Below, piece after piece: positions 1 through 64,000 of a stretch of DNA of 64,000 nt (its first letter is position 1; each line of letters begins with the position of its first letter). The stretch spans positions 1 through 64,000 of the forward strand of contig JAJEFG010000093.1 in NCBI GenBank assembly GCA_022820545.1, in the 5' to 3' direction. The notes beneath the pieces were generated by a model, which saw only the letters and a list, made by a program, of their open reading frames with translations, had not been told where the DNA came from and did not search any database. This DNA is from Acidobacteriota bacterium. Lineage in GTDB: Bacteria > Acidobacteriota > Vicinamibacteria > Marinacidobacterales > Marinacidobacteraceae. The translations under genes were made by a program, and so were the position numbers.

Positions 1-269
1 GCCCCGCGGCCGCAACCTAAACCCCCCCCTTGGCGTCCTGGGGGGGGGGGTGTTTGCGGCTAAACCGGGGATCTTGGGGTTTGGGGGGGGGGTGGGTCTG
101 CCTCCCTGCCCACTCCAAGACCTGAGCGTGGATCCAAGAACTGAATGAGAAGGAAGGTTCGCCCTATTTAACCACTTTCACCCACTAATTTCCACAAGGA
201 AAACAAGACCCCACCCGGAAAAGGTGGTTCCCGCCTCGGCGTACAGCTCACGGGCGAAACGGGCACGAC

Positions 270-322
270 GGCTTGGAACGCCGGTCTCCAGACCGGCACC
301 GCGGCGCTCCGCGCCGCGCACG
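270..322 (+). repeat. Dispersed palindromic repeat, family 1, copy A
   Basis: Two adjacent palindromes: GCCGGTCTCCAGACCGGC followed by CGCGGCGCTCCGCGCCGCG, preceded by GGCTTGGAAC. The same composite unit recurs in intergenic DNA across the window (near 1592, 32725, 47962 and 54446). Confidence 0.85.
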
Positions 323-385
323 CCACACACCCGGAAAGGTGGCCGTCCCCTCGGCGCAGAGCTCAAGAGCGAAAGTGGCACGTAC

Positions 386-434
386 GGCTTGGAACGCCGG
401 CTTCAGCCGGCACCCGCTGCGCGCAGCGCAGCGG
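386..434 (+). repeat. Dispersed palindromic repeat, family 1 variant, copy B
   Basis: It starts with the same GGCTTGGAAC lead, but the first palindrome is shortened to GCCGGCTTCAGCCGGC and the second is CCGCTGCGCGCAGCG-like. With copy A it forms a tandem degenerate duplication with a period of about 115 bp. Confidence 0.75.
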
Positions 435-469
435 AACGGCACCCTGCCCCCCCGAAGTACTCCGCTCCC

Positions 470-1534
470 CTACCCCACGTTGAACCGGATCAACACCACA
501 TCCCCGTCCTGCACCGGATAGTCCTTCCCCTCCAGTCGCAGCGCCCCCTGCTTCCGCGCCGCATCCCACGACCCGAATTCCACCAACGCGTCGTAGGAAA
601 CGACCTCCGCCCGGATGAAACCGCGCTCCATGTCCGAGTGAATCCCGCCGGCGACCTCCTGGGCGCGCGTGTTCCGGCGGAACAGCCAGGCGCGGGCCTC
701 GTTCTCGGCGGCAGTGTAGAAGGTGGCGTAGTCCATCAACTCGAAGATGGCCCGGATGATCCGTTTGGCCGCCCCCGCCTCGACTCCCAGATCGCGCCGG
801 AACTCCGCCGCGTCCTCGTCGGGCAGCTCCGCGATCTCCGCCTCGATCCGGGCAGAAATGGTGGCGAGCCGGGTCTCCGGGCGGCGCGACAGTTGCTCGA
901 GACCTGGCCAACTCCCCGGATCCCTGCCCGCGTCGTCTTCCCCGGCGTTGAGAACCACGAGGTGCGGCTTCGCGCTCATCAGCCCGTACCCCACGAGGCG
1001 TCTCCGGTCTTCGACGCTCAAGGCCTCCCGCAGCGGCACCTCCTGCTCGACTTCCCGCCGCGCCCGGTCCAGCAGGTCGCGCTCCCCGCGCACGGGTTCG
1101 GGAATGCCGCGCGCCCGGTCGTAGTCGAGTCGCTTGATGCGTTTCTCGAGCACCGCGAGATCCGTGAGCAACAACTCCAGCTCCAGATTCGAGGCGTCCC
1201 GCCCCGGGTCCACCGAATCGAAGGGGGACGGAACGATCGGATCCTCGAAAGCCCGCGCGACGTGGACGATGGCATCCACGTCCCGGAGCGCCGCCAGGTT
1301 CTCGGTCTGGCCCCGCGCACCCCGCCGGAGAGCCGGGATGAGCACCACCTCGATGGTGGCGGGCGTGAGCTTCCTGGACTTGTGGAGCCGCCCGACGATC
1401 TCGAGGCGTTCGTCCGGGACCGCCAGCACCCCCCGCCGGGCGCCCGCGGCATAGCCCGCCTGGGCCATCCGGGTCAGGAGCGAAAAGAGGGTCTTCTTGC
1501 CGGAAGCGGCGAAGCCAACGATTCCGGCGCGCAC
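470..1534 (-). CDS. YchF/OLA1-type NTPase, degenerate nucleotide site
   Basis: 354-residue protein of the YchF (Obg-related) family, normally a ribosome-associated ATPase/GTPase. The overall order fits: an N-terminal P-loop-like motif, a DAIVHVARAFEDP stretch around residue 88, a helical middle and a C-terminal TGS-like domain (ending in GDVVLIRFNVG). The nucleotide site is unusual. The P-loop reads GFAASGKKT (residues 7-15), so the usual Ser/Thr after GK is Lys, and where YchF normally has an Asp-x-Ala-Gly-Leu motif this protein has VLIPALRRGARG. Start is GTG. It may be a non-hydrolysing paralogue, with a canonical ychF elsewhere in the genome; that is inference. Confidence 0.8.
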   Translation of the reverse strand: MRAGIVGFAASGKKTLFSLLTRMAQAGYAAGARRGVLAVPDERLEIVGRLHKSRKLTPATIEVVLIPALRRGARGQTENLAALRDVDAIVHVARAFEDPIVPSPFDSVDPGRDASNLELELLLTDLAVLEKRIKRLDYDRARGIPEPVRGERDLLDRARREVEQEVPLREALSVEDRRRLVGYGLMSAKPHLVVLNAGEDDAGRDPGSWPGLEQLSRRPETRLATISARIEAEIAELPDEDAAEFRRDLGVEAGAAKRIIRAIFELMDYATFYTAAENEARAWLFRRNTRAQEVAGGIHSDMERGFIRAEVVSYDALVEFGSWDAARKQGALRLEGKDYPVQDGDVVLIRFNVG

Positions 1535-1591
1535 AGCGCGGGATGGTACTGAGTCAAGCCGAGTGCGACGTGAGGATGGGTGAGGTTGCGA

Positions 1592-1645
1592 CGTGCGCGG
1601 CGCGGAGCGCCGCGGTGCCGGTCTGGAGACCGGCGTTCCAAGCCG
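1592..1645 (-). repeat. Dispersed palindromic repeat, family 1, copy C
   Basis: Reverse-orientation copy of the composite repeat in the gap between the YchF-like gene and parE. Almost identical to copies A, G and K. Confidence 0.85.
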
Positions 1646-1675
1646 TAGGCGCCGTCAGGATGAATGGGGTTGTGA

Positions 1676-1725
1676 CGTGCGCGGCGCGGAGCGCCGCGGG
1701 TGCCGGTCTGAAGACCGGCGGTCCC
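1676..1725 (-). repeat. Dispersed palindromic repeat, family 1, copy D
   Basis: Second reverse copy, 30 bp from copy C in the same gap. Its inner palindrome carries CTGAAGAC instead of CTGGAGAC and it continues as GGCGGTCCC, like copy J. Confidence 0.85.
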
Positions 1726-1731
1726 GGGGCC

Positions 1732-3648
1732 CTACAGATCCAGGGCCGCGGGGTCGGGGGCGCCGTCGCGGATGAGGAGGCGGCGGGTGGCGGGGTCCTT
1801 GCCCATGAGGTTGACGATGAAGTTGTCCGCCGCGGGGCGGTCGGGGATCTCGATGCGGAGGAGACTTCGGGTCTCGGGATTCAGGGTCGTGTCCCAGAGC
1901 ACCTTGGGCTGCATTTCGCCGAGGCCCTTGAAGCGGGTGATCGTCGGGGACTTTCCGCCGGCCGACCGGCGGAGGATGGCTTCCTTGTCGGCCTCGTCCC
2001 GCGCCCAGTGCGACTTGCCCCCCAGGTCAACCCGGTAGAGCGGCGGCTGGGCGACGAAGACCCGTCCGGCTTCCAGCAGCTTCCACATGAACTTGACGAA
2101 ATAGGCGAGGAGCAGGGTGGTGATGTGGTGGCCGTCGGCGTCGGCGTCGGCCAGCAGCACCACCCGGCGATAGCGGAGCTTCTCCGGGTCGCAGTCTTCG
2201 CCGGTGCCGCAGCCGAGCGCGAGGGCAATGTCCCGGAGTTCCGCGTTCTCGGCGACCTTGGCGCGGGTGGCCTGCGCCGCGTTCAGGATCTTGCCCCGCA
2301 GCGGGAGCACCGCCTGGCGCATCCGGTCCCGTCCCTGCTTCGCGGACCCACCCGCCGAGTCCCCCTCCACGATGAAGATCTCCGTCTCGTCGGCGTTCCG
2401 CGAAGCGCAGTCGCTCAGCTTGCCCGGCAGGACGCTCCGGGTCCTGGTCTCGCTCTTCCGGGAGACCGCCGCCGAGGCGGCGCGGGACGCCTCGCGGGCC
2501 CGCGCGGCGAGCACGACCCGGTTCGCGATGCGCTCCGCCGCGGTCGGTGACTGGTTCAGCCAGCGCTCGAGTTCGATCCGGACGGCGGTGTCCACCGGCG
2601 CCCGCACTTCCGGGTTGTTGAGCCGGTCCTTCGTCTGTCCCTGGAACTGCGGGTTCTCAAGGAACACGCTCAGGATCGCGAGCACGCCCTCACGGATGTC
2701 TTCCGCGGCGATCGTCACGCCCCGCGGGATCAGCGAATGGGTTTCGAGGTAGTTCCGGACCGCTTTCGCAAGCCCGTCGCGAAGGCCCGTCTCGTGCGAC
2801 CCCCCGAATCCGGTCGGGATCCCGTTGACGTAGCTGCGGAACTCCTCGCGCGGCGCCTCGGTCCAGCCGAGCACGATTTCGAGGCGCCCATCGCCGTTCA
2901 GGGGATCGCGCGAGAGCTCGAAGGCTGCCTCGTGGGCCAGGGTCAGCTTTCGGTCCCCGATCACCGCGTCGAAGTAGTCCGGCAGGCCGCGCGCCTGACG
3001 CCACTCCTCCTGTTTCCCGGACGCCTCGTCCGTGAACGTAAGTTGAAGACCCTTGTGGAGATAACTGGTCTCGGTCATCCGGGCGGCGATCCGCTCCGCA
3101 TCCAGTTTCGGCTCCGGGAAAATCTGCGGGTCGGGCGTGAAGGTGATCTCCGTGCCGTTCCCCTTCCCCGACCCGGTTTCCTTCATCTTGCCGAGGGGCT
3201 TGCCACGGCGAAAACGCATCTCCCACTGCCGCCGGTTCCGCCGGACCTTCGCCGTCAACGAGGAACTGAGGGCGTTCACCACCGAGGCCCCGACGCCGTG
3301 CAGCCCGCCGGAAGCGTGGTACGCGCCCCGGTCGAACTTCCCCCCGGCGTGCAGCGTGGTGAGGATCACTTCCAGCGCCGGCTTGCCCGAGGGCTTGTGG
3401 ACATCCACGGGAATCCCGCGGCCGTTGTCCTTCACGGTGACCGATCCGTCGCGCTTCAGGGTGACGTCGATCCGCGAGGCATGCCCGTTCATCGCCTCGT
3501 CCACGCTGTTGTCGAGGATTTCCCAGACGAGGTGGTGGAGTCCCTCGACGTCGGTGCCCCCGATGTACATGGCCGGGCGCTTCCGCACCGGCGCAAGGCC
3601 CTCGAGGACGGTGATGTCGCGGGCGGTGTATCTCTGCCCGTTGCTCAC
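1732..3648 (-). CDS. parE: Type IIA topoisomerase subunit B (ParE/GyrB)
   Basis: 638-residue ATPase subunit of a type II topoisomerase. In order it shows the GHKL ATPase domain ([30 protein letters not shown]), the transducer region, the TOPRIM domain with EGDSAGG and [12 protein letters not shown], and the C-terminal RFKGLGEM motif. The GTG start at 3648 overlaps the stop of the upstream subunit A gene as GTGA, so the pair is probably translationally coupled. Length and pairing with a ParC-like subunit without a GyrA box suggest topoisomerase IV, which separates daughter chromosomes, but gyrase is not excluded. An upstream in-frame extension exists but lies inside the neighbour and lacks family similarity. 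Confidence 0.9.
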
Positions 3649-5996
3649 GGTGGTCCCTTCAGCGGCTGGGGCAGGGCGATTTCGGTCTTGACCCTTTCGA
3701 AGCCCGCCTTGTTCACCAGTTGCCCCCGGCGGCCGCGGGCGCCCACCTTGAACCGGTCGCCCCGGGCGATCACTCGCGTGCCTCCACCGCGCGTCTCGAC
3801 CACGAGCGGCTCCTTGCGCCGGGCGACGCGGAACCCGATCACCCGATCTCCGGGCCCGAGGTTGATCGCCTTCACGCCCAGCCCGGCGCCCGACAGCACG
3901 TTGATCTCTTCGACATCGCAAAGGAGCGCCCGGCCGTCGCGGGTCGCCAGGATGAGCGTGTCCTCGCCGGTGGTGAGCTCCGCCCCGATGATCTCATCGC
4001 CCTCCTTCAACCGCGCGAACCGCCGTCCGTTCCGCTTCGAGGGCTGGAGGAAGTCCTCCAGGCTGAACCGGAGGGCGTAGCCGCTCTTCGTGAGCGCGAT
4101 CGCGTGGCGCTCGGGCACCCCGCCGCCCTCGGTGGAGACCGCGCCGTCAAGTCCCCGGGAATCGAGGCCGAGCAGGCTCACGATCTGCTCGCCGTCCCGG
4201 AGCGCGAACATCTTCTGCACCGGGTCTCCGTACCCGGTCGTCGCCGACACGTCCGCCAGCCGGGCGGTGAAGGCGGTTCCCTGGGACGAGAAGAGGATGA
4301 ACGGCGCGCGGGTGCTGCCCGGCTGGAGCGCAATGACCTCGTCGCCCTCGCGGAGCCGCAGCTTGTCCAGTTCGCGGATCTCGCGCTGGCGCTTGATCCA
4401 GCCGTCGCGGGTGAGGACCAGGGTGGTGTCCTCGGCGAGGATGAAATCCTCTTCCGCGAACTCGGCCACCTCGTCCGATTCCGCGAATTCCGTGCGGCGT
4501 TCCGCCTCGATCCAGGGGCGGTCGCGGATCTCGGCGAGTTCCTCCCGGATCAGCCCCCTGATCGCCTCCTCGCTCCCCAGCAGGCGCTTCACCTCGCGAA
4601 GCCGCTTCTTCCGCTCCTTCGCCTCGTCGAGGATGACCCGAATCTCGAGGCGCGCGAGGCGGTAGATCCTGAGTTCGAGCACCGCGTCGGTCTGCTCCCG
4701 GTCGAGCGGCAGCTCGGCCATGATCTTCGCGGCGGCGTCGGCCTTGCCGTCGGAAGCGCGCACGATCTTCAGGATCCGGTCCAGAGCGTCGAAGACCTTC
4801 CGGAACCCCTCGAGGATGTGGAGCCTGCCGTCCAGCTTGCGGCGCTTGTCCTCGAGCCGGCGCCGCACCACCTCGCGCCGGAAGTCCAGAAAATCCTGAA
4901 GCAGGGTGCGGAGGCCGACTCGTTCCGGGATTCCTCCCTCGGAACGGTCGAAACGGAGACACGTCAGGTCCACGGGCACCGAGGACTGGAGCGGGGTGCG
5001 CTTGTAGAGGAAAGCGAGGACCTTGTCCTGATCGACGTCCTTCCTCACCTCCAGCCGGATCTGGACGTCGTCGGTCGAGAGATCGCTGACGTCGAGGAGC
5101 GCCGGGAGCGACCGGTCGGCCACGATCTCCCCGAGACGCTGAACGAGCTGCGCCTTGTTCACGCCGTAGGGGACCGAGGTGATGAACAGCGTGCGGACGT
5201 GGCGCCGCGTCCCACCGTCCCTGACACTGCCGCGAACGCGAATGGACCCCTTCCCTTCCTCGTAGATCTCCGCGCGTCGCTCGGGCGGATCGAGGATCTC
5301 GCCGCCGGTCGGGAAGTCGGGCCCCCTGACCGTCTCCGCCAGCTCGCGGGAGCCGAGCGACGGATCGTCCAGCAGCCGGATGAGCGCCTCCACGACCTCG
5401 AAGAGATTGTGGGGCGGAATGCTGGTGGCGACACCGACCGCGATCCCGGTGGATCCATTGACGAGCAGCAGCGGCAGCCGGGTGGGCAGGACGACCGGCT
5501 CGGTGCGGGTCCCGTCGTAAGTCGGACGGTGGGGAACGGTGTCCAGACCGATCTCCCCGAGAACGTCCTCGGCCGCCTCGGCGAGCCGGCACTCCGTGTA
5601 CCGCATCGCGGCCGCCGGATCGCCGTCGAGCGACCCGAAGTTGCCGGCGCCTTCGATCAGGGGCAACCGCGACGCGAAAGGCTGCGCCATCCGCACCAGC
5701 GCCTCGTAGATCGCCGCGTCGCCGTGCGGGTGGTAGCCCCCCATCACGTCGCCCACCACCTTGGCGCATTTGCGGAAACGGCCGTCGGCGCGGAGCCCCT
5801 GGCGCCACATGGTGGTCAGGATCCGCCGCTGCACCGGCTTCAGGCCGTCCCGCACGTCGGGTAGCGCCCGGCTGCCGATGACCGACAGCGCGTAGGTCCG
5901 GTAACGGTCCTGGACGACCTCTCCGAGAGGGGCCGGAAGTCCGTTCGTCCCGTTATCGGTCCCGAGCGGCAGGGGGCGCTGTCGTGATCGCGCCAC
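3645..5996 (-). CDS. parC: Type IIA topoisomerase subunit A (ParC-like)
   Basis: 783-residue DNA breakage-reunion subunit. The catalytic tyrosine is Y133 in AMRYTECRL, preceded by the conserved [12 protein letters not shown] loop (residues 82-93) and GNFGS. A long coiled-coil arm follows (about residues 360-470), then a C-terminal beta-pinwheel region. I do not see the gyrase-specific QRRGGKG box; a GARGRRGQ stretch near the C terminus is only a loose resemblance. Together with the adjacent subunit B gene this favours topoisomerase IV over gyrase. GTG start. The gene is divergent from the DUF2752 gene, with 45 bp between the starts, so promoters for both must lie in that gap. Confidence 0.9.
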
Positions 5997-6041
5997 GGGT
6001 CAACCCCCGGCCCGAGGGCAGCGGGGTTCGAAGGGGAGACA

Positions 6042-6422
6042 ATGGTCGCCGTGCACAGCGGCCGTCATCAGGGTCTGGCGCTCCTCGCGCTGTCGTTGAT
6101 CAGCCTGGGCGCCGCCGCCCTCCTCCGGGACCTGGCTCCCGACGTCACCCTCTGCGGCGTCAAGGCCCTCTCCGGACTGCCCTGCCCCTTCTGCGGCGGG
6201 GTCCGCGCCACCGCGGCGCTCGGGCGAGGGTCACTGCTGGAAGCGTTCGCCTGGAATCCCGCGGTCACCCTGCTCCACGCCGGGATGCTCACGAGCGGAG
6301 CCGCGCTGGTCCTCGGCCAAACGCCGGTCTGGCTCACGCCGGAGCGCCAGCGGTTCGTGTTCCGCGCGGTCCTCGTCATCCTGCTGGCCAACTGGCTGTA
6401 CCTCGTCGCCGCCGGACGCTGA
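6042..6422 (+). CDS. DUF2752 membrane protein
   Basis: 126-residue small membrane protein. Hydrophobic segments lie at about residues 12-30, 72-90 and 106-123. The signature PCPFCGGVRATAALGRG (about residues 46-62) matches the Cys-x-x-Cys-Gly-Gly core of DUF2752. The function of the family is unknown. AGGGGAGACA before the ATG is a good ribosome binding site. It converges on a DUF1573 protein, another small Cys-containing envelope protein; the two families are often found near each other, so a shared role is possible but not shown. Confidence 0.8.
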   Translation: MVAVHSGRHQGLALLALSLISLGAAALLRDLAPDVTLCGVKALSGLPCPFCGGVRATAALGRGSLLEAFAWNPAVTLLHAGMLTSGAALVLGQTPVWLTPERQRFVFRAVLVILLANWLYLVAAGR

Positions 6423-6452
6423 GGGCGCCCGGCCAAATCCGACGCGCGCCGG

Positions 6453-6857
6453 TCAAGGGACGTCTTCCACATAGACGCGTACCTTGAGCCGCGTCCTGCT
6501 CCGCGAGTCGTTGGAACGGATGGTCAGCCAGCGTTCGAGCACCCCCCGGTAACGCCGGGTCTCCAGGGTCACCCGGAGCGTCCCGGACTCTCCGGGCGGG
6601 ATCACCGTGCGGTCGGTCACCGCGGCGGCGCAGGCGCACGCCGACGCGATGCGTCCGATCTCGAGATCCCGGCTTCCGGTGTTCTTCAGCGCGAACTCGT
6701 GGACCAGCACTTTCCCGGGCGCCGCCCGTCCGAAATCCCACTCACCGGGCTCGATCTCGAGCCGCGGGCCGCGCTGCCACACGTTCCCGGCAGCGCCCGC
6801 CAGACTCCCGAGAAGGATGGCGGCGAGAAGGCAATTCGGAAGGAGATGCCGCTTCAA
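6453..6857 (-). CDS. DUF1573 secreted/anchored protein
   Basis: 134-residue protein with an N-terminal hydrophobic signal (about residues 5-24) and an immunoglobulin-like DUF1573 domain. It contains WDFGRAAPGKVLVHEFALKN, the CACA pair of cysteines typical of the family, and PPGESGTL. It probably acts in the periplasm or is anchored to the membrane; the molecular role is unknown. Start is TTG, supported by CAGGAGGA nine bases upstream, and it lies five bases after the stop of the 93-residue gene, so it is probably the last gene of the sigma/STAS operon. Confidence 0.8.
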   Translation of the reverse strand: MKRHLLPNCLLAAILLGSLAGAAGNVWQRGPRLEIEPGEWDFGRAAPGKVLVHEFALKNTGSRDLEIGRIASACACAAAVTDRTVIPPGESGTLRVTLETRRYRGVLERWLTIRSNDSRSRTRLKVRVYVEDVP

Positions 6858-6861
6858 CCGA

Positions 6862-7143
6862 TCAGTCCTCCTGATCCGGGGTTTCGACCATCCTGAGGAA
6901 CGCCGCGAGCCGCTCGTTCTCGTAGCGGACGACGTTCAGGAACAGGCTTTCTATCAGGTAGCTGCGGCGCTCGCCGGCGTCCATTTCGTCCACCAGGTGG
7001 CTGATCTCGCGGGTCATGGCCTCGTAAGTGTTGCGGAACTCGCTGCGCACCGAGACCTCGCGGTAGAGCGCCTCCAGAATCGCGAGCAGGTCGCCGTCCA
7101 GCTCGACTTCGCGACCGCCCTGCATTCGAATGGATCGCATCAT
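6862..7143 (-). CDS. Unknown 93-residue helical protein in sigma/STAS operon
   Basis: Not recognised. 93 residues, acidic, predicted mostly helical, with no membrane segment or signal. The ATG at 7143 overlaps the STAS gene stop as ATGA, so it is co-translated with that gene. It may be a partner of the STAS antagonist or of the sigma factor; an anti-sigma kinase would be longer and carry an HATPase domain, which this lacks. A longer in-frame reading to 7320 overlaps the STAS gene and is not used. Confidence 0.65.
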   Translation of the reverse strand: MMRSIRMQGGREVELDGDLLAILEALYREVSVRSEFRNTYEAMTREISHLVDEMDAGERRSYLIESLFLNVVRYENERLAAFLRMVETPDQED

Positions 7144-7499
7144 TCGTTCCCCCCGGTACTTCCGGCGAGTGCGCGAACCGCGTCCTCCGCCGATCCGTAG
7201 ATTGGAATGAACTCGTGGGCGCCGGTCATTCGGAGCATCCTCTCCACGCGGTCCAGGACCCCGGCGAGAGCGATGCGGCCCTGCTTCGCCGAGGCGCGCC
7301 GGTAGAGGTCCATGAGACACCCGATCGCGGCGGAATCCAGATAGTTCACCGGGGAGAGGTCGAAGACCACCGCAGGCCGGTCCTCCTCGAGGTGCGGACC
7401 GACCTGATCCACGAAGGAATCGAGGGTGGCGTAGACGAGACGTGCGACTTCGACGCGAACCACTACGGCGGCGCCGTCGGTGCGAGTGCTGACCTTCAT
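7140..7499 (-). CDS. STAS-domain anti-sigma factor antagonist
   Basis: 119-residue single STAS domain, SpoIIAA/RsbV type. Such proteins release a sigma factor by binding its anti-sigma factor and are switched off by phosphorylation of a conserved serine. Here that serine is S56 in NYLDSAAIGCL, and the domain continues with the usual RIALAGV strand. The ATG at 7499 overlaps the sigma-factor stop (ATGA) and its own stop overlaps the next ATG, so it is the middle of a tightly coupled operon. No anti-sigma kinase is seen nearby. Confidence 0.85.
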   Translation of the reverse strand: MKVSTRTDGAAVVVRVEVARLVYATLDSFVDQVGPHLEEDRPAVVFDLSPVNYLDSAAIGCLMDLYRRASAKQGRIALAGVLDRVERMLRMTGAHEFIPIYGSAEDAVRALAGSTGGNE

Positions 7500-8185
7500 G
7501 ACATGGATCTCCGCCCGGCGGTGGAACCGGGTGGCCGGCCGGGGCTGTTCCGGGCGGCGACGAGGAGGCGCTTCAACTCGGCGCGCCCCCGGTGGATGCG
7601 GCTCTTGACGGTGCCTTCGGGGACGCCGAGGCGCTCACAGATCTCTTCATAGGGCAACTCCTGAAAGAACCGGAGCTGCACCACTTCCCGGAGCTTGGGC
7701 GAAAGCCCGTCGAGCGCCTTGAGAAGGCTGGCCCGCGCCTCGCGCTGCTCCAGCAGGCGGTCCGGGCCGAGAAGCGCACTTCCCGGCGTCCGCTCGAGCG
7801 GGGCTTCCTCGGGGAGAAGCCGCTGGCGCTCGCGGACCTTCGTCCGGTAGTGGTCGATGCAGTAATTGCGGGCGACCGAGTTCAGCCACACGGCGAAGTG
7901 CGCCCGCGGATCGAAACGGTCCAGTTGCCGGTAGACCCTGACGATGATCTCGTGGGTCAGTTCCTCGGCTTCCTGATACTGGCCGGTGAACCGGTACGCC
8001 AGGGAGAAGAGCCTCCGCCGATGCCGGCCGATGAGGTCGGCCCACGCGGTGTCGGGGTCCAGCTCACCGGCCCGCAGGGCTCGGATGGTCGCGATGTCCT
8101 GCGAATTGCGAAGGTCATCCGATCCGGGTCCGTCGCTGGAACCGGGGACAACCGGGGTCGGGACGATGGGCGTGAGCTCGGTCAG
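7496..8185 (-). CDS. ECF-type RNA polymerase sigma factor, possible CTG start
   Basis: About 229 residues. Region 2 is clear (LIGRHRRRLFSLAYRFTG, then the EAEELTHEI acidic stretch and AVWLNSVARNYCIDHYR) and region 4 carries LREVVQLRFFQELPYEEIC with GTVKSRIHRGRAELKRLL. No ATG, GTG or TTG lies in frame upstream of region 2; the frame is open to 8272. GC-rich third positions begin right after the nuclease stop, so I propose CTG at 8185, eight bases past that stop, giving a Pro-rich leader. An out-of-frame ATG at 8118 means a one-base error is the alternative. The start coordinate is therefore uncertain; the identity is not. Confidence 0.75.
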   Translation of the reverse strand: MTELTPIVPTPVVPGSSDGPGSDDLRNSQDIATIRALRAGELDPDTAWADLIGRHRRRLFSLAYRFTGQYQEAEELTHEIIVRVYRQLDRFDPRAHFAVWLNSVARNYCIDHYRTKVRERQRLLPEEAPLERTPGSALLGPDRLLEQREARASLLKALDGLSPKLREVVQLRFFQELPYEEICERLGVPEGTVKSRIHRGRAELKRLLVAARNSPGRPPGSTAGRRSMS

Positions 8186-8192
8186 AGTCTGC

Positions 8193-9014
8193 TCAGGTTT
8201 CGGGAACCTCAGGGCGTCCCGCCGCCACCCAGGCCGTGTACCAGAGGCTCGCGGTGTCGCGCGCCGCGTCGGTCATCAACGCCCCGGTCAACCCACCAAG
8301 TTCGTTCCACATCCCGTCCATGTAGAACCGGTCGTAGCCGGCGACGCCGCGGCGCGACATGGAGTCGGTGAAGTTGATGTTGTCCACCCAGATGTGCGCC
8401 TTGAGCGGCAGCGAACGGATGAACTCGTGCGGCCGGTCGAGATACACGGCGGCCGAATCGCGCACCCGCAGCTCGTCGGCGAAGATCTCGATGAGCTGGG
8501 TGTCGTAGCGCCGGGCCAGGCCGTCCTGCTGGGTGGCCTGTCCATCACCGGCGGCCGAGGTGTTGGGCGGCACGGCGACCTCGCCGACCAGCCAGGCAAC
8601 GTCGCTGGCGCGCTCCAGCACGAGATCGAAGTCGGCCTCCTCGAACGCCTCGACGAGCGCGTCGTACGCCTCGAGGAGCCGCCAGAGGGCATCCCCGTTC
8701 TCCATGATCTCTTCCTCGGAGAAGCGCCGCAGCGCGAGTTCCCGCGTGGCGGGCACGTCCCAGAACGGGAACTCGTCGTACCGCTCCAGAAAGAAGTGCG
8801 CCGCGTTCCGGCTGCGCGCCGGGTCGTCGAGCAACTCGTAGAAGGTGTCCTCGCGGTCCTCGAAGAAGTCCTTCAGCGGATCGCGGAGGGAGTCGATCGC
8901 CTTCTCACCGATCTCCCGGTGGCCTTCCGGCCCCCAGGAAAGCGCCGGAGCGGTCGCAAGGACCAGGCAGGCAAGGGCCGTAAGCGCAAGCGCTCGGCGC
9001 CGCGTGGTTTCCAT
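8193..9014 (-). CDS. S1/P1 nuclease / phospholipase C-like secreted protein
   Basis: 273 residues with a signal peptide (about residues 1-26) and a mature N-terminus beginning W-G-P-E-G-H, which matches the Trp and His zinc ligands of P1 nuclease/phospholipase C. A second expected ligand region, AAHFFLERYDEF, is present. The usual GDxHQPxH segment reads VGEVAVPPNT, so several zinc ligands are missing. The mature fold is probably conserved but activity is doubtful. The gene sits just upstream of the sigma factor, with their ends nearly touching. Confidence 0.55.
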   Translation of the reverse strand: METTRRRALALTALACLVLATAPALSWGPEGHREIGEKAIDSLRDPLKDFFEDREDTFYELLDDPARSRNAAHFFLERYDEFPFWDVPATRELALRRFSEEEIMENGDALWRLLEAYDALVEAFEEADFDLVLERASDVAWLVGEVAVPPNTSAAGDGQATQQDGLARRYDTQLIEIFADELRVRDSAAVYLDRPHEFIRSLPLKAHIWVDNINFTDSMSRRGVAGYDRFYMDGMWNELGGLTGALMTDAARDTASLWYTAWVAAGRPEVPET

Positions 9015-9054
9015 AGCAGTGAGGGCGACAGTCCCGTGGACGGCCGGGCGAATT

Positions 9055-9831
9055 CTAGCGAGAGGCAGCCGATACGGCGCGGGCCACGGTCAGGACGTCC
9101 ACGGGCCCGGCGCCCGCCCGGATCAGCGCCCGGACCGCCGCCTCGACCGTGCTCCCGGTGGTGAACACGTCGTCCACCAGCAGGAGGGGCCGGCCGGCGA
9201 GCCGCTCGGGCAGCCGCCCCGCCCGGAACGCTCCCCGCACGTTGCGCCGGCGGGCGCTCGGGCTGACCAGCGTCTGCGGTGGCCGGGACCGCCGGCGCAA
9301 CACGCCGCGAACCAGCGGAATCCCGAGCTCGCGGGTGACCTGCCGGGCCAGCAACTCGGCCTGGTTGAAACCGCGGCGCCTGCCCCGCCAGAACGGCACC
9401 GGAACCGCGACGACCGCGGCCGGGAACTCCCCCGCGGCCGAGACGCCGTGATTCCGGGAGGCACGGCGAAAGGCCGCAATGGCGGGCCGCGCCAGAAGCT
9501 CGGCGAGAACCTCCCGCCGCCGGAACTTGAGCTCCAGCAGGGCGCGCTGGAACACGCCCTCGTACGGCGCGGCGGCCACCGCCATCCGGAAGGGCCGCCG
9601 TCGCGCCCGGCACTCGCCGCAGCGGCCCGGCGCCGCGGAGGGCGCGAGGAACAGGCCGCACCTGGGACACGCGGGAACGGCAAGCGGGCGGAGGCAGGCG
9701 GCGCACTCGGGGCACGCCGGGCCCGCCAGCGGATCGGCGAGCGGCCCGTCGCAGAGGCAGCAGCCCTGGGGAAAGAGGAGCTGTCCGAAGGCGCGCCGGC
9801 ATCGCACCGGAAACGGAGGTTGGGCGGACAC
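9055..9831 (-). CDS. comF: ComF family phosphoribosyltransferase-like protein
   Basis: 258 residues. The N-terminal part is rich in paired cysteines (CCLC, CPEC, CPRC, CGEC), as in the zinc-binding domain of ComF. The C-terminal part is a PRTase domain with the PRPP-binding motif LLLVDDVFTTGST around residue 220. ComF proteins assist DNA uptake in competent bacteria, but in many genomes the role is unknown. GTG start. It lies between a membrane protein and a P1-nuclease-like protein on the same strand. Confidence 0.85.
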   Translation of the reverse strand: MSAQPPFPVRCRRAFGQLLFPQGCCLCDGPLADPLAGPACPECAACLRPLAVPACPRCGLFLAPSAAPGRCGECRARRRPFRMAVAAAPYEGVFQRALLELKFRRREVLAELLARPAIAAFRRASRNHGVSAAGEFPAAVVAVPVPFWRGRRRGFNQAELLARQVTRELGIPLVRGVLRRRSRPPQTLVSPSARRRNVRGAFRAGRLPERLAGRPLLLVDDVFTTGSTVEAAVRALIRAGAGPVDVLTVARAVSAASR

Positions 9832-9867
9832 GCGTTCGGGACGCAGGGCGCCGGAAAGGGCCGAGCC

Positions 9868-10686
9868 CTACAGGATCCGGTAGTCCGTGACCACACCCGT
9901 AGCGCAGAGCCGAACGTAGACGTCCGTGACCATCACCCAGACCAGGCTGGCCCAGGCGAAGCCCATGTGCCGGAGGTTGAACCAGCTCGTGCACTCGTAG
10001 GCGCAGCGGCGGAGCGGGCGCCCCGAGAGCCGGTCGAGAAACCCGCCGGCGAGGTGGCGCAGGGAATGACATCCCAAGGTGTAGCCGGCGAGCAGCGCGG
10101 CGTTCAGGGCCATCACCAGGGTTCCGACGCCAAGGCCGAAGGAAACCTCGCCGGTGACCGGATCGGCGAACCGGGTTGCCCCCCAGACGTAGTAGAGGTG
10201 CAATCCGATCCAGACCAACGCGATGTAGAGGAAGTAGCGGTGGACGTTCTGCAGGATGAGCGGGAAACTGTTTTCGCCGCGGTAGGTGTTCCACGGCTTG
10301 CCCACGGTGCACGAAGCCGGACTGCCCCAGAACGCCTTGTAGTACGAGCCGCGGTAGTAGTAGCAGGTGAGCCGCAGCCCCGCCGGCGCCCAGAACAGGA
10401 ATACGCCTGGCGCCCAGGGAAGGAGGGCCGGCCAGGCGGCCGGCTTGGGCCCGAACCAGGCGTGGGGCGTATCGCCGAAGAGCACCGGGACGTGGATCGG
10501 CGAAACGTAGTTGCCGAACTCGGCCCCGTGGTGCGTGAACACCGCCCAGGTCGAGTAGATGACGAACACGCTCAGGCCCACGAAGACGCCGGTCGGAGTG
10601 ACCCACCACGGATCGCAGCGTCTCGTGACGCCGAAACTCTGCGGGGCGGGCAGGACGCCACTGAGTTGAGGGAGCGATGAGGCCAC
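9868..10686 (-). CDS. Polytopic membrane protein, possibly cytochrome b-like anchor
   Basis: 272 residues with about five membrane segments (near residues 35-50, 90-110, 150-170, 185-205 and 240-258). Notable motifs are CYYYRGSYYKAFW, QNVHRYFLY and CHSLRHLAGG; the histidines in or near membrane helices could bind heme. The pattern resembles the membrane anchor proteins found beside succinate dehydrogenase genes in some GC-rich bacteria, but no sdhA or sdhB is present here, so this is a weak inference. GTG start. Confidence 0.5.
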   Translation of the reverse strand: MASSLPQLSGVLPAPQSFGVTRRCDPWWVTPTGVFVGLSVFVIYSTWAVFTHHGAEFGNYVSPIHVPVLFGDTPHAWFGPKPAAWPALLPWAPGVFLFWAPAGLRLTCYYYRGSYYKAFWGSPASCTVGKPWNTYRGENSFPLILQNVHRYFLYIALVWIGLHLYYVWGATRFADPVTGEVSFGLGVGTLVMALNAALLAGYTLGCHSLRHLAGGFLDRLSGRPLRRCAYECTSWFNLRHMGFAWASLVWVMVTDVYVRLCATGVVTDYRIL

Positions 10687-10743
10687 GCGGGCAAAAATTC
10701 TAGCGGAGGACCGATGGCGGGCCGGCGCGGTGCCCGCCTTCCG

Positions 10744-12093
10744 TCAGACGACCGGAGTCGAGCCGTCGCCACCCACCGGTACGGGTCGAACCTCCTCCAC
10801 GTCGAGCCTGACCCCTCCGTAGGTTCCGCACCCGGCGCAACTGTCGTTCCAGTCCGCCTGCCGGGCGCCGCACGAGGAACAGCTGTACTCGGCGGACAGC
10901 GACGGCGCGGCGGAAATCACCTCGCGAGCCCGGATCACGGCTTCGGCGAGGTCGCCGCGGCCCTCGAGGATGCGGGAGAGACGGGCGCCCAGCGCCGGAG
11001 CGGCGTTCCGCGGCAGGTTGGCGAACGTCTTGAGGGCGTCGTCCAGCATGTAGAGGCGGTCGTAGAGCTTTCCCAGGAGGTACTGGCTCTGGGCGGGGTT
11101 TTCGGCGGATCCGATCGCACGCTTCCAGACCGAAATGGCGTCCTCCGGACAGGTCCGGTCCAGGTAGTAGTCCTGAAGCGCCGAAAGCGGCGCCGTGGCC
11201 CCGGTCTGCTCGAAAGCCTTCTGCCAGGTATCGACCGCCGCCCTCTCGTTGCCGCCCGCGAGATAGGCCTCCCCAAGACGCACCCAGGCGGGCACCGCCC
11301 CCGGATCCTCCTCGAGGATGGCCCGGAAGACCCGGGCGGCCTCGGCCGGCTCGCCCTCCTCGAGAAGCTCCTTGCCGTATCCGTGACGGAGCGACAGGGT
11401 CCGCTGCTCCTCGGCGGCGCGGGCGGAGGGAGCGACGTGCGATACGAGCTGCTGCTGGACGGAAAGGGCCGCGCGGTGCTCGCCCGACTCCACCAGGATG
11501 TCGCGCAGCCGGGCAAGGGCGGCGGTGGGAGCTTCGGGGTCCTCGGAGATGGTCTTTTCGAGCAGCGCGCGCGCCTGCTCGGGCTCTCCCATCGCGTGGC
11601 GGGCCTCCGCCAGCGCGTAGGACACCTCGTGGCTTCCACGATCCTCGGCCAGCGCCTGCTCCAGCGCCTCGGCGGCCTCCTCGGGCCGGCCGAGTTGCAT
11701 CAGGCACTCGGCCTTCCGGCGGAGCGTCTTGGGATCGGCGCCCGCGTACTCCTGCGCCGCCTCGAAGCTGAGGAGCGCCTGCGGCCACCGGCCGGAGGCC
11801 ATTTCGTCGAGCCCGTCGAGGTACAGCCGCTCACCTTCCTCGAGATCCAGGCGTCCGCGCCGGAGACGCCGCTCGCGAACCAGGCGCCGGACCCGGCCGG
11901 CCAGGTCGAAAGCCAGGGCAATCGCGGCCCCGAGACCCACGCCGGCGAACATGACCTTCCACAGTTCCACCCGGATGGGCAGGAAGAAGGGCAGCGTGAC
12001 GGTCACGAACTGGGTGTTGGACGCAACCACCAACAGAAGGAGCCCCGCCGTCACCAGCACGGCGGCTACGAACAACAGGGTGCGAATGCCCAT
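10744..12093 (-). CDS. LapA-LapB fusion protein
   Basis: 449 residues. The N-terminus looks like LapA/DUF1049: two membrane helices (about residues 5-24 and 44-63) separated by a short NTQFVTVTLPF loop and followed by an arginine-rich stretch. From about residue 85 to 390 come TPR-like helical repeats, and near residues 400-426 a rubredoxin-like zinc ribbon (CSSC ... CAGC). That second half is the layout of LapB (YciM). In Escherichia coli these are two adjacent genes that control LpxC turnover and so lipopolysaccharide amounts; here they appear as one chain. The role is inferred from the family. Confidence 0.75.
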   Translation of the reverse strand: MGIRTLLFVAAVLVTAGLLLLVVASNTQFVTVTLPFFLPIRVELWKVMFAGVGLGAAIALAFDLAGRVRRLVRERRLRRGRLDLEEGERLYLDGLDEMASGRWPQALLSFEAAQEYAGADPKTLRRKAECLMQLGRPEEAAEALEQALAEDRGSHEVSYALAEARHAMGEPEQARALLEKTISEDPEAPTAALARLRDILVESGEHRAALSVQQQLVSHVAPSARAAEEQRTLSLRHGYGKELLEEGEPAEAARVFRAILEEDPGAVPAWVRLGEAYLAGGNERAAVDTWQKAFEQTGATAPLSALQDYYLDRTCPEDAISVWKRAIGSAENPAQSQYLLGKLYDRLYMLDDALKTFANLPRNAAPALGARLSRILEGRGDLAEAVIRAREVISAAPSLSAEYSCSSCGARQADWNDSCAGCGTYGGVRLDVEEVRPVPVGGDGSTPVV

Positions 12094-12122
12094 CAGAGTG
12101 GCTTCCTGGGAGGACGCCGATT

Positions 12123-12527
12123 CTAAGCCGTACCCGCGGCGCCGGCGGCCTCCGTACCAGGCGGCTCCGGGTACCAGCGCCCGGCATCGCCCCAGAGCTT
12201 TTCGAGCTGATACAGCTCGCGGCTCTCCGGCGAGAACACGTGCACGACGAAGTCCACGTAGTCGGCGAGCAGCCAGCCGGCCGCCGGATACCCCTCGAGG
12301 TGAATGGGCTTGCGGCCGACCCGCTCCCGGACGCGGCGTGCGACGGCGTCCACGATGGTGGTGCGGCGCCGCTCGCTGCTGGCGGTCGCGATCACGAAGA
12401 AATCGGTGAACCCGGCGAGACCGCGCAGGTCGAGCACCACGACGTCTTCGGCCTTTTCGAGTTGCGCCACCTCGGCGGAGAAGCGCGCGCAGGACTCGGC
12501 GGCGGTGTTGGGAGCGGAGTCGGTCAA
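12123..12527 (-). CDS. rsfS: Ribosome silencing factor RsfS
   Basis: 134 residues. The core LDLRGLAGFTDFFVIATASS and the later YVDFVVHVFSPESRELYQLEKLWGD segments are the RsfS/Iojap signature. RsfS binds L14 of the large subunit and blocks subunit joining when nutrients run out. The TTG start overlaps the nadD stop as TTGA. The nadD-rsfS order is conserved in many bacteria, which supports the call. Confidence 0.92.
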   Translation of the reverse strand: MTDSAPNTAAESCARFSAEVAQLEKAEDVVVLDLRGLAGFTDFFVIATASSERRRTTIVDAVARRVRERVGRKPIHLEGYPAAGWLLADYVDFVVHVFSPESRELYQLEKLWGDAGRWYPEPPGTEAAGAAGTA

Positions 12528-13189
12528 CGATAGAGACCCCTTTCGGCGATGCGGGCCGCCACCCGCGGGGGCACGAGGTGATAGACGGGCGTCTGCTGCT
12601 TCAGGAGTTCTCGAATCCGGTAGGACTGGGGGTCGGGGAGGTCAATGTCCAGGGTGAGGATACGCGGGGGGATCAGCGGTGCGGACAGATCACCGGTCAC
12701 CCGGGCCCGGAACCGGCGCGGGAGCACCGTGACCGCCTCCGCGATCGCGCAGCCGGCCCGGCGATGGACCAGGACCGGATGCCGGTCCAGGAGCTGCTCG
12801 TAGCGGCTCCAGGTGTGGATTTCCAAAAACGCGTCCGAGCCGACCACGAACACCACCGCCGCTCCCCCGGCCGGCCGGTCTCGCCCCGCCGCCAAGGCGT
12901 CGAGGGTGTCGATCGTGAACGACGGACCCTCGCGCTCGAGTTCGACGGGGCTCGCGCACAGGCGTTCCCGGCCGGCAACGGCCTCTTCCACGAGCCCGAG
13001 CCTCTCCTCGGCAGAGAGACGCGGCGTCGCCCGGTGCGGAGGGATCCGCGCCGGCACCAGCCATACCGCTTCCACCCCCATCCGGTCGCGGACGGCCTCG
13101 GCGGCGCGGACGTGACCCCAGTGCGGGGGATCGAACGTCCCGCCGAAGACCGCGATCACCCCGGGCCGCCGGACCGCCCTGTCCGTCAT
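12524..13189 (-). CDS. nadD: Nicotinate-nucleotide adenylyltransferase
   Basis: 221 residues. NadD joins nicotinate mononucleotide and ATP to give deamido-NAD, in NAD synthesis. The nucleotidyltransferase motif GGTFDPPHWGH is at residues 16-26 and VGSDAF is in place. The second motif, normally ISSTxIR, reads DPQSYRIR here, so it is divergent. The ATG overlaps the obg stop (ATGA), and the gene is followed by rsfS. Confidence 0.92.
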   Translation of the reverse strand: MTDRAVRRPGVIAVFGGTFDPPHWGHVRAAEAVRDRMGVEAVWLVPARIPPHRATPRLSAEERLGLVEEAVAGRERLCASPVELEREGPSFTIDTLDALAAGRDRPAGGAAVVFVVGSDAFLEIHTWSRYEQLLDRHPVLVHRRAGCAIAEAVTVLPRRFRARVTGDLSAPLIPPRILTLDIDLPDPQSYRIRELLKQQTPVYHLVPPRVAARIAERGLYR

Positions 13190-14202
13190 GGGTGGCTCCG
13201 CCCGGCGCTTCCCGCCACCCGGGCGCCGAGTTCGGCGACGAGGGCCGCGCAGCCGTCTCCGGTCGCCGCCGAGACCGCGAAGAAGGGCAGGCCGCCTGCC
13301 TCCGCGGCATCGGAAAGCGCTTCGAGACGGGCGTCGTCCGCCAGGATGTCGGTCTTGTTCCCCACCACCATGGCCGGCTTTCCCGGCAGGTTGCCGCCGT
13401 AGAGCGTCACTTCCTGCCGGAGGACCTCGAGATCGGCCACCGGGACACGCTGCGACGACTCCGAGAGGTCCACGAAATAGACCAGGAACGCGGTCCGTGA
13501 CAGGTGCTTCAGGAACCGGGTCCCCAGTCCGGCGCCCTGGCTGGCCCCGGGGATGAGGCCGGGAAGGTCCGCAACCACGAATTCGGCGTCGTCGCCGAGC
13601 CGTACCAGTCCGAGGTTCGGGGTCAGCGTCGTGAATGGATAGTCCGCGATGCGGGGCTTCGCGGCGCTCACCCGGGCGATGAAGGAGGACTTGCCGGCAT
13701 TCGGGAAGCCGACCAGGCCCACGTCCGCGAGGAGCCGCAGTTCGAGCCGGACGGTGCGGGCGACGCCGGACTCCCCGGGCTCGGTGCGCCGGGGCGCCTG
13801 GTTGGTCGGCGTCCGGAAGACCGCGTTCCCGCGGCCGCCGCGGCCCCCGGGCGCCACCGTGAGGGAACTCCCGTCGTCCACGAGATCTCCGAGGAGCGCG
13901 CCGGACTCCTCGTCGTAGGCCGCCGTACCCGCCGGCACCCGCAGCAGCAGGTCCTGCCCCGAGCGGCCCTGCCGGTTGTTGCCCGACCCGTGCCCGCCGG
14001 GTTCCGCGCGGTAGCTGGGCCGGAAGCGGTACGCCGCCAGCGTGTGGCGTCCCCGGTCCGCGACCAGCACGACGCTCCCCCCGCGTCCGCCGTTGCCGCC
14101 GTCGGGGCCGCCGCGGGGAACGAACTTCTCCCGGCGAAAACTGAGGGCCCCGTTGCCCCCGCGCCCGCCGGACAGCTTGAGAACGACCTCATCAACGAGC
14201 AT
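13186..14202 (-). CDS. obg: Obg/CgtA GTPase
   Basis: 338 residues. The glycine-rich Obg fold occupies about residues 1-158 (GGRGGNG, GGNGGRGG, GGRGGRGN), and the G domain follows with GFPNAGKSS, the DLPGLI switch II motif and NKTD. The optional C-terminal OCT domain is absent. Obg GTPases work in late assembly of the 50S subunit and in the stringent response. It stands in the classical rplU-rpmA-obg order. Confidence 0.95.
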   Translation of the reverse strand: MLVDEVVLKLSGGRGGNGALSFRREKFVPRGGPDGGNGGRGGSVVLVADRGRHTLAAYRFRPSYRAEPGGHGSGNNRQGRSGQDLLLRVPAGTAAYDEESGALLGDLVDDGSSLTVAPGGRGGRGNAVFRTPTNQAPRRTEPGESGVARTVRLELRLLADVGLVGFPNAGKSSFIARVSAAKPRIADYPFTTLTPNLGLVRLGDDAEFVVADLPGLIPGASQGAGLGTRFLKHLSRTAFLVYFVDLSESSQRVPVADLEVLRQEVTLYGGNLPGKPAMVVGNKTDILADDARLEALSDAAEAGGLPFFAVSAATGDGCAALVAELGARVAGSAGRSHP

Positions 14203-14261
14203 GACGCGACCGACCGGGAATGCCGGTCGGGGTTCGGCCGCTCGAGAACCGGCCGGGGGAA

Positions 14262-14516
14262 TCAGTCCGCGGTGATCGAGATGAACCGGCCCAGCCGCCC
14301 GCGGTTCCAGAACTCAACGACCCCGCCCACCTTGGCGAAGAGGGTGTCGTCATTCCCACGACCGACGTTGACGCCCGGCTTGAAGCGGGTGCCGCGCTGG
14401 CGGACCAGGATGGTCCCGCCCGATACCCGTTCGCCGGCGAAGCGCTTGACACCGAGCCGCTTGGAGTGGCTGTCGCGCCCGTTCCTGGAACTTCCCTGAC
14501 CCTTCTTGTGCGCCAC
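14262..14516 (-). CDS. rpmA: 50S ribosomal protein L27
   Basis: 84 residues starting [20 protein letters not shown], the typical L27 N-terminus, which reaches the peptidyl transferase centre. GTG start. No N-terminal cleavage peptide of the Firmicutes type is present. It lies between rplU and obg. Confidence 0.97.
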
Positions 14517-14561
14517 GTTGACCTCCCGAGCGTTTCAGCCGCTTCTTCCCTCGTGACCGAT

Positions 14562-14918
14562 CTACTCCGCTGCGGACGCGCTGTCGGCGGCGTCCGGGGT
14601 CCCTTCGTGGATGGCCTCCACGCGGACCTGAACGCGAGACTGCCGATGTCCCTGCTTTTTCCGGTAGCCCTTCCGGCGCTTGCGCTTGAACACCAGCACC
14701 TTGGGATCGCGGTAGTGCGAGAGCACGGTCGCCGAGACCGTCGTTCCGGCCAGGTAGGGGCTCCCGATGCGGCACTCGCCGCCCTCCGGATCCCGCACCA
14801 TGAGGACGCGGTCGAAGGAAACGGTGTCGCCGTCGCCGGCGTCGAGCTTCTCGAGCGCGAGGCGCTGCCCCGGCTCGGCGCGGTGCTGCTTGCCGCCGCT
14901 CTCGAAGATTGCGTACAT
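14562..14918 (-). CDS. rplU: 50S ribosomal protein L21
   Basis: 118 residues from the ATG at 14918, beginning MYAIFESGGKQHR as in other L21 proteins; the conserved KRKRRKGYRKKQGHRQ stretch lies toward the C-terminus and binds 23S rRNA. A 12-residue upstream in-frame extension does not match the family. It is followed by rpmA 45 bp downstream. Confidence 0.97.
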   Translation of the reverse strand: MYAIFESGGKQHRAEPGQRLALEKLDAGDGDTVSFDRVLMVRDPEGGECRIGSPYLAGTTVSATVLSHYRDPKVLVFKRKRRKGYRKKQGHRQSRVQVRVEAIHEGTPDAADSASAAE

Positions 14919-14990
14919 GAGGTGTCTGCCCGGAGAAACGCGAGATTCTAGCAATGAAGGCCGTTCATTCCGGCTCGGATTCGTGAACCC

Positions 14991-16232
14991 TCAGGAAACC
15001 CGGATCGAGGCCAGCATGTCGGCGTTGTTCTTCGTCCGTTCCATCCGGCCGAGCAGCAGCGACATCGCCTCCATCGGCTTCAGGCCCGCGAGCGCGCGGC
15101 GCAGCAGATGGGTCTTCGGCAGTTCTTCGGGCGAAAGCAGGAGCTCTTCACGGCGGGTTCCGGACTGGTGGATGTCGATCGCGGGGAAGATCCGCGACTC
15201 CGCCAGCTTCCGGTCCAGCACCAGTTCCATGTTGCCGGTGCCCTTGAACTCCTGGAAGATGACCTCGTCCATCTGGCTTCCGGTGTCCACCAGCGCCGTC
15301 CCGAGAATCGTCAGGCTGCCGCCGTCCTCGATCTTGCGCGCTGCGCCGAAGAACTGACGGGGGAACTCGAGCGCCCGGGAATCGATGCCGCCGCTCATGG
15401 TGCGGCCCTTGCCGCGCATTTCCCGGTTCGCGGCCCGTCCGAGCCGGGTGATCGAGTCGAGCAGGATGACCACGTCCTCCTTCATCTCGACGAGCCGGCG
15501 AGCCTGCTCCAGCACGATCCGGGCGACGCGCACATGGTCCGCGCTGCCGCTGTCCGCGGTCGAGGCGACCACCTCGGCCTTCGGGACCGAACGCCGCATG
15601 TGGGTCACTTCCTCCGGACGTTCGTCGATCAGCAGGATGATCAGGTGGATGCCCGGATAGTGGTCCGAGATGGAGGCGCCGATCTGCTCGAGCAGGATCG
15701 TCTTGCCGGTCTTCGGAGCCGCGACGATCAGGCCGCGCTGACCCCTCCCGACCGGAGAGATGAGATCGACGACGCGGAGCGACAGCGGGGCCGGTTCGGT
15801 GCGCGCGAGCTCGATCCGGGGGGCCGGATGCTCGCTGATCAGGTCGGCGTAGTTCCGCCGCGGGGGCATCGCTTCGACCGGATAACCGTTGACTTCCAGG
15901 ACGGTGTGCAGCTCCGCGCGGGGCGGTCCGCCGCGCCGGCGGCCGCGCCGCGGCGGGCCGTGATAGCCGAGGATCATGTGCCCCTCGCGGAGCTTGTAGC
16001 GATCGATCAGGCCGAACGGGACCCGGACATCGGTAGCCCGCGGCAGGAAGTTGTTGGCGAGGAGCCGCAGATGACCGCTGTCGCGCGGCCCGATGTCCAG
16101 CAGGCCGGTGATCTCGATGCGAGGGACTTCCGCTTCCCTGGCTTGCGGTGCGCGTTCCTTTTCGCCGGCCGGGGGAACGGTTTCCACCACCGCGACTTCC
16201 TCGTTGACGGCGGCGACAGGCGCGTCGGGCAT
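14991..16232 (-). CDS. rho: Transcription termination factor Rho
   Basis: 413 residues from the ATG at 16232, which has CAGGAAA at good spacing; a second possible ATG at 16331 would add 33 residues. The protein shows the OB-fold RNA-binding part, here with an Arg/Gly-rich insert (GPPRRGRRRGGPPRAEL), the P-loop APKTGKT, LIDERPEEVT, the Walker B DSITRLGRAAN and the R-loop region near GGIDSRALEFPRQFFGAARK. Rho is a hexameric RNA helicase that ends transcription. It precedes the rplU operon on the same strand with 72 bp between. Confidence 0.95.
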   Translation of the reverse strand: MPDAPVAAVNEEVAVVETVPPAGEKERAPQAREAEVPRIEITGLLDIGPRDSGHLRLLANNFLPRATDVRVPFGLIDRYKLREGHMILGYHGPPRRGRRRGGPPRAELHTVLEVNGYPVEAMPPRRNYADLISEHPAPRIELARTEPAPLSLRVVDLISPVGRGQRGLIVAAPKTGKTILLEQIGASISDHYPGIHLIILLIDERPEEVTHMRRSVPKAEVVASTADSGSADHVRVARIVLEQARRLVEMKEDVVILLDSITRLGRAANREMRGKGRTMSGGIDSRALEFPRQFFGAARKIEDGGSLTILGTALVDTGSQMDEVIFQEFKGTGNMELVLDRKLAESRIFPAIDIHQSGTRREELLLSPEELPKTHLLRRALAGLKPMEAMSLLLGRMERTKNNADMLASIRVS

Positions 16233-16659
16233 GGGCGTTTCCTGAGAGTTGGGGGGCGTTCTCGCCAAGTGTGGGGGCTTTCGGTTGGCTGTTCTCTGCT
16301 TCGGCGGGGCCGTTTGGTGCAGATCCGGCATGGGCAGGTGCCCTTGATTCGATGGCTCCGGAAGGCGGACGGCGCCGGTACCGGCGAGGGTCGCCGGGCG
16401 ACTGCCTCGAGGGCGAAACCGGGCCGGCGCACCTCAAGGCGCGCAGAACCGGGCTCACCAGTCCGCGGATCGGAGTCCCCGGGGACGCCGGTCGTCAGTT
16501 GCGGAACGAAACCGCGGTGAGTTGAGACCGGGTCACAATGGGTGGGGAACGCGCCGCCCGTGGAGCTGCGTCATCCCCCAGCGAATCCGGGAAGCAAGTC
16601 TAGCACGCACGGACCCGGCCGCCCCGGGAAAACCGCGCTGTGAGTGAGGTCGGCAGCCC
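16233..16659. other. Gap of about 430 bp upstream of rho
   Basis: No gene is supported on either strand. It should hold the rho promoter and leader on the minus strand. A perfect 14-nt palindrome (CGCCGGTACCGGCG, 16373-16386) is the only clear structure. Confidence 0.5.
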
Positions 16660-17004
16660 TTACCGCGCCTCGATGGAATTGACGGTCACGGTGGTCCCGT
16701 CCTCGCTGAGCACCCCGGTGACGGTGACGTCCTGCCCCGCGAACTCCGTGACCTTCGCCTGATCGTCCACCGCGTACACGGCGTCGTCCGCCTCCACGAA
16801 GAGCGCGAGCGCCGCCCCCATCTCGACGCAGGCGATGGCGCATTCCGGATCGGTCATCCCGTCCATCATGTGCTCCTTGGCGCACATGTCGTCGGTGACG
16901 TGCGCCGCCCAGGTCTGCTCCTCCTGGGCCACGGCGAGGGCGGCGGCGCCCGCCAGCAGCAGAACCAGGGAAAGAACGATGGTTACGTTTCGAACGGGAC
17001 GCAT
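16660..17004 (-). CDS. Small secreted Cys/Met-rich protein
   Basis: 114 residues. The ATG at 17004 is preceded by GGAGG at good spacing and followed by a signal peptide (about residues 1-28, ending AVAQ). The mature part holds DDMCAKEHMMDGMTDPECAI with further Cys, Met and His, then a beta-rich end with FAGQDVTVTGVL, which looks like an OB-type fold. Similar small exported proteins of unknown function occur in Acidobacteriota. Metal binding is a guess from the Cys/Met/His cluster. It is divergent from hisS, 110 bp apart. Confidence 0.7.
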   Translation of the reverse strand: MRPVRNVTIVLSLVLLLAGAAALAVAQEEQTWAAHVTDDMCAKEHMMDGMTDPECAIACVEMGAALALFVEADDAVYAVDDQAKVTEFAGQDVTVTGVLSEDGTTVTVNSIEAR

Positions 17005-17114
17005 GACGACCTCCTGCCAGCCATCCGGGCGGCTATCGGTCGGCATTGTGGCGCATCCGGGCCGGCCGGGCGAACCCAAACGATGGTTGCCGGCCAGTAT
17101 GCTCCCCGCCGTCC

Positions 17115-18479
17115 ATGGGGAAAGCGCCAACCAAGCCGGTCAGCGGGATGAGAGACCACCTTCCCGCCGCCGCCCTGACCCGCCGGGAAGCGTTCCGCCG
17201 CGTCGAGACCGCTTTCGCCACGCACGGCTTCGTACCCATCGAGACGCCGGCGATGGAGCGGCTTTCGACGCTGCTCGGGAAGTACGGCGAGGAGGGTGAC
17301 CAGCTCATCTACCGGGTGCTTCACCGGGGCGAGCGGTTGGCCCGGGCTCTGGGCCGGCAGCCGGTCGAGCCGGGCGACCTATCCGAACTCGGCCTGCGTT
17401 ACGACCTGACCGTCCCGCTCGCCCGGGTCACCGCCGAGTACCGCGCCCAACTGCCCCCGGTGTTCCGGCGCTACCAGATCCAGTCGGTCTGGCGCGCCGA
17501 CCGGGCCCAGCGCGGGCGTTTCCGGGAGTTCACGCAGTGCGACGCCGACATCGTGGGGAGCAGTTCCCTGGTCGCCGATGCCGAGACACTCGTGGTGCTG
17601 CACGCCGCGCTGGTGGCTCTCGGTTTCTCGGACTTCACCATCCTGCTGAACCACCGGGAGTTGCTGCGGGCGCTGATCGCGGCGAGCGGAATCTCCGCTC
17701 CATCCGAGCAGGAGACGCTCGTGGTGCTCGACAAGATGGGCAAGATCGGCCGGGAGGCCGTGGCGAGCGAGCTCGGCGGCCTCGCCGAGGTGGGGACGGA
17801 CCGGGCCCGGCGGCTCCTCGAGCTGGTGCCGGGCGATGCCGAGGACCGGGAGGGTGACCTGGACCGGCTCCGCCGTCTCGGGCAGGCGCTCCCCGAGGGG
17901 CCCGGAAGAAGTGCCGCGTCGGACCTCATCGAGTTGTTCGGTGCGCTCGACGGCGCGCTGGGAGGAGCCGCTCCGGTCCGTTTCTCTCCGAGCCTGGCGC
18001 GCGGGCTGAGCTACTACACGGGACCCATCTTCGAGGTGGTCGCGGCGGGAGGCGCCGGATCGCTCGCCGGGGGCGGCCGCTACGACGGTCTCGTCGGGAT
18101 GTTCAGCGGGAGGGCGACCCCGGCGGTGGGGTTCTCGCTGGGCATGGAACGCATCCTGATGCTGCTGGAAGAAGGTGGCGCGTTCTCGGCCGAGGGGGCG
18201 GCGCCGCAGGCCATGCTCTGTCCGCTGCCGGGCATCGACACGGGCGACACGCTCCGGGTGGCCGGCGCCCTGCGTGCCGCCGGAGTGCGGCTCGACGTCC
18301 AGGTGGACGCCCTGAAGCTCGGAAAGCAGCTCGGGCGCGCGGCCGCAGCCGGCGTTCGGTACGCGCTGATCCTCGGCCCCGATGAACTCGAGGCCGGGGA
18401 GTGCACCGTGCGCGACCTGGAGTCCGGCGAGCAGCGCACCGTCCCGCTCGACGAGGTTCCGAGGGCCCTCGAAGCCTGA
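17115..18479 (+). CDS. hisS: Histidine-tRNA ligase
   Basis: 454 residues from the ATG at 17115. It has the class II aminoacyl-tRNA synthetase layout: motif 1 near GFVPIETPAME, motif 2 with FREFTQCDADIVG, the histidine-binding ARGLSYYTGPIFE, motif 3 with AVGFSLGMERI, and a C-terminal anticodon-binding domain. HisZ, the shorter regulatory paralogue, lacks that last domain, so HisS is preferred. It begins an isolated plus-strand gene. Confidence 0.93.
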   Translation: MGKAPTKPVSGMRDHLPAAALTRREAFRRVETAFATHGFVPIETPAMERLSTLLGKYGEEGDQLIYRVLHRGERLARALGRQPVEPGDLSELGLRYDLTVPLARVTAEYRAQLPPVFRRYQIQSVWRADRAQRGRFREFTQCDADIVGSSSLVADAETLVVLHAALVALGFSDFTILLNHRELLRALIAASGISAPSEQETLVVLDKMGKIGREAVASELGGLAEVGTDRARRLLELVPGDAEDREGDLDRLRRLGQALPEGPGRSAASDLIELFGALDGALGGAAPVRFSPSLARGLSYYTGPIFEVVAAGGAGSLAGGGRYDGLVGMFSGRATPAVGFSLGMERILMLLEEGGAFSAEGAAPQAMLCPLPGIDTGDTLRVAGALRAAGVRLDVQVDALKLGKQLGRAAAAGVRYALILGPDELEAGECTVRDLESGEQRTVPLDEVPRALEA

Positions 18480-18488
18480 CGCCGCCGA

Positions 18489-18785
18489 TCAATCCACCGG
18501 CGTCAACAACACGCGGCTGCGATCCCGGATCCGGGGATTCAGGGCATCCGCCCTGCCCTGCTTCGGGTCCGGAAGCCGCTCCGTCCGGAAGCGCCTGCCC
18601 GCCGCGAAGTACTCCGGCTGCCGCATGGGCGGAAGCGGCCGCGACGGATCGCGGACGTAGATTCCGCTCTCGATCTCGCGCATGGCACCGACGAACAGGA
18701 TTTCCCGCCACTTCCGCCGGGGAACGCTGAAGGCTCCGCGGTCTCCCACCGGTCTGAGGTCGTGGAAGGGGCCGGGATCAGACAT
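18489..18785 (-). CDS. Hypothetical 98-residue protein
   Basis: Not recognised. 98 residues, charged, with no signal peptide or membrane segment. ATG start at 18785, divergent from trmJ by 40 bp, and its end faces the end of hisS. Composition looks protein-like and the third positions are GC-rich, but no family was recognised, so the call is only moderately safe. Confidence 0.5.
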   Translation of the reverse strand: MSDPGPFHDLRPVGDRGAFSVPRRKWREILFVGAMREIESGIYVRDPSRPLPPMRQPEYFAAGRRFRTERLPDPKQGRADALNPRIRDRSRVLLTPVD

Positions 18786-18825
18786 TTGGACGCGAATAGT
18801 GGCCTTCTAGGATAGGCAGGCGCTC

Positions 18826-19554
18826 ATGCCTCAGGTCCACCTCGTCCTCGTGCGGCCACGGCGTGCGGAGAACATCGGGGCCGTGGCCCGGGTGATCGGC
18901 AACACGGGGCTTGCCGGCCTCCGCCTCGTCGAGCCGGGAGACTGGCGCACCGTCGAAGCGTTCCGCATGGCCTGGCAGGCCGAAGTAGTGCTCGAGCAGG
19001 CGGCCGTGTTCCCCACGCTGGCCGAGGCGGTCGGCGGTTGCCGGCTGGTGGCCGGACTGAGCGGCCGGGGGCGGGAAGCGATCCGCCACCTGACTCCGCG
19101 GGAACTCGGCGGCGAAGTCGCGGCGATCGAGGCGGACGGCGAGGTCGCGGTGGTCTTCGGCAACGAGTCGAGCGGGTTGACGCTGGAGGAGCGGTCGCTC
19201 TGTCAGCGCCAGGTGCGGATTCCGACCTCGCCCCGGCAGCCCTCCCTGAACCTCGCCCAGGCGGCGATGATCGCCGCCTACGAGATCTTTCTGGCGAGCG
19301 GTCCCCCTCCCGAGGAACCCCTCCGGCGAACCACCGCGGAACAGGCCGAGCGCGCGCTCCTCACCCTGCGCGACGCCATGCTCGCGGTTGGGTTCCTGCC
19401 GCCGGAGAAACCGGAAGCGCGCTTCGCCGAATGGCGCGAGCTCTTCGGGCGCGCCGGCCTCACCGAGCGCGAAACCCGGATGATGATGGCGTTCACCCGG
19501 CGGGTGAAGGACGCCGGAACCCGGGCGGGAAAGCCGCCGGCCCGAAGCGGCTAG
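18826..19554 (+). CDS. trmJ: SpoU-family tRNA/rRNA methyltransferase (TrmJ-like)
   Basis: 242 residues. The knotted SPOUT fold is marked by an N-terminal RPRRAENIGAVAR, then VVFGNESSGL and the cofactor-binding IPTSPRQPSLNLAQA. A C-terminal helical extension (about residues 170-230) is as in TrmJ, which 2'-O-methylates position 32 of tRNA. TrmH-type enzymes are the alternative. It is convergent with the dienelactone hydrolase gene. Confidence 0.85.
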   Translation: MPQVHLVLVRPRRAENIGAVARVIGNTGLAGLRLVEPGDWRTVEAFRMAWQAEVVLEQAAVFPTLAEAVGGCRLVAGLSGRGREAIRHLTPRELGGEVAAIEADGEVAVVFGNESSGLTLEERSLCQRQVRIPTSPRQPSLNLAQAAMIAAYEIFLASGPPPEEPLRRTTAEQAERALLTLRDAMLAVGFLPPEKPEARFAEWRELFGRAGLTERETRMMMAFTRRVKDAGTRAGKPPARSG

Positions 19555-19587
19555 CGTTCAGGCGCGACCACTCGCCGCGCCCCGTCC

Positions 19588-20256
19588 TCAGAGACTCCCG
19601 CGGAAGAGGCGGATCACCCGGTCCCAGGCGTCCGCTGCCGCGTCGGCGTCATACACCTCGGGACGGCCGTCGTTGAAGAACGCGTGATCGGTTCCCGGAT
19701 AGGTGTGGAACTCGTGAGCGACGCCGGCGCCGGTGAGCGACGCGTCCAGGTTGGCGACCGCCTCGGCGTTCACGAAGCCGTCGTTCTCGGCGAAGAGCCC
19801 CAGCACCGGACAGCGGATCGCCGCGTAGTCCGGGTGAACGTTCGGGTGGACGCCGTAGAAGTCGACGCAGGCGCCGATGCGCGGCGACTTGCTGGCGGCA
19901 TAGAGCGCGAGCTGGCCGCCCATGCAGAAACCCACCACCCCGACGGAGTCGCCGGAAGCGACGGTCGCCAGGTGGTCCGCGGCGCCGCGCAGATCCTGCT
20001 CGGCGCGGTCCACCTCGAGCGCCATGAACAGCTTGCCGGCCTCGTCCGGCGAGGTGGTCGCCTCGCCGTGGAACAGATCGGGAGCGAGCGCCGTGAATCC
20101 GGCCTCCGCGAAGCGGTCTGCAACCTCCCTGATGTGGCCCACCAGACCCCACCATTCCTGGATCACCAGAACCCCGGGCCCCGGCCGATCCGGCACCGCG
20201 AGGTAGCCGTCCGCGGAACCGCCGTTCGCGGCAAAGGAAACCATTTCGCTGCGCAT
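19588..20256 (-). CDS. Dienelactone hydrolase family protein
   Basis: 222 residues, alpha/beta hydrolase. The catalytic triad is visible as C111 in GFCMGG, D159 in FAENDGF and H191 in GTDHAFF, and an upstream QEWWG motif is typical. The family hydrolyses dienelactone in aromatic degradation, but most genome-encoded members have unknown substrates. A GGAGGAGGAT site precedes the ATG. It is divergent from cstA. Confidence 0.88.
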   Translation of the reverse strand: MRSEMVSFAANGGSADGYLAVPDRPGPGVLVIQEWWGLVGHIREVADRFAEAGFTALAPDLFHGEATTSPDEAGKLFMALEVDRAEQDLRGAADHLATVASGDSVGVVGFCMGGQLALYAASKSPRIGACVDFYGVHPNVHPDYAAIRCPVLGLFAENDGFVNAEAVANLDASLTGAGVAHEFHTYPGTDHAFFNDGRPEVYDADAAADAWDRVIRLFRGSL

Positions 20257-20387
20257 CGTGATCCTCCTCCGGGGGGCCGCGATGCTACCAGCGCGGGCTC
20301 TTCCGGCCGCGAAAATCCTTCCGGAATGCGCGTTTCGTTTGTTATCGTCGTTCGGCTACCGCGCCAGGAGCGAAAGGAAGGACGCCG

Positions 20388-22088
20388 ATGAGCCCACTGC
20401 TCGCGACGCTCGTGTGCTTCGCGCTCTACATCGTCGGCTACCGCTTCTACGGCCGGCGCATCGCCCGCCGCTCCTTCGAGCTGGACGATTCGCGGCCGAC
20501 TCCCGCCCACGAACTGAACGACGGGCACGACTACGTCCCGACCCCGAAGCCGGTCCTCTTCGGGCACCACTACGCCTCCATCGCGGGTCTGGCCCCCATG
20601 CTCGGGCCGGCCATCGCGGTGATCTGGGGCTGGGTCCCCGCGATGATCTGGGTGGTCGTCGGAACCCTGCTGGTGGGCGCGGTGCACGACTTCTCGGCGC
20701 TCTGCATCAGCATCCGGGCGAAGGGCAGGTCCATCGGCCGGATCGCCGAGGACATCATCGGCCGGCGCGCCAAGTACCTCTTCCACGCCCTGATCGTCTT
20801 CCTGGTCGGGCTCGCGATGGGCGTCTTCGTCCAGGTCGTCGCGCAGCTCTTCTCGAGCATCTTCTATCCCGAGGCGGTCGCTCCGAGCACCGCGGTGATG
20901 GTGCTCGCCATCGCCATGGGGTACCTCTCCTACCGGAAGGGCGTCCCGCTGCGCTACCTCGTGCCCGTGGGCGCCACGCTCCTGTTCGTGAGCATCTGGC
21001 TCGGGATGGCGGTGATTCCGACGCCGGATCTCTCCACGACGGCCTGGAGCTATGTGCTGCTGGTCTACGCCTTCTGCGCCTCGGTCCTGCCCGTCTGGCT
21101 GCTGCTCCAGCCTCGGGACTTCCTGAACTCCATCCTGCTCTACCTGGGCCTCATCGGGATCTTCGTCTCCTTCGTGATCCAGAACCCCGAGTTCGCAGCC
21201 CCCGCCTACAACCCCGAGCCCAGCGGCGCCCCGCCCATTCTCCCGTTCGTCTTCGTCGTGATCGCCTGCGGCGCGGTTTCCGGGTTCCACGCGCTGGTCT
21301 CGTCGGGCACCACTTCCAAGCAGATCAACAAGGAGAGCGACGCACCCCTCATCGGCTACGGGGGGATGATCGCCGAGAGCCTGCTCGGGCTTTCGGCCGT
21401 GCTCGCCTGCACCGCGGGATTCGCGAGCAGCGATCTGTGGCACCAACACTACGCGGACTGGAACGCGGCGAACGGTCTCGCCCAGAAGCTGGACGCCTAC
21501 ATCACGGGAGCCGCCAACTTCCTGGTCACCATCGGGATTCCGGTGGAGGCGGGGAAGGCCTTCGTGGCGCTCGTGGCGGTCTCCTTCGCCCTCACCACCC
21601 TCGACTCGGCAACCCGGATCCTCCGCTACAACATCGAGGAGATCTCGGAGAGCATCAAGGTTCCGGCCCTCGGGAACCGCCACGTGGCCTCCCTGCTCGC
21701 GGTGGCGATCATCGGCTTCTTCGCGCTGATGAAGGTCCCGTCGGGGACCGGAGAGATGGTGCCCGCGGGCACCGCGCTCTGGGCGCTCTTCGGGACCACG
21801 AACCAGATCATGGCGGGACTGACCCTGCTGTCGGTCACCCTCTACCTCTACTTCCGCAAGAAGCCGTTCGCCTTCGCGCTCTTCCCGATGGTGTTCATGG
21901 TCGGCATCACCATCGCCGCCATGATCTACAACATTCGGCTCTACGCGGAGTCCGGCAACCTCGTCCTGCTATTGGTGGGCGGGGCGATCATGGCGCTCGC
22001 CGTCGGGCTGGTCTTCGAGGGGATCCTCCGGTTCACGAAGGGCCGGGAGGCCGCGATCGAGGGCATCCGCCGGGCGTTCGGGGACTGA
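20388..22088 (+). CDS. cstA: CstA family peptide/pyruvate transporter
   Basis: 566 residues with many membrane segments (about 14-16). The N-terminal YVPTPKPVLFGHHYASIAGL and the FGTTNQIMAGL stretch are CstA signatures. Family members import peptides or pyruvate during carbon starvation. AGGAAGGA lies before the ATG. It heads a plus-strand cluster with a secreted amidohydrolase, a gamma-glutamyltransferase and an FGE-like protein, which suggests peptide and amino-acid scavenging. Confidence 0.9.
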   Translation: MSPLLATLVCFALYIVGYRFYGRRIARRSFELDDSRPTPAHELNDGHDYVPTPKPVLFGHHYASIAGLAPMLGPAIAVIWGWVPAMIWVVVGTLLVGAVHDFSALCISIRAKGRSIGRIAEDIIGRRAKYLFHALIVFLVGLAMGVFVQVVAQLFSSIFYPEAVAPSTAVMVLAIAMGYLSYRKGVPLRYLVPVGATLLFVSIWLGMAVIPTPDLSTTAWSYVLLVYAFCASVLPVWLLLQPRDFLNSILLYLGLIGIFVSFVIQNPEFAAPAYNPEPSGAPPILPFVFVVIACGAVSGFHALVSSGTTSKQINKESDAPLIGYGGMIAESLLGLSAVLACTAGFASSDLWHQHYADWNAANGLAQKLDAYITGAANFLVTIGIPVEAGKAFVALVAVSFALTTLDSATRILRYNIEEISESIKVPALGNRHVASLLAVAIIGFFALMKVPSGTGEMVPAGTALWALFGTTNQIMAGLTLLSVTLYLYFRKKPFAFALFPMVFMVGITIAAMIYNIRLYAESGNLVLLLVGGAIMALAVGLVFEGILRFTKGREAAIEGIRRAFGD

Positions 22089-22101
22089 ACGCGGAAGGGG
22101 C

Positions 22102-23430
22102 ATGTCCTCGCCGATCAGGTCCGGCGCAACCCTGATCGCGGCGCTGCTGCTCGCGGCCACCGCCGCGGGGCAGGACCGGCTCGCGCTGGTCGGCGGCATG
22201 CTGCTCGACGGCTACGACGTGCCCCCGCTCCACCACGCGGCGGTGCTCATCGAGGGCGACCGCATCGTCGCGGTGGGCCGCGCCGCGGAAATGGAGATTC
22301 CGCCGGACGCCGACGTGGTGGACACGCGCGGCCGGGTGATGATGCCCGGGATGATGGATCTCCACGCCCACCTCGCGGTCCTCGGCCACGGCGAGTACGG
22401 CCGCTGGTTCTCCTGGATCGACGAGGAGGGGGTGGACATCGAGGAGGTCATGGAGATCTCGGCGAAGCAACTCCTGCTCGCCGGGGTGACCACCGCGGTG
22501 GATCTCGGGGCGCCGCTCGAAGCCAGCCTCGCGGTGCGCGACCGCATCGCCCGCGGCGAGGTCCCCGGCGCCCGGTTGCTGATGGCGGGCCCCTGGATCA
22601 CCCGCCGGGTGAGTTTCTGGCCCGAGAACTACCAGATCGGCATCAGCTCGCCGGAGGAGGCCTCGGCGGCGGTCGAGCGGCTCGCCGAAGCCGGAGTGGA
22701 CGTCATCAAGGCGTGGGTCGGGCTCACCCGCGAGGACTACCAGGCGGTCGCGGACACCGCGCACCGCCACGGGCTCCGGGTCCACGCCCACGTGTACGCG
22801 CCGGACGACGTCCGGAACGCGCTCGAAGCCGGCATCGATGTCCTCACCCACGCGGGATCGGCGGGCACGCCGCCCTACGAAGAGGACCTGCTGCGCGACA
22901 TCGTGGTCGCCGGCCGCCCGGTGGTGATCACCGGCGCCCACCGGGTGTGGGTGTTCCCGGCCACCGTGGAGTTCCCCGAGCGGCTGCAGGACCCGCGGCT
23001 CCGGGACGACCTGCCGGCAGCCATGTACGACGAACTGCAGCGCAGCTTCGAGAACTTCCACACGCTTCCCTACTTCCAGACGACCGCCCGCCAGATGTTC
23101 TTCGGCGACGCCTCGCTCGGACAGTGGATCGAGGCGGGAGCGGTCATGGGGATGGGCACCGACTCCGGAACGCCCATGAACTTTCACACCGAAGCCCTCT
23201 GGCGGGAACTGAAGGCCCACGTGGATCTGGGCATGACGCCCATGGAGGCCATCGTGGCGGCGACCCGGATCAACGCCCGGATCCTCGGACTGGCCAACGA
23301 CCTGGGCACCATCGAGCCGGGCAAGATCGCGGACATCGTGGTGCTCCGCGGGGACCCGCGGTTCAGCATCACCGCGCTCGACGACCCCGAGCTCGTCGTC
23401 AAGGACGGCAAGGTGTACCGAAGGGAGTAG
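22102..23430 (+). CDS. Secreted amidohydrolase (imidazolonepropionase-like)
   Basis: 442 residues with a signal peptide (about residues 1-24). It has the metal-dependent amidohydrolase layout: HAH at residues 88-90, then VHAHVYA, LTHAG and the GTDSGTP aspartate, with a probable carbamylated lysine in VIKAW. Related secreted enzymes are prolidases or imidazolonepropionase-like proteins; the substrate is not clear. It begins 14 bp after cstA, with GAAGGGG before the ATG. Confidence 0.85.
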   Translation: MSSPIRSGATLIAALLLAATAAGQDRLALVGGMLLDGYDVPPLHHAAVLIEGDRIVAVGRAAEMEIPPDADVVDTRGRVMMPGMMDLHAHLAVLGHGEYGRWFSWIDEEGVDIEEVMEISAKQLLLAGVTTAVDLGAPLEASLAVRDRIARGEVPGARLLMAGPWITRRVSFWPENYQIGISSPEEASAAVERLAEAGVDVIKAWVGLTREDYQAVADTAHRHGLRVHAHVYAPDDVRNALEAGIDVLTHAGSAGTPPYEEDLLRDIVVAGRPVVITGAHRVWVFPATVEFPERLQDPRLRDDLPAAMYDELQRSFENFHTLPYFQTTARQMFFGDASLGQWIEAGAVMGMGTDSGTPMNFHTEALWRELKAHVDLGMTPMEAIVAATRINARILGLANDLGTIEPGKIADIVVLRGDPRFSITALDDPELVVKDGKVYRRE

Positions 23431-23454
23431 CGGCACGCCGCCAAGGAGACAACC

Positions 23455-25311
23455 ATGAAGATTTCCGGTTTCCCGTTCCGGACCGTGCCGGTCCGGCAGA
23501 CTGCGGCCGTGCTGGCCGTCCTCATCGGCCTTGCCGCGCCTTCCTTCGCTCAGGAAGCCGCCCATCCCATCCGCGTCGGGGAGATGCGAAGCCAGGACCG
23601 CCCCGTGGTGCCCGGAGTCCACGGCCTGGTGACGGCGGGACACCCGCTGGCGACCATGGCCGGCGTCCAGACGCTGATGAAGGGCGGCAACGCGATCGAC
23701 GCCTCGGTCGCGGTGCTGGCGGTCCTGAACGTCGTCCGTCCACAGATGTCCGGCGCAGCCGGGAACGGCTTCCTGACCTACTTCGACAAGGCCTCGGGAA
23801 CGGTCCATTCCCTGAGCGCCACCGGCGCGGCGCCGGGCGCGCTCCGCGCCCAGGACCTGACGCCCGACCAGTTGAACAAGGGCATCAACGCCGGCGTGGT
23901 CCCGGGCCTCTTCGGCGCCTGGATCTCGATGCTCGACCGTCACGGCACCATGAGTCTCGAAGAGGTGCTGGCGCCCGCGATCGACTACGCGAAGAACGGG
24001 CATCCCATCGAGGAGTCGGTGTCGCGGGCGATCGCACTCTCGCGGGAGGACTTCGAGCGCTTCCCGACCAGCGTGCGGATGTTCCTGCCCGAGGGGCGGG
24101 TGCCGGAGACCGGCGAGCTCTTCAAGATGCCCGATCTCGGCCGGACGCTCGAGAGACTCGTCGAGGCGGAGCAGGCCGCCCGGCGCACCGGCAAGGACCG
24201 CTCGGAAGCCCTCGACGCCGCCTTCGACCGCTTCTACCGCGGCGACATCGCCGAGGAGATGGCCCGCTTCTACGAGGAGAACGACGGTCCGTTCACGCTC
24301 GAGGATTTCGCGGCCTACGAGCCCATGTGGAAGGAGCCCCTCCACACCAACTACCGGGGGTACGACGTCTACTCGAGTCCGCCCACCTCCCGCGGCGGCA
24401 TGGAAGTGCTGATGCAGCTCAACCTGATCGAGGGCTTCGACATTGCCGCACTGGGCCAGAACTCGGCCGAAACGCTCCACCTCGTGATCGAGTCGATCAA
24501 GGTCGCCAAGTCCGACGTCTACCGCTACGTCGCGGACCAGGCCAGGTTCGAGGTTCCGCTCGAGGGACTCCTCTCGAAGGAGTACGCCGAGACGCGGCGC
24601 GCGCTCATGAACGAGCGGACCGCGATTGCCTACCCCGAAGGCGGCGTCCCGCCGGGCGCGGCCGCCACGGATGCGGCGCCGGGCGTTCTCTCCGCGGCGA
24701 ACCCGGCAGCCAGCCGGTCCTTCGCCGGCAGCACCACCAGTTTCTCGGTGGTGGACGGGGCCGGCAACGCGGTGGCCTGCACCCCGACCCACGGCGGCAT
24801 GTTCGGCACCGCGGTGGTGGTCGGGGGCACGGGCCTCACCTTCAACAACGGAACCCGGATCGGCTCCACCGCGCCGCATCCCGACCACCCGAACTACGCC
24901 CGCGGCGGCCAGATCCCCATCCTGAACAACTCGCCGATCATCGTCCTGAAGGACGGCGAGTTCCTGCTCGCGCTCGGGACACCGGGCGGGGAGACCATCG
25001 GTCAGACCCAGTTCCAGGTGCTGTTGAACATCCTCGACTTCGGCCTGAACATCCAGGAGGCGGTCGCGGCGCCCCGCCTCAGCCTCTTCGCCGACCCCAA
25101 CTTCTACACGCCGGGGGCCGACATCCTGGTGCGGGTGGAGAACCGGGTGACGCCGGGAGTGGTCGAAGCGCTCCTCGGGATGGGCCACCGGGCCGAACTC
25201 ACGGGCGGCTACGCCCTCGGCAGCAACAACGGCATCCTCATGGATCTCGCGGCCGGCACCATGACGGCGGGCGCCGACCCCCGCCGCGCCGCCTACGCCA
25301 TCGGCTACTGA
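23455..25311 (+). CDS. ggt: Gamma-glutamyltransferase
   Basis: 618 residues with a signal peptide ending SFAQ near residue 33. Gamma-glutamyltransferases cut themselves before a threonine that then attacks gamma-glutamyl bonds of glutathione and related compounds. Here the nucleophile is likely T427 in GSTTSFSVVD; most relatives have TTH at this point, so a Ser replaces the His. GGMFGTAVVVGGTGLTFNN and GTPGGETIGQTQ are also as expected. AAGGAG precedes the ATG. It acts in the periplasm, consistent with the neighbouring transporter and amidohydrolase. Confidence 0.9.
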   Translation: MKISGFPFRTVPVRQTAAVLAVLIGLAAPSFAQEAAHPIRVGEMRSQDRPVVPGVHGLVTAGHPLATMAGVQTLMKGGNAIDASVAVLAVLNVVRPQMSGAAGNGFLTYFDKASGTVHSLSATGAAPGALRAQDLTPDQLNKGINAGVVPGLFGAWISMLDRHGTMSLEEVLAPAIDYAKNGHPIEESVSRAIALSREDFERFPTSVRMFLPEGRVPETGELFKMPDLGRTLERLVEAEQAARRTGKDRSEALDAAFDRFYRGDIAEEMARFYEENDGPFTLEDFAAYEPMWKEPLHTNYRGYDVYSSPPTSRGGMEVLMQLNLIEGFDIAALGQNSAETLHLVIESIKVAKSDVYRYVADQARFEVPLEGLLSKEYAETRRALMNERTAIAYPEGGVPPGAAATDAAPGVLSAANPAASRSFAGSTTSFSVVDGAGNAVACTPTHGGMFGTAVVVGGTGLTFNNGTRIGSTAPHPDHPNYARGGQIPILNNSPIIVLKDGEFLLALGTPGGETIGQTQFQVLLNILDFGLNIQEAVAAPRLSLFADPNFYTPGADILVRVENRVTPGVVEALLGMGHRAELTGGYALGSNNGILMDLAAGTMTAGADPRRAAYAIGY

Positions 25312-25319
25312 TGGCGCTC

Positions 25320-25362
25320 GGAGCGCCGGCCTCCGGCCGGCATCGCGGCCCCCAGGGCCGCG
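25320..25362 (+). repeat. Dispersed palindromic repeat, family 2, copy E
   Basis: GGAGCGCCGGCCTCCGGCCGGCATCGCGG, then a second palindrome (GGCCCCCAGGGCC). It repeats 80 bp downstream as copy F. It is a variant of the two-palindrome layout of family 1. Confidence 0.85.
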
Positions 25363-25398
25363 GAACCGCGCACGCTCCTCCCCCGGATGGCACCCTTC

Positions 25399-25441
25399 GG
25401 AGCGCCGGCCTCCGGCCGGCATCGCGGCCCCCAGGGCCGCG
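25399..25441 (+). repeat. Dispersed palindromic repeat, family 2, copy F
   Basis: Near-identical to copy E, in the same gap between ggt and the FGE-like gene. Confidence 0.85.
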
Positions 25442-25482
25442 AAACTCTCGTCCTCACGCACCCTGGTAACGAATCGCCACCC

Positions 25483-26370
25483 ATGAAACTCCCAACCGCC
25501 CTCATCACCCTCCTCCTCCTGCTCCTCGCCGGCACCGCCCCCGCCCAGGACGTCCCCATGCCCGAAATGGTGGAGATCCAGGGCGGCGTCTTCTTCATGG
25601 GCTCGCAGGCCGGCCCGCCCCAGGAAAAGCCCATCCACGCCGTCCAGGTCTCGGACTTCTGGATCTCGAAGTACGAGATCACCCACGCCGAGTTCGCCGC
25701 CTTCGTCGAGGACACCGGTTACGAGACCGAGGCGGAGAAGTTCGGCACCGGCCGGATCCTCCGGGACGGCCGCTTCGTCTACTCCCCGGGCTTCACCTGG
25801 AAGGAGCCCCACGGACCGGGCTCGACGGTCACGGAACCCGACAGGTACCCCGTGGTCCAGGTGAGCTGGAACGACGGCGTCGCCTACACCCGCTGGCTCA
25901 GCCGGCAGACCGGCCAGGCCTGGCGGCTGCCCACCGAGGCCGAGTGGGAGTACGCCTGCCGCGGCGGCACCCAGACGACCTACTGGTGGGGCGACGACTT
26001 CGACCAGACGAACGTGAACACCGCGGGCGCCTGGCGTCCGGGGGACGCCCCCTGGCCCCGGGACGAACACACCCTGATCACCCCGATCGACCGCTACCCG
26101 GCGAACCCCTTCGGGCTCCACGACATGCTCGGCAACAACTGGGAATGGGTCCAGGACTATTCCTCCGCGGACTACTACGCCGCCCAGGTGCGGCGGCCGG
26201 AGTCACCGGTGGTGGATCCCCAGGGGCCCGCCTCCGGCCATGAGCGCGTCCTTCGCGGCGGGGGGTGGAACGTCAACCCGGACCGGGCGACCTGTTCGTT
26301 CCGTTTCCTCGCCGACCCGCCGGTCTACCGCAGCGACCACGTCAGCCTGCGGGTGGTCCGGAACCCCTGA
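25483..26370 (+). CDS. FGE/sulfatase-modifying factor domain protein
   Basis: 295 residues with a signal peptide (about residues 1-22). The FGE-sulfatase fold is clear from GGVFFMGSQ, WISKYEITHAEF, RLPTEAEWEYACRGG, MLGNNWEWVQD and the final RGGGWN. Formylglycine-generating enzymes activate sulfatases, but many secreted members have no proven enzyme activity and no sulfatase gene is seen here. An in-frame extension upstream runs through a repeat and is not used; the ATG at 25483 is at the signal peptide. Confidence 0.88.
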   Translation: MKLPTALITLLLLLLAGTAPAQDVPMPEMVEIQGGVFFMGSQAGPPQEKPIHAVQVSDFWISKYEITHAEFAAFVEDTGYETEAEKFGTGRILRDGRFVYSPGFTWKEPHGPGSTVTEPDRYPVVQVSWNDGVAYTRWLSRQTGQAWRLPTEAEWEYACRGGTQTTYWWGDDFDQTNVNTAGAWRPGDAPWPRDEHTLITPIDRYPANPFGLHDMLGNNWEWVQDYSSADYYAAQVRRPESPVVDPQGPASGHERVLRGGGWNVNPDRATCSFRFLADPPVYRSDHVSLRVVRNP

Positions 26371-26859
26371 GGCGCACGGCGGCTCCCCGTCGGCGCCGCT
26401 GCCCGCAGGACGACGCCGGCCGGTGATGGCTCCGGCGCCGAGGGCGCCGGCCGTGCGCTGACTCCTCCGGCGGGCCGGATTCCGCAGCCGGGCCGCGCCG
26501 CGCGACGGGGGCCCGGTCGAACTCGGTACGGCGGGCCGCCAGCGTAGCCGAGAGATCCGAATCTCCCGACATTCGCTCCGGAAACCCGGTCTTGTCCGGT
26601 CCGGAACGTTGAACACGAAACGGAGAGTTTGATTCATCCAAGAATCCGCTCCTCCGCTTGGTTGGAGACCGGGGACCCGGGCGAGTGGACCCGCGGCGGC
26701 CCCGGGCGGCTGCTCCATTGGAAACAGCGACTCATCGCGAGTCTCCGGCTGCGTTCGGGCGTCCGGTCGCCCGGTTGCACTTTCTGTGACGGCACCGGCC
26801 GGACCGGATTGTCCGGCTTCGCCAAGGACGCAACTGCGCAACTTCAAAAAGGAGAAACC
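26371..26859. other. Gap of about 490 bp upstream of the TonB-type receptor
   Basis: No gene is supported. It should hold the receptor promoter and a long leader. A TTGAAC box at 26609-26614 is the best -35 candidate, but no good -10 follows. Confidence 0.4.
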
Positions 26860-29800
26860 ATGCGAAAGTCCACTTGTGCGCTGCTGCTCGCGGCGTGTCT
26901 TGTTATCCCGGCCATGGCGTTTAGCCAGGGCGGCGATTCGAGCATCCGGGGCACGGTCACCGACAACTCGGGCGGAGTCCTTCCGGGGGTCACCGTCACC
27001 GCCACCAGCCCGGCGCTGATCGCCCCCGAGGTCGCCGTCACCGACAGCCAGGGCGCCTATCGTTTGTTGAACCTCCCGGTGGGCGTCTTCACGATCGAAG
27101 CCTCGCTCCAGGGGTTCGCCACGTACCGGCAGGAAGGCGTGGTCGTGCGCGCCAGCACGAACATCGGCGTGGACGTGGTGATGTCCATCAGCGAACTCGA
27201 AGAGACCATCACGGTCACCGCCGAGACGCCGATGCTCGAGATCGCCCGCCCCGGCAACATCCTCACCATCGAGGGCGACTTCCAGCGCGACCTGCCGATC
27301 CAGGCGCGCGGCAACTGGAGCGACTTCCTCGAGATGACTCCCGGCGTGAACGCCCGGCCGTTCGATGACGGTTCGGGCCGGATGGTGTACTTCGGCCACG
27401 CGACCGAGCATTTCGCCCACGTCATCCAGCTCGAAGGCATGGCGGCGGCCGGCTATCAGGACGCCCAGGTCACTTACGTCGGCATGGGTTCCGACGTGAT
27501 CGAGGACGCATCCGTGAAGACCGGAGGCGCCGAAGCGAAGGATCCCCTCGGCACCGGGCTGATCATCAACATCGTCACCAAGAGTGGCGGGAACGACCTC
27601 TCCGCTTCGGCCTCCTACGACCACCAGGAGTACGACTGGGGCACCGGAGACGACGAGGGACTCGGGGGTTTTTTCGGCGACAACGAGCTCCCCGACAACT
27701 TCAACCCGTTCGCCGCCGAACTGGCGAGCTTCCAGGCGCTCGGTGTGTACAACCCGCCGGACACCGTGGTTGCCGGCGCCGGAACCCCGACCGCGCATCT
27801 CGTCCGGCAGGCCGACTTCTCCGCCGGGGGGCCGATCCTGCGCGACCGGGCGTGGTTCTTCGGCACCTACCGCTACGCCGACCTCGCGGCGCGGATCAGC
27901 CGGAGCGCGGTGGACGTGGACCGGCTCAGCCAGCTCTCCGGAATCCCGCTCGCCAGCGGACTCGGAAGCGCGCCGGCCTACAGTGCGTTCCCGAACACGA
28001 CGAAGAGCCACCAGCCGTACGTCAAGCTGACCGCCCGGCTGAACCCGAGCCACGAGCTCTCCGCCTACTACCAGCGCGACCAGCTCGACAACACCTCGAA
28101 CCGCGAGTACGACATCGCCCCGCGGTTCACGGTCAAGACCGGAGGCGACCTGTTCGGCGCAAAGCTGACCTCGGTCTTCGGCGCGAACACGGCGGGGCAG
28201 TTCCTTGCCTCGTGGAACAACAAGGCGAGCGAGGTCCTGCAGGACGCGCAACCGCAGCTCGCGTCGATTCCGCTCTACGTGGAGATTCACGACGGTTTCA
28301 CCGTGAACCCGTCCGGCACAACCGGCGACGGCGGGCGTATAGCCGCGCTCGGGACCGGCGGCGGTGGGGCCAACGGGAACCAGGGCCAGATCCGACCCAC
28401 GCGGCTCCTGCTGCTTCGCGGGGACCTGACCCACTACGTGGACGATCTCGCCGGTTCGCACGAGATCGGCTTCGGCGTCTATGCCGCCCCCTGGAACCTG
28501 TACGAGGAGACGCGTCTGTATTCGCCCTCGGGCGCCTGGCGGCAGGAGTGGCACGCGCCGGTGGACGCGAACGGCAACCAGGTCTCGGATCTCTCGCAGG
28601 CGGTGCGCACCGTCTGGTACCGGCGCCGCTGGAACGGCACCGAAACGGCGCCCGCAAGCGAACTGCTGGTCCGCGACGCCCGGGACAGCGACCTCGCGGT
28701 CTATCTCCAGGATGCCTGGCGGCCGAACGACCGCCTCACCCTGAACCTCGGACTGCGGGCCGACCGGGTGAAGCGCCACGACGGCATCCTCGACATTGAC
28801 CGGATGGACACCATCGCGCTCGGCCCGCGCGCCGGGTTCTCCTACCAGCTCACCGGGGACGGCCGCACCGTGCTGCGAGGCAACTACGGCCGCGTGCACG
28901 AGCAGGTGAACGGGCGCGACCAGGTCACGTTCAGTCATTCGGGCTCGACGATCGGCGAATACAACGAGTACGACCACGACGGGGACGGCATCCCGGACCA
29001 CAGCGTCTTCACGCAACCGGTCGCCGGACTCCCCTCTGACGTGCTGTTCGATCCCGACATCGGGCAGCCGTTCGTGGACGAGTTCATCGGCGGCATCCGC
29101 CGGCAGTTCCCGGGCCAGCTCGCGATGGACGTCGCGGTGGTCCACCGGCGCTACACCGACAACTACGCGTTCCTCGAACAGAACGGCTTCTGGCCCGCCG
29201 AGTCGCCGGCTTCGGTTCCCCGCGGCGAGTTCCAGTACGGGCGCGTGGATCCCGATACCGGCAACGTGTACCAGCAGACGAACAACTCGTGGAGCAACCT
29301 CGTCTATACGGCGCTCGAAATCACCACCACGAAGCGCACCGAGCGGATGTCCGCGACGCTGAACATCAACCGGCAGTGGCAGCACTTCGCGGGCGACTGG
29401 AACCCGAACGACCCGGCGCGCTACATCCAGCCCGAGAAGTTCGACTCCAACAGGGCGCTCTACATGCCGCGGGGCAACAACGAGCACAACACGCTGCGCA
29501 GCAACAACGCGCTCTCGTACGCCCCGACCTGGCGGCAGTTCTCGGTCCGCGGCGGGCTCACCTACCTGCTGCCGTTCGACATCACCGGCGGCGTCAGCTA
29601 CACGGCGAACGCCGGCCCCTGGTCCGGTCCGCCGCTCGCGCGGCTCGCGTCCGACGACCCGCAGGTCACGCAGTACGGTCCGGGACAGGCGAACAACGGC
29701 CAGACCAACCCTCTCTCGACCCGCTACCGCATCGTCGGCGCCGACCGCGGCGAGCTCCAGCCGCAGGCGCCCACCGTGCACACGGTCGGGCTCTCGCTAG

Positions 29801-29988
29801 GCAAGATCGTGGACTTCGGGCCCGCGCAGCTCGAGGTCACGGCGCAGATGTTCAACCTGCTCGACGCCCACAACCACAACCAGTTCACCTACAGCTCGGC
29901 GAACCGCGCGTTCAGCTCGAACTTCCTCCAGCTCCGGAGCCGGCAGAACGCCCGGACCATGCTGCTCCGGGGAACGCTCCGCTTCTAG
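26860..29988 (+). CDS. TonB-dependent receptor with carboxypeptidase-regulatory domain
   Basis: 1042 residues from the ATG at 26860, which has AAAAAGGAGAAACC just upstream. A signal peptide ends near AFSQ (about residue 23). A carboxypeptidase-regulatory-like (CnaB-type) domain spans about residues 25-110 (SIRGTVTDNSGGVLPGVTV), then a plug domain (about 115-240) and a long beta-barrel ending in the aromatic LLRGTLRF. Such receptors, common in Acidobacteriota, import large molecules through the outer membrane. The substrate cannot be told from sequence. The peptide scavenging cluster upstream may be linked, but a 490-bp gap separates them. Confidence 0.88.
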   Translation: MRKSTCALLLAACLVIPAMAFSQGGDSSIRGTVTDNSGGVLPGVTVTATSPALIAPEVAVTDSQGAYRLLNLPVGVFTIEASLQGFATYRQEGVVVRASTNIGVDVVMSISELEETITVTAETPMLEIARPGNILTIEGDFQRDLPIQARGNWSDFLEMTPGVNARPFDDGSGRMVYFGHATEHFAHVIQLEGMAAAGYQDAQVTYVGMGSDVIEDASVKTGGAEAKDPLGTGLIINIVTKSGGNDLSASASYDHQEYDWGTGDDEGLGGFFGDNELPDNFNPFAAELASFQALGVYNPPDTVVAGAGTPTAHLVRQADFSAGGPILRDRAWFFGTYRYADLAARISRSAVDVDRLSQLSGIPLASGLGSAPAYSAFPNTTKSHQPYVKLTARLNPSHELSAYYQRDQLDNTSNREYDIAPRFTVKTGGDLFGAKLTSVFGANTAGQFLASWNNKASEVLQDAQPQLASIPLYVEIHDGFTVNPSGTTGDGGRIAALGTGGGGANGNQGQIRPTRLLLLRGDLTHYVDDLAGSHEIGFGVYAAPWNLYEETRLYSPSGAWRQEWHAPVDANGNQVSDLSQAVRTVWYRRRWNGTETAPASELLVRDARDSDLAVYLQDAWRPNDRLTLNLGLRADRVKRHDGILDIDRMDTIALGPRAGFSYQLTGDGRTVLRGNYGRVHEQVNGRDQVTFSHSGSTIGEYNEYDHDGDGIPDHSVFTQPVAGLPSDVLFDPDIGQPFVDEFIGGIRRQFPGQLAMDVAVVHRRYTDNYAFLEQNGFWPAESPASVPRGEFQYGRVDPDTGNVYQQTNNSWSNLVYTALEITTTKRTERMSATLNINRQWQHFAGDWNPNDPARYIQPEKFDSNRALYMPRGNNEHNTLRSNNALSYAPTWRQFSVRGGLTYLLPFDITGGVSYTANAGPWSGPPLARLASDDPQVTQYGPGQANNGQTNPLSTRYRIVGADRGELQPQAPTVHTVGLSLGKIVDFGPAQLEVTAQMFNLLDAHNHNQFTYSSANRAFSSNFLQLRSRQNARTMLLRGTLRF

Positions 29989-30170
29989 CGAACCGGCTCT
30001 CGCCTCAGGGGCGCCTTCCCACGCGGGGGGCGCCCTTCCGGCACGATGCCGGTCGAGTGAGCGAGCGCCTATTCCCCACTTCACATAGCAAAATGGGCAA
30101 TAGCCTCCCATTTGCGCGTTGTTCCGCCGGCGCCACGGGACAGGAGATCCCGGGGACTGCGGGGCGTTGG
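29989..30170. terminator. Inverted repeats between convergent genes
   Basis: This gap separates the TonB-type receptor from the convergent SDR gene. Two stem-loops are seen: GGGCGCC/GGCGCCC (30009-30015 with 30029-30035), and the AT-richer AAATGGG/CCCATTT (30091-30097 with 30107-30113). They could act as terminators, but there is no strong T run. Confidence 0.35.
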
Positions 30171-30956
30171 CTACCGCGCGCAGGTGAGGTGGCGGCCGCC
30201 GTCCACCGGGATCGTGACCCCAGTACAGAAGCCCGCGTCGTCCGAGAGCAGGAACAGCGCCAGGTCGGCGACCTCCTCCGGCTTGCCGATTCGGCCGATG
30301 GGGTGCGTGGTCTTGCTGTGCTCCACGAAGGCCGCGTAGCGGTCGTCGTCGAGCCCACCGGCCAGGTGGAGTTCGGTCCGCGTCACGCCGGGGTTCACGG
30401 AGTTGACGCGCACCCCCTTGGCGGCGAGTTCGAGGGCCGAGCAGCGCGTCAACTGGTCGAGCGCGGACTTGCTCGAGTTGTAGGCCAGCACTCCCGGGAA
30501 CGAGCGAATGCCGTTCACGCTGGAGACGTTGACGATGCTGCCCTTCCGCTCGAGCAGGTGCGGCACCGAGAGCCGCATCAGGTCGAAGACGGCCTCCACG
30601 TTCAGGGCGAACATCCGCTGCCAGGCGTCGAGCCCGGTGTTCTCGATGGTGCCGAAGGCGATCACGCCGGCGGAGTTCACGAGGTGGTCCAGCCCGCCGA
30701 AGCGTTCGACCGTTTCCTCCACCACCCGCGACCGGAAGCCCGCTTCGGTCACGTCGCCCGCCAGGGGGAGCGCCGCGCCGCCGGCCATCTCGATCTCGCG
30801 GGCCAACGCTCCGAGTCGTTCGGGCCGGCGGGCGGTGACGGTGACCTTCGCGCCCTCTCCGCCGAGCGCCAGAGCGGTGGCCCGCCCGATCCCGCTGGAG
30901 GCTCCGGTCACGATGGCGACCCTGTTCTGAAAGCGTTTCTGCGCGCGATCCGGCAC
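30171..30956 (-). CDS. Short-chain dehydrogenase/reductase
   Basis: 261 residues, Rossmann fold. TGASSGIG (residues 17-24) binds NAD(P), NSAG follows around residue 94, and the catalytic set is S145/S146, Y159 and K163 (AYNSSK). The C-terminal GVTIPVDGG is typical. The substrate is unknown. GTG start. It is divergent from the Fpg/Nei gene, 80 bp apart. Confidence 0.9.
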   Translation of the reverse strand: MPDRAQKRFQNRVAIVTGASSGIGRATALALGGEGAKVTVTARRPERLGALAREIEMAGGAALPLAGDVTEAGFRSRVVEETVERFGGLDHLVNSAGVIAFGTIENTGLDAWQRMFALNVEAVFDLMRLSVPHLLERKGSIVNVSSVNGIRSFPGVLAYNSSKSALDQLTRCSALELAAKGVRVNSVNPGVTRTELHLAGGLDDDRYAAFVEHSKTTHPIGRIGKPEEVADLALFLLSDDAGFCTGVTIPVDGGRHLTCAR

Positions 30957-31036
30957 GTCGTTCTCCTCTGCCTGGCAGCGGCGGCGGTGCGCCGCCCGCT
31001 GGACATCCCCAAACCCCGGGCGGGAGACTATCGCCC

Positions 31037-32017
31037 GTGCCCGAGTTTCCCGACGTCGAGCTGTACCGCGCCGCGATCGGGGGCCGGATCGTGGGTGCGC
31101 GCCTTTCGGCGTTTCGGATCGCCTCCCCGCACCTCCTCGCCTCGGTGGAGACGCCTCCCGAGGCCCTGATCGGACGGATCGCGACTGGAGTCCGCCGGAT
31201 CGGCAAGCAGCTCGTCATGGAGTTCGAAGAGGAACTGTTCTGCGCCGTCCACCTGGCGGTGGCGGGACGGTTCCACTGGACCGCGAGTTCGGCCTCCGGG
31301 AAGCCGCTGCGGCTGTCCCCGCGCGGCAACCTGGCCGTCTGGGTTTTCGAATCGGAAGCCGAGAGTGGCGGAAAGCTGCGGCTCGTCGAGCGGAGCCCGA
31401 AGAAGCGCGCTTCCATCCGGGTCGGCCAGGGCCCGGAGCCCCTTCGGGCGCTCGACCGCGGCGGACTGGAAATCCCCGGATCCACCCCTGAGGAGTTCGC
31501 GGCCCGGCTCGCGGGCCTGACGAAAACCATCAAGCGGGCACTGACCGAGCCGGCCCGCTTCGCCGGGGTCGGCAACGCCTACTCGGATGAGATTCTCCAC
31601 CGGGCCCGGCTCTCGCCATCGAAACGCGCCGGCAGCCTCAGCGACGAGGAGATGACGCGTCTCCACGGCGCCGCGGAGTCCGTGCTGACCGAGTGGGCCG
31701 CGCGGCTTCGGGAAGAGTGCGGCAGCGCCTTTCCCACGGGCGTCACCGCCTTCCGCGAGGGAATGGCGGTGCACGGCCGCTTCGGCCAGCCCTGTCCGGA
31801 CTGCGGATCCCCGGTGCAGCGGGTGCGCCGCGCCGAGAACGAGTTCAACTACTGCGCGACCTGCCAGACCGGCGGCCGTCTGCTGGCGGATCGGGCGATG
31901 TCCCGGCTGCTCCGGAAGAAGTGGCCGCGGACGCTCAAGGCGGCCGAGGAACGACGGCGGCGGCTCGGGACGCCGGAATCCGGCTCGTCATCGCCGGGTG
32001 ACCGCGGCCGTTCCTGA
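31037..32017 (+). CDS. Fpg/Nei family DNA glycosylase
   Basis: 326 residues. The N-terminal MPEFPDVE (the catalytic Pro after Met removal), a lysine in GKQLVME (K58), the helix-two-turn-helix GVGNAYSDEIL (N180) and a zinc finger (C253, C256, C273, C276) are all present. The family removes oxidised bases and cuts the strand. MPEFPD rather than MPELPE, and the C-terminal CATCQTGGRLLADRAMSRLL, suggest a lineage other than canonical MutM; Nei-like is possible. GTG start. Confidence 0.88.
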   Translation: MPEFPDVELYRAAIGGRIVGARLSAFRIASPHLLASVETPPEALIGRIATGVRRIGKQLVMEFEEELFCAVHLAVAGRFHWTASSASGKPLRLSPRGNLAVWVFESEAESGGKLRLVERSPKKRASIRVGQGPEPLRALDRGGLEIPGSTPEEFAARLAGLTKTIKRALTEPARFAGVGNAYSDEILHRARLSPSKRAGSLSDEEMTRLHGAAESVLTEWAARLREECGSAFPTGVTAFREGMAVHGRFGQPCPDCGSPVQRVRRAENEFNYCATCQTGGRLLADRAMSRLLRKKWPRTLKAAEERRRRLGTPESGSSSPGDRGRS

Positions 32018-32026
32018 GCCCGGCCG

Positions 32027-32632
32027 TTACCAGGGCAAATCCACCGCGAAGATGCTGAGGATTCCGACCCCGAAGACCGCGACGGCGAGTCCGAAGAGAA
32101 GGACGCGAACGAGGCTGGTCGCGAGCAAGACCACGATGGCGCGGCCGGGCGAGCAGCCCCCCATGTCCATGATCGAGCGCACTTCCAGAACGATGGAGTA
32201 GATCCAGGCGAACGTGCCTACGAGCGGCACGATCCCGAAGATCCACGGACTCAGGGTGAAGTACTGCGACCGGATCCAGTCGGGATAGGACGGCAGGCCT
32301 CCCGCAGGCGCTTCCTTTACGAACAGTTGGGTAAAGAGCCGGGACAGGACGCAGTGGAAGGTGAGCCACCCGAGGACCACCAGAGGGTAGAGGAGCGTCA
32401 GGAACACGCCCAGCGTCACGACACTGCCCACGAGCGCGATCCCGAGCAAGGCCACCAGAACACTCTGGAACGTGCGGGGAGCCTCCGCGATGTGCCGGAA
32501 AGCCCCTGGGGTGAGGCTGAGGACAGCCACCAGGCGCTCTCCGAGGCCGGGTCCGAGGGCCGGATCGGCGGGCGCGGGCGGCGCTCCGTCGGGCGCGCCC
32601 GGATTGTCGGAAGCGGGAGATGACGATTCCAT
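32027..32632 (-). CDS. Yip1-domain membrane protein
   Basis: 201 residues from the ATG at 32632. A Pro/Ala-rich N-terminus is followed by about five membrane segments, as in the bacterial Yip1/YIP1 family. Function unknown. It lies downstream of three DUF4013 membrane proteins with two repeat copies between. Confidence 0.7.
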   Translation of the reverse strand: MESSSPASDNPGAPDGAPPAPADPALGPGLGERLVAVLSLTPGAFRHIAEAPRTFQSVLVALLGIALVGSVVTLGVFLTLLYPLVVLGWLTFHCVLSRLFTQLFVKEAPAGGLPSYPDWIRSQYFTLSPWIFGIVPLVGTFAWIYSIVLEVRSIMDMGGCSPGRAIVVLLATSLVRVLLFGLAVAVFGVGILSIFAVDLPW

Positions 32633-32724
32633 AGCGCTCGAACCTACCACGAGTTAGAGGGGATGTGCGGGTGTGTGACGGCGCTGTCCGGGCCGTCGCG
32701 CCGAGAGCACGTATGGGGTTGCGA

Positions 32725-32778
32725 CGTGCGCGGCGCGGAGCGCCGCGGTGCCGGTCTGGAGACCGGCGTTCCAAGCCG
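32725..32778 (-). repeat. Dispersed palindromic repeat, family 1, copy G
   Basis: Full reverse copy in the gap between the Yip1 and DUF4013 genes, almost identical to copies A, C and K. Confidence 0.85.
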
Positions 32779-32805
32779 CTGTGCCGCCCGTGCTCGGGAA
32801 CGATG

Positions 32806-32840
32806 CGCGGTGCCGGTCTGGAGACCGGCGTTCCAAGCCG
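32806..32840 (-). repeat. Dispersed palindromic repeat, family 1, partial copy H
   Basis: Partial copy with only the GCCGGTCTGGAGACCGGC palindrome and the GTTCCAAGCCG end, 28 bp from copy G. Confidence 0.8.
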
Positions 32841-32849
32841 TCGCGCCCC

Positions 32850-33605
32850 TCAGGCCGGTTCCTCCCGGACCCCCATGAGGCGGCCGGTGCGGCCGATCGC
32901 CGCGCCGGCGACCGTCATGCCCCAGAAGTAGCCCGGGATGGCGCCGACCAGGCAGAGGAGGACCGTGAGATCGGCAATGAAGGCGAACAGGATCAGGCTC
33001 AACAGCAGGACGATGTAGTTTCCGAAGTTGGCTCGGATCAGGCCGACGTTCCGGTTCAGCCGGAAGGCCGCGGTGAACCGGCCGGTCGCCGCCAGTTGCA
33101 CGATCCCGGCCGGGATCAGCGCCTTGGCGATCAACGCCGCGAACACGAGGAAGAAGATGGAGGTCAGGCTCCCGATCACCGAGGTCGCCACCACCGCGGG
33201 AGAACCCATGGACTGTCCGATCAGCGCCCAGAAGACCCCGATCGCCACGAGCGCGAGGCCCATCACGATCGCCGCCAGCGTGTAGCCCGCGATCACCCCG
33301 AACACCTTGATGCCGTCCACCAGGATCCCTCCGAAGTCATCCCAGTCGGCCATCGGGTGCTCGTCGCCGCGCAGGGCGCCCCGGGCCGTGCGGACGCCGA
33401 AACCGAGCAACGCGAACAGGCCGAGGCCGAGCAGCGGGATGAGCACCACCATGAGGCTGCCGATCACGAACTTGGAGAGCGCCTTCGGGTCCCGGAACGC
33501 AAAGGTGAACAGACTGCCCAGGTCGAATCGCTCCGGGGCCGGCGGCGCGGGCGGCGGCGGAGGCGGCGGCTCGTCAATCGGCAGGACTGGCTGGTCTTCG
33601 GTCAT
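32850..33605 (-). CDS. DUF4013 membrane protein, paralogue 1
   Basis: 251 residues from the ATG at 33605, with a proline run near residues 10-21. The DUF4013 signature is visible as GSLFTFAFRDPKALSKFVIG and ARGALRGDEHPMADWDDFGG, then several membrane segments. Function unknown. It is one of three neighbouring paralogues in the same orientation. Confidence 0.8.
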   Translation of the reverse strand: MTEDQPVLPIDEPPPPPPPAPPAPERFDLGSLFTFAFRDPKALSKFVIGSLMVVLIPLLGLGLFALLGFGVRTARGALRGDEHPMADWDDFGGILVDGIKVFGVIAGYTLAAIVMGLALVAIGVFWALIGQSMGSPAVVATSVIGSLTSIFFLVFAALIAKALIPAGIVQLAATGRFTAAFRLNRNVGLIRANFGNYIVLLLSLILFAFIADLTVLLCLVGAIPGYFWGMTVAGAAIGRTGRLMGVREEPA

Positions 33606-33696
33606 CGTTTTCCTTCCCGGGTCGCCGGGCTCGTTTCCCTTCCCCACTACCAGCTAACGAAGGCGGTTCGGGATGGTTCTCGGGAGCAGCCGACTC

Positions 33697-34371
33697 CTAG
33701 ATCCCCATCGTGCGGGCGCTCTGTCCAAGGCCGATGCCAAACGCAGCCTGACTCCAGAACAGTCCCGGGATGATCCCGATCCCGCACAGCGCGAAACTCG
33801 CGGCCTCCAGAATCTCGATCAGGATCACGATCAGCAGGAAGACGACGTAGGTGCCGAGGTGGGCCTGGATGAGCCGGAGGTTCTCCTGGATCCGGAACGC
33901 GGAACCGATCTCGTTGCTCGCCACCATCTGCGCCAGGGCGACGGGCAGGAGGATCACCGCGAGCAGGCCGAGAAGCAGCGTCACGGGACCGAGTACGAAC
34001 TCCGCGATCCCTCCGAGAACCGGGATGACGCTGAGGACCGCAGCGACGATAGTCAGCGCGAGCGGAGCCAGGAGATAGCCGAGGGCCACCCCGAGCACGC
34101 GAAGCCCGTCACCCAGCAGACTTCCGATGTCCGCCCACTCGGGCATCGGATGCTCCTCGCCCGCCCGGGCGCGCTGCGCCGTCTGGAAGGAGAAGCCGAG
34201 CAGCGCCAGCAGGCCGAGTCCGAAGAACAGGATGCCGATCACGGCGAGGCACCCGCCCAGGAACTTCGGCAGGGCGCGCGGGTCGCGGAAGGGACCTCCG
34301 AGAATGGCTCCGAGATCCAGGGTTCCGGACGCGGCATTGCCGCCGCTCGGGGTGGGGTGTTCTTCGGTCAT
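33697..34371 (-). CDS. DUF4013 membrane protein, paralogue 2
   Basis: 224 residues, shorter than its neighbours. The core GGPFRDPRALPKFLGGCLAV and RAGEEHPMPEWADIGSLLGD motifs match the family, followed by membrane segments. Function unknown. It overlaps neither neighbour; the third paralogue ends 30 bp upstream. Confidence 0.8.
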   Translation of the reverse strand: MTEEHPTPSGGNAASGTLDLGAILGGPFRDPRALPKFLGGCLAVIGILFFGLGLLALLGFSFQTAQRARAGEEHPMPEWADIGSLLGDGLRVLGVALGYLLAPLALTIVAAVLSVIPVLGGIAEFVLGPVTLLLGLLAVILLPVALAQMVASNEIGSAFRIQENLRLIQAHLGTYVVFLLIVILIEILEAASFALCGIGIIPGLFWSQAAFGIGLGQSARTMGI

Positions 34372-34401
34372 GCGATTTGCCTCTGCAATCCGTAACGGGT
34401 T

Positions 34402-35244
34402 TCAGTCCGCCGCGGTTTCCGCCGCTTCCATTTCGACGCCCATGATGCGGCCCGCGTGGCCGATCGCGGCGCCGGATGCCGTCCAGGTCCAGAAGAGGCC
34501 CGGCACCAGGCCCACCAGGAAGAGCGACAGGCTGAGGTTGGCGAGGATTCCGAACAGGATGAGGATCAGCAGCAGCAGGATGTAGGTCCCCGGGTGGGCG
34601 CGGATCCGGCGCAGGTTCCGGACCCAGCCGAGGGCCGGGCGGATCCGGCCGGTGGCGGCGAGCTGCATCAGTCCGGCCGGCAGGAGCGCCTTGGCGAACC
34701 CGGCCAGCAGCACCACGAACCAGCCGGTGACGACCAGACCGAAGACGGCGGCCGCTCCCATCAGGCCGGCTCCGGCCACCGGGACCGCGACCATCTCGGG
34801 CAGGATCTGGCCAAAGACGTCGGGGGCGACCCCGCTCTCCATCGCGGCGCCGGCGATCCCGGCGAAGATGCCGCCGGCGATCCCGACCGCCACCAGACCG
34901 ATCAGCGTGCCCACCAGGAAGAGCGCACCCCCGACCAGGGCCACCACGCCGGCATAGACGAGAACGACCACGACGACGCGCAGACCGTCGGCGAGCTGGC
35001 TGGCCACTCCGTCCCAACCCGGCATGGGGTGCTCTTCCCCACGGAGCGCGCCGCGCGCCGTCTGGACCGCGAAACCGAGCAGCCATAGCAACCCGAACCC
35101 GAGAAACGGGATCAGCAGGACCGCGAGGCAGCCGATCATCCATTTGCGGAACGCGCGTGGATCGCGGAACGCGAACCCGAGGAGGAAACCGAGGTCGATT
35201 CGCGCCGGCGTCGCGTCGGCAGCGGTGGTCGCTTCGTCGTTCAT
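34402..35244 (-). CDS. DUF4013 membrane protein, paralogue 3
   Basis: 280 residues. The [20 protein letters not shown] and [20 protein letters not shown] motifs match paralogues 1 and 2. Its C-terminal half has several more membrane segments. It is first in transcription order and divergent from acnA, 48 bp apart, so the promoters for both genes lie in that short gap. Confidence 0.8.
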
Positions 35245-35292
35245 CTTGGCCCCCGGAGGGGCCGGGCGTTAGCCTTACCGCCCCTCGCGCCG

Positions 35293-38004
35293 ATGTTACA
35301 TAACTCCTTCGGGTCCCTGGTAAAACACCGCACCCCGGGCGGAGACGTGCACGTTTACGCCCTCGAAGCGGTGGAGCGGGAAGGACTCGGGTCCATCGCC
35401 CGGCTACCGTTCTCGATTCGGGTGCTTCTCGAGTCGTTGCTCCGCGGGGTGGACGGACGGACGGTCCGCGAAGAGGACGTGGCCGCCCTCGCGGCCTGGA
35501 ACGCCGCCGCGCCGGCCCGGCGCGAGGTTCCGTTCCGCCCGGCGCGCGTCATCCTGCAGGACTTCACCGGCGTTCCCGCGCTCGTGGACCTCGCCGCCAT
35601 GCGGTCCGCGCTGGCCCGGATGGGGGGCGACCCCTCGCGGATCAATCCGAAGGCGCCGGTGGATCTCGTCATCGACCACTCGGTGGTGGTCGATTCCTTC
35701 GGCACCCCGATGGCGGCCCGCGAGAACGCGGCGATCGAGTTCGAACGGAACCAGGAGCGCTACCGGTTCCTGCGCTGGGGAGCAGAGGCGTTCTCGCGCT
35801 TCCGGGTCGTTCCCCCCGCCACCGGCATCGTCCACCAGGTGAACCTCGAACTCCTGGCCCAGGTGGTCATGGAGGACGGCGAGGGCGACGAGCGGGTGCT
35901 GCTGCCGGACACCCTGGTGGGGACCGATTCCCACACCACCATGATCAACGGCCTCGGCGTCCTGGGTTGGGGCGTCGGCGGCATCGAGGCCGAGGCGGCC
36001 ATGCTCGGCCAGCCCTGCTACCTCATCACGCCGAAGGTGGTCGGTTTCCGCCTGAGCGGCGCCCTGCAGGAGGGAGTCACCGCGACCGACCTCGTGCTCA
36101 CCATCACCGAGCGGCTGCGCGCCCACGGCGTGGTGGAGAGCTTCGTGGAGTTCTTCGGCGAAGGGCTTTCGGAGATCTCGCTTTCCGACCGCGCCACGGT
36201 GGCCAACATGGCGCCCGAATACGGCGCCACGATGGGTTTCTTTCCGGTGGACGCCGAGACCCTCTCCTATCTCCGCCGCACCGGCCGGAGCGACGAGGAT
36301 GTGGACCGGGTCGAGGTGTACACCAAGCGCCAGGGCCTGTTCCGGACCGACGAGACCCCGGACCCGGAATACACCGACGTGCTCGAGCTCGACCTGGGAA
36401 CGGTGGAGCCGAGCCTCGCGGGCCCGAAGCGGCCGCAGGACCGGGTGGCGCTCTCCGACATGCAGCGCGCCTTCCGCTGGTCCCTGACCGCGCCGGTGGC
36501 GGAGCGGGGTTTCGCCCTCGAGTCCGAGCAGCTCGCGCGGACGGCAAGCGCCGGGAACGGCCGGAACCTGGGCCACGGCGCCGTAGTGATCGCGGCGATC
36601 ACTTCCTGCACGAACACCTCGAACCCGGGCGTGATGCTCGCCGCCGGGCTGCTGGCGCAGCGGGCGGTGAAGCTGGGGCTCACCACCCCGGATCACGTCA
36701 AGACCTCGCTCGCGCCGGGTTCGAAGGCGGTCACGGAGTACCTGCGGGACGCGGGCCTGTTGGGCCCCCTCGCCGATCTCGGTTTCCACCTGGTGGGCTA
36801 CGGGTGCACGACCTGCATCGGGAACAGCGGGCCGCTGCCGGAGAGGGTGGAGCGGGCCATCGAGAGCGCCGACCTGGTGGCGGCTTCGGTCCTTTCCGGG
36901 AACCGCAACTTCGAGGGCCGCGTGCACCCGAGCGTGCGCGCCAACTACCTGGCGTCTCCACCGCTGGTCGTCGCCTACGCGCTCGCCGGTACCGTGGACA
37001 TCGATCTGGAGGAGGAACCGCTCGGAACCGGCGCCGACGGCAATCCGGTGTTCCTGCGCGATGTCTGGCCGAGCAGCGAGGACGTCCGGGACGCTCTCGA
37101 CCGGGCGCTCCGCCCGGAGACCTTCCGCCGGATGTACGGCAACGTCTGGGACGGAAACCCCACCTGGAACGAGATCCCGGTGGACGCCTCCGAGATCTAC
37201 CCCTGGGACGAAAGCTCCACCTACATCCAGGAGCCGCCGTTCTTCTCCGGAATGACCGCCGAGCCGGCGCTCCCGGCCGATATCCGGGGAGCGCGGGTGC
37301 TCGTCCGCTGCGGCGATTCGGTCACCACCGACCACATCTCGCCCGCCGGCACCATCGCCTTCGATTCGCCGGCCGGCAACTGGCTTCGGGAGCGCGGGAT
37401 CGAACGCCGCGACTTCAACTCCTACGGCTCGCGCCGCGGCAACGACCGGATCATGCTCCGCGGCACCTTCGCGAACATCCGGTTCCGGAACCAGCTCGCG
37501 GGCGGCGCCGAGGGCGGATTCACGGTCCACCACCCGTCGGGCGAGCAGACCACCATCTTCGAGGCCGCGCGGCGCTATCGCGAGGAGGGCACCCCGCTCG
37601 TGATCCTCGCCGGCAAGGAGTACGGGACCGGCTCCTCCCGCGACTGGGCCGCCAAGGGAACGCTGCTCCTGGGCGTCAAGGCGGTGATCGCCGAGAGCTT
37701 CGAGCGCATCCACCGCAGCAACCTGGTCGGCATGGGCGTCCTGCCGCTCGAGTTCCCGGCGGGAGAAAATGCGGAATCCCTCGGTCTGATCGGCGACGAG
37801 CTCCTCGACATCGAGGGCGTGAGCAACGGTCTCGCACCCGGCGTCCGGGTCACGGTGACCGCAAGGCGGAACGGGAAGTCGCGCTCGTTCGAGGCGCGCT
37901 GCCGCCTCGACTCGGCGGTGGAAGTGGACTACTACCGGAACGGCGGCATCCTGCAGACGGTGATGCGCGACCTGGCCCGGGAAGAAGAGCCGGCCACCGC
38001 CTGA
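35293..38004 (+). CDS. acnA: Aconitate hydratase A
   Basis: 903 residues, the usual AcnA length. Aconitase interconverts citrate and isocitrate in the TCA cycle using a 4Fe-4S cluster. The cluster cysteines are seen in [11 protein letters not shown] and [12 protein letters not shown]; the swivel domain shows [16 protein letters not shown]. AcnA-type proteins can also regulate mRNA when they lose the cluster. A small hairpin (GCGCCC/GGGCGC, 38018-38032) lies just after the stop. Confidence 0.95.
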
Positions 38005-38037
38005 GCCGCCCCAAACGGCGCCCCCCGGGCGCTTGCG

Positions 38038-38055
38038 CAGTCCGCCTACGGACTG
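38038..38055. repeat. Perfect 7-bp hairpin
   Basis: CAGTCCG-CCTA-CGGACTG, a perfect inverted repeat with a 4-nt loop between acnA and the VapB gene. It resembles the second palindrome of copy L (GTCCGCCGCAGGCGGAC). Confidence 0.6.
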
Positions 38056-38108
38056 AGAAAGGGATCCATCACCCGGACCCCACCGTAGTCCTGGCCGCTC
38101 GTGTCCAC
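38046..38108 (-). pseudogene. Probable remnant of a PIN-domain VapC toxin
   Basis: Immediately downstream of the VapB-type gene there is a 20-codon reading frame with V-D-T-S, which resembles the start of a PIN toxin (the catalytic DTN), joined to GQDYGGVRVMDPFL, which resembles the usual PIN C-terminus (GGVxVVNPF). The whole middle of the toxin (about 100 residues) is missing, which looks like an internal deletion. This is inferred from short motifs only. Confidence 0.4.
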
Positions 38109-38115
38109 GACACCT

Positions 38116-38343
38116 TCAGCGCGCGAGGAGATCGTCACGCGTCCAACTGCGGGAGCCGATCCTGGCAGCGGAATGCGCGCTCAGTTCGCGGATGCGCTTG
38201 CGCGCTCGGCGCGTCCGGTCCTCCTGAGTCGCGATTCCTTCCAGAAACTCGCGCACGAGGGAGTCAACCGAAGACCCACGCGCGGCAGCATAGCTCCGCA
38301 CGGCCCGTAGGACCGTTTCTTCCACGCTCACGGTGATACTCAT
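38116..38343 (-). CDS. VapB-like antitoxin
   Basis: 75 residues. The N-terminus SITVSVEETVLRAVRSYAA is ribbon-helix-helix-like and the C-terminus ARIGSRSWTRDDLLAR resembles the toxin-binding tail of VapB proteins. The partner toxin should follow at once downstream, but only a remnant is present, so it may be an orphan. The ATG at 38343 is chosen; the TTG just before adds one residue. Confidence 0.7.
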   Translation of the reverse strand: MSITVSVEETVLRAVRSYAAARGSSVDSLVREFLEGIATQEDRTRRARKRIRELSAHSAARIGSRSWTRDDLLAR

Positions 38344-38376
38344 CAAGACAGGATACGTATCCCGGTGTTCGTCCGC

Positions 38377-39357
38377 TCAGCGCGCCGAGGTGGGGGTCTC
38401 GCCGGCGAGGATGCGCCGGAAGACGCCCATCTCGATGTTGCCCCCGGAGACCACGCAGACGATCCGGCGCGCGCGGTCCTCTTCACCCGGCCGCCGCGGT
38501 ACCCGGCCGGCGATGGCCACCGCCACCGGGCTGGCGCCGGCGCCCTCGGCCACGATCCGGCTCCGGCCGGCCAGGATTCGCACGGCCTCGGCGATCTCGT
38601 CGGGTGAGGCCAACAGCGGTTCCTCCAGGAACTCCTGAACGAGCGGCCACATCGGGTCCAGCACCGTATTTCCGCCGATCCCGTCCACGAAGCTGGGCTC
38701 GGTGTCGATCCACTGGGGCGATCCGTGCCGCACCGCGGCCGCGACCTTTGCCGACGTGGTGACCTCGACCGGGTGGACCCGCGCGCTGGAGCCCTTCAGA
38801 CGGAGAGCGTTCGAAATCCCGCAACTCAGGCCGCCGCCCCCGAAGGGAACCAGCACCGCGTCCACGTCAGGCAGGTCCTCGAAGATCTCCAGCCCTGCCG
38901 TGGCGTTGCCCACCATCACCTCCCTTTCCTCGACCGGGTGGACGAAGCGGGCGTCGAGCCCCGGATGGGTGTGGGTCACGATCGCCTTCCACCACTCCGG
39001 GAAGGGTTGGACCACGATCTCCGCCCCGAGCGCGGCGATGGATTCGCGCTTGTTCTCCGGCGACGTGTCGGGCACCACCACCGTGCAGGGAACGCCCCGT
39101 TCCCGGGCCATGAAGGCGGCCGCCTGGGCCCAGTTCCCGGCGCTCGCGGTCATCACTCCGCCCGATAGTTCCGCGTCGCTGAGCGAACCGAAGAGATTGG
39201 CGGCGGCGCGGATCTTGAAGCAGGCGAAGGGCTGGAGGTTCTCGAGCTTCAGCCAGACCTCGTCGGGACCCTCCGCCGGCAGTCTCACCAGCGGAGTCCG
39301 GACCGCGTAGGGCGCGATCCGGGCGCGCGCCGCCTCGATCTCGGTGAGCGGGATCAT
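38377..39357 (-). CDS. PLP-dependent threonine/serine dehydratase-like enzyme
   Basis: 326 residues, fold type II PLP enzyme. The Schiff-base lysine is K48 in ACFKIRAA (most relatives have SFKxRGA). The phosphate-binding glycine loop is FGGGGLSCG. Family members deaminate threonine or serine or racemise serine, so the substrate is not fixed. ATG start. It begins 12 bp after coaX on the same strand. Confidence 0.85.
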   Translation of the reverse strand: MIPLTEIEAARARIAPYAVRTPLVRLPAEGPDEVWLKLENLQPFACFKIRAAANLFGSLSDAELSGGVMTASAGNWAQAAAFMARERGVPCTVVVPDTSPENKRESIAALGAEIVVQPFPEWWKAIVTHTHPGLDARFVHPVEEREVMVGNATAGLEIFEDLPDVDAVLVPFGGGGLSCGISNALRLKGSSARVHPVEVTTSAKVAAAVRHGSPQWIDTEPSFVDGIGGNTVLDPMWPLVQEFLEEPLLASPDEIAEAVRILAGRSRIVAEGAGASPVAVAIAGRVPRRPGEEDRARRIVCVVSGGNIEMGVFRRILAGETPTSAR

Positions 39358-39369
39358 GGGCGCGGGAGT

Positions 39370-40146
39370 CTATGCGCGAGACGCGGCGCCCCGGGAAACC
39401 ACGATCCGGATGCCCTCCAGCGTCAAACGCTCGTCCACGCGATCCACCACGCCGGTCCAGTCCGCCACCTGCTGCGCGAGGCCGCCGGTCGCGATGACCG
39501 TGTAGTTCCCACCGAGTTCCTCCTTGAGCAATCGGACCATCTCGCGCACCATGCCGGTCCAGCCGTGGACCAGGCCGGACTGCATGGCGGCGACGGTGTG
39601 CGTCCCGACGACCCGCTTCGGTGGCCGAAGTTCCACCTTCGGGAGCCGGGCCGTCCGGCGGACGAGCGCCTCGGCGGAGATTCCGAGCCCGGGGGCGATC
39701 GCGCCGCCCCGGTACTCCCCTTCCCGGGAGATCACATCGAACGTCAGCGCCGTGCCGGCATCCAGGACGATGGCGTCCACTCCGTAGAGGTGATGGACCG
39801 CCACGGTGTTGGCGATGCGGTCGGGGCCGGTCTCCTCGGGAGTATCCACGGCGAGGCGGATCCCGCGGGCGGTCTTGTGGTTCAGAACGAACAGAGGGCT
39901 CCCGAAGTGGCGCTCCGCAAGATTCCGCAGGATCTCGGTCGCCGAGGGGACCACGCTCGCCGCTGCCAGGCCGTCAATCTCCTGCCGCGAGACGCCGGCC
40001 CCGGCGAGCAGGCTGTCCACCAGCGCCGCCGTTTCGTCCGCCAGGCGTTCGGCCTGGGTGGAGATCCGCCAGTCCCGGACCCAGGAGTCGCCGTCGTGCA
40101 GGCCGATGGCGGTCTTGGTGTTGCCGACGTCGAAGACGAGGAGCAT
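39370..40146 (-). CDS. coaX: Type III pantothenate kinase
   Basis: 258 residues from the ATG at 40146. CoaX phosphorylates pantothenate, the first step of coenzyme A synthesis. N-terminal VFDVGNTKTAIG and DAGTALTFDVI are the ASKHA-fold phosphate motifs and GPDRIAN is typical. An upstream in-frame extension overlaps the neighbouring transporter and is not used. It is the middle gene of a probable operon. Confidence 0.92.
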   Translation of the reverse strand: MLLVFDVGNTKTAIGLHDGDSWVRDWRISTQAERLADETAALVDSLLAGAGVSRQEIDGLAAASVVPSATEILRNLAERHFGSPLFVLNHKTARGIRLAVDTPEETGPDRIANTVAVHHLYGVDAIVLDAGTALTFDVISREGEYRGGAIAPGLGISAEALVRRTARLPKVELRPPKRVVGTHTVAAMQSGLVHGWTGMVREMVRLLKEELGGNYTVIATGGLAQQVADWTGVVDRVDERLTLEGIRIVVSRGAASRA

Positions 40147-40159
40147 TGGCCCCGGAATC

Positions 40160-41140
40160 CTACGGGACCGAATCCGCCGGTGGCCCCTCCGTGTCGGACC
40201 TCCCCGCCGCGTCGCGGGTGGCGGTGACGCGCCAGACCCCGGCGAGAACGCTGCCGATGAGTGAATGGAACAGACTCGAGATGGCGCTCGGAACCGCGAC
40301 CAGCGGGCTCGTGAAGTTCTGCTGGGCGAGCACCGTCCCGAGCCCGGAGTTCTGCATGCCGACCTCAATGGAGACGGTTCGCGCGGTCGGGACGCGGGGC
40401 GAAACGAGCCGGGTAAGGGCGTAGCCAAAGAAGAAGCCCCCGGCGTGGAGCGCGAACACGGCAACGACCAGCAGGTCGCCCGATTCGAGGATGATCGCCC
40501 GGCTCGAACCGATGATCGATGCGACGATCAGGGTGATCAGCACCACGGACGTGAACGGGCCGTAGGGAAGGACCGCGCGGGTGAGTCCCGAGGCATACCG
40601 CCTCAGGACGAGGCCGGCCGCGACCGGCAGGATGACGACCTGCACGGTGCTGAGCAGGAGGCCGGCCGCCGGTACGTCGATGCGGCTGCTCGCCAGCATC
40701 GCGGTCAGCGCCGGCGTCAGCAACACGGAAAAGCCGGTCGACACCGCGGTCATCGACACGGAGAGCGGGACGTCGGCCAGGGCCAGATAGGAGATCACGT
40801 TCGAAGCCACCCCGCCGGGGCAGCAGGAGACCAGGATGAGTCCCACCGCGAACTCCCGCGGCAGATCGAGCGCCCAGGCCACCGTCCAGCCCATCAGGGG
40901 CATCACCACGTACTGGAGCACCACACCCAGCCCGATGGGCGCCGGCCGCCGCAGGACGCGCCGGAAGTCGTCCACCTCGAGGGTCAGCCCCATGCCCAGC
41001 ATGATGAGGCCGAGGCCGACGGTGATCAGGCCGCCGCTGAACCAGGTGAAGAACTCCGGCCGCCAGAGCGCGAGGAGGCTGGCCAACAGCGCCCAGACCG
41101 GAAACGCGAACGTCCCGATCCGCAGGGCCTGGTGAAGCAT
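40160..41140 (-). CDS. Bile acid:sodium symporter (BASS) family transporter
   Basis: 326 residues with about nine or ten membrane segments. GMGLTLEVDDFRR, SCCPGGVASNV and the later EVGMQNSGLGTVLA are BASS signatures. Substrates in the family include bile acids, pyruvate and ketopantoate. Sitting 13 bp upstream of coaX, it could import a precursor of pantothenate, but this is a context-based guess. Confidence 0.88.
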   Translation of the reverse strand: MLHQALRIGTFAFPVWALLASLLALWRPEFFTWFSGGLITVGLGLIMLGMGLTLEVDDFRRVLRRPAPIGLGVVLQYVVMPLMGWTVAWALDLPREFAVGLILVSCCPGGVASNVISYLALADVPLSVSMTAVSTGFSVLLTPALTAMLASSRIDVPAAGLLLSTVQVVILPVAAGLVLRRYASGLTRAVLPYGPFTSVVLITLIVASIIGSSRAIILESGDLLVVAVFALHAGGFFFGYALTRLVSPRVPTARTVSIEVGMQNSGLGTVLAQQNFTSPLVAVPSAISSLFHSLIGSVLAGVWRVTATRDAAGRSDTEGPPADSVP

Positions 41141-41253
41141 CGCGGGAGCTTAGTGGGGCTCCGCGGACCGGCCGGGATAATGTGCTGGCTCCGGGCCGCG
41201 CCCTGCGATCCACCTCCGGACACGAAGCCCGGGGCCCAAGGAGCGACGAAGCG

Positions 41254-41619
41254 ATGAACCCGTCCGCGACCCCGCCCCGGACCATCGCCGACTACCTCGC
41301 GAGCCTGGATCCGGCAAGCCGGGCCGCGCTGGAGCAGGTCCGCCACGCAGTCCAGGCGGCGGCCCCCGAGGCGGAGGAGTGCATCAGCTACGGGATGCCC
41401 GCGTTCCGCCTCAACGGCAAGCTCATCGCCGGATTCCGAGCGGCCGCCAAACACTGCTCGTTTCATCCCATGAGCGGACACACGGTCGGCACGCTGGGGG
41501 CCGAGCTGGACGGGTACGACACCAGCAAGGGAACGGTTCGGTTCTCCCCGCGCACCGGACTGCCGTCCGCGCTCGTGCGGCGCCTCGTCAACGCGAGGAT
41601 CGCGGAACTCCCGGACTAG
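41254..41619 (+). CDS. DUF1801 (YdhG-like) protein
   Basis: 121 residues from the ATG at 41254, which is preceded by AAGGAG. DUF1801 markers are DYLASLDPASRAALEQVR, AEECISYGMPAFRLNGK and the GTVRFSPRTGLP strand. The family is iron-chaperone-like; the exact role is unknown. A longer in-frame reading to 41182 runs into the intergenic region. Confidence 0.88.
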   Translation: MNPSATPPRTIADYLASLDPASRAALEQVRHAVQAAAPEAEECISYGMPAFRLNGKLIAGFRAAAKHCSFHPMSGHTVGTLGAELDGYDTSKGTVRFSPRTGLPSALVRRLVNARIAELPD

Positions 41620-41653
41620 CGCCGCCCGCTGGCGGGACCGGCCGGAAAGAGTG

Positions 41654-42077
41654 ATGACGAACCGCGACGAACTGGAGCAACACCTGGCCGCATGGCGCGC
41701 CCACAACCGGCAGACCGATGCGGTCCCCGGGGCTGACCTCGACGCGCGAGAGCGGACTCTGTCAACGGAATTCGCCGCGCTGCGCGAGGCCGGGCTCGCT
41801 CCCGACGAAGCGTTCCTCGTGGCCCTGAAACGGGTCGGGGAACATGATGCGTCAACGCGCGAGTTCGCTCGCCGGCTCCAACCGGACGGCGGCGCTCGGC
41901 CTGAACCTGGTCCTGCTCGCCAACCTGGCGGGGTCGGCCTGGCTCTATCTGCGCTTTCTGCGCGGGCGGGGACCGTTCGCCGCGCTCGAACGCTGGCAGA
42001 CCGGCTTCCTTCCGGTGTACGCCGGCTGGGCCGCGGTGGTCGCCGCCCTCTTCCCCCCGGTGTTCGGCTACCAGTAA
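41654..42077 (+). pseudogene. Frameshifted permease-prefix/membrane protein
   Basis: One reading frame (41654 to about 41880) encodes a segment like the N-terminal prefix domain of ABC permeases (ELEQHLAAWRAHNRQ, APDEAFLVALKRVGEHD). Another frame from about 41865 encodes a small membrane part (TAALGLNLVLLANLAGSAW to PVFGYQ, ending 42077). GC-rich third positions switch from one frame to the other in the region 41865-41880, which fits a one-base frameshift in a single gene of about 140 codons. Two overlapping genes (the second from the ATG at 41844) are the alternative. Confidence 0.5.
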
Positions 42078-42098
42078 CCGCCCTCGGCCGGCAGCCGG

Positions 42099-43058
42099 TC
42101 AGAACCGGAGCTTCAGGAAGACGTTGAGCGCCGCGTAGGCGACGCTCTCCTCGGTCCGGATCCGGAACGTCACCGGTTCGCTGCCGTCGAGGCGCAGCTG
42201 CGAGGCATGGCTGCGCAGGCGCTCCCACTCGGTCTCGTCCTCGAAGGCGTCCGAACGGACGTAGCGCGCCTGGAGTCCCAGCGAGGCGTTGTCGTTGACC
42301 TCCCAATCCACGCCGGCGAGGGCCTGGAACGCCGTGAGGCGGTCGCTCAGTTCTCCCTGCTTGCTGGTGGTCGTCGCGGCGAGGTTCCTCCGGATCTCAT
42401 CCTCGTTGGGCAGACCCGCCGCGGTGGCGATCTTCGCCGGGTCCGCGTTACGCACCCACAGGTCCCCGTAGTCCAGCTCCGTCCACGAGACTCCCACCCC
42501 CAACCCGGCGAAGGGGGTCAGCGCGCCGGCCGCCGGCAGGTCGACGATGAGGTTCAGGAAGACGTTGCGGGAGGACACGCTGCCGATCCGGTCCTCGGCG
42601 CGCACGATCTCACCGTCCAGCTTGCCCGCGGTGTCTCCGGTAGCGCTCGCCACCGGCGAGGTCTGGTCGTATTCCGACTCCCGGTGGAAGGTCTCGACCT
42701 CCATCCGGAACCAGTCCGAGACCCGGTGGCCGACCGCGAGACCGGCGAGAGTGCCGTAGGCCGAATCGAAGGCCGTCTGCCAGCCCGCGGACGAGCCGCG
42801 GCCCGGATCGGTGCAGCCCGGGATCTCGGCGTAGCGCGGGTTGATGAACTCGTCGCACCGGCTCGCCCGGTCGTTGCTCTTCCCGTGGAGGACGACACCA
42901 CTCGCGAGGTTGGCCCCGAGACCCGCGCGCAGGTAGAAGCCGGAGCGCTCCTCCTCGGCGAGCGCACCGGGCGCGCCAGCGAGCAGGAACACGGTCCCGG
43001 CGGCCGCCCATCGCGTCAGGGACAGGCTCCGTGGGGCGGGAACACACCGGCGGTTCAT
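42099..43058 (-). CDS. Outer-membrane beta-barrel protein
   Basis: 319 residues with a signal peptide (about residues 1-35, cut near GALA). The mature part shows alternating beta strands (GFYLRAGLGANLASGV, RNVFLNLIVDLPAA, YAALNVFLKLRF with C-terminal Phe) and is probably a porin-like or OmpA-like barrel. Two cysteines (about residues 68 and 81) may form a loop disulfide. The ATG overlaps the mqnD stop as ATGA. Confidence 0.75.
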   Translation of the reverse strand: MNRRCVPAPRSLSLTRWAAAGTVFLLAGAPGALAEEERSGFYLRAGLGANLASGVVLHGKSNDRASRCDEFINPRYAEIPGCTDPGRGSSAGWQTAFDSAYGTLAGLAVGHRVSDWFRMEVETFHRESEYDQTSPVASATGDTAGKLDGEIVRAEDRIGSVSSRNVFLNLIVDLPAAGALTPFAGLGVGVSWTELDYGDLWVRNADPAKIATAAGLPNEDEIRRNLAATTTSKQGELSDRLTAFQALAGVDWEVNDNASLGLQARYVRSDAFEDETEWERLRSHASQLRLDGSEPVTFRIRTEESVAYAALNVFLKLRF

Positions 43059-43894
43059 CGGATCAGCTCGAAATCCGGGGCTTCACCGACCACTCCGGCG
43101 CGCTCGGCCATCGAGAAGAGCGCCCGGAGCGCGGCCTCCCCGGAGTCGCCCATGTCGCGAGTGAGCGCCGAGACGTACATCTTCACGAACTTCCGCCCCA
43201 GCTCGCGCTCGAGTCCGCGGCCGAAGAGGAGCGCGTAGTCGAGGGCCTCGTCCTCGTTGGCGTAGGCCCAGTCGATGCTCGCCCGCATCGCGCGGTTGAC
43301 TTCGACCGCCAGGTCCCGGCCGAGGTCACGGCGCACCACGTCGAGTCCGAGCGGCAGCGGCAGCCCGTGCTCCTCCTCGAAGCGGATCCCGAAGTCCGAA
43401 AGCAGATGGAACCCGCGCGTCTCGTAGGTGAGTTGTCCCTCGTGGATGACGACGCCGGCTTCGGCGCGGCCCGCTTCGACCGTCTCGAAGATCTGGTCGA
43501 AGGGCACGACCACCGGCTCGAACTCCCCGATGTAGCAGCGGGCCAGCAGCGCCGCGGTCGTCCGCGGACCGGGGATCGCCACCCGGCGGCCCTCGAGGTC
43601 CTCGAGCTTCCCCGGCTCGCGGCTCACCACCACCGGGCCGTACCCCTCCCCCATGCTGGCCCCGGTCGCCATGATCCAGTAGCGGTCCGCGACCGAGAGG
43701 TAGGCGTGCGCGGAGATCGCGGTGATCGGCAGTTCGCCGGCGAGCGCCCGGTCGTTCAGGCTTTCGATGTCCTCGAGGACATGCTCGACCTGGTAGTCAC
43801 GGATGCGCACGGCGCCCTTCGCGAGGGCGCAGAACATGAAGGCGTCGTCGGGGTCGGGGCTGTGCCCGACCCGCAGGATCGGAGGAGGGGTCAC
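43055..43894 (-). CDS. mqnD: 1,4-dihydroxy-6-naphthoate synthase (MqnD family)
   Basis: 279 residues from the GTG at 43894, which has AAAGGAA upstream. It shares the N-terminal HSPDPDDAFMFCAL motif and periplasmic-binding-protein-like fold of MqnD/MqnA. These act in the futalosine route to menaquinone. MqnA is the close alternative. No other menaquinone gene is seen here. The upstream gene is a uridine-kinase-like gene 20 bp away. Confidence 0.8.
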   Translation of the reverse strand: MTPPPILRVGHSPDPDDAFMFCALAKGAVRIRDYQVEHVLEDIESLNDRALAGELPITAISAHAYLSVADRYWIMATGASMGEGYGPVVVSREPGKLEDLEGRRVAIPGPRTTAALLARCYIGEFEPVVVPFDQIFETVEAGRAEAGVVIHEGQLTYETRGFHLLSDFGIRFEEEHGLPLPLGLDVVRRDLGRDLAVEVNRAMRASIDWAYANEDEALDYALLFGRGLERELGRKFVKMYVSALTRDMGDSGEAALRALFSMAERAGVVGEAPDFELIR

Positions 43895-43914
43895 GGATTG
43901 GTTCCTTTCGTTGG

Positions 43915-44547
43915 TCAGGGAGGGCCGGAAGTATCCCCCTTCAGGCAAGCCGCAGCCCGGTCAATGCACTCATCGTCCCAGCCCGCCGGGAAGATCAGAT
44001 CGGCGGCGTCCCCGGCGCCGCCGAGGTAGCGCCGCTGCGCCGGGATCACCATCTTCTCGAAGCGTTCCCGGACCTCGGCCGGCGTATAGGCGCGCTCCGC
44101 GCCATCCCTCGCGATGCGCCGGCGGAGAAGCACCTCGAGGTCGCCCTCCAGCAGGATGCGGAGATTCGCCGCCGCCCGGACCCGCGCATCCCAGAAGGCG
44201 AACACCCCCTCCGCGATGACCAGCCTCGTTGGACCGAGGGCGCCCGTTACCCGGCGCGCGCCCGTCGAGAAGTCGTAGTCCAGATCGGGGACGGATGCAC
44301 CGGCGCGGAGCGCTCCGAGATGGTCGGCGAACAGGTCGAGGTCGTAGGACTCCGGCTCGTCGTAGTTGACGTCCGTGCGTTCGGTGCGCGACAGGTGGGA
44401 GGTGTCCCGGTAGTAGTCGTCCTGCGACAGCACGACCGCCTGCCAGGCGGGAACCCGCGCCGCCAGCGCCCGGGCGAAACGGGTCTTCCCGGTGCACGTC
44501 CACCCGGAGACGGCCACCACGCGGACGGTGTCGGGAGGAGCGATCAG
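43915..44547 (-). CDS. Uridine kinase-like P-loop kinase, apparent CTG start
   Basis: About 210 residues. VVAVSGWTCTGKT is the P-loop, QDDYYRDTSHL the acceptor-site motif and EGVFAF the later strand; the overall length matches Udk (about 213). No ATG, GTG or TTG exists in frame before the P-loop strand except GTG codons at 44517 and 44520. CTG at 44547 overlaps the gatB stop as CTGA, is preceded by GGGAG and gives a natural IAPPDTVRVVAVSG N-terminus, so I prefer it. Substrate could be uridine/cytidine or another nucleoside. Confidence 0.75.
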   Translation of the reverse strand: MIAPPDTVRVVAVSGWTCTGKTRFARALAARVPAWQAVVLSQDDYYRDTSHLSRTERTDVNYDEPESYDLDLFADHLGALRAGASVPDLDYDFSTGARRVTGALGPTRLVIAEGVFAFWDARVRAAANLRILLEGDLEVLLRRRIARDGAERAYTPAEVRERFEKMVIPAQRRYLGGAGDAADLIFPAGWDDECIDRAAACLKGDTSGPP

Positions 44548-46034
44548 GACTCTCCCGGGCCTGGATCGAGCGCTCGTTCGAGCGCCGCCCGGGCCTCGCG
44601 GGCATCCGCTTTCCCGCGGAGTTCGCGCATCAACTGCCCCACGAAGAAGCCGATCACCTTCTTCTTGCCCGCCCGGTAGGCGTCCCGGTCGGCCGGGCGC
44701 CGGGCGACGAGGCGGGCGGCGATCTCGTCCAGGCGAGACCCGCCCGCGAGGTCCGCGAATCCGAGCTCGGCCGTGAGTTCGCGGGCGGTGCGTCCGGTGT
44801 CGCACATCGCCTGGAAGACCTCCCGCGCGGCGTTTCGCGGCAGCTCCTTCGCGGCGAGCAGATGCACCAGCTCGCCGAGCCGCTCCGGAGGCGCCGCGAG
44901 CCGTCCGTCGTGCTTTTCCCGGGATGCGACCTCGGTAGTGATCCAGCCGGCGGCCGCGGCCGCCGCGTCGACGACCGGAGAACCGGCGCCCGCCGCCGCG
45001 GCTACCGTCGCCTCGTAGTAGTCCGCCAGGTCGCGGCGCGCGGCGATCCGTTCGGCCTGGTCGGCGGCGATGCCGTGTTCGCTCCGGTAACGGGCGGCGC
45101 GGGCGTCCGGGAATTCGGGAAGCGCGCCGCGCGCTGCCTCGAGCAGTCCTTCGGGAAGCCGCAGCGGGGGAAGGTCGGGATCGGGGAAGTAGCGGTAGTC
45201 CTCGGCTTCCTCCTTGCTCCGCATGGGCTCGGTCACCCCGTGCGCCTCGTCGTAGAGGCGCGTTTCCTGGACGACCTTCCCTCCGCCGGCCAGGACTGCG
45301 CGCTGACGCTGCTCCTCGTATTCGAGCGCCCGCTGGAGGAACCGGAACGAGTTCAGGTTCTTCAGCTCCACCTTGACCCCGTAGTCGAGGTCGCCCCGGC
45401 GCCGGACCGAGACGTTGCCGTCCATGCGCAGGTTGCCCTTCTCCATGTCGGCATCGGACACCCCGCAGTAGACGATCCGGCTCCTGAGCTCCCGGGCGTA
45501 GGCGACCGCCTCGGCGGCCGAACGCATGTCCGGGTCGCTCACGATCTCGATGAGCGGCACGCCGGCGCGGTTGAAGTCCACGCCGCTTCGCCTGTCGGAT
45601 CCCGGGAACCCGTCGTGAACCAGCTTGCCGGCGTCCTCCTCGATCTGGATCCGGTTGATCCCGACGTTGCGGTCCACCGCCGCCCCGTCCCCCTCACCGT
45701 CCAGCCGGACCTGGACGGCCCCCGCCTCCGCCAGCGGAAACTCGTACTGGGTGATCTGGTAGCCCTTGGGGAGATCGGGATAGAAGTAGTGCTTCCGCTC
45801 GAAGACCGACTCCTCGTTGATCTCGCAGTCGAGGGCGAGTCCCGCGAGCACCGCGAGTTCCACCGCCCTCCGGTTGGGCACCGGGAGCGCTCCCGGGAGG
45901 CCGTAGCACACCGGACAGAGGTGCGTGTTCGGGGGTGAGCCGAACTCGTTCCGGCAGCCGCAGAAGAGCTTCGTCCGGGTATCGAGCTGGACGTGTACCT
46001 CGAGCCCGATGACGGTCTCGAAAGGGTCGGTCAC
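44544..46034 (-). CDS. gatB: Asp-tRNA(Asn)/Glu-tRNA(Gln) amidotransferase subunit B
   Basis: 496 residues. GatB carries the kinase-like part that activates the mischarged tRNA in the GatCAB complex. VIGLEVHVQLDT, CPVCYGLPG, YFYPDLPKGYQITQY and the C-terminal YqeY-like domain with KKKVIGFFVGQLM are all typical. gatA and gatC are not in the window. GTG start. Confidence 0.95.
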   Translation of the reverse strand: MTDPFETVIGLEVHVQLDTRTKLFCGCRNEFGSPPNTHLCPVCYGLPGALPVPNRRAVELAVLAGLALDCEINEESVFERKHYFYPDLPKGYQITQYEFPLAEAGAVQVRLDGEGDGAAVDRNVGINRIQIEEDAGKLVHDGFPGSDRRSGVDFNRAGVPLIEIVSDPDMRSAAEAVAYARELRSRIVYCGVSDADMEKGNLRMDGNVSVRRRGDLDYGVKVELKNLNSFRFLQRALEYEEQRQRAVLAGGGKVVQETRLYDEAHGVTEPMRSKEEAEDYRYFPDPDLPPLRLPEGLLEAARGALPEFPDARAARYRSEHGIAADQAERIAARRDLADYYEATVAAAAGAGSPVVDAAAAAAGWITTEVASREKHDGRLAAPPERLGELVHLLAAKELPRNAAREVFQAMCDTGRTARELTAELGFADLAGGSRLDEIAARLVARRPADRDAYRAGKKKVIGFFVGQLMRELRGKADAREARAALERALDPGPGES

Positions 46035-46053
46035 CGGGCCCGGGGCGGAACCG

Positions 46054-47838
46054 TCAGCCGTACAGGGATTCGATGAGGTCGGCGTACCGCTCCGCCACCA
46101 CCCGGCGCTTCACCTTCATGGTGGGTGTCAACTCCCCGCTTTCGATCGTGAAGGCCGCCGTCACCACGGCGATCTTCTTGACCTGCTCGAAGGACGCGAG
46201 TCCCTCGCTCAGCCGGCTGATCTCGGCCATGAGATGCGCCTGGACGCGTTCGTCGGCGGCCATCGCTTCAGGGCCGTCGGCCGATACTCCTTCTCCCTCG
46301 CACCAACGGCCGAGTTGCTCGAAGTCCGGCGCGACCAGCGCCGAGAGGTAGGGCTTGCCGTCCCCGACCATCACCAGTTCGGCGATGTAGACGCTCGACT
46401 TGAGAGTTCCCTCGATCGGCTGCGGCGCGACGTTCTTGCCGCCGGCGGTGACCAGCAGATCCTTCTTCCGGTCCGTGATCCGCAGGAACCCGTCCTCGTC
46501 GAACGCCCCGACGTCGCCGGTGTGGAACCAGCCGTCCACGATCGCCTCGTTCGTAGCCGCCTCGTTGCCGAAGTAGCCCTTCATCACGTTGTGGCCGCGG
46601 CAGAGGATCTCTCCATCGTCGGCGATCTTCACGTCCACGCCCCGAATGGGAATCCCCACCGTTCCGAACCGGAAGCGGTCCCGGCGATTCACGGTGATGA
46701 CGGGAGAGGTTTCCGTCAGGCCGTAGCCCTCGATCACGACCCAGCCCGCCGCCAGGAAGAACTCGGCGACGTCCCGGGGAAGGGCGGCCCCGCCGGAAAC
46801 GAAGAGCTCCATCCGGCCACCCATCCGGGCGTGCAGCTTGCTGAAGACCAGCTTCGTCGCCAGTCCGTACTTGAACTTCAGGCCCGCCGGCACCGAGGTG
46901 CCGTCCTGGCGGTGCTTGCCCACCGCGTACCCGACCGAGAACGCCCAGTTGAAGATCTTCTGCTTCAGGGGGCTGCCGGCGGCCGCCGACTCGAGGACCT
47001 TGTCCCGCATCTTCTCGTAGAAGCGCGGCACGCACGCCATCACCGTGGGATGGACTTCCCCGATGTTCTGCACCAGCGTGTCCATGCTCTCGGCGATCGC
47101 GATCGTGACGCCGGCGTGCGGATACAGGTAGTGCGCCACCATGCGGGCGAACACGTGGCTGTACGGCAGCACGGAGATCGCGCGGTCTTCCGGAGTCAGC
47201 GTCAGCGCTTCGTGGGACGCGAGGGTGTTCTGCACCAGGTTCGCCTGGGTGAGCATCACCCCCTTCGGGTTCCCGGTGGTTCCCGAGGTGTAGATGATGG
47301 TGGCGACGTCGTCACCGGAAACCGCCGCCGCGAGGCGCTCGGCCCCGCCGGAATCCACCGCGCGCGAACTCTTGCCGGCGTCGGTCACCCTCGACCACGA
47401 CTGACCCCCCGAACCGTCCACCGGCGCGTCGAGCGTGAAGACCATCTCGACGCTCGACAGCGAGTCGCGGACTGCCGCGATCTTGGCCTGCTGCTCCGCG
47501 GAGGAGGCGATCACCACCCGCGCACCCGAGTCCTGGATGATGTAGGCGGCCTGCTGCGCGGTGAGCGTGGGATAGATCGGCACCGTCACGGCGCCCAGGA
47601 TCTGGAGTCCCGCCTCGATGGTGAACCATTCCAGGCGGTTCTCCGAAAGAAGCACCACCCGGTCTCCCTTCTGCACTCCGCGGAGCGACAGACCGACCGC
47701 CGCATCCCGCGCGGCGTCGAGCCAGCCCGCGGACGAGAGCTTCTTCCACTCCCCTCCCTCCTTGTGGAGGATGGCGTCGTCCTTGTTGTGCCGCGCACAG
47801 GCGGCGGCGAAAAGCTGGTTCAGGGTCTGCGCTTCCAT
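46054..47838 (-). CDS. fadD: Long-chain fatty acid-CoA ligase (AMP-binding)
   Basis: 594 residues from the ATG at 47838, with GGAGG eight bases upstream; a GTG nine bases earlier is possible. ATP-binding TSGTTGNPKGV, the GYGLTETSP motif, DGWFHTGDVG and DRKKDLLVTAGGKNV identify an acyl-CoA synthetase. The length and QLFAAAC start resemble long-chain ligases. It heads a minus-strand run with gatB, the uridine-kinase-like gene, mqnD and an OMP. Confidence 0.9.
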   Translation of the reverse strand: MEAQTLNQLFAAACARHNKDDAILHKEGGEWKKLSSAGWLDAARDAAVGLSLRGVQKGDRVVLLSENRLEWFTIEAGLQILGAVTVPIYPTLTAQQAAYIIQDSGARVVIASSAEQQAKIAAVRDSLSSVEMVFTLDAPVDGSGGQSWSRVTDAGKSSRAVDSGGAERLAAAVSGDDVATIIYTSGTTGNPKGVMLTQANLVQNTLASHEALTLTPEDRAISVLPYSHVFARMVAHYLYPHAGVTIAIAESMDTLVQNIGEVHPTVMACVPRFYEKMRDKVLESAAAGSPLKQKIFNWAFSVGYAVGKHRQDGTSVPAGLKFKYGLATKLVFSKLHARMGGRMELFVSGGAALPRDVAEFFLAAGWVVIEGYGLTETSPVITVNRRDRFRFGTVGIPIRGVDVKIADDGEILCRGHNVMKGYFGNEAATNEAIVDGWFHTGDVGAFDEDGFLRITDRKKDLLVTAGGKNVAPQPIEGTLKSSVYIAELVMVGDGKPYLSALVAPDFEQLGRWCEGEGVSADGPEAMAADERVQAHLMAEISRLSEGLASFEQVKKIAVVTAAFTIESGELTPTMKVKRRVVAERYADLIESLYG

Positions 47839-47878
47839 CGGGAGCACCTCCGGCCAGTGATCTTACGCAAGTGGCGTC

Positions 47879-47930
47879 GGAGCGCCGGCCTCCGGCCGGC
47901 ATCGACCGCCGGGAGGCGGTCGAAACCGCA
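47879..47930 (+). repeat. Dispersed palindromic repeat, family 2, copy I
   Basis: Family 2 core GGAGCGCCGGCCTCCGGCCG, with a different second palindrome (GACCGCCGGGAGGCGGTC). It lies in the gap between the divergent fadD and LysE genes. Confidence 0.85.
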
Positions 47931-47961
47931 CCCGGTACCCGGCCTGACGGCGCACCCGGCC

Positions 47962-48010
47962 GGGACCGCCGGTCTTCAGACCGGCACGCGCGGCGCTCCG
48001 CGCCGCGCAC
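47962..48010 (+). repeat. Dispersed palindromic repeat, family 1, copy J
   Basis: GCCGGTCTTCAGACCGGC followed by CGCGGCGCTCCGCGCCGCG, as in copy D reversed. It is 31 bp after copy I, so families 1 and 2 share this gap. Confidence 0.85.
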
Positions 48011-48077
48011 GGCGCAGCGCCCCTCCGCCTGACGACGATCCGGCTCGCAACACCGATACTCCCCGGGCGTACCCCCC

Positions 48078-48677
48078 ATGCCTGACCTGATCCTCCCCGT
48101 CGCGCTCTTCGCGTTCTCCATGTCGATCACCCCGGGACCCAACAACGTCATGGTCACCGCGTCGGGGGCGAACTTCGGATACCGGCGGACCATCCCGCAT
48201 CTCCTGGGCATCGGCCTCGGGTATCCGGCGATGGTGGCCGGGGTCGGGTTCGGCCTCGGGGGTGTCTTCGAGGCCGTCCCTGCGGTGCACGTCGTCCTCA
48301 GGTACGTGGGCTCCGGCGCCATCCTCTGGATGGCCTGGAGGATCGCCACCGCCAGCGGGACGAGCGGGGCGACGGACCGGCCCGGACGCCCGTTCACCTT
48401 CCTGCAGGCCGCCGCCTTCCAGTGGGTCAACCCCAAAGGGTGGGTGGTCGCGATCAGCGCGATCAGCGCCTTCACGACCGTCGAGGGAGACCTCTTCTTC
48501 GAAGTGGGTGCGATCACCTTGAGCTTCGTCTCTGTGAACTACGCGTGCGCTTCGGTCTGGACCCTCTTCGGCGTCGGGATCGGGCGGCTCCTGAACCGCG
48601 GCGGCTGGCTCCGGACCTTCAACGTCGCGATGGGCCTGCTGCTCGTCGCCGCCATCGCGCCCCTCTTTATCGACTGA
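48078..48677 (+). CDS. LysE/RhtB family amino-acid exporter
   Basis: 199 residues, six membrane segments. FSMSITPGPNNVMVTASGAN and the FQWVNPKGWVVAI motif are typical of the LysE/RhtB family, which export amino acids such as homoserine, threonine or leucine. It is divergent from fadD and upstream of accD. Confidence 0.9.
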   Translation: MPDLILPVALFAFSMSITPGPNNVMVTASGANFGYRRTIPHLLGIGLGYPAMVAGVGFGLGGVFEAVPAVHVVLRYVGSGAILWMAWRIATASGTSGATDRPGRPFTFLQAAAFQWVNPKGWVVAISAISAFTTVEGDLFFEVGAITLSFVSVNYACASVWTLFGVGIGRLLNRGGWLRTFNVAMGLLLVAAIAPLFID

Positions 48678-48790
48678 ACCCGCGGAAAGTTCGCCCGGAA
48701 ACACGGAGATCGCGGGCGCCGGCACCCGCCGGGGAACGCCCCCTCCCGTCAGGCCGCGACGCGCCCCCTCTGTTAGGATGCCCGGCTCAT

Positions 48791-49726
48791 ATGTCCACCT
48801 CGGAAGGGCGCGGGAATCCCGGCGCCGGCGGAGACAGTCGCCCCGGGCCCCAGGTGCCCGAGGGCCTCTTCGTCCGCTGCGACGGGTGCTCGGAGATCGT
48901 CTACGGACGGGCCCTTCGGGAGAACCTCGAAGTCTGCCCGCGCTGCGACTTCCACATGCGGCTCGGGGCGCGCGAGCGCATCGAGATGCTGGTTGACGAG
49001 GGGGTCTACCGGGAGATTTCCGAGAGCCTCCGCTCCAACGACCCGCTCCGCTTCCGCGACCGGGTGGACTATTCCGACCGGCTCCGGAAGGGCGCGGAGA
49101 AAACCGGCCTCGACGACGCCGTCATCGTGGTGCGCGCCGAGATCGAGCGCACGCCGGTGGTCCTCGCCGTCATGGAGTACGCCTTCATCGGCGGCAGCAT
49201 GGGCGTCGTGGTGGGCGAGCAGATCACCCGCGCGGTGGAAGCGGCCTGCGAGGCCCGGATCCCGCTGATCGTGGTCTCCTGTTCGGGCGGCGCCCGGATG
49301 CAGGAGGGCGCCCTCTCGCTGATGCAGATGGCCAAGATCTCGTCGGCGCTCGCCGTGCTCGACGATGCGGGTCTCCCCTACATCTCCTTGCTCACCCATC
49401 CGACCACCGGGGGCGTCACGGCCAGCTACGCCATGCTCGGCGACATGAACCTTGCCGAGCCCGGAGCCCTGATCGGCTTCGCCGGTCCCCGCGTGATCCA
49501 GCAGACGATCCGCGGCGAACTGCCGCCCGGCTTCCAGCGGTCCGAATTCCTGCTCCGCCACGGGATGCTCGACCGGGTGGTCCACCGCCGGGACCTCCGG
49601 GGTGCGTTGGGCAGTTTCCTGCGATTCATGTACGAACCCGCCGAAGCCGCGGCTTCGGTGGAGAAGGACGCCGCCGCCACGGTGCAGACCGCACCGGAGC
49701 CGGCGCGGGTCCGCACCGTCCGGTAG
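48791..49726 (+). CDS. accD: Acetyl-CoA carboxylase beta subunit
   Basis: 311 residues from the ATG at 48791; an ATG at 48778 is in another frame and gives only a short ORF. The zinc ribbon (CDGC ... CPRC, about residues 30-52) and the carboxyltransferase motifs GGSMGVVVGE, SCSGGARMQEG and PTTGGVTASYAMLGD are clear. AccD with AccA makes malonyl-CoA for fatty-acid synthesis. An in-frame upstream extension runs through the LysE gene. It is followed by folC, a conserved pairing. Confidence 0.95.
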   Translation: MSTSEGRGNPGAGGDSRPGPQVPEGLFVRCDGCSEIVYGRALRENLEVCPRCDFHMRLGARERIEMLVDEGVYREISESLRSNDPLRFRDRVDYSDRLRKGAEKTGLDDAVIVVRAEIERTPVVLAVMEYAFIGGSMGVVVGEQITRAVEAACEARIPLIVVSCSGGARMQEGALSLMQMAKISSALAVLDDAGLPYISLLTHPTTGGVTASYAMLGDMNLAEPGALIGFAGPRVIQQTIRGELPPGFQRSEFLLRHGMLDRVVHRRDLRGALGSFLRFMYEPAEAAASVEKDAAATVQTAPEPARVRTVR

Positions 49727-49753
49727 AGCCGGCGGTCCCTCCGCTTCACTTCC

Positions 49754-51160
49754 ATGAGGTACGAGGAGGCGCTCGCTTTCCTGAAGAGCCGCGAGCAGTT
49801 CCACGTCAAGGTGGGGACCCGGAACATCCGACTGCTCGCCCGGGCGCTCGGCCACCCCGAGCACCGGTTCCCGTCGGTGGTGGTCGCGGGAACGAACGGG
49901 AAGGGCTCGACCGTGGCCATCCTGGACTCGATCCTCCGGGCCCACGGGCTTCGAACCGGGCGCTTCACCTCGCCCCATCTCGTTTCCATCGGCGAACGCG
50001 TTCTGGTGAACGGCCGCCAGCTTCCGGAGGACGAATTCGCCGGCCTGATCGGCGATATCGCCAGCGCGGCCGAGCGTCTGCCGCCGGATCAGCAGCCGTC
50101 GTTCTTCGAGACCATCACCGGCGCCGCCTTCCTTGCCTTCGCCCGGCACGAGGTCGACGCGGCGGTCTTCGAGGTGGGGATGGGCGGCCGCTGGGACGCC
50201 ACGACCGCGACCGACGCGCCGCTCGGACTCGTAACCCGCATCGCCCTGGATCACGAGCGCTATCTGGGCCGGACGGTGCGCGAGATCGCCGGGGAGAAGG
50301 GAGCGGTGGCGCGGCCGGGGGGAGAGTTGCTGATCGCCCGGCAGGATTCCGAAGCCGCCGAGGTCCTCGCGGCCAGCGCCCGGGACCGCGGCGCCCGTTT
50401 CCGGGACGTGGCCCGGGAAACGACCCTCGATTGCACGGTCCACCGGACGGGCGCCGCCGGGGTTCTTTCGACCCCCGTAGCGACCTACGACGACCTCTGG
50501 TTGCCGCTTCCCGGCAGACATCAACTGGACAACCTGGCGCTCGCGGTCCGCGGAGCGGAGCGGCTCTTCGCGCGGGAAAGGCTCGGAACTCTCGACCCGG
50601 TCCGGGTCCGCCAGGGCGTCTCGGCGGTCCGGTGGCCGGGACGGCTGGAATGGCTGTCCGCCGACAACGGCCGTCCGCGATTTCTCCTCGACGCCGCCCA
50701 CAATCCGAGCGGTGCCGAACGACTCTCGGAGTACCTGGACACCCTGGGCACGAACGGGCGGCGGGTACTGGTCTTCGGGGCCAGTCGCGACAAGCGGGTC
50801 GAGGAAATGCTGGCGCCGCTGGCGCCGCACTTCGAGCGGGTCTTGCTGACCGCCGCGGCGACCCGGCGCGCGCTCCCCACTGCCGACCTGAAGGACAGCG
50901 CGGAGCGGGTGTTTGCCGGAAACGGCGCCCACGCGGAAACCGTCGAGGACGTTCCGCAGGCGCTCGCCAGGGCCTGCCGGCTCGCCGGCCGGAAGGGCGA
51001 GGTGGTGATCGCGGGCTCGATCTTCCTCCTCGGGGACGCACTTCGGCTGCTCCGCGAGGCGAAGGGCGACCACCTCGATCAGGAAGTGATCGAGATGCCG
51101 TTGCTCCCGCCGGGACCTGCGGGCCGGACGAGCGCCGAGCGGCGATCTTCCGCCGCCTGA
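49754..51160 (+). CDS. folC: Folylpolyglutamate/dihydrofolate synthase
   Basis: 468 residues, Mur-ligase-like. VVAGTNGKGSTVAILDSIL is the ATP-binding loop, HLVSIGERVLVNG and EVGMGGRWDATTA follow, and LDAAHNPSGAE starts the C-terminal domain. FolC adds glutamates to folates. It begins 27 bp after accD. Confidence 0.93.
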   Translation: MRYEEALAFLKSREQFHVKVGTRNIRLLARALGHPEHRFPSVVVAGTNGKGSTVAILDSILRAHGLRTGRFTSPHLVSIGERVLVNGRQLPEDEFAGLIGDIASAAERLPPDQQPSFFETITGAAFLAFARHEVDAAVFEVGMGGRWDATTATDAPLGLVTRIALDHERYLGRTVREIAGEKGAVARPGGELLIARQDSEAAEVLAASARDRGARFRDVARETTLDCTVHRTGAAGVLSTPVATYDDLWLPLPGRHQLDNLALAVRGAERLFARERLGTLDPVRVRQGVSAVRWPGRLEWLSADNGRPRFLLDAAHNPSGAERLSEYLDTLGTNGRRVLVFGASRDKRVEEMLAPLAPHFERVLLTAAATRRALPTADLKDSAERVFAGNGAHAETVEDVPQALARACRLAGRKGEVVIAGSIFLLGDALRLLREAKGDHLDQEVIEMPLLPPGPAGRTSAERRSSAA

Positions 51161-51209
51161 GACGCGGGGCGACCATTCGGGTCGTCAGTACACTCCGCCC
51201 CGCTTCCCG

Positions 51210-52976
51210 ATGCGACTCTCCCACCACTTCGGTCTCACCCTGCGCGAGGCCCCCGCCGGCATCGAGGCCGAGAGCCATCGGCTGCTGCTCCGCGCCGGCT
51301 TCATCCGGCAGCTCGGCCAGGGTCTTTACTCCTACCTGCCGCTCGCGCACCGCTCGATCACCCGGATCGAGAACATCCTGCGGGAGGAAATGAACCGGAT
51401 CGGCGGCCAGGAGATGACCATGCCGGTCGTCCATCCGGCCGAGATCTGGCGCCGGTCGGGACGCTACGACGCCGTCGGGCCGGAGATGGCGCGGTTCAAG
51501 GACCGCAAGAACAGCGACCTCGTCCTCGCCATGACCCACGAAGAGGTGGTGGCCGACCTCTGCCGCAGCGAGATCCGCTCCCACCGGCAGCTCCCGCAAC
51601 TCGTCTACCACATCCAGACCAAGTTCCGGGACGATCCGCGGCCCCGGGCGGGACTGATCCGGGTGCGCGAGTTCACCATGAAGGACTCCTACACCCTCGA
51701 CCATGACGCCGGGGGGCTCGAGCGCCAGTACCGCGCCCACTACGAGGCGTATTTCCGTATCTTCTGGCGCTGCGGGCTGCCCACGATCGCCGTCGGCTCC
51801 GACGTGGGAATGATGGGCGGCAGCCAGGCGCACGAGTTCATGTACCTGACCCCGGTGGGCGAGGACACCCTGGTCCTCTGCGACGCCTGCGGCTACGCGG
51901 CGAATCGCCAGATCGCCCGCTTCGCCAAGACCCCGGCGGAGCCGGAGGAACCGCTGCCCCTCGAGCGGGTCGATACCCCGGGCGCCCGCACGATCGACGA
52001 ACTCAGCGCGTTCCTGGAGATCCCGGCGGCCCGCACGGCGAAGGCGGTGTTCCTGACGGCGGGGCTCGACGGCGGCGCCCGGGAGGAGCTCGTGGTCGCG
52101 ATCATCCGCGGCGACATGGACGTCAACGAAACCAAGCTCGCGAATGCCGTTGGCGCTTCCTGGCTCCGTCCCGCGGAGGACGAGGCGATCCTGGACGCCG
52201 GCGCCACGCCGGGATACGCCTCGCCGATCGGGCTCAGTTCGGGCACGGTGGTCGTCGATGACTCGATTCCCGCGTCACCGAACCTGGTGGCCGGCGCGAA
52301 CGAGCGCGACGTTCACTTCCGGAACGTGAACGCGGGGCGGGACTACGACCCGGGGCTCGTCACCGATATCGCGGCAGCGGAGGATGGCCATTGCTGCGTC
52401 CGGTGCGGAAAGCCGCTCCGCACCTCGCGCGGCGTCGAGGTCGGCAACATCTTCCAGCTCGGGACCCGCTACGGAGACGCCGCCGGCGCCCGCTTCCTCG
52501 ACGACGAGGGCGCCGAGCGCCCCATCTGGATGGGCTCCTACGGCATCGGCTCGGGCCGGCTCCTCGCCTGCGTGGCGGAGGAGCACCACGACGGGAACGG
52601 CCTCCGCTGGCCGATGAGCGTTTCCCCGTACGACGTGCACCTGATTCCGCTGGCCGGACGCGCGGCCGAGGACGAGGCGGGTCCGGCGGCGGAGCGCCTG
52701 CACGACGAACTTCAGGACGCCGGGCTCGAAGTCCTGCTCGACGACCGTGACGAGCGGGCGGGTGTCAAGTTCGCGGACGCCGACCTCATCGGCATCCCCC
52801 TGCGGGTCGTGATCTCGGGGCGCTCGCTCAGCCGCGGCGGAGCGGAGGTCCGCATCCGGGGTGAGGACGCGTCCGAGATCGTGCCGCTCCCGAGCCTCGC
52901 CGAGGCCCTCACGGCGCGCCGGACGGCACTCCTGGACCGCATCGAGGAAGCCGTCCGGGTCCCCGAGTTCGGCTGA
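51210..52976 (+). CDS. proS: Proline-tRNA ligase
   Basis: 588 residues, bacterial ProS type. Class II motifs are clear: GFIRQLGQGLYSYLPL (motif 1 region), RVREFTMKDSYTL (motif 2) and GSYGIGSGRLLA (motif 3). Between motifs 2 and 3 a YbaK-like editing insertion is present (about residues 235-390), which removes mischarged alanine. A C-terminal anticodon-binding domain ends the protein. Confidence 0.94.
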   Translation: MRLSHHFGLTLREAPAGIEAESHRLLLRAGFIRQLGQGLYSYLPLAHRSITRIENILREEMNRIGGQEMTMPVVHPAEIWRRSGRYDAVGPEMARFKDRKNSDLVLAMTHEEVVADLCRSEIRSHRQLPQLVYHIQTKFRDDPRPRAGLIRVREFTMKDSYTLDHDAGGLERQYRAHYEAYFRIFWRCGLPTIAVGSDVGMMGGSQAHEFMYLTPVGEDTLVLCDACGYAANRQIARFAKTPAEPEEPLPLERVDTPGARTIDELSAFLEIPAARTAKAVFLTAGLDGGAREELVVAIIRGDMDVNETKLANAVGASWLRPAEDEAILDAGATPGYASPIGLSSGTVVVDDSIPASPNLVAGANERDVHFRNVNAGRDYDPGLVTDIAAAEDGHCCVRCGKPLRTSRGVEVGNIFQLGTRYGDAAGARFLDDEGAERPIWMGSYGIGSGRLLACVAEEHHDGNGLRWPMSVSPYDVHLIPLAGRAAEDEAGPAAERLHDELQDAGLEVLLDDRDERAGVKFADADLIGIPLRVVISGRSLSRGGAEVRIRGEDASEIVPLPSLAEALTARRTALLDRIEEAVRVPEFG

Positions 52977-52995
52977 CGGGCGGGGGCGGAAGGCC

Positions 52996-54411
52996 GTGTT
53001 CGAATCCGTCTCCGTTCCGCTTCCCGTCTTCGCACTGCTGGTGGCCGGATGCCTCTACGGACTGGTCGTTCGGCCGCTCTGGCGGCGGCGCAGCGAGCGG
53101 CGCAACGCGCACGCCTTCCACGAGGCGCAGGGCCGGCTCGCGATCCAGCCGTCCGCCTTCCAGCTCCTGAAGCCGACGAGCACGGCCGACCTGCTGATGG
53201 TGGACCCGCTCGTGCAGGACGCGATCCTCAAGGAGACGGAGCGGAGCGAAGCCGACCAGTGCGACGCACTGGTGGAGGCGCGGAACTACGCCCGGGAGAT
53301 CGTTCCCTCGCTCAGCGCCGGCCTCTACTTCCGGGTCATTCACGGTCCGGTGAAGCGGATCATGCTGAATCTCTTCCGCGTGCGGGTGCGCTACGTGGAC
53401 GAGCGGGCGATCGTGCGCGCCGCCCGGACCTCCACCCCGGTCTTCGTCCTCAATCACCGAAGCAACCTCGACTACGTGATCGCGGCCACCTCGCTCGCCG
53501 ACCGGGCCATCCTTTCTTTCGCGGTGGGCGAATGGGCACGCTACTGGCCGCTTGAGGGCCTCCTCCGCGCCCTCGGCGGCTTCTTCGTTCGGCGCGGATC
53601 GGGAAACCCCCTCTACCGCGCCGTGCTGGCCGCTCACGTGAAGACCGCCGTCGGGGCCGGCGTACCGCAGGCGTTCTTCATCGAGGGACGCTTCTCGGAA
53701 GACGGGAAGCTCAGGAAGCCGCGTCTCGGCCTCCTCGACTACGCAGTGCGGTCCTTCGACCCCGAAACGGGCCGCGACGTGGCGTTCGTGCCCGTGGCGG
53801 TGAACTACGACCGGGTCATCGAGGACAAGAACCTCCAGATCATGAAGGCCAGCGGCAAACGGGCCAGCCGAACCGGAACCTGGCGAGCCACCGCGGGATT
53901 CCTGGGTCACCAGCTCTGGCTGCGCCTGAACCGCCGCTGGAAGCCTTTCGGTCACGCCACCCTCAGCGTGGGCGCACCGGTATCGCTCAGGGAGTGGCTG
54001 GAGAACCGGGGCTTCGACCCCCGGGCAGTCGACCGCGACGAACGCTTCGCCCACGTGGGCGTGCTCGCGGACCATCTCATGGAGCGCATCGCGGACATCA
54101 TGCCTGTGCTCCCGGTACCGCTGATGGCGACCGTCCTTCGCGACCGGGGCGACGAGGGCGTCACGAAGACCGAGGCGCGCGCGGCCGCCTTCGAGATCCT
54201 CGAGTCGCTCGCGGCTCGCCCCGGCGAGCCCGACATCCCCCGGGATGACTGGGAACCCGCGGTGGAGCTGGGCGTCCAACTCCTGATTCAACGGCAGATG
54301 GTGAAGGCCGACAAGGGGCGCCTGCGGATCCTCGAGCCACGCCGCCACTTCGTGGACTACTACGCCAACTCGATCGGACACCTCATCGCGGAGCGGCCCG
54401 CCGCACCGTAG
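52996..54411 (+). CDS. plsB: PlsB-type glycerol-3-phosphate acyltransferase
   Basis: 471 residues from the GTG at 52996. An N-terminal membrane helix (about residues 5-27) anchors it. The acyltransferase signature is NHRSNLDYVI (the HX4D block), and FFIEGRFSEDGKLRKPRLG gives the later substrate-binding block. Such enzymes acylate glycerol-3-phosphate or a lysophospholipid. A longer in-frame reading to 52861 overlaps proS. It is last before the accessory region. Confidence 0.82.
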   Translation: MFESVSVPLPVFALLVAGCLYGLVVRPLWRRRSERRNAHAFHEAQGRLAIQPSAFQLLKPTSTADLLMVDPLVQDAILKETERSEADQCDALVEARNYAREIVPSLSAGLYFRVIHGPVKRIMLNLFRVRVRYVDERAIVRAARTSTPVFVLNHRSNLDYVIAATSLADRAILSFAVGEWARYWPLEGLLRALGGFFVRRGSGNPLYRAVLAAHVKTAVGAGVPQAFFIEGRFSEDGKLRKPRLGLLDYAVRSFDPETGRDVAFVPVAVNYDRVIEDKNLQIMKASGKRASRTGTWRATAGFLGHQLWLRLNRRWKPFGHATLSVGAPVSLREWLENRGFDPRAVDRDERFAHVGVLADHLMERIADIMPVLPVPLMATVLRDRGDEGVTKTEARAAAFEILESLAARPGEPDIPRDDWEPAVELGVQLLIQRQMVKADKGRLRILEPRRHFVDYYANSIGHLIAERPAAP

Positions 54412-54445
54412 GAGGACCCGGCTCCACCCGCCCCGGTGACGCGCC

Positions 54446-54499
54446 GGCTTGGAACGCCGGTCTCCAGACCGGCACCGCGGCGCTCCGCGCCGCGCACGT
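54446..54499 (+). repeat. Dispersed palindromic repeat, family 1, copy K
   Basis: Full-length plus-orientation copy, almost the same as copy A, just after plsB. Confidence 0.85.
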
Positions 54500-54552
54500 C
54501 ACAACGCTCCCTGTCCTCACGACGCCCACGGCTTGGGCGCTGTGAAACCTAT

Positions 54553-54600
54553 AGGAACGCCGGCTTCAGCCGGCACAGTCCGCCGCAGGCGGACGAAACA
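54553..54600 (+). repeat. Dispersed palindromic repeat, family 1 variant, copy L
   Basis: AACGCCGGCTTCAGCCGGCA as in copy B, followed by a different second palindrome (GTCCGCCGCAGGCGGAC). Confidence 0.8.
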
Positions 54601-54790
54601 GGGCCGGCCGCGCTCGAACGAACGGGCTTCCCTGATCCCCGTCGCGAATGCGCGAGGGCAGCCCACTCCCGTTGTTTCGGCAGATACGATCCCCGGGCGT
54701 CACTCCAGTGAGCAGCCCCGGTGTCGAGCGAATAGCCCATATGAAGGAACTATCGAACGGCCCATGTCACGCCCTCGGCAGTAGCTTCCG

Positions 54791-55939
54791 ATGACTGTGC
54801 GTGTACCCGTCCACGCCGGTGTACTCCGTTGGGCGTGCGAACGCGGCCGCCTCGAGCCGGAGACCCTGGCTCAGCGTTTTCCGGCGTTCCCGGCGTGGGC
54901 ACGCGGCGCGGAGAACCCAACGCTCAGACAGTTGGAGCGCTTTGCCAAGGCTTCGCGCACTCCCATCGGGTTCTTTTTCCTCTCCGAACCGCCGGAGGAG
55001 CGCCTTCCCATCCCGGACCTCCGCACCCTCGCGGACAGGCCGGTCGCGCGTCCGAGCGCCGACCTGCTCGACACGATCTACCTCTGTCAGCAACGGCAAG
55101 CGTGGTACCGCGACAACGCTCGCATGGAGGGAGAAGCGCCGCTGAGGTTTGTTGGCTCGGTGAGCCGTTCGGACGATGTCGAGGCCGTTGCCGATCGGAT
55201 CCGCACCGCGCTTCGGTTCGACCTCGAAGAACGGCGGCGTCTCACAACGTGGACTGCGGCTCTTCGGCTCTTCATCGAACAGGCGAACAACGTCGGGGTG
55301 CTCGTCATGGTCAGCGGCGTGGTCGGGAGCAACAACCGCCGGCGACTGGACTTCCGGGAGGTCCGCGGTTTCGCTCTGGTGGACGATCTGGCACCGGTCA
55401 TCTTCGTGAACGGCGCGGACTCAAAGTCGGCCCAGATGTTCACGCTGGCGCACGAGTTGGCCCATGTCTGGTTGGGCGAATCGGCGCTCTCCGACAGTGA
55501 GGACCGCGTCATTCCGGATCACAAGACGGAGCGCTTCTGCAACCAGGTGGCGGCCGAGATCCTGGCCCCGACCAGGATGGTGCGCGCCGAATACCGCTCC
55601 AGCGCGCCGCTCCCGGCAGAGACCACGCGACTCGCCCGCCACTTCAAGGTGAGCACGCTCGTGGTGCTACGACGCCTCCACGAACTCGGCGCCCTCGCGC
55701 GGCGGGAGTACTGGAACGCCTACGACGAAGAGCTGGACCGGCTCCGCACCGTGGCCCGTGACTCCGGCGGCGACTTCTACAGGAGCACCGGCGCCCGCGT
55801 CAGCAAGCAGTTCGCCCGGGCGGTCATCGGCGCCACGCTGGAAGGGCGCTCGTCCTACACAGAAGCCTTCCGCCTCCTCGGGTTCCGGAAGATGGCGACC
55901 TTCAACGAGCTGAGCCGCCGCCTGGGCCTGACTTCGTGA
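54791..55939 (+). CDS. ImmA/IrrE family metallopeptidase with N-terminal DNA-binding-like part
   Basis: 382 residues. The zinc motif HELAH is at residues 221-225, with DHKTERFCNQVAAEILAP after it, as in ImmA/IrrE. The N-terminus (about residues 1-80, TLRQLERFAKASRTPIGFFF) resembles XRE-type antitoxin-regulators of this class. The stop overlaps the next start by one base (TGATG), so the gene is coupled to the DUF4411 gene. This pairing is known as a toxin-antitoxin arrangement, with the present protein as antitoxin; that role is inferred. Confidence 0.85.
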   Translation: MTVRVPVHAGVLRWACERGRLEPETLAQRFPAFPAWARGAENPTLRQLERFAKASRTPIGFFFLSEPPEERLPIPDLRTLADRPVARPSADLLDTIYLCQQRQAWYRDNARMEGEAPLRFVGSVSRSDDVEAVADRIRTALRFDLEERRRLTTWTAALRLFIEQANNVGVLVMVSGVVGSNNRRRLDFREVRGFALVDDLAPVIFVNGADSKSAQMFTLAHELAHVWLGESALSDSEDRVIPDHKTERFCNQVAAEILAPTRMVRAEYRSSAPLPAETTRLARHFKVSTLVVLRRLHELGALARREYWNAYDEELDRLRTVARDSGGDFYRSTGARVSKQFARAVIGATLEGRSSYTEAFRLLGFRKMATFNELSRRLGLTS

Positions 55940-56491
55940 TGGCCTATCTGGTGGACGCCAATGTCCTGATCGCCGCGAAGAACCTTCACTGACGGCTTCG
56001 ACTTCTGTCCCGGCTTCTGGGACTGGATCGCGAGGAGCCACGAGCAGGGTCTGGTGCGTAGCGTGGAAAAGGTCGGTGACGAACTGCGCGGTGTGGACGA
56101 CGATCTTTCGGAGTGGGCGAAGGCGCGCGGCCCGTCATTCTTTGTTCCGGTGGACGCCGCCGGTTTCCCCGCACTCAAGGCCGTCAGCGACTGGCCGAGG
56201 CAGCAGGACTATGGAGCGACCGCCATCAACACCTTCCTTCAGTCAGGGGATTACTACCTGGTGAGCCAGGCCCTCGCCGGGCACCACACGGTGGTGACGC
56301 ACGAAGTGCCCACCGCAAGTCCCAAGAAGATCAAGATTCCCAACGCCTGCATCGGGTTGCAGATCAAGTGCATCACACCCTTCGACATGCTGCGCTCGGA
56401 GCGGGCACGATTCGTTCTGGGAGACACTGGCACAGGGATACAGACAATGACTCCGGGAAATCTGTTTCAATCTTCACTGGGACACCGATGA
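55939..56491 (+). pseudogene. DUF4411 PIN-like protein, frameshifted
   Basis: The start MAYLVDANVLIAAKNLH is DUF4411-like with the PIN-type aspartate, and the rest (GFDFCPGFWDWIARSHEQG to KIPNACIG and PFDMLRSE) follows in another frame. At 55987-55995 the sequence is CACTGACGG; removing the G at 55991 gives CAC TAC GGC and restores a continuous DUF4411 reading frame of about 183 residues. So a one-base insertion introduces a TGA at 55990. This may be a real inactivation or a sequencing error. Confidence 0.85.
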
Positions 56492-57030
56492 GCAAGATCA
56501 GCTCGACCATCGTCGGCGCCGCAGGCGAGTATCACGTGCTCAGTCAGTTGTTGCGGCGTGGCTGGATTGCGGCCCTAGCACCGGATGGGGCACCGAACAT
56601 GGACATCCTGGTCACCGACAAGAACTCCAAGAAGTTATGTGCCATCCAGGTGAAGACGCGACGTGACATCGGAGGCGACAAGGGCTGGCACATGAGGCCT
56701 AAGCACGAGACCATGGTCGCCAACGATCTGTTCTACGTCTTCGTCGACGTCGGCAAAAAGCCGTCCGATACGACAGTTTCCTATGTCCTTCCCTCAAGCG
56801 TGGTGGCGGCCTGTATTCGCGACTGCCACCAGGTGTGGCTCGACACTCCCGGCAAAGGAGGTCGGCAACACAAGGACAGCGACGTGCGTCGACTGTTACC
56901 CGACTACTCCAGTATCAAGCCGATCACGGAGAAAGGACGGAAGACGCTTGATCGGTATCGATCGGGCTGGCTTGACGCCTATCGCGAGAATTGGAGCATC
57001 CTGCGGTTGCCCGAAGCGGATGCCTTTTGA
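56488..57030 (+). CDS. PD-(D/E)XK nuclease-like protein
   Basis: 180 residues. E14 in GEYHV, D39 in NMDILV and Q54-V-K56 (AIQVKTRR) have the spacing of the PD-(D/E)XK nuclease core. Its ATG overlaps the DUF4411 stop as ATGA, so all three genes form one coupled unit. Related proteins include restriction-like and repair nucleases; the present role is not known. Confidence 0.72.
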   Translation: MSKISSTIVGAAGEYHVLSQLLRRGWIAALAPDGAPNMDILVTDKNSKKLCAIQVKTRRDIGGDKGWHMRPKHETMVANDLFYVFVDVGKKPSDTTVSYVLPSSVVAACIRDCHQVWLDTPGKGGRQHKDSDVRRLLPDYSSIKPITEKGRKTLDRYRSGWLDAYRENWSILRLPEADAF

Positions 57031-57484
57031 TTGTTGGCCTACGTCCCGTGGGAGGCGTCCGATGCGGAGATTGACATTCGGACACTCCAACCCGTCCTGG
57101 ACATTCGATAAGTCAATGGCTTTTCCGCATTCATCGGCCGACCTGCGTCGGCACGCGCGGTGCTGGGCACCGCGCACGGCGCAACGCTGACGCGCCCGGA
57201 GGGGCGCTTCTCTCGGTGCAAACGAGCAGACGGAACGTTCCCGCACCTCAGTCGCCCAAGGCGGATGACGGCGTGTCGCCCGCGGCCTTGCGGGCCGCAA
57301 TCACTCGGTTCCATCGACTTCCAGACAGCACCGTTGTGTGCTCCTAATATGATGGTATACCAATGGTTTATCGTGCTAGAATGTTCCATCCGGGAGCGAC
57401 CACAACCCGCCCGTTCCCATCATTTTTCTGATACCCACTTGGTACCTCTCGGAACCAAGAAGTCGCCGCAGGAACGAAAAACAC
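57031..57484. other. Gap of about 450 bp upstream of the integrase
   Basis: No gene is supported and no tRNA is seen. It has several hairpins (CGCGGTGCTGGGCACCGCG at 57156-57174, related to repeat family 1; GCGGCC/GGCCGC around 57282-57298) and an AT-rich stretch (57345-57385, with TAGAAT) that could be the integrase promoter. An attachment site may lie here but no direct repeat was identified. Confidence 0.45.
57154..57178 (+). repeat. Degenerate family 1 second-palindrome copy
   Basis: CGCGCGGTGCTGGGCACCGCG followed by CACGGCGCAACGC, close to the CGCGGCGCTCCGCGCCGCG part of copy J. The first palindrome is missing. Confidence 0.55.
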
Positions 57485-58693
57485 ATGATGGAACGACCAT
57501 ATCGCCTCTCCGCTCGCTTCGTCGCCACCATTGAGCGGCCCGGACGCTACGGCGACGGGCGCGGCTCCGGTGGCCTCTCCCTCCTCGTGAAGCACACGGC
57601 CCGAGGCCACCTGACCAAATCTTGGGCGCAGCGCATCAACCTGGACGGCCGCCAGCGCAATCTCGGACTCGGATCCTGGCCCCACGTCAGCCTCGCCGAG
57701 GCCCGCGAGAAGTGCGCCCTGAACCTCGCGGCGCGGCGGCGCGGGGAACTCGTGACCGGCCGACAGCGGACGGTCCCCACCTTCGAGGAGGCCGTCGAGA
57801 AGGTCATCGCCGTGCACCGGGCCGGCTGGAAGGATGACGGCAGGCAAGAGAAGCTGTGGCGGGCCAGTCTCCGGGACCACGCGATGCCGAAGCTCGGCGG
57901 GAGGCCGGTGCACCGGATCAACGCGGCGGACGTGATGGCGGTGCTGCTCCCGATCTGGAACGAGAAGCGGGTGACGGCGCGTCGGGTCCGGCAGCGGATC
58001 GGGGCGGTGATGCGGTGGGCGGTGGCGCAGGGTTACCGGGAGGACAACCCCGCTGGAGAGGCCATCGGTGCGGCGCTGCCGAAGAACGGATTCCGGCCGC
58101 AGCACCACCGGGCGCTCCCGTATGCCGAGGTCGGCGAAGCTATCCAGACGGTGCGGGCCTCCGGTGCCTATCCCGCGACCGCGCTGGCGTTCGAGTTCCT
58201 GGTGTTGACGGCGTGCCGCAGCGGCGAGGTGCGCGGCGCACTGTGGAAAGAGATCGACATCGAGGGCCGGGAGTGGCGGATTCCGGCGGAGCGGATGAAG
58301 ACGGGCCGGGAGCACCGCGTTCCGTTGTCCCGGCGAGCAATAGCCGTGCTGGAGGAGGCCCGGAGGCTCGCAGACGGTTCGGGATTCGTGTTCCGTTCAG
58401 CGCGTGGCCGGCCACTCTCCGAGGTGGCTATGCCGACGATGGTCCGCAAGCTCGGAATCGGCGCGGTGCCGCACGGGTTCCGGTCGAGCTTCCGGGACTG
58501 GGCGGCGGAGTGTTCGGACGCGCCGCGCGAAGTGTGCGAACTGGCGCTGGCCCACATGAACACGAACGCCATCGAGGCAGCCTACCGGCGTACGGACATG
58601 TTCGAGCGGCGGCGGGCGCTCATGGAGCAGTGGGGCGCATTCCTCGCCGCGACTGAGGACAAGTTCTCACCCCGTTCTGGAAAGGCAGCGTAG
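57485..58693 (+). CDS. int: P4-type tyrosine integrase
   Basis: 402 residues. The N-terminal part (about residues 1-95) is a DUF4102 arm-binding domain with GLGSWPHVSLAEARE. The C-terminal tyrosine recombinase shows R245 (TACRSGEVRG), K272 (MKTGREH), H330 and R333 (PHGFR), H357 (LAHMN) and the nucleophile Y367 (AAYRR), so it is complete. Such integrases insert genomic islands, often at tRNA genes, but none is seen nearby. It marks the region as a mobile island. Confidence 0.93.
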   Translation: MMERPYRLSARFVATIERPGRYGDGRGSGGLSLLVKHTARGHLTKSWAQRINLDGRQRNLGLGSWPHVSLAEAREKCALNLAARRRGELVTGRQRTVPTFEEAVEKVIAVHRAGWKDDGRQEKLWRASLRDHAMPKLGGRPVHRINAADVMAVLLPIWNEKRVTARRVRQRIGAVMRWAVAQGYREDNPAGEAIGAALPKNGFRPQHHRALPYAEVGEAIQTVRASGAYPATALAFEFLVLTACRSGEVRGALWKEIDIEGREWRIPAERMKTGREHRVPLSRRAIAVLEEARRLADGSGFVFRSARGRPLSEVAMPTMVRKLGIGAVPHGFRSSFRDWAAECSDAPREVCELALAHMNTNAIEAAYRRTDMFERRRALMEQWGAFLAATEDKFSPRSGKAA

Positions 58694-58795
58694 TCCGTTC
58701 TACTCACCTGCCCCGCGCCGCACCCTCCGAAGGAATCGCCACGAGAACGTGGGTAATGATTCCCATCACCGAGCCAGGGCACCCTGGCCGACGGT

Positions 58796-59281
58796 CTAGT
58801 TCTTCGAGAAGCCCTTGACCCGCGGCGAGCGCGGCAGCGGCCTCGGCCCGCGCAGCCGCTCCTCGAGCTTTTCGGCGACCCGCTCCGCGAGTTCGTCAAG
58901 GAACATCTCCCTCTGCAGGTCCGCGTTATCGCTGGCGGGATCGAGCAACTCCGAATCTAGCGCGGGTGGAGGGGGGAGAGCCGGAGGAGGCGGCGGTACG
59001 TACAGCGGCTCCACCAGATACGAGGGAGGCGAGCGAAGCTCGTCCAGAAGCCTTGCGATATTGGAGTCCTGCAACACGCGCTCGCACTCCCGCTGCTGCT
59101 CAAGTAGCGGACGTAACCATTCTGCCAAGGACGCCTCGAACCTGGCGATCGACTGCATATACGGCTCGGCGGATTTTTCGAAATGAGCGAGGAGTTCGGC
59201 CACTGGCCGAAGCTCTCTCTCGACATGCCGCGCAAGACATTCGGCCGCGGAGGCGAGTTCTTCGAGTTGCTGGCGGGTCAT
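58796..59281 (-). CDS. Hypothetical 161-residue coiled-coil protein
   Basis: Not recognised. 161 residues with a strongly helical N-terminus (QQLEELASAAECLARHVERE and more) likely to form a coiled coil, a proline-rich linker (about residues 95-108) and a second helix (LDELAERVAEKLEERL). The opposite strand to the integrase. Function unknown. Confidence 0.6.
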   Translation of the reverse strand: MTRQQLEELASAAECLARHVERELRPVAELLAHFEKSAEPYMQSIARFEASLAEWLRPLLEQQRECERVLQDSNIARLLDELRSPPSYLVEPLYVPPPPPALPPPPALDSELLDPASDNADLQREMFLDELAERVAEKLEERLRGPRPLPRSPRVKGFSKN

Positions 59282-59542
59282 ATGTCCGTCCCTCTTGGGT
59301 GTGCGCGGGGATCGCCTGAATGGATCAATTTACCAGATAGTGGCCGGGCAGATTGACACTTGACTGGTGCGGTAGTGCCAGGAGCCGAAGCGCCAGCTTG
59401 GTCCGCCTCGCCTCTCGCTAGCGGCGCTACGCCAACCCGACCGGCCGTGAGCCTCGCAGTCTGGGAAGCTAGCCTAACGCCGGAGGGCGCCGCCGCCACG
59501 GGCGCGGCGGCGAATCCCTGCCACGGAGGAAGAGGGGAGCCC

Positions 59543-59872
59543 ATGACGAATCACTCAGGTGCGGTGTCGGCACATGACGTCGAGCTCCCACGGATTGGCG
59601 CTTGGGACGTGATCCACGCAAACGAGGAGTGGTCCGTTGCCCTCTGCACGATTCAGGAGCCGGGCCGGAAGGACCGCACGCGCGTCGGAATCCGCTGGAA
59701 CGGCCGTGCCGGCGCCGACAGCCTGCTCGGCTACCCCAACGTGCGCGGATATCCGTGCTGGTTCGTATTGCCGGACGAACTCGGAGCCACCGTTCGGTGC
59801 CTGGTCGAGCACGGGTCGGTCGTGCTTCCGCCGATCTGCTGCCACGGCGAGGAAGCGGGGGTTCCCGGATAG
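59543..59872 (+). CDS. Hypothetical 109-residue protein
   Basis: Not recognised. 109 residues from the ATG at 59543, which has GAGGAAGAGGGGAG upstream; an earlier in-frame start at 59360 is possible. No membrane segment or signal peptide. The C-terminal half is beta-like. A perfect TTGACA at 59353-59358 could be a -35 box but no clear -10 follows. It lies 75 bp before the 258-residue gene. Confidence 0.55.
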   Translation: MTNHSGAVSAHDVELPRIGAWDVIHANEEWSVALCTIQEPGRKDRTRVGIRWNGRAGADSLLGYPNVRGYPCWFVLPDELGATVRCLVEHGSVVLPPICCHGEEAGVPG

Positions 59873-59947
59873 CGGGCCGAAGGACCGGTCATTGGCAGCC
59901 GATCCCTCGATGGGCTGCCAAAGATGCGCGAGACTAGGTGGAGGACA

Positions 59948-60724
59948 ATGGACGACGATCACTACCAAGACCCGACGCGGTACGCCCCCGCGTCGTCTGC
60001 TGACACAGGGAATCTCCGCGCGGCACTCTGTGACCTCACACTGCTGGGCGACGATCCCTTCCTGAGTATGCAAGCGCTCAATCTCGCCATGGTGGACGCG
60101 TGGCTCACGCCACTCGAGGAGGATCTGCTCCGAATGCTAATCCGGGAGGATCGAACGCCGGCCCCGGAAGCCCTTTTCGTCTCGGCGCTGTCGCAGATGT
60201 GGATTTTTGCGGCCTACGAGCTGCTTAGGGCGTGGCGGCAGCGGGCCTTGGACATGCGCAAGCTGGAGAGGAACGGTGGGCTTAGGGCGAAGCTGGCGGC
60301 GCTGAGGAAGGACTGCGGATTCGTTCACGCCGGCCGGCGAATCCGTGCCAGTCAGATCGAGCGTATTCTCGACGAACCCGGCATCATCGACGTGATCGAT
60401 GACGACCTGAAACGCACGCACATGCCCTTTGCACGCCTGGCGGCCATTCGCGTCTCGCTCGCGAAGCACGAAGTGCCACGGAAGAAGAACTCGATTGCGC
60501 TGAATCCGGGGTACGGGCGAATAAACCGGGAGTGCGGAGCGCTTGACTACGAGATCGAGGTCGGCCGCAGCAGCCTAGGGACGATCAATCGGCGTGAGAT
60601 CGCGGAGGACATGCGAGCTTTGCCGGACGCTCCGATCCCGAGCGACGATGAACTGGAGGCCTTCGACGCGCTTTTGCGCGGACAGTCAGTGCGCTCGGCC
60701 GCAGCAGCGACATCGCCGGGATAG
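59948..60724 (+). CDS. Hypothetical 258-residue helical protein with HEPN-like RX5H motif
   Basis: Not recognised. 258 residues from the ATG at 59948 (GAGGACA upstream). It is mostly helical (MWIFAAYELLRAWRQRALDM), and residues 168-174 (R-V-S-L-A-K-H, followed by EVPRKK) fit the RX4-6H pattern of HEPN RNase domains. HEPN domains occur in toxins and defence proteins, so a defence role is possible but is inference from one short motif and the island context. Confidence 0.6.
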   Translation: MDDDHYQDPTRYAPASSADTGNLRAALCDLTLLGDDPFLSMQALNLAMVDAWLTPLEEDLLRMLIREDRTPAPEALFVSALSQMWIFAAYELLRAWRQRALDMRKLERNGGLRAKLAALRKDCGFVHAGRRIRASQIERILDEPGIIDVIDDDLKRTHMPFARLAAIRVSLAKHEVPRKKNSIALNPGYGRINRECGALDYEIEVGRSSLGTINRREIAEDMRALPDAPIPSDDELEAFDALLRGQSVRSAAAATSPG

Positions 60725-60941
60725 GCCGGAACCATCTCGCTCCGGCCTCGGAAAACCGAACCGAAGCTGAGAATGAGGCAGTTCGACCCGGACTGTCCCG
60801 GCGGACAGCGGCTGCCGGCCGCGAATCTTCGCGGCGGGACAGGCGACGAGAAGAGACGACGGTGCCAACACAGATGAGGCCGACCCTGCCCGCAATGCAG
60901 GCTGATCGTGTTCGGGGGAATGGCACACTTCACACATAGCG

Positions 60942-61994
60942 ATGCGCCTCAGCCGCTCCGTCTTCACCGAAGAACAACAGGGAGAATTGGTCTCCATGAA
61001 GCCTGCGGCGCCACCCGACGAGGCCGCCCTCGAAAGCCTGATCGCGCGCCATCCGGAGATCGTTTCCGAAGAAGAAGGAGAGCTCTTGCTCGTGCGTCGG
61101 CAAAAAGGCGTGCCGGACGCAGAAGGCGGCTTCAATCGTTGGGCGCTGGATCTGCTTTTCGTGACCCGGGACGCCGTCCCGGTGCTCATCGAGGTCAAGC
61201 GGGCGGCGAACAGCGAAATACGCCGTCAGGTTGTTGGCCAGCTGCTCGACTACGCCGCCAACGGGACAGCGCATTGGCCCCCCGGCGAAATCCAGCGCGC
61301 CTTCGAAGCAAACTGCGACGCACAAGACGAGGAATCAGAGGCGGTGCTCGAGACTTTTCTCGATGGACGGCACAGGGATGACTTCTGGCAGCGGGTGGAC
61401 GAGAACCTCGCTGCCGGCAGAGTGCGGCTGGTCGTTGCGGCAGACGCGATCCCGTCCGAACTCGCGAGGGTCGTGGAATTCCTGAACGACCAGATGCGGG
61501 CGGATGTCCGGGCGGTGGAACTGGGCTGGTTCGAGAGCGCCGATGGACGAAAGGCGTTGGTTCCACGGATCATCGGGGTCACCGAACGCACCCGCGCGGC
61601 AAAACTCGCCGGAAAACCACCGATCAGTCCTGAACAATGGATTGCCGAGCACTACGCGGATGCGCCGGACACAGCCTCGGGAATCCGCCGCCATCTCGAG
61701 ATCGCGGAGGAACTGGGGCTGGAGTCGGGCGTGACCCGGAAGCACGAAGCGATCTGGAGTGGACGCGGCAATCGATATCCGTTTCAGATCTACCGAAAAA
61801 ACCATGGGATAGCGCTGAACCTGAAGGGGGACGAGTCCCTCCGGAAAGGTCTGGTGGCTGCGGTCGGCGCGCTTGATGCCGACAACAAGGAATGGCCTCG
61901 GTTTCGTGTCCAGCGCCTCAACGATCTGGGTGTGCGGAACCGATACCGGGAGTTCCTAGAGACGTTCATCAAAGAGGCCGGGATCGCCACCTGA
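60942..61994 (+). CDS. PD-(D/E)XK endonuclease-like protein
   Basis: 350 residues. The N-terminal domain has ESLIARHPEIV, D70 (WALDLLFV), E84-V-K86 (VLIEVKRA) and QLLDYAANG near residue 100, the pattern of a NucS/RecB-type PD-(D/E)XK domain. The C-terminal half (about residues 200-350) is not recognised. ATG start at 60942; M19 (60996) is a second possibility. It may be an island defence or repair gene; the role is unknown. Confidence 0.65.
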   Translation: MRLSRSVFTEEQQGELVSMKPAAPPDEAALESLIARHPEIVSEEEGELLLVRRQKGVPDAEGGFNRWALDLLFVTRDAVPVLIEVKRAANSEIRRQVVGQLLDYAANGTAHWPPGEIQRAFEANCDAQDEESEAVLETFLDGRHRDDFWQRVDENLAAGRVRLVVAADAIPSELARVVEFLNDQMRADVRAVELGWFESADGRKALVPRIIGVTERTRAAKLAGKPPISPEQWIAEHYADAPDTASGIRRHLEIAEELGLESGVTRKHEAIWSGRGNRYPFQIYRKNHGIALNLKGDESLRKGLVAAVGALDADNKEWPRFRVQRLNDLGVRNRYREFLETFIKEAGIAT

Positions 61995-62091
61995 GACCCG
62001 CAGGCGCGGTTCTCCGTCAAGAGAAGTGGTCGGGCCTACTCGTCCTGCCGGTGGAACGCGGCGCCGCCTCCGCCAACGCGGGGGCCGACCG

Positions 62092-63042
62092 GTGACAAAG
62101 GCCTTCGAGCCAAGGATCCCCGGCCCGTGGCCCATGCCCCACCTTGAACACCGGACGGCCGCCGTGCAGGCCCTCGGATGGTCGCCGGCCGACGCCCACT
62201 GGCTCGCCTTGGTCTGCCTCTACTCCGGGGTCTTCACCCGCCTCCAATACCGGGACTGGCATCACCGGGACAAGTACGCCGCGAGACGCTTCGTGCGGCG
62301 CCTCACCGCGGCCGGCGTCGCCCGCGAACACCCCCTCCCAGAGCGGCGCACCCCGCAGCGCTTCTGCCATGTCTTCGGGCGAACCCTCTACCGCTCCCTC
62401 GGCATCGAGAACGCCCACCAGCGCCGCCTCGGATCCGCAGCCCTGCTCTGGCGCCGCCTGCTCACCCTGGACTGCCTGCTCGCCCATCCCGACGCGAACT
62501 GGCTCGCCACCGGCGAGGAGAAGCTGCTGTTCTTCCTCCAACGCGGATACGACGAGGAGGATCTACCGCAACGCCGCCTCGGGGACCGGGCCCTGGACCG
62601 TGCCTCCCTCCACCCCATCGCGGTCGAAGAGCGCCGCGTGAGCTTTGTCTTTCCCGACCCGGGCCACGGAACCAGCCGGGCGCTCTACTACTGGGCTGCC
62701 GACCACCTGTTCCTCTGGGAGGCGCTGCGCCTCGACGGCGTCGAGGTCGTAGTGATCGCGGCGGTCCGCGACGACGCCGCGAGGGCTCTCTACGAGGAGA
62801 CCCTGTTCCGCTGGACGCCGGACGGCGCCGCCCTGAACGAGGACGAACGCTCATTCCTGCAGGCGATCCAGACGGCGCGGCGGCATCCGGACCCGGACGA
62901 GATCGGGAAGTGGCTCGGCTGGGAGGAGGCGCACGAAATCGAGACACGGCTCCGCCCCCGGCTCCATCGGCCTCCGGCCAGGATCGACCGGTACACCGTC
63001 CACTTCGCGGAGCGCCTGGACGACTCCGACCTCGGTTTCTGA
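62092..63042 (+). CDS. Possible replication-relaxation-like winged-helix protein
   Basis: 316 residues from the GTG at 62092. Residues 25-80 (QALGWSPADAHWLALVCLYS, FTRLQYRDWH, RFVRRLTAAGVARE) look like a winged helix, and the FCHVFGRTLYRSLG segment follows. This resembles the replication-relaxation proteins of some mobile elements, but similarity is only by eye. It is followed by the hairpin-rich stretch. Confidence 0.45.
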   Translation: MTKAFEPRIPGPWPMPHLEHRTAAVQALGWSPADAHWLALVCLYSGVFTRLQYRDWHHRDKYAARRFVRRLTAAGVAREHPLPERRTPQRFCHVFGRTLYRSLGIENAHQRRLGSAALLWRRLLTLDCLLAHPDANWLATGEEKLLFFLQRGYDEEDLPQRRLGDRALDRASLHPIAVEERRVSFVFPDPGHGTSRALYYWAADHLFLWEALRLDGVEVVVIAAVRDDAARALYEETLFRWTPDGAALNEDERSFLQAIQTARRHPDPDEIGKWLGWEEAHEIETRLRPRLHRPPARIDRYTVHFAERLDDSDLGF

Positions 63043-63569
63043 GGTTTCGACCTCGTTTGGGCCGCTTTGCGGACGCAACTAAGCCGACCCCTCTTTTGCC
63101 ACTGCTTTTGCCAGTCCGGTGAGCGCGATTCCCTTTGTCTCCCTTGGGAGTTCGCCCCGCTGACCCCGCAATTCGGGGTCATAGGGAACGGGGCTGCAAG
63201 GACCCCCCTTTTCCTAGTCGAAAAACTGCCCCGGAAGGGAGTGCTCGTCGCACTCTCCCCTTCCGTGCCGGGGGTCGCTTGCAGCCCACGCCTACGGCGC
63301 GACTGATCCCTGCGGGAAGGCTGTTCCGGGCTGATGGCGTCATCAGCGTCCCGATCCTCGTGGAGTCCTCGAGGACTCAGCTCGCGCTCCCGATCAACCC
63401 GACCACCGCGGTCGGCCGCGCCCGTATCCCCACGCTCCGCTACCGTGAATTCCCCGACGCTGGTGATGCTCCGATCCCGGACCTCAATCCGGGAGACGGC
63501 GGAGCGCCGCCCACCGCCTCTGAGCTGACCCGCCAACCAGCGACCAGGGAGCACTCGTGCAGGTTGATG
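63043..63569. other. Hairpin-rich stretch without a supported gene
   Basis: No protein is supported. Six hairpins are found in about 330 nt: TGACCCCG/CGGGGTCA (63161-63181); an outer arm 63191-63207 pairing with 63270-63287, with an inner arm 63229-63244 pairing with 63250-63273; GCTGATG/CATCAGC (63330-63347); the 16-nt palindrome GAGTCCTCGAGGACTC (63363-63378); and CCCGGA/TCCGGG (63476-63493). A direct repeat of CTTTTGCCA lies at 63093 and 63105. It may be a structured RNA, an origin or an attachment site. Confidence 0.5.
63161..63493. repeat. Array of inverted repeats
   Basis: The long central element 63191-63287 folds as an outer 17-bp arm with one bulge, a side stretch of about 21 nt and an inner stem around the loop TCGTC. 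Others flank it at short intervals. Confidence 0.6.
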
Positions 63570-63995
63570 TCACCCCGCGATCCGCTCGCCCCCGACATCG
63601 GCGCTCGGAGGAGGCGGGAGAAGTGAGTAGCTGACTAGGTGGCAGTCTCGCAGATAGATCGCCGAACCCTCTTCAGTGAAATCAGCTCGTTCAACGGTGC
63701 CATCGACGACGGCGGAGAAGGCGTCAAGCGCGTCGAATCCCAAGTCGGCATGCCCGTAGGGATGCATGCTGCAGCGAAAGAAAACCGGACCTACCTCGGA
63801 CCTGGCGACTAGGAACACGACACGACGCAGATGCGGATTCCGGGCGTGCTGGACTCGTCCCTCGACCCGCACGCGCAAATCTACAATCTCGGCCTCCCTG
63901 ACGCTTTGCCGAGGGCCACGGGAGCCAAGAAGGTGCAAGGCCACACCGACCTTCTCCAATGGAACCGGAACGGCCTTGGATCGGCGGATCCGCAA
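63570..63995 (-). CDS. Hypothetical protein, possibly cut by the window edge
   Basis: About 141 residues, not recognised. The first codon in the window is TTG at 63995 and the frame continues open to the edge, so the real start may be outside. The C-terminus is Pro-rich (LLPPPPSADVGG). No membrane segment is seen. Confidence 0.4.
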   Translation of the reverse strand: MRIRRSKAVPVPLEKVGVALHLLGSRGPRQSVREAEIVDLRVRVEGRVQHARNPHLRRVVFLVARSEVGPVFFRCSMHPYGHADLGFDALDAFSAVVDGTVERADFTEEGSAIYLRDCHLVSYSLLPPPPSADVGGERIAG

Positions 63996-64000
63996 CCGGT

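Follow-up and report, generated by a model that had tools for sequence, protein, structure and literature searches.

The window analyzed here is a 64,000-nucleotide stretch of DNA from a genome of the phylum Acidobacteriota. An ORF on its reverse strand (positions 10744 to 12093) is open over its whole length and encodes a 449-amino-acid single-chain membrane protein with LapA-like and LapB-like parts, as identified from the ORF itself, Pfam, orthologues, profiles, and an AlphaFold model. We here designate the product the LapAB protein. Its orthologues are free of internal stops in all 10 genomes of the window's own family (f1) and share 91% to 94% identity within the genus and 61% to 63% identity between genera. 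Three parts, all on the reverse strand, were distinguished: (i) an N-terminal, LapA-like two-helix hairpin (residues 1 to 85; 11839 to 12093), followed by a basic juxtamembrane helix and assigned from the AlphaFold model and the LapA_dom profile; (ii) a LapB-like TPR superhelix (residues 86 to 398; 10900 to 11838), assigned from Pfam and from profile and structure matches; and (iii) a rubredoxin-like zinc ribbon (residues 399 to 430; 10804 to 10899), marked by invariant cysteines at positions 405, 408, 419, and 422 and by Tyr425.

Directly upstream of the LapAB gene, across a 29-base gap, lies rsfS (12123 to 12527, reverse strand; ORF and synteny), and the two genes are likely cotranscribed. 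The adjoining genes were named from their sequences, and we take them to form the conserved run rplU-rpmA-obgE-nadD-rsfS. Directly downstream, positions 9868 to 10686 of the reverse strand encode a 272-amino-acid membrane protein with no Pfam match, which presumably resembles a cytochrome b type subunit. Beyond it is a comF-like phosphoribosyltransferase gene (9055 to 9831, reverse strand; synteny and Pfam), used here as the downstream synteny marker. A conserved cluster at 6453 to 7891 (reverse strand) comprises the genes for a DUF1573 protein, a small unknown protein, a STAS protein, and a sigma factor; the sigma factor ORF in the window is short (131 amino acids) and lacks most of region 2. 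This cluster adjoins the former place of lpxC.

In the sister family (f2), the order is gyrB-gyrA-(Yip1, SDR)-lpxC-DUF1573-STAS-sigma factor-comF-LapAB-(sigma-54 activator)-rsfS-nadD-obgE-rpmA-rplU, with some f2 contigs spanning only part of this run. The window has the same order minus lpxC, the SDR and Yip1 genes, and the activator gene, and plus a DUF2752 ORF and the membrane protein gene at 9868 to 10686. The former lpxC place (5997 to 6452) was located on the basis of synteny, Pfam, tblastn, and LpxC positions; it lies between gyrA (3645 to 5996, reverse strand; synteny and Pfam), which is the marker flanking the lost gene, and the DUF1573 gene. Family f2 has lpxC there, together with an SDR gene and a Yip1 gene in those of its loci that are most complete. 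All that this place holds in the window is a short, 126-amino-acid DUF2752 ORF (6042 to 6422, forward strand; 43.7 bits), which is 42% identical to an ORF at the corresponding place of genome G009. No lpxC remnant was detected in the window by tblastn or Pfam.

The lpxC gene of f2 is located ~4 kb from the LapAB gene. We rejected this adjacency as a sign of a general functional link, since the two genes are mostly on different contigs elsewhere in the phylum, and the 4-kb distance in f2 is thus weak evidence. All four f2 loci also have a sigma-54 activator gene (AAA and Fis-type HTH domains) between rsfS and the LapAB gene (L040:5934-6905, forward strand; equivalents in L038, L039, and L041), and this gene is missing in f1. 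It is possible that the activator regulates the LapAB gene in f2.

Parts of the LapAB protein

The AlphaFold model, built from nine input sequences (mean pLDDT, 81.5), contains a helix at residues 2 to 25, a short beta hairpin at 29 to 43, a long helix at 44 to 99, TPR helices from residue 103 onward, and a small, zinc-ribbon-like beta element at the C-terminal end. The membrane part is less sure, with block pLDDT values of 51 to 75. Two N-terminal hydrophobic helices are present in the model (2 to 25 and the start of 44 to 99), not the single one of LapB. The sequence past the second helix is strongly basic, which fits a hairpin whose two ends would both lie in the cytoplasm.

The TPRs of the window protein were recognized by Pfam (TPR_19, 7.2e-28), and the Pfam scan did not recognize its ribbon. 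At E values of up to 1, the Zn_ribbon_LapB profile matched 9 of 13 f1 and f2 orthologues and 25 of 27 orthologues from the rest of the phylum, and the four cysteines are invariant in all 13 aligned f1 and f2 orthologues and in the 27 phylum orthologues. In a profile-profile comparison, the 13 f1 and f2 orthologues matched Escherichia coli LapB over residues 86 to 429, including the ribbon (probability, 97.7), and the 27 phylum orthologues reached 99.3%; the profile of the latter matches full LapB chains in a single stretch (67 to 433). The NCBIfam LapB models also matched 27 of the 27 phylum orthologues, the displayed scores being far below the cutoffs, and the window protein scored 39.7 bits against the LapB equivalog model (cutoff, 363). 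A phmmer search of solved structures with the window protein retrieved mostly designed TPR proteins, so that its sequence alone is of little help. After structural realignment, LapB entries occupied the first four rows (Z scores of 20.4 to 22.3), with 7t6d at 22.3 over model residues 49 to 436 and 9up5, 4zlh, and 8v24 at 20.4 to 20.9; the margin to the next TPR proteins (19.4 and 19.0) was narrow, and the native Foldseek order placed other TPR proteins ahead of LapB. The LapB-like nature of the TPR and ribbon part of the window protein was thereby confirmed.

The preliminary description had read the ORF as LapA and LapB fused in one chain, a reading for which it named a DUF1049 match within the first 80 residues as the check. 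The LapB-like body stands, and the hairpin is LapA-like at a score below the cutoff. LapA_dom (PF06305; cutoff, 28 bits) gave 15.7 bits on the whole window protein and a borderline 18.8 bits (E = 0.0016) on its N terminus alone, and some orthologues exceed the cutoff, including two of the four f2 N termini (L021 and L022; 31.6 and 34.2 bits). At E values of up to 1, LapA_dom was found in 13 of 13 f1 and f2 orthologues and in 18 of 27 phylum orthologues; PF06305 is promiscuous at high E values, matching 14 of 14 control genomes (5 above the cutoff) at E values of up to 10. The score of E. coli LapA against a profile built from 41 N termini was 17.9 bits, which none of 2,000 topology-preserving shuffles reached; with f1 removed from the hairpin profile, 28 of 2,000 shuffles reached the score of E. 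coli LapA. When profiles were compared directly with E. coli LapA, the values were unconvincing (34.6% and 12.9%). The hairpin may be LapA-like at the family level, a reading that we hold with moderate confidence and that is the weaker side of the proposed fusion. An end-to-end fusion was rejected because the chain has only two membrane helices instead of two from LapA and one from LapB. Since the membrane helix of LapB itself aligns with the second of these two, LapB with a LapA-like hairpin anchor is a more exact description than a head-to-tail fusion.

The full-length window protein scored higher with HemY_N (21.8 bits; Pfam cutoff, 31) than with LapA_dom, as might be expected if it were a TPR protein of the HemY type, or of another kind with two membrane helices, and unrelated to LapA and LapB. 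However, when N termini were scanned alone, LapA_dom was ahead of HemY_N in seven of seven, and HemY_N reached at most 17.7 bits. In addition, E. coli HemY matches the TPR columns only, its N terminus scoring like its own shuffles, and the zinc ribbon and the whole-length match belong to LapB. We rejected HemY as the origin of the hairpin and consider a HemY-type or other unrelated identity of the protein very improbable.

Distribution of the architecture and of lipid A genes

The single-chain architecture is widespread. The profile of the 13 orthologues matched 117 of 396 phylum genomes, and 108 other genomes remain once the window's own genome and 8 weaker partial matches are set aside; in 89 of the 108, the match begins no later than profile position 10 and ends no earlier than position 427, which is nearly full coverage. 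These phylum counts are lower bounds, four candidates having been scored per genome. Among 46 class relatives outside the order (G014 to G059), there were just four partial TPR matches. In a tree with a midpoint root, chosen for display only, f1 and f2 group together with full support and separately from the other members of the phylum. The tree, the alignments, and the rate tests did not include L064 (unclear start) or L086 (truncated). Most phylum orthologues (e.g., L058 to L063) have a conserved tail of approximately EELGIS-APVY after the zinc ribbon, which f1 and f2 lack. In Acidobacteriota, this is an old and common architecture and, with 108 other genomes carrying it, no local accident.

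Lipid A control in the window's lineage, as the preliminary description had it, is not borne out by the gene content of f1. LpxC, LpxB, LpxD, and WaaA were each found in none of the 10 f1 genomes, seven of which are at least 90% complete. In f2 (75% to 97% complete), the corresponding counts are 4, 2, 3, and 4 of 4 genomes; LpxC, LpxB, and LpxD were found in 45, 44, and 42 of the 46 class relatives, respectively, and WaaA was found in 9 of 9 others tested. Outside f1, LpxC accompanies the LapAB protein in 78 of 80 genomes tested and in 48 of 48 of good quality, the two misses being 63% and 67% complete; the 80 were drawn from the 108 by leaving out 28 of the 32 members of family f35. FtsH was identified in 8 of 10 f1 genomes (misses 66% and 87% complete; L092:16247-18169 in the window's own genome) and LptFG in 9 of 10. 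LptD of the window's own genome (L092:5019-7295) lies 9 kb from ftsH and was found through synteny and PF19838 (59.4 bits); it is 35.7% identical to the sister's. PF04453 was too weak for LptD in f1, detecting it in five of the 10 genomes and not in the window's own.

Based on the absence of these four genes, lipid A synthesis appears to have been lost in f1. Could the genes instead be missing only from incomplete drafts, with the LapAB protein controlling lipid A synthesis via LpxC as E. coli LapB does? The LapB-like fold, the coexistence with LpxC elsewhere in the phylum, and the ~4-kb distance to lpxC in f2 would all agree with this. It is nevertheless highly unlikely: four pathway genes are each absent from every f1 genome, intact sequence bridges the lpxC place in the window, and f2 genomes of 75% to 97% completeness all have LpxC. 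A draft-genome artifact was rejected on the same 10-of-10 absence, the collinear bridged block, and the lack of a remnant. In lineages that do have LpxC, its control by the single-chain protein is plausible by homology.

Sequence change and retention in f1

The LapAB protein is under purifying selection in f1. The omega value of its gene within the genus is 0.12 over 28 pairs; the membrane, TPR, and ribbon parts have values of 0.06, 0.09, and 0.45, respectively. Few 32-residue segments in the genus vary as much as the ribbon (0.5% of segments, versus 4.3% in family f31); this is unusual compared with nine other groups, f31, which has LpxC, being similar. The ribbon/TPR difference is 4.36 in the genus versus 2.48 in f31, and it is 1.27 between the three f1 genera. 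Ribbon relaxation was therefore not accepted as proving that a contact with LpxC was lost; a relaxed LpxC-facing ribbon beside constrained membrane and TPR parts is suggestive only.

Position 425, Tyr in the window protein, is Tyr or Phe in all 10 f1 genomes and Trp in all 31 f2 and phylum orthologues. The 31 comparison rows, labeled as having LpxC, include L065 (G384, 63% complete), in which LpxC was not found and which is also in group f30. Of 24 columns common to at least 90% of these 31 rows and to E. coli LapB, 18 are kept in all ten f1 genomes, and Leu114, Gly128, Trp206, and Trp425 are lost in all ten. The fraction of conserved columns lost is highest in f1 among 11 families (16 of 62), compared with 15 of 71 in f31 and 11 of 70 in f2, and the f1 stem in the tree is ~3 times as long as that of the sister (1.24 versus 0.42). 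The between/within ratio of divergence is 3.22 for the LapAB gene, inside the range of eight neighboring genes (1.76 to 3.54), and relaxed evolution resulting from lpxC loss was rejected on this ground. As the general divergence of the block is similar, the column changes in f1 may be mere distance.

The changed columns, including the otherwise invariant Trp425, could be read as marks of a relic that lost its job along with lipid A and is drifting toward loss. However, the gene is intact in 10 of 10 f1 genomes, the omega values of the whole gene and of its membrane and TPR parts are low, f31 shows a similar changed fraction in the presence of LpxC, and the divergence matches that of the neighboring genes. 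We consider a drifting relic unlikely.

The LapAB protein cannot act on LpxC in f1, where LpxC is absent, and its retention despite the apparent loss of the pathway means that it probably has another job there. In E. coli, LapB uses its membrane helix to bind FtsH and its cytoplasmic part to recruit LpxC (PMC9356133); it inhibits LpxC, and its rubredoxin domain adjoins the substrate site of that enzyme (PMC13333357). We take the LapAB protein to be an inner-membrane scaffold of the LapB type that is anchored by a LapA-like pair of helices, in an old single-chain form. In most of the phylum it would, by homology, probably do the known job of LapB, the membrane part binding FtsH and the TPRs and ribbon holding LpxC, and the scaffold would probably set LpxC amount or activity. 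In f1, lipid A synthesis appears to have been lost, and the LapAB protein, FtsH, LptF, LptG, and LptD are retained. That the protein persists alongside FtsH and Lpt parts suggests a replacement target in the supply of envelope lipids; most likely, it would serve some other envelope-lipid enzyme as FtsH adaptor or scaffold, and that enzyme would supply the retained Lpt machine. The neighbors of the LapAB gene (rsfS and comF) point to no new target.

An alternative is that regulating LpxC was never the main role of the protein in Acidobacteriota. It would then be a general scaffold of the inner membrane that serves the assembly of envelope lipids or export by Lpt, with LpxC as one client where it is present. 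Its retention along with LptFG and LptD after lipid A loss agrees with this, as do the copurification of E. coli LapB with LpxA, LpxD, FabZ, YhcB, Lpt components, and WaaC and the suggestion that the Neisseria homologue Ght acts without FtsH (both according to PMC12444477). On the other hand, f1 is the only family here without LpxC, and the almost exceptionless coexistence elsewhere fits a link to LpxC. A general scaffold of this kind seems rather doubtful to us. That f1 kept a LapB-type FtsH adaptor, probably repurposed, after losing lipid A synthesis is a reading to which we give about even confidence. A more specific version is put forward tentatively, as possible but not probable: having dropped lipid A synthesis and kept the LapB-type regulator, FtsH, and the Lpt exporter, f1 would show that LapB-type proteins have a target other than LpxC, here a point of control over a surface lipid free of lipid A and carried by Lpt; the LpxC-facing ribbon would have been remodeled, and the membrane part that faces FtsH would have stayed conserved.

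The persistence of a LapB-type protein in a family that lacks the lipid A pathway deserves attention. LapB is understood as an LpxC regulator, and f1 offers a natural experiment on whether LapB also has a role independent of LpxC.

Comparison with known systems

Among the titles and opening lines of abstracts covered, no description of a LapA-LapB single chain or of lipid A loss in Acidobacteriota was found. The closest known protein is E. coli LapB (YciM), which has the same order of membrane anchor, TPR superhelix, and four-cysteine rubredoxin-like ribbon and gives an end-to-end profile match. The window protein differs from it in an extra N-terminal membrane helix and in a score far below the NCBIfam LapB cutoff; in addition, f1 lacks LpxC and has lost Trp425, Trp206, Leu114, and Gly128, residues that E. 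coli LapB has in common with nearly every other orthologue compared.

The hairpin resembles LapA (YciS, DUF1049/PF06305) in having two helices, a short beta-type loop on the periplasmic side, and a cytoplasmic helix of basic character; the Pfam cutoff is exceeded by some orthologues, and E. coli LapA beats most or all topology-preserving shuffles. Unlike LapA, which has a gene of its own, the hairpin belongs to the LapB chain; in addition, the window protein scores below the cutoff, and the direct comparison is weak. In E. coli, the translation of LapA and LapB is coupled, and the two proteins copurify (PMC7730581); whether they act as one unit is unclear according to a review (PMC12444477). 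The single-chain form elsewhere in the phylum suggests that they do.

Borrelia burgdorferi, an organism without LPS, is described as having a transport system linking the two membranes (PMC10353723); we infer a relation to Lpt, and a LapB-type protein is not mentioned in the excerpt of that source considered here. Ght, the LapB homologue of Neisseria meningitidis, has been suggested to work without FtsH-mediated LpxC degradation (PMC12444477). However, Ght still acts on LpxC, whereas f1 keeps its LapB-type protein in genomes that have no LpxC.

Follow-up and report, generated by a model that had tools for sequence, protein, structure and literature searches.

Conjugative relaxases of the class MOBC correspond to the Replic_Relax family PF13814 (PMC5357655). 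They have a PD-(D/E)XK fold, and recombination at the origin of transfer (oriT) is possible for them (PMC5714925). MOBC relaxases are found on both conjugative and mobilisable elements, and pAD1 TraX, which has an N-terminal winged helix, recognises direct repeats located 70-120 bp from nic (PMC12857230). Islands that use oriT mimicry are relaxase-less and mobilised in trans, carrying an integrase and a copy of a putative transfer site (reviewed in PMC11389934). Hairpins on mobile DNA also act as start sites: the RSF1010 relative of RepB-type primases starts at ssiA and ssiB, hairpin sites of ~40 nt (PMC4434180), and ICEBs1 has a single-strand origin, sso (PMC4595007). In REP/RAYT systems a protein gene has an adjacent palindrome, and there are many orphan copies of the palindrome. 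To our knowledge, conjugation in Acidobacteriota has hardly been studied.

We analysed a window of 64,000 nucleotides from contig C43 of a 3.46-Mb Acidobacteriota genome and observed a DNA element of conserved structure that had not been described before, the hairpin module (HP). It lies directly behind a gene for a winged-helix protein (RR) on integrating and conjugative islands of Acidobacteriota (Table 1). Like the MOBC systems (CloDF13 MobC, pAD1 TraX with its oriT, PF13814 proteins), RR has an N-terminal winged helix and its gene lies beside that of a VirD4-type coupling protein. Unlike them, it has no PF13814 sequence match and no PD...E residues, and no direct repeats of the kind bound by TraX were seen at HP. 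The HP islands resemble those using oriT mimicry in combining an integrase with a copy of a putative transfer site and no relaxase, but here helper and island occur within one genus and mobilisation of the island is putative. HP shares with sso and ssiA/ssiB its modular, strand-folded hairpins on mobile DNA and the presence of a RepB-type primase on the conjugative element; it differs from these sites in being larger, coupled to RR and far more variable inside its outer stem. A protein gene with an adjacent palindrome and many orphan copies is common to RR-HP and REP/RAYT, whereas RR-HP has no Y1 transposase and occurs in a type IV secretion (T4SS) or integrase context.

Table 1. Features of the RR-HP locus and its island in the window (positions in the 64,000-nt stretch).
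Feature	Position	Strand	Remarks
P4-type tyrosine integrase, island of the window HP	57485..58693	+	PF00589, PF22022, phrog_1
RR gene, winged-helix protein, 302 aa	62134..63042	+	ATG 62134; GTG starts possible upstream at 62026 or 62092
Whole hairpin module (HP)	63061..63321	+	Repeated among copies with unrelated flanks on both sides; ~250-330 nt
Upstream hairpin TGACCCCG-CAATT-CGGGGTCA	63161..63181	+	Different stem at this place in other HP subfamilies
Core hairpin element	63190..63321	+	Match to covariance model R1, 116 bits
Outer stem, 5' arm	63191..63208	+	Contains the GCGACCC block, which is conserved and lacks one base in the window copy
Inner hairpin b, TTTTC...GAAAA	63209..63224	+	Seen in fold
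Inner hairpin c, GGAAGGGAGTGC...GCACTCTCCCCTTCC	63232..63265	+	Highly variable among copies
Outer stem, 3' arm, GGGTCGCTTGCAGCCC	63270..63287	+	Pairs with 63191-63208
Small hairpin d, CGCC-TAC-GGCG	63289..63299	+	Missing from HP of the second family
Terminal motif TGATCCCTGCGGGAAGGC, stem TCCC/GGGA (hairpin 63307-63317)	63304..63321	+	Near-invariant; sharp 3' boundary of the module
Degenerate 5' remnant of VirD4/TraG-like coupling-protein gene	63334..63486	+	ATG 63334; residues 11-51 readable in another frame

DNA search recovered the stretch in every genome of the genus. Folding of 63073-63330 exceeded that of all 200 shuffled sequences on both strands (z = -3.6 for the + strand and -3.7 for the - strand), whereas 63322-63493 folded at chance level (z = -1.14; 24 of 200 shuffles as good). 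A sequence-only reading of this DNA had placed a hairpin array at 63161-63493. The hairpins were confirmed as far as 63321; the DNA beyond folds like a shuffle and is a remnant of a coupling-protein gene. When translated, 63363-63485 aligns to a T4SS coupling protein at residues 11-51 (46% identity, E 6e-7), in a frame other than that of the ATG at 63334; the DNA from 63322 onward is thus a decayed gene. The last 170 nt of the range in the sequence-only reading therefore do not belong to the array. The nested element that it saw at 63191-63287 was borne out, with 18-nt arms (63191-63208 and 63270-63287) that are 83% complementary and enclose two inner hairpins. At its 3' end the module breaks off sharply: of 1034 pairwise alignments, 611 terminate between -4 and +3 of the last base of GATCCCTGCGGGAAGGC. 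The exact terminal 17-mer occurs 4 to 12 times per genome in each of five genomes, compared to ~0 to 1 matches per strand for a reversed-17-mer control, even with two mismatches allowed.

The covariance model R1 identified HP in all eight genomes of the genus (8/8), with 6-17 copies each; beyond the genus it matched HP over its full length, at E 4e-8 to 3e-4, in a second family of the class. The second-family copies retain AGCGACCC/GGGTCGCT as blocks, together with a GGAAGG-containing terminal hairpin, and have a loop of down to 8 nt. Among 30 diverse copies, 93.9% of cells in the outer stem were paired and five of its pairs showed double changes. For the whole structure 89.7% of cells were paired, compared to 83.1% in shuffles, and compensatory double-change cells numbered 54 against 21.5. 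Sliding the partner columns by 1 to 3 reduced pairing from 90% to 39-52%. Conservation of pairing in homologous islands was the test that the sequence-only reading had set for itself, and this 30-copy covariation provides it. The sequence of hairpins b and c is almost wholly different between copies, yet both were recovered in most single-sequence folds. The outer-stem arms are still complementary though the loop between them ranges from 8 to 75 nt, which argues that they work as a folded hairpin and not as spaced half-sites. Covarying helices such as these are expected of a structured RNA, and a folded DNA site predicts them too. No relatives of HP or RR were found in the plasmid and phage collections searched.

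Next to this conservation stands the linkage of the two parts. In the genus, 20 of 33 RR genes have a co-directional HP within 1.3 kb, 263-1178 nt downstream (chance ~0.2% per gene), as counted from independent searches for RR relatives and for HP copies. The proportion is higher in the fetched loci, at 23 of 25 distinct RR genes, but most of these were chosen for having HP, so that 20/33 is the unbiased count to use. A downstream HP is absent for 13 of the 33 genes, at least four of which lie at contig ends; at locus L221 an RR gene is paired with a coupling-protein gene and the gap between them has no HP. Distances between RR sequences and between HP sequences are correlated across the genus (Mantel r = 0.75, p = 5e-5), a value that linkage alone could inflate, while integrase and HP did not co-vary (r = 0.04, p = 0.30). 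RR and HP very probably constitute a conserved cassette of conjugative and mobilisable elements. Most HP copies (73 of 93) are orphans that have no RR upstream, many of them near an integrase. Watson-Crick pairing in their stems is 94.2%, compared to 96.4% in RR-linked copies; since the stem is nearly as intact, the orphans are probably still used.

We then considered RR itself, relatives of which are present in 38 of 100 genomes of the class. The block of DNA homology around the gene starts at ~62071-62100. An AlphaFold2 model (pLDDT 85.4) searched with Foldseek has an N-terminal MarR-like winged helix, in support of the sequence-only reading, which had suggested a winged-helix gene upstream of the hairpins; synteny strongly backs the connection with mobile-element transfer that it also suggested. 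RR matched no Pfam, PHROG or NCBIfam family. Its best full-length structural match in BFVD was gp146 of Bacillus phage G (E 8.6e-4, TM 0.44), which is a Replic_Relax protein (PF13814, 89 bits). None of 22 RR members matched PF13814 at E <= 0.01, and the f9 members likewise gave no match. Profile comparison of RR with Replic_Relax proteins of phages and conjugative elements recovered the winged helix at best, and weakly. As for the PD...(E)X catalytic residues, the PD is present in distant members (FPDKLPI) and lost in the genus, and the second acidic residue is absent. RR may be a MOBC/Replic_Relax relative that has diverged and lacks the nuclease motif. Because the PF13814 test failed and catalytic residues are missing, we do not class it as MOBC, and since RR does not conserve the Replic_Relax PD-(D/E)XK residues, it is doubtful that it cuts DNA. 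Neither the Pfam, PHROG and NCBIfam profiles nor the structure match identified RR as a Y1/HUH transposase. An RR gene of 88% identity is carried by a 14-kb contig with low coverage in a Gemmatimonadetes bin (L008), either by inter-phylum transfer or by mis-binning.

The cassette occurs in two settings. On conjugative elements, where the RR gene adjoins that of the VirD4-type coupling protein, the gene order is trbL-trbF-RR-HP-coupling protein-trbB in several genomes and another genus. The full set comprises a RepB-type primase, ArdC, a PF13814 protein, VirB2/3/4-, TrbG-, TrbI-, TrbL- and TrbF-like proteins, RR, HP, the coupling protein and a TrbB-like ATPase. The coupling protein, TrbI, primase, ArdC and PF13814 protein were tested with Pfam, and the small VirB/Trb proteins were named by position and appearance. 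The coupling protein was matched by PF10412/PF12696, with no match to the T4SS model PF02534. The PF13814 protein, encoded at 9412-10314 of locus L142 (G000 C20), scored at the cut-off (25.3 bits) and has a PD...E pattern. A search for PF13814 in the genus gave no match at E <= 0.001 and equally none in control genomes, so that absence is not established by it. HP ends 11-14 nt before the start codon of the coupling-protein gene; in the other genus, of the same family, the order trbF-RR-HP-coupling protein is kept and the distance is 11 nt.

The second setting is P4-type integrase islands with the order integrase-RR-HP, which are found in the second family too. Cargo genes seen on the island of the window (window 54791-57030 and 60942-61994; C43 66684-68207) include an IrrE/ImmA-like peptidase and a DUF4411 protein. 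By eye, two further genes code for a probable DNA cytosine methyltransferase and for a protein of unknown family similar to one on a G094 island. Several islands per genome carry a PF03432 (MOBP) relaxase and MobC, with a P4-type integrase upstream (L156-L185, e.g. L182 4068-5300). Their putative oriT is a conserved palindromic region upstream of mobC, e.g. CCCAATGTATAGACATTGGG. In two of these loci that were read (L182, L167) an HU-like gene is also present. On integrase islands, HP occupies the slot where MOBP islands carry their own palindromic region and mobC. We rejected HP as an oriT of the PF03432 relaxases, as mobC and a conserved palindromic region unlike HP accompany them; an apparent GTGATCATCGGGAAGGC match at the MOBP oriT is an unrelated stem present in some copies only.

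Taken together, sequence and synteny lead us to favour, by a little, the reading that HP is a hairpin-forming, cis-acting DNA site of conjugative mobilisation, an oriT or a relaxosome-assembly site, with RR as its cognate DNA-binding protein. Such a site fits the position near relaxosome-type and coupling-protein genes, the integrase islands, the use of orphans in trans and the DNA-type hairpin. In keeping with an oriT, HP has inverted repeats beside a conserved motif, with relaxosome and coupling-protein genes close by, and orphan copies lie on integrase islands that have no transfer genes of their own. Against it, the MOBP islands of the same genomes carry, beside mobC, a putative oriT that differs from HP. 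RR would recognise HP through its winged helix, after which HP would be nicked and the DNA transferred; the PF13814 protein of the conjugative element, with its PD...E motif, is a better candidate nuclease than RR. On conjugative elements the pair would act from its place between trbF and the coupling-protein gene, and islands carry integrase-RR-HP, or an HP alone that would be mobilised in trans by oriT mimicry. We hold it unlikely, though worth stating, that RR and HP represent a new kind of conjugative initiation for Acidobacteriota conjugative elements and many relaxase-less islands travelling with them, in which a large expandable hairpin is recognised by a winged-helix protein that is neither a HUH nor a PD-(D/E)XK nuclease. 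A transfer site that can be searched by covariance and is linked to conjugative and integrase genes would allow mobilisable islands to be listed, including relaxase-less ones, and would give a lead to the missing DNA-processing protein of T4SS elements of this kind. HP would also be a transfer-type site whose fold persists although its loop varies from 8 to 75 nt and hardly any of its stem sequence stays the same.

The sequence-only reading had named four possible functions, namely origin, transfer site, recombination site and structured RNA. Of these the transfer site fits best, and the RNA has become less likely. An RNA could be a leader or regulator on the RR-coupling protein transcript or a trans-acting small island RNA, perhaps bound by RR, and HP does have several covarying hairpins with variable stems and lies on the coding strand between the two genes, ending 11-14 nt before the start codon. 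In RNA helices, G.U is usually tolerated far better than A.C. In HP, G.U mispairs do not exceed A.C, with 16 versus 17 in the outer stem and 60 versus 68 over all modelled pairs, although these counts are small. Both strands fold equally, sequence is strongly conserved within the stem (AGCGACCC/GGGTCGCT), HP has no Rfam match at the gathering cut-off or at E <= 5, and its 3' end has no T-run like that of an intrinsic terminator. These observations make a DNA site the better reading and an RNA rather improbable; orphan copies, moreover, face away from or converge with neighbouring genes. A guide RNA of the TnpB type was dropped because conjugative copies have a fixed coupling-protein gene downstream. 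More improbable again is a single-strand origin or primase start of the sso/ssi kind, used for second-strand synthesis of the transferred DNA. It would suit a modular hairpin site present on many elements, one of which encodes a RepB-type primase, but HP is tightly coupled to and co-varies with RR and not the primase, no HP was seen on the MOBP islands examined, and ssi sites are only ~40 nt long (PMC4434180).

We give a low probability to an integrase attachment or recombination site, or a folded site like attC. P4-type integrases close to HP in many loci, the sharp 3' boundary with changing DNA downstream and the mosaic left and right flanks in G094 would agree with such a site. However, integrase and HP do not co-vary in the genus, HP has no constant position or orientation with respect to the integrase, the islands are not bordered by direct repeats of HP, and the window copy is embedded in its island, with cargo to either side. 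In L110 the integrase start is directly preceded by a tRNA-Ser, at the usual attachment position of P4-type integrases. Relaxases, too, can recombine oriTs (PMC5714925). An attachment site at a tRNA end was also rejected: no tRNA lies within 700 nt downstream of any HP, and one T-loop-like match was isolated. The least probable explanation is a dispersed REP- or MITE-like repeat that has no transfer role, with RR as a mobilising or domesticated partner. Multiple copies with sharp ends, and a protein gene with an adjacent palindrome and many orphans, are what this predicts; yet RR is not a Y1/HUH transposase, the copies are concentrated near T4SS or integrase genes, and the order RR-HP-coupling protein is conserved across genera.

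Several minor observations concern individual HP copies. One subfamily has a CCATCC...GGATGG inner hairpin and mostly no RR (L098 2067-2198(-), L107 2253-2384(-), L077 12573-12704(-) and L133 near 1519). In G094, a minimal HP lies beside a divergently read ribbon-helix-helix-like gene (L210-L214). The left and right flanks of G094 copies are shuffled around HP, and one pair has 5 kb of downstream DNA in common at 99.7% but not the upstream DNA; one downstream block has genes that by appearance resemble CRISPR-Cas subunits. A CRISPR array near HP copies was considered and rejected, as its 82-bp repeat is a palindromic tandem repeat instead. Finally, a dispersed palindromic repeat, CGGCTTGGAACGCCG...GCGGCCCGCAGGGCCGC, which in places forms tandem arrays of 82-bp units, occurs near several HP copies (L084 4723-5360, L085 5973-6264 and C43 68531-68577), the last of these just to the right of the window.
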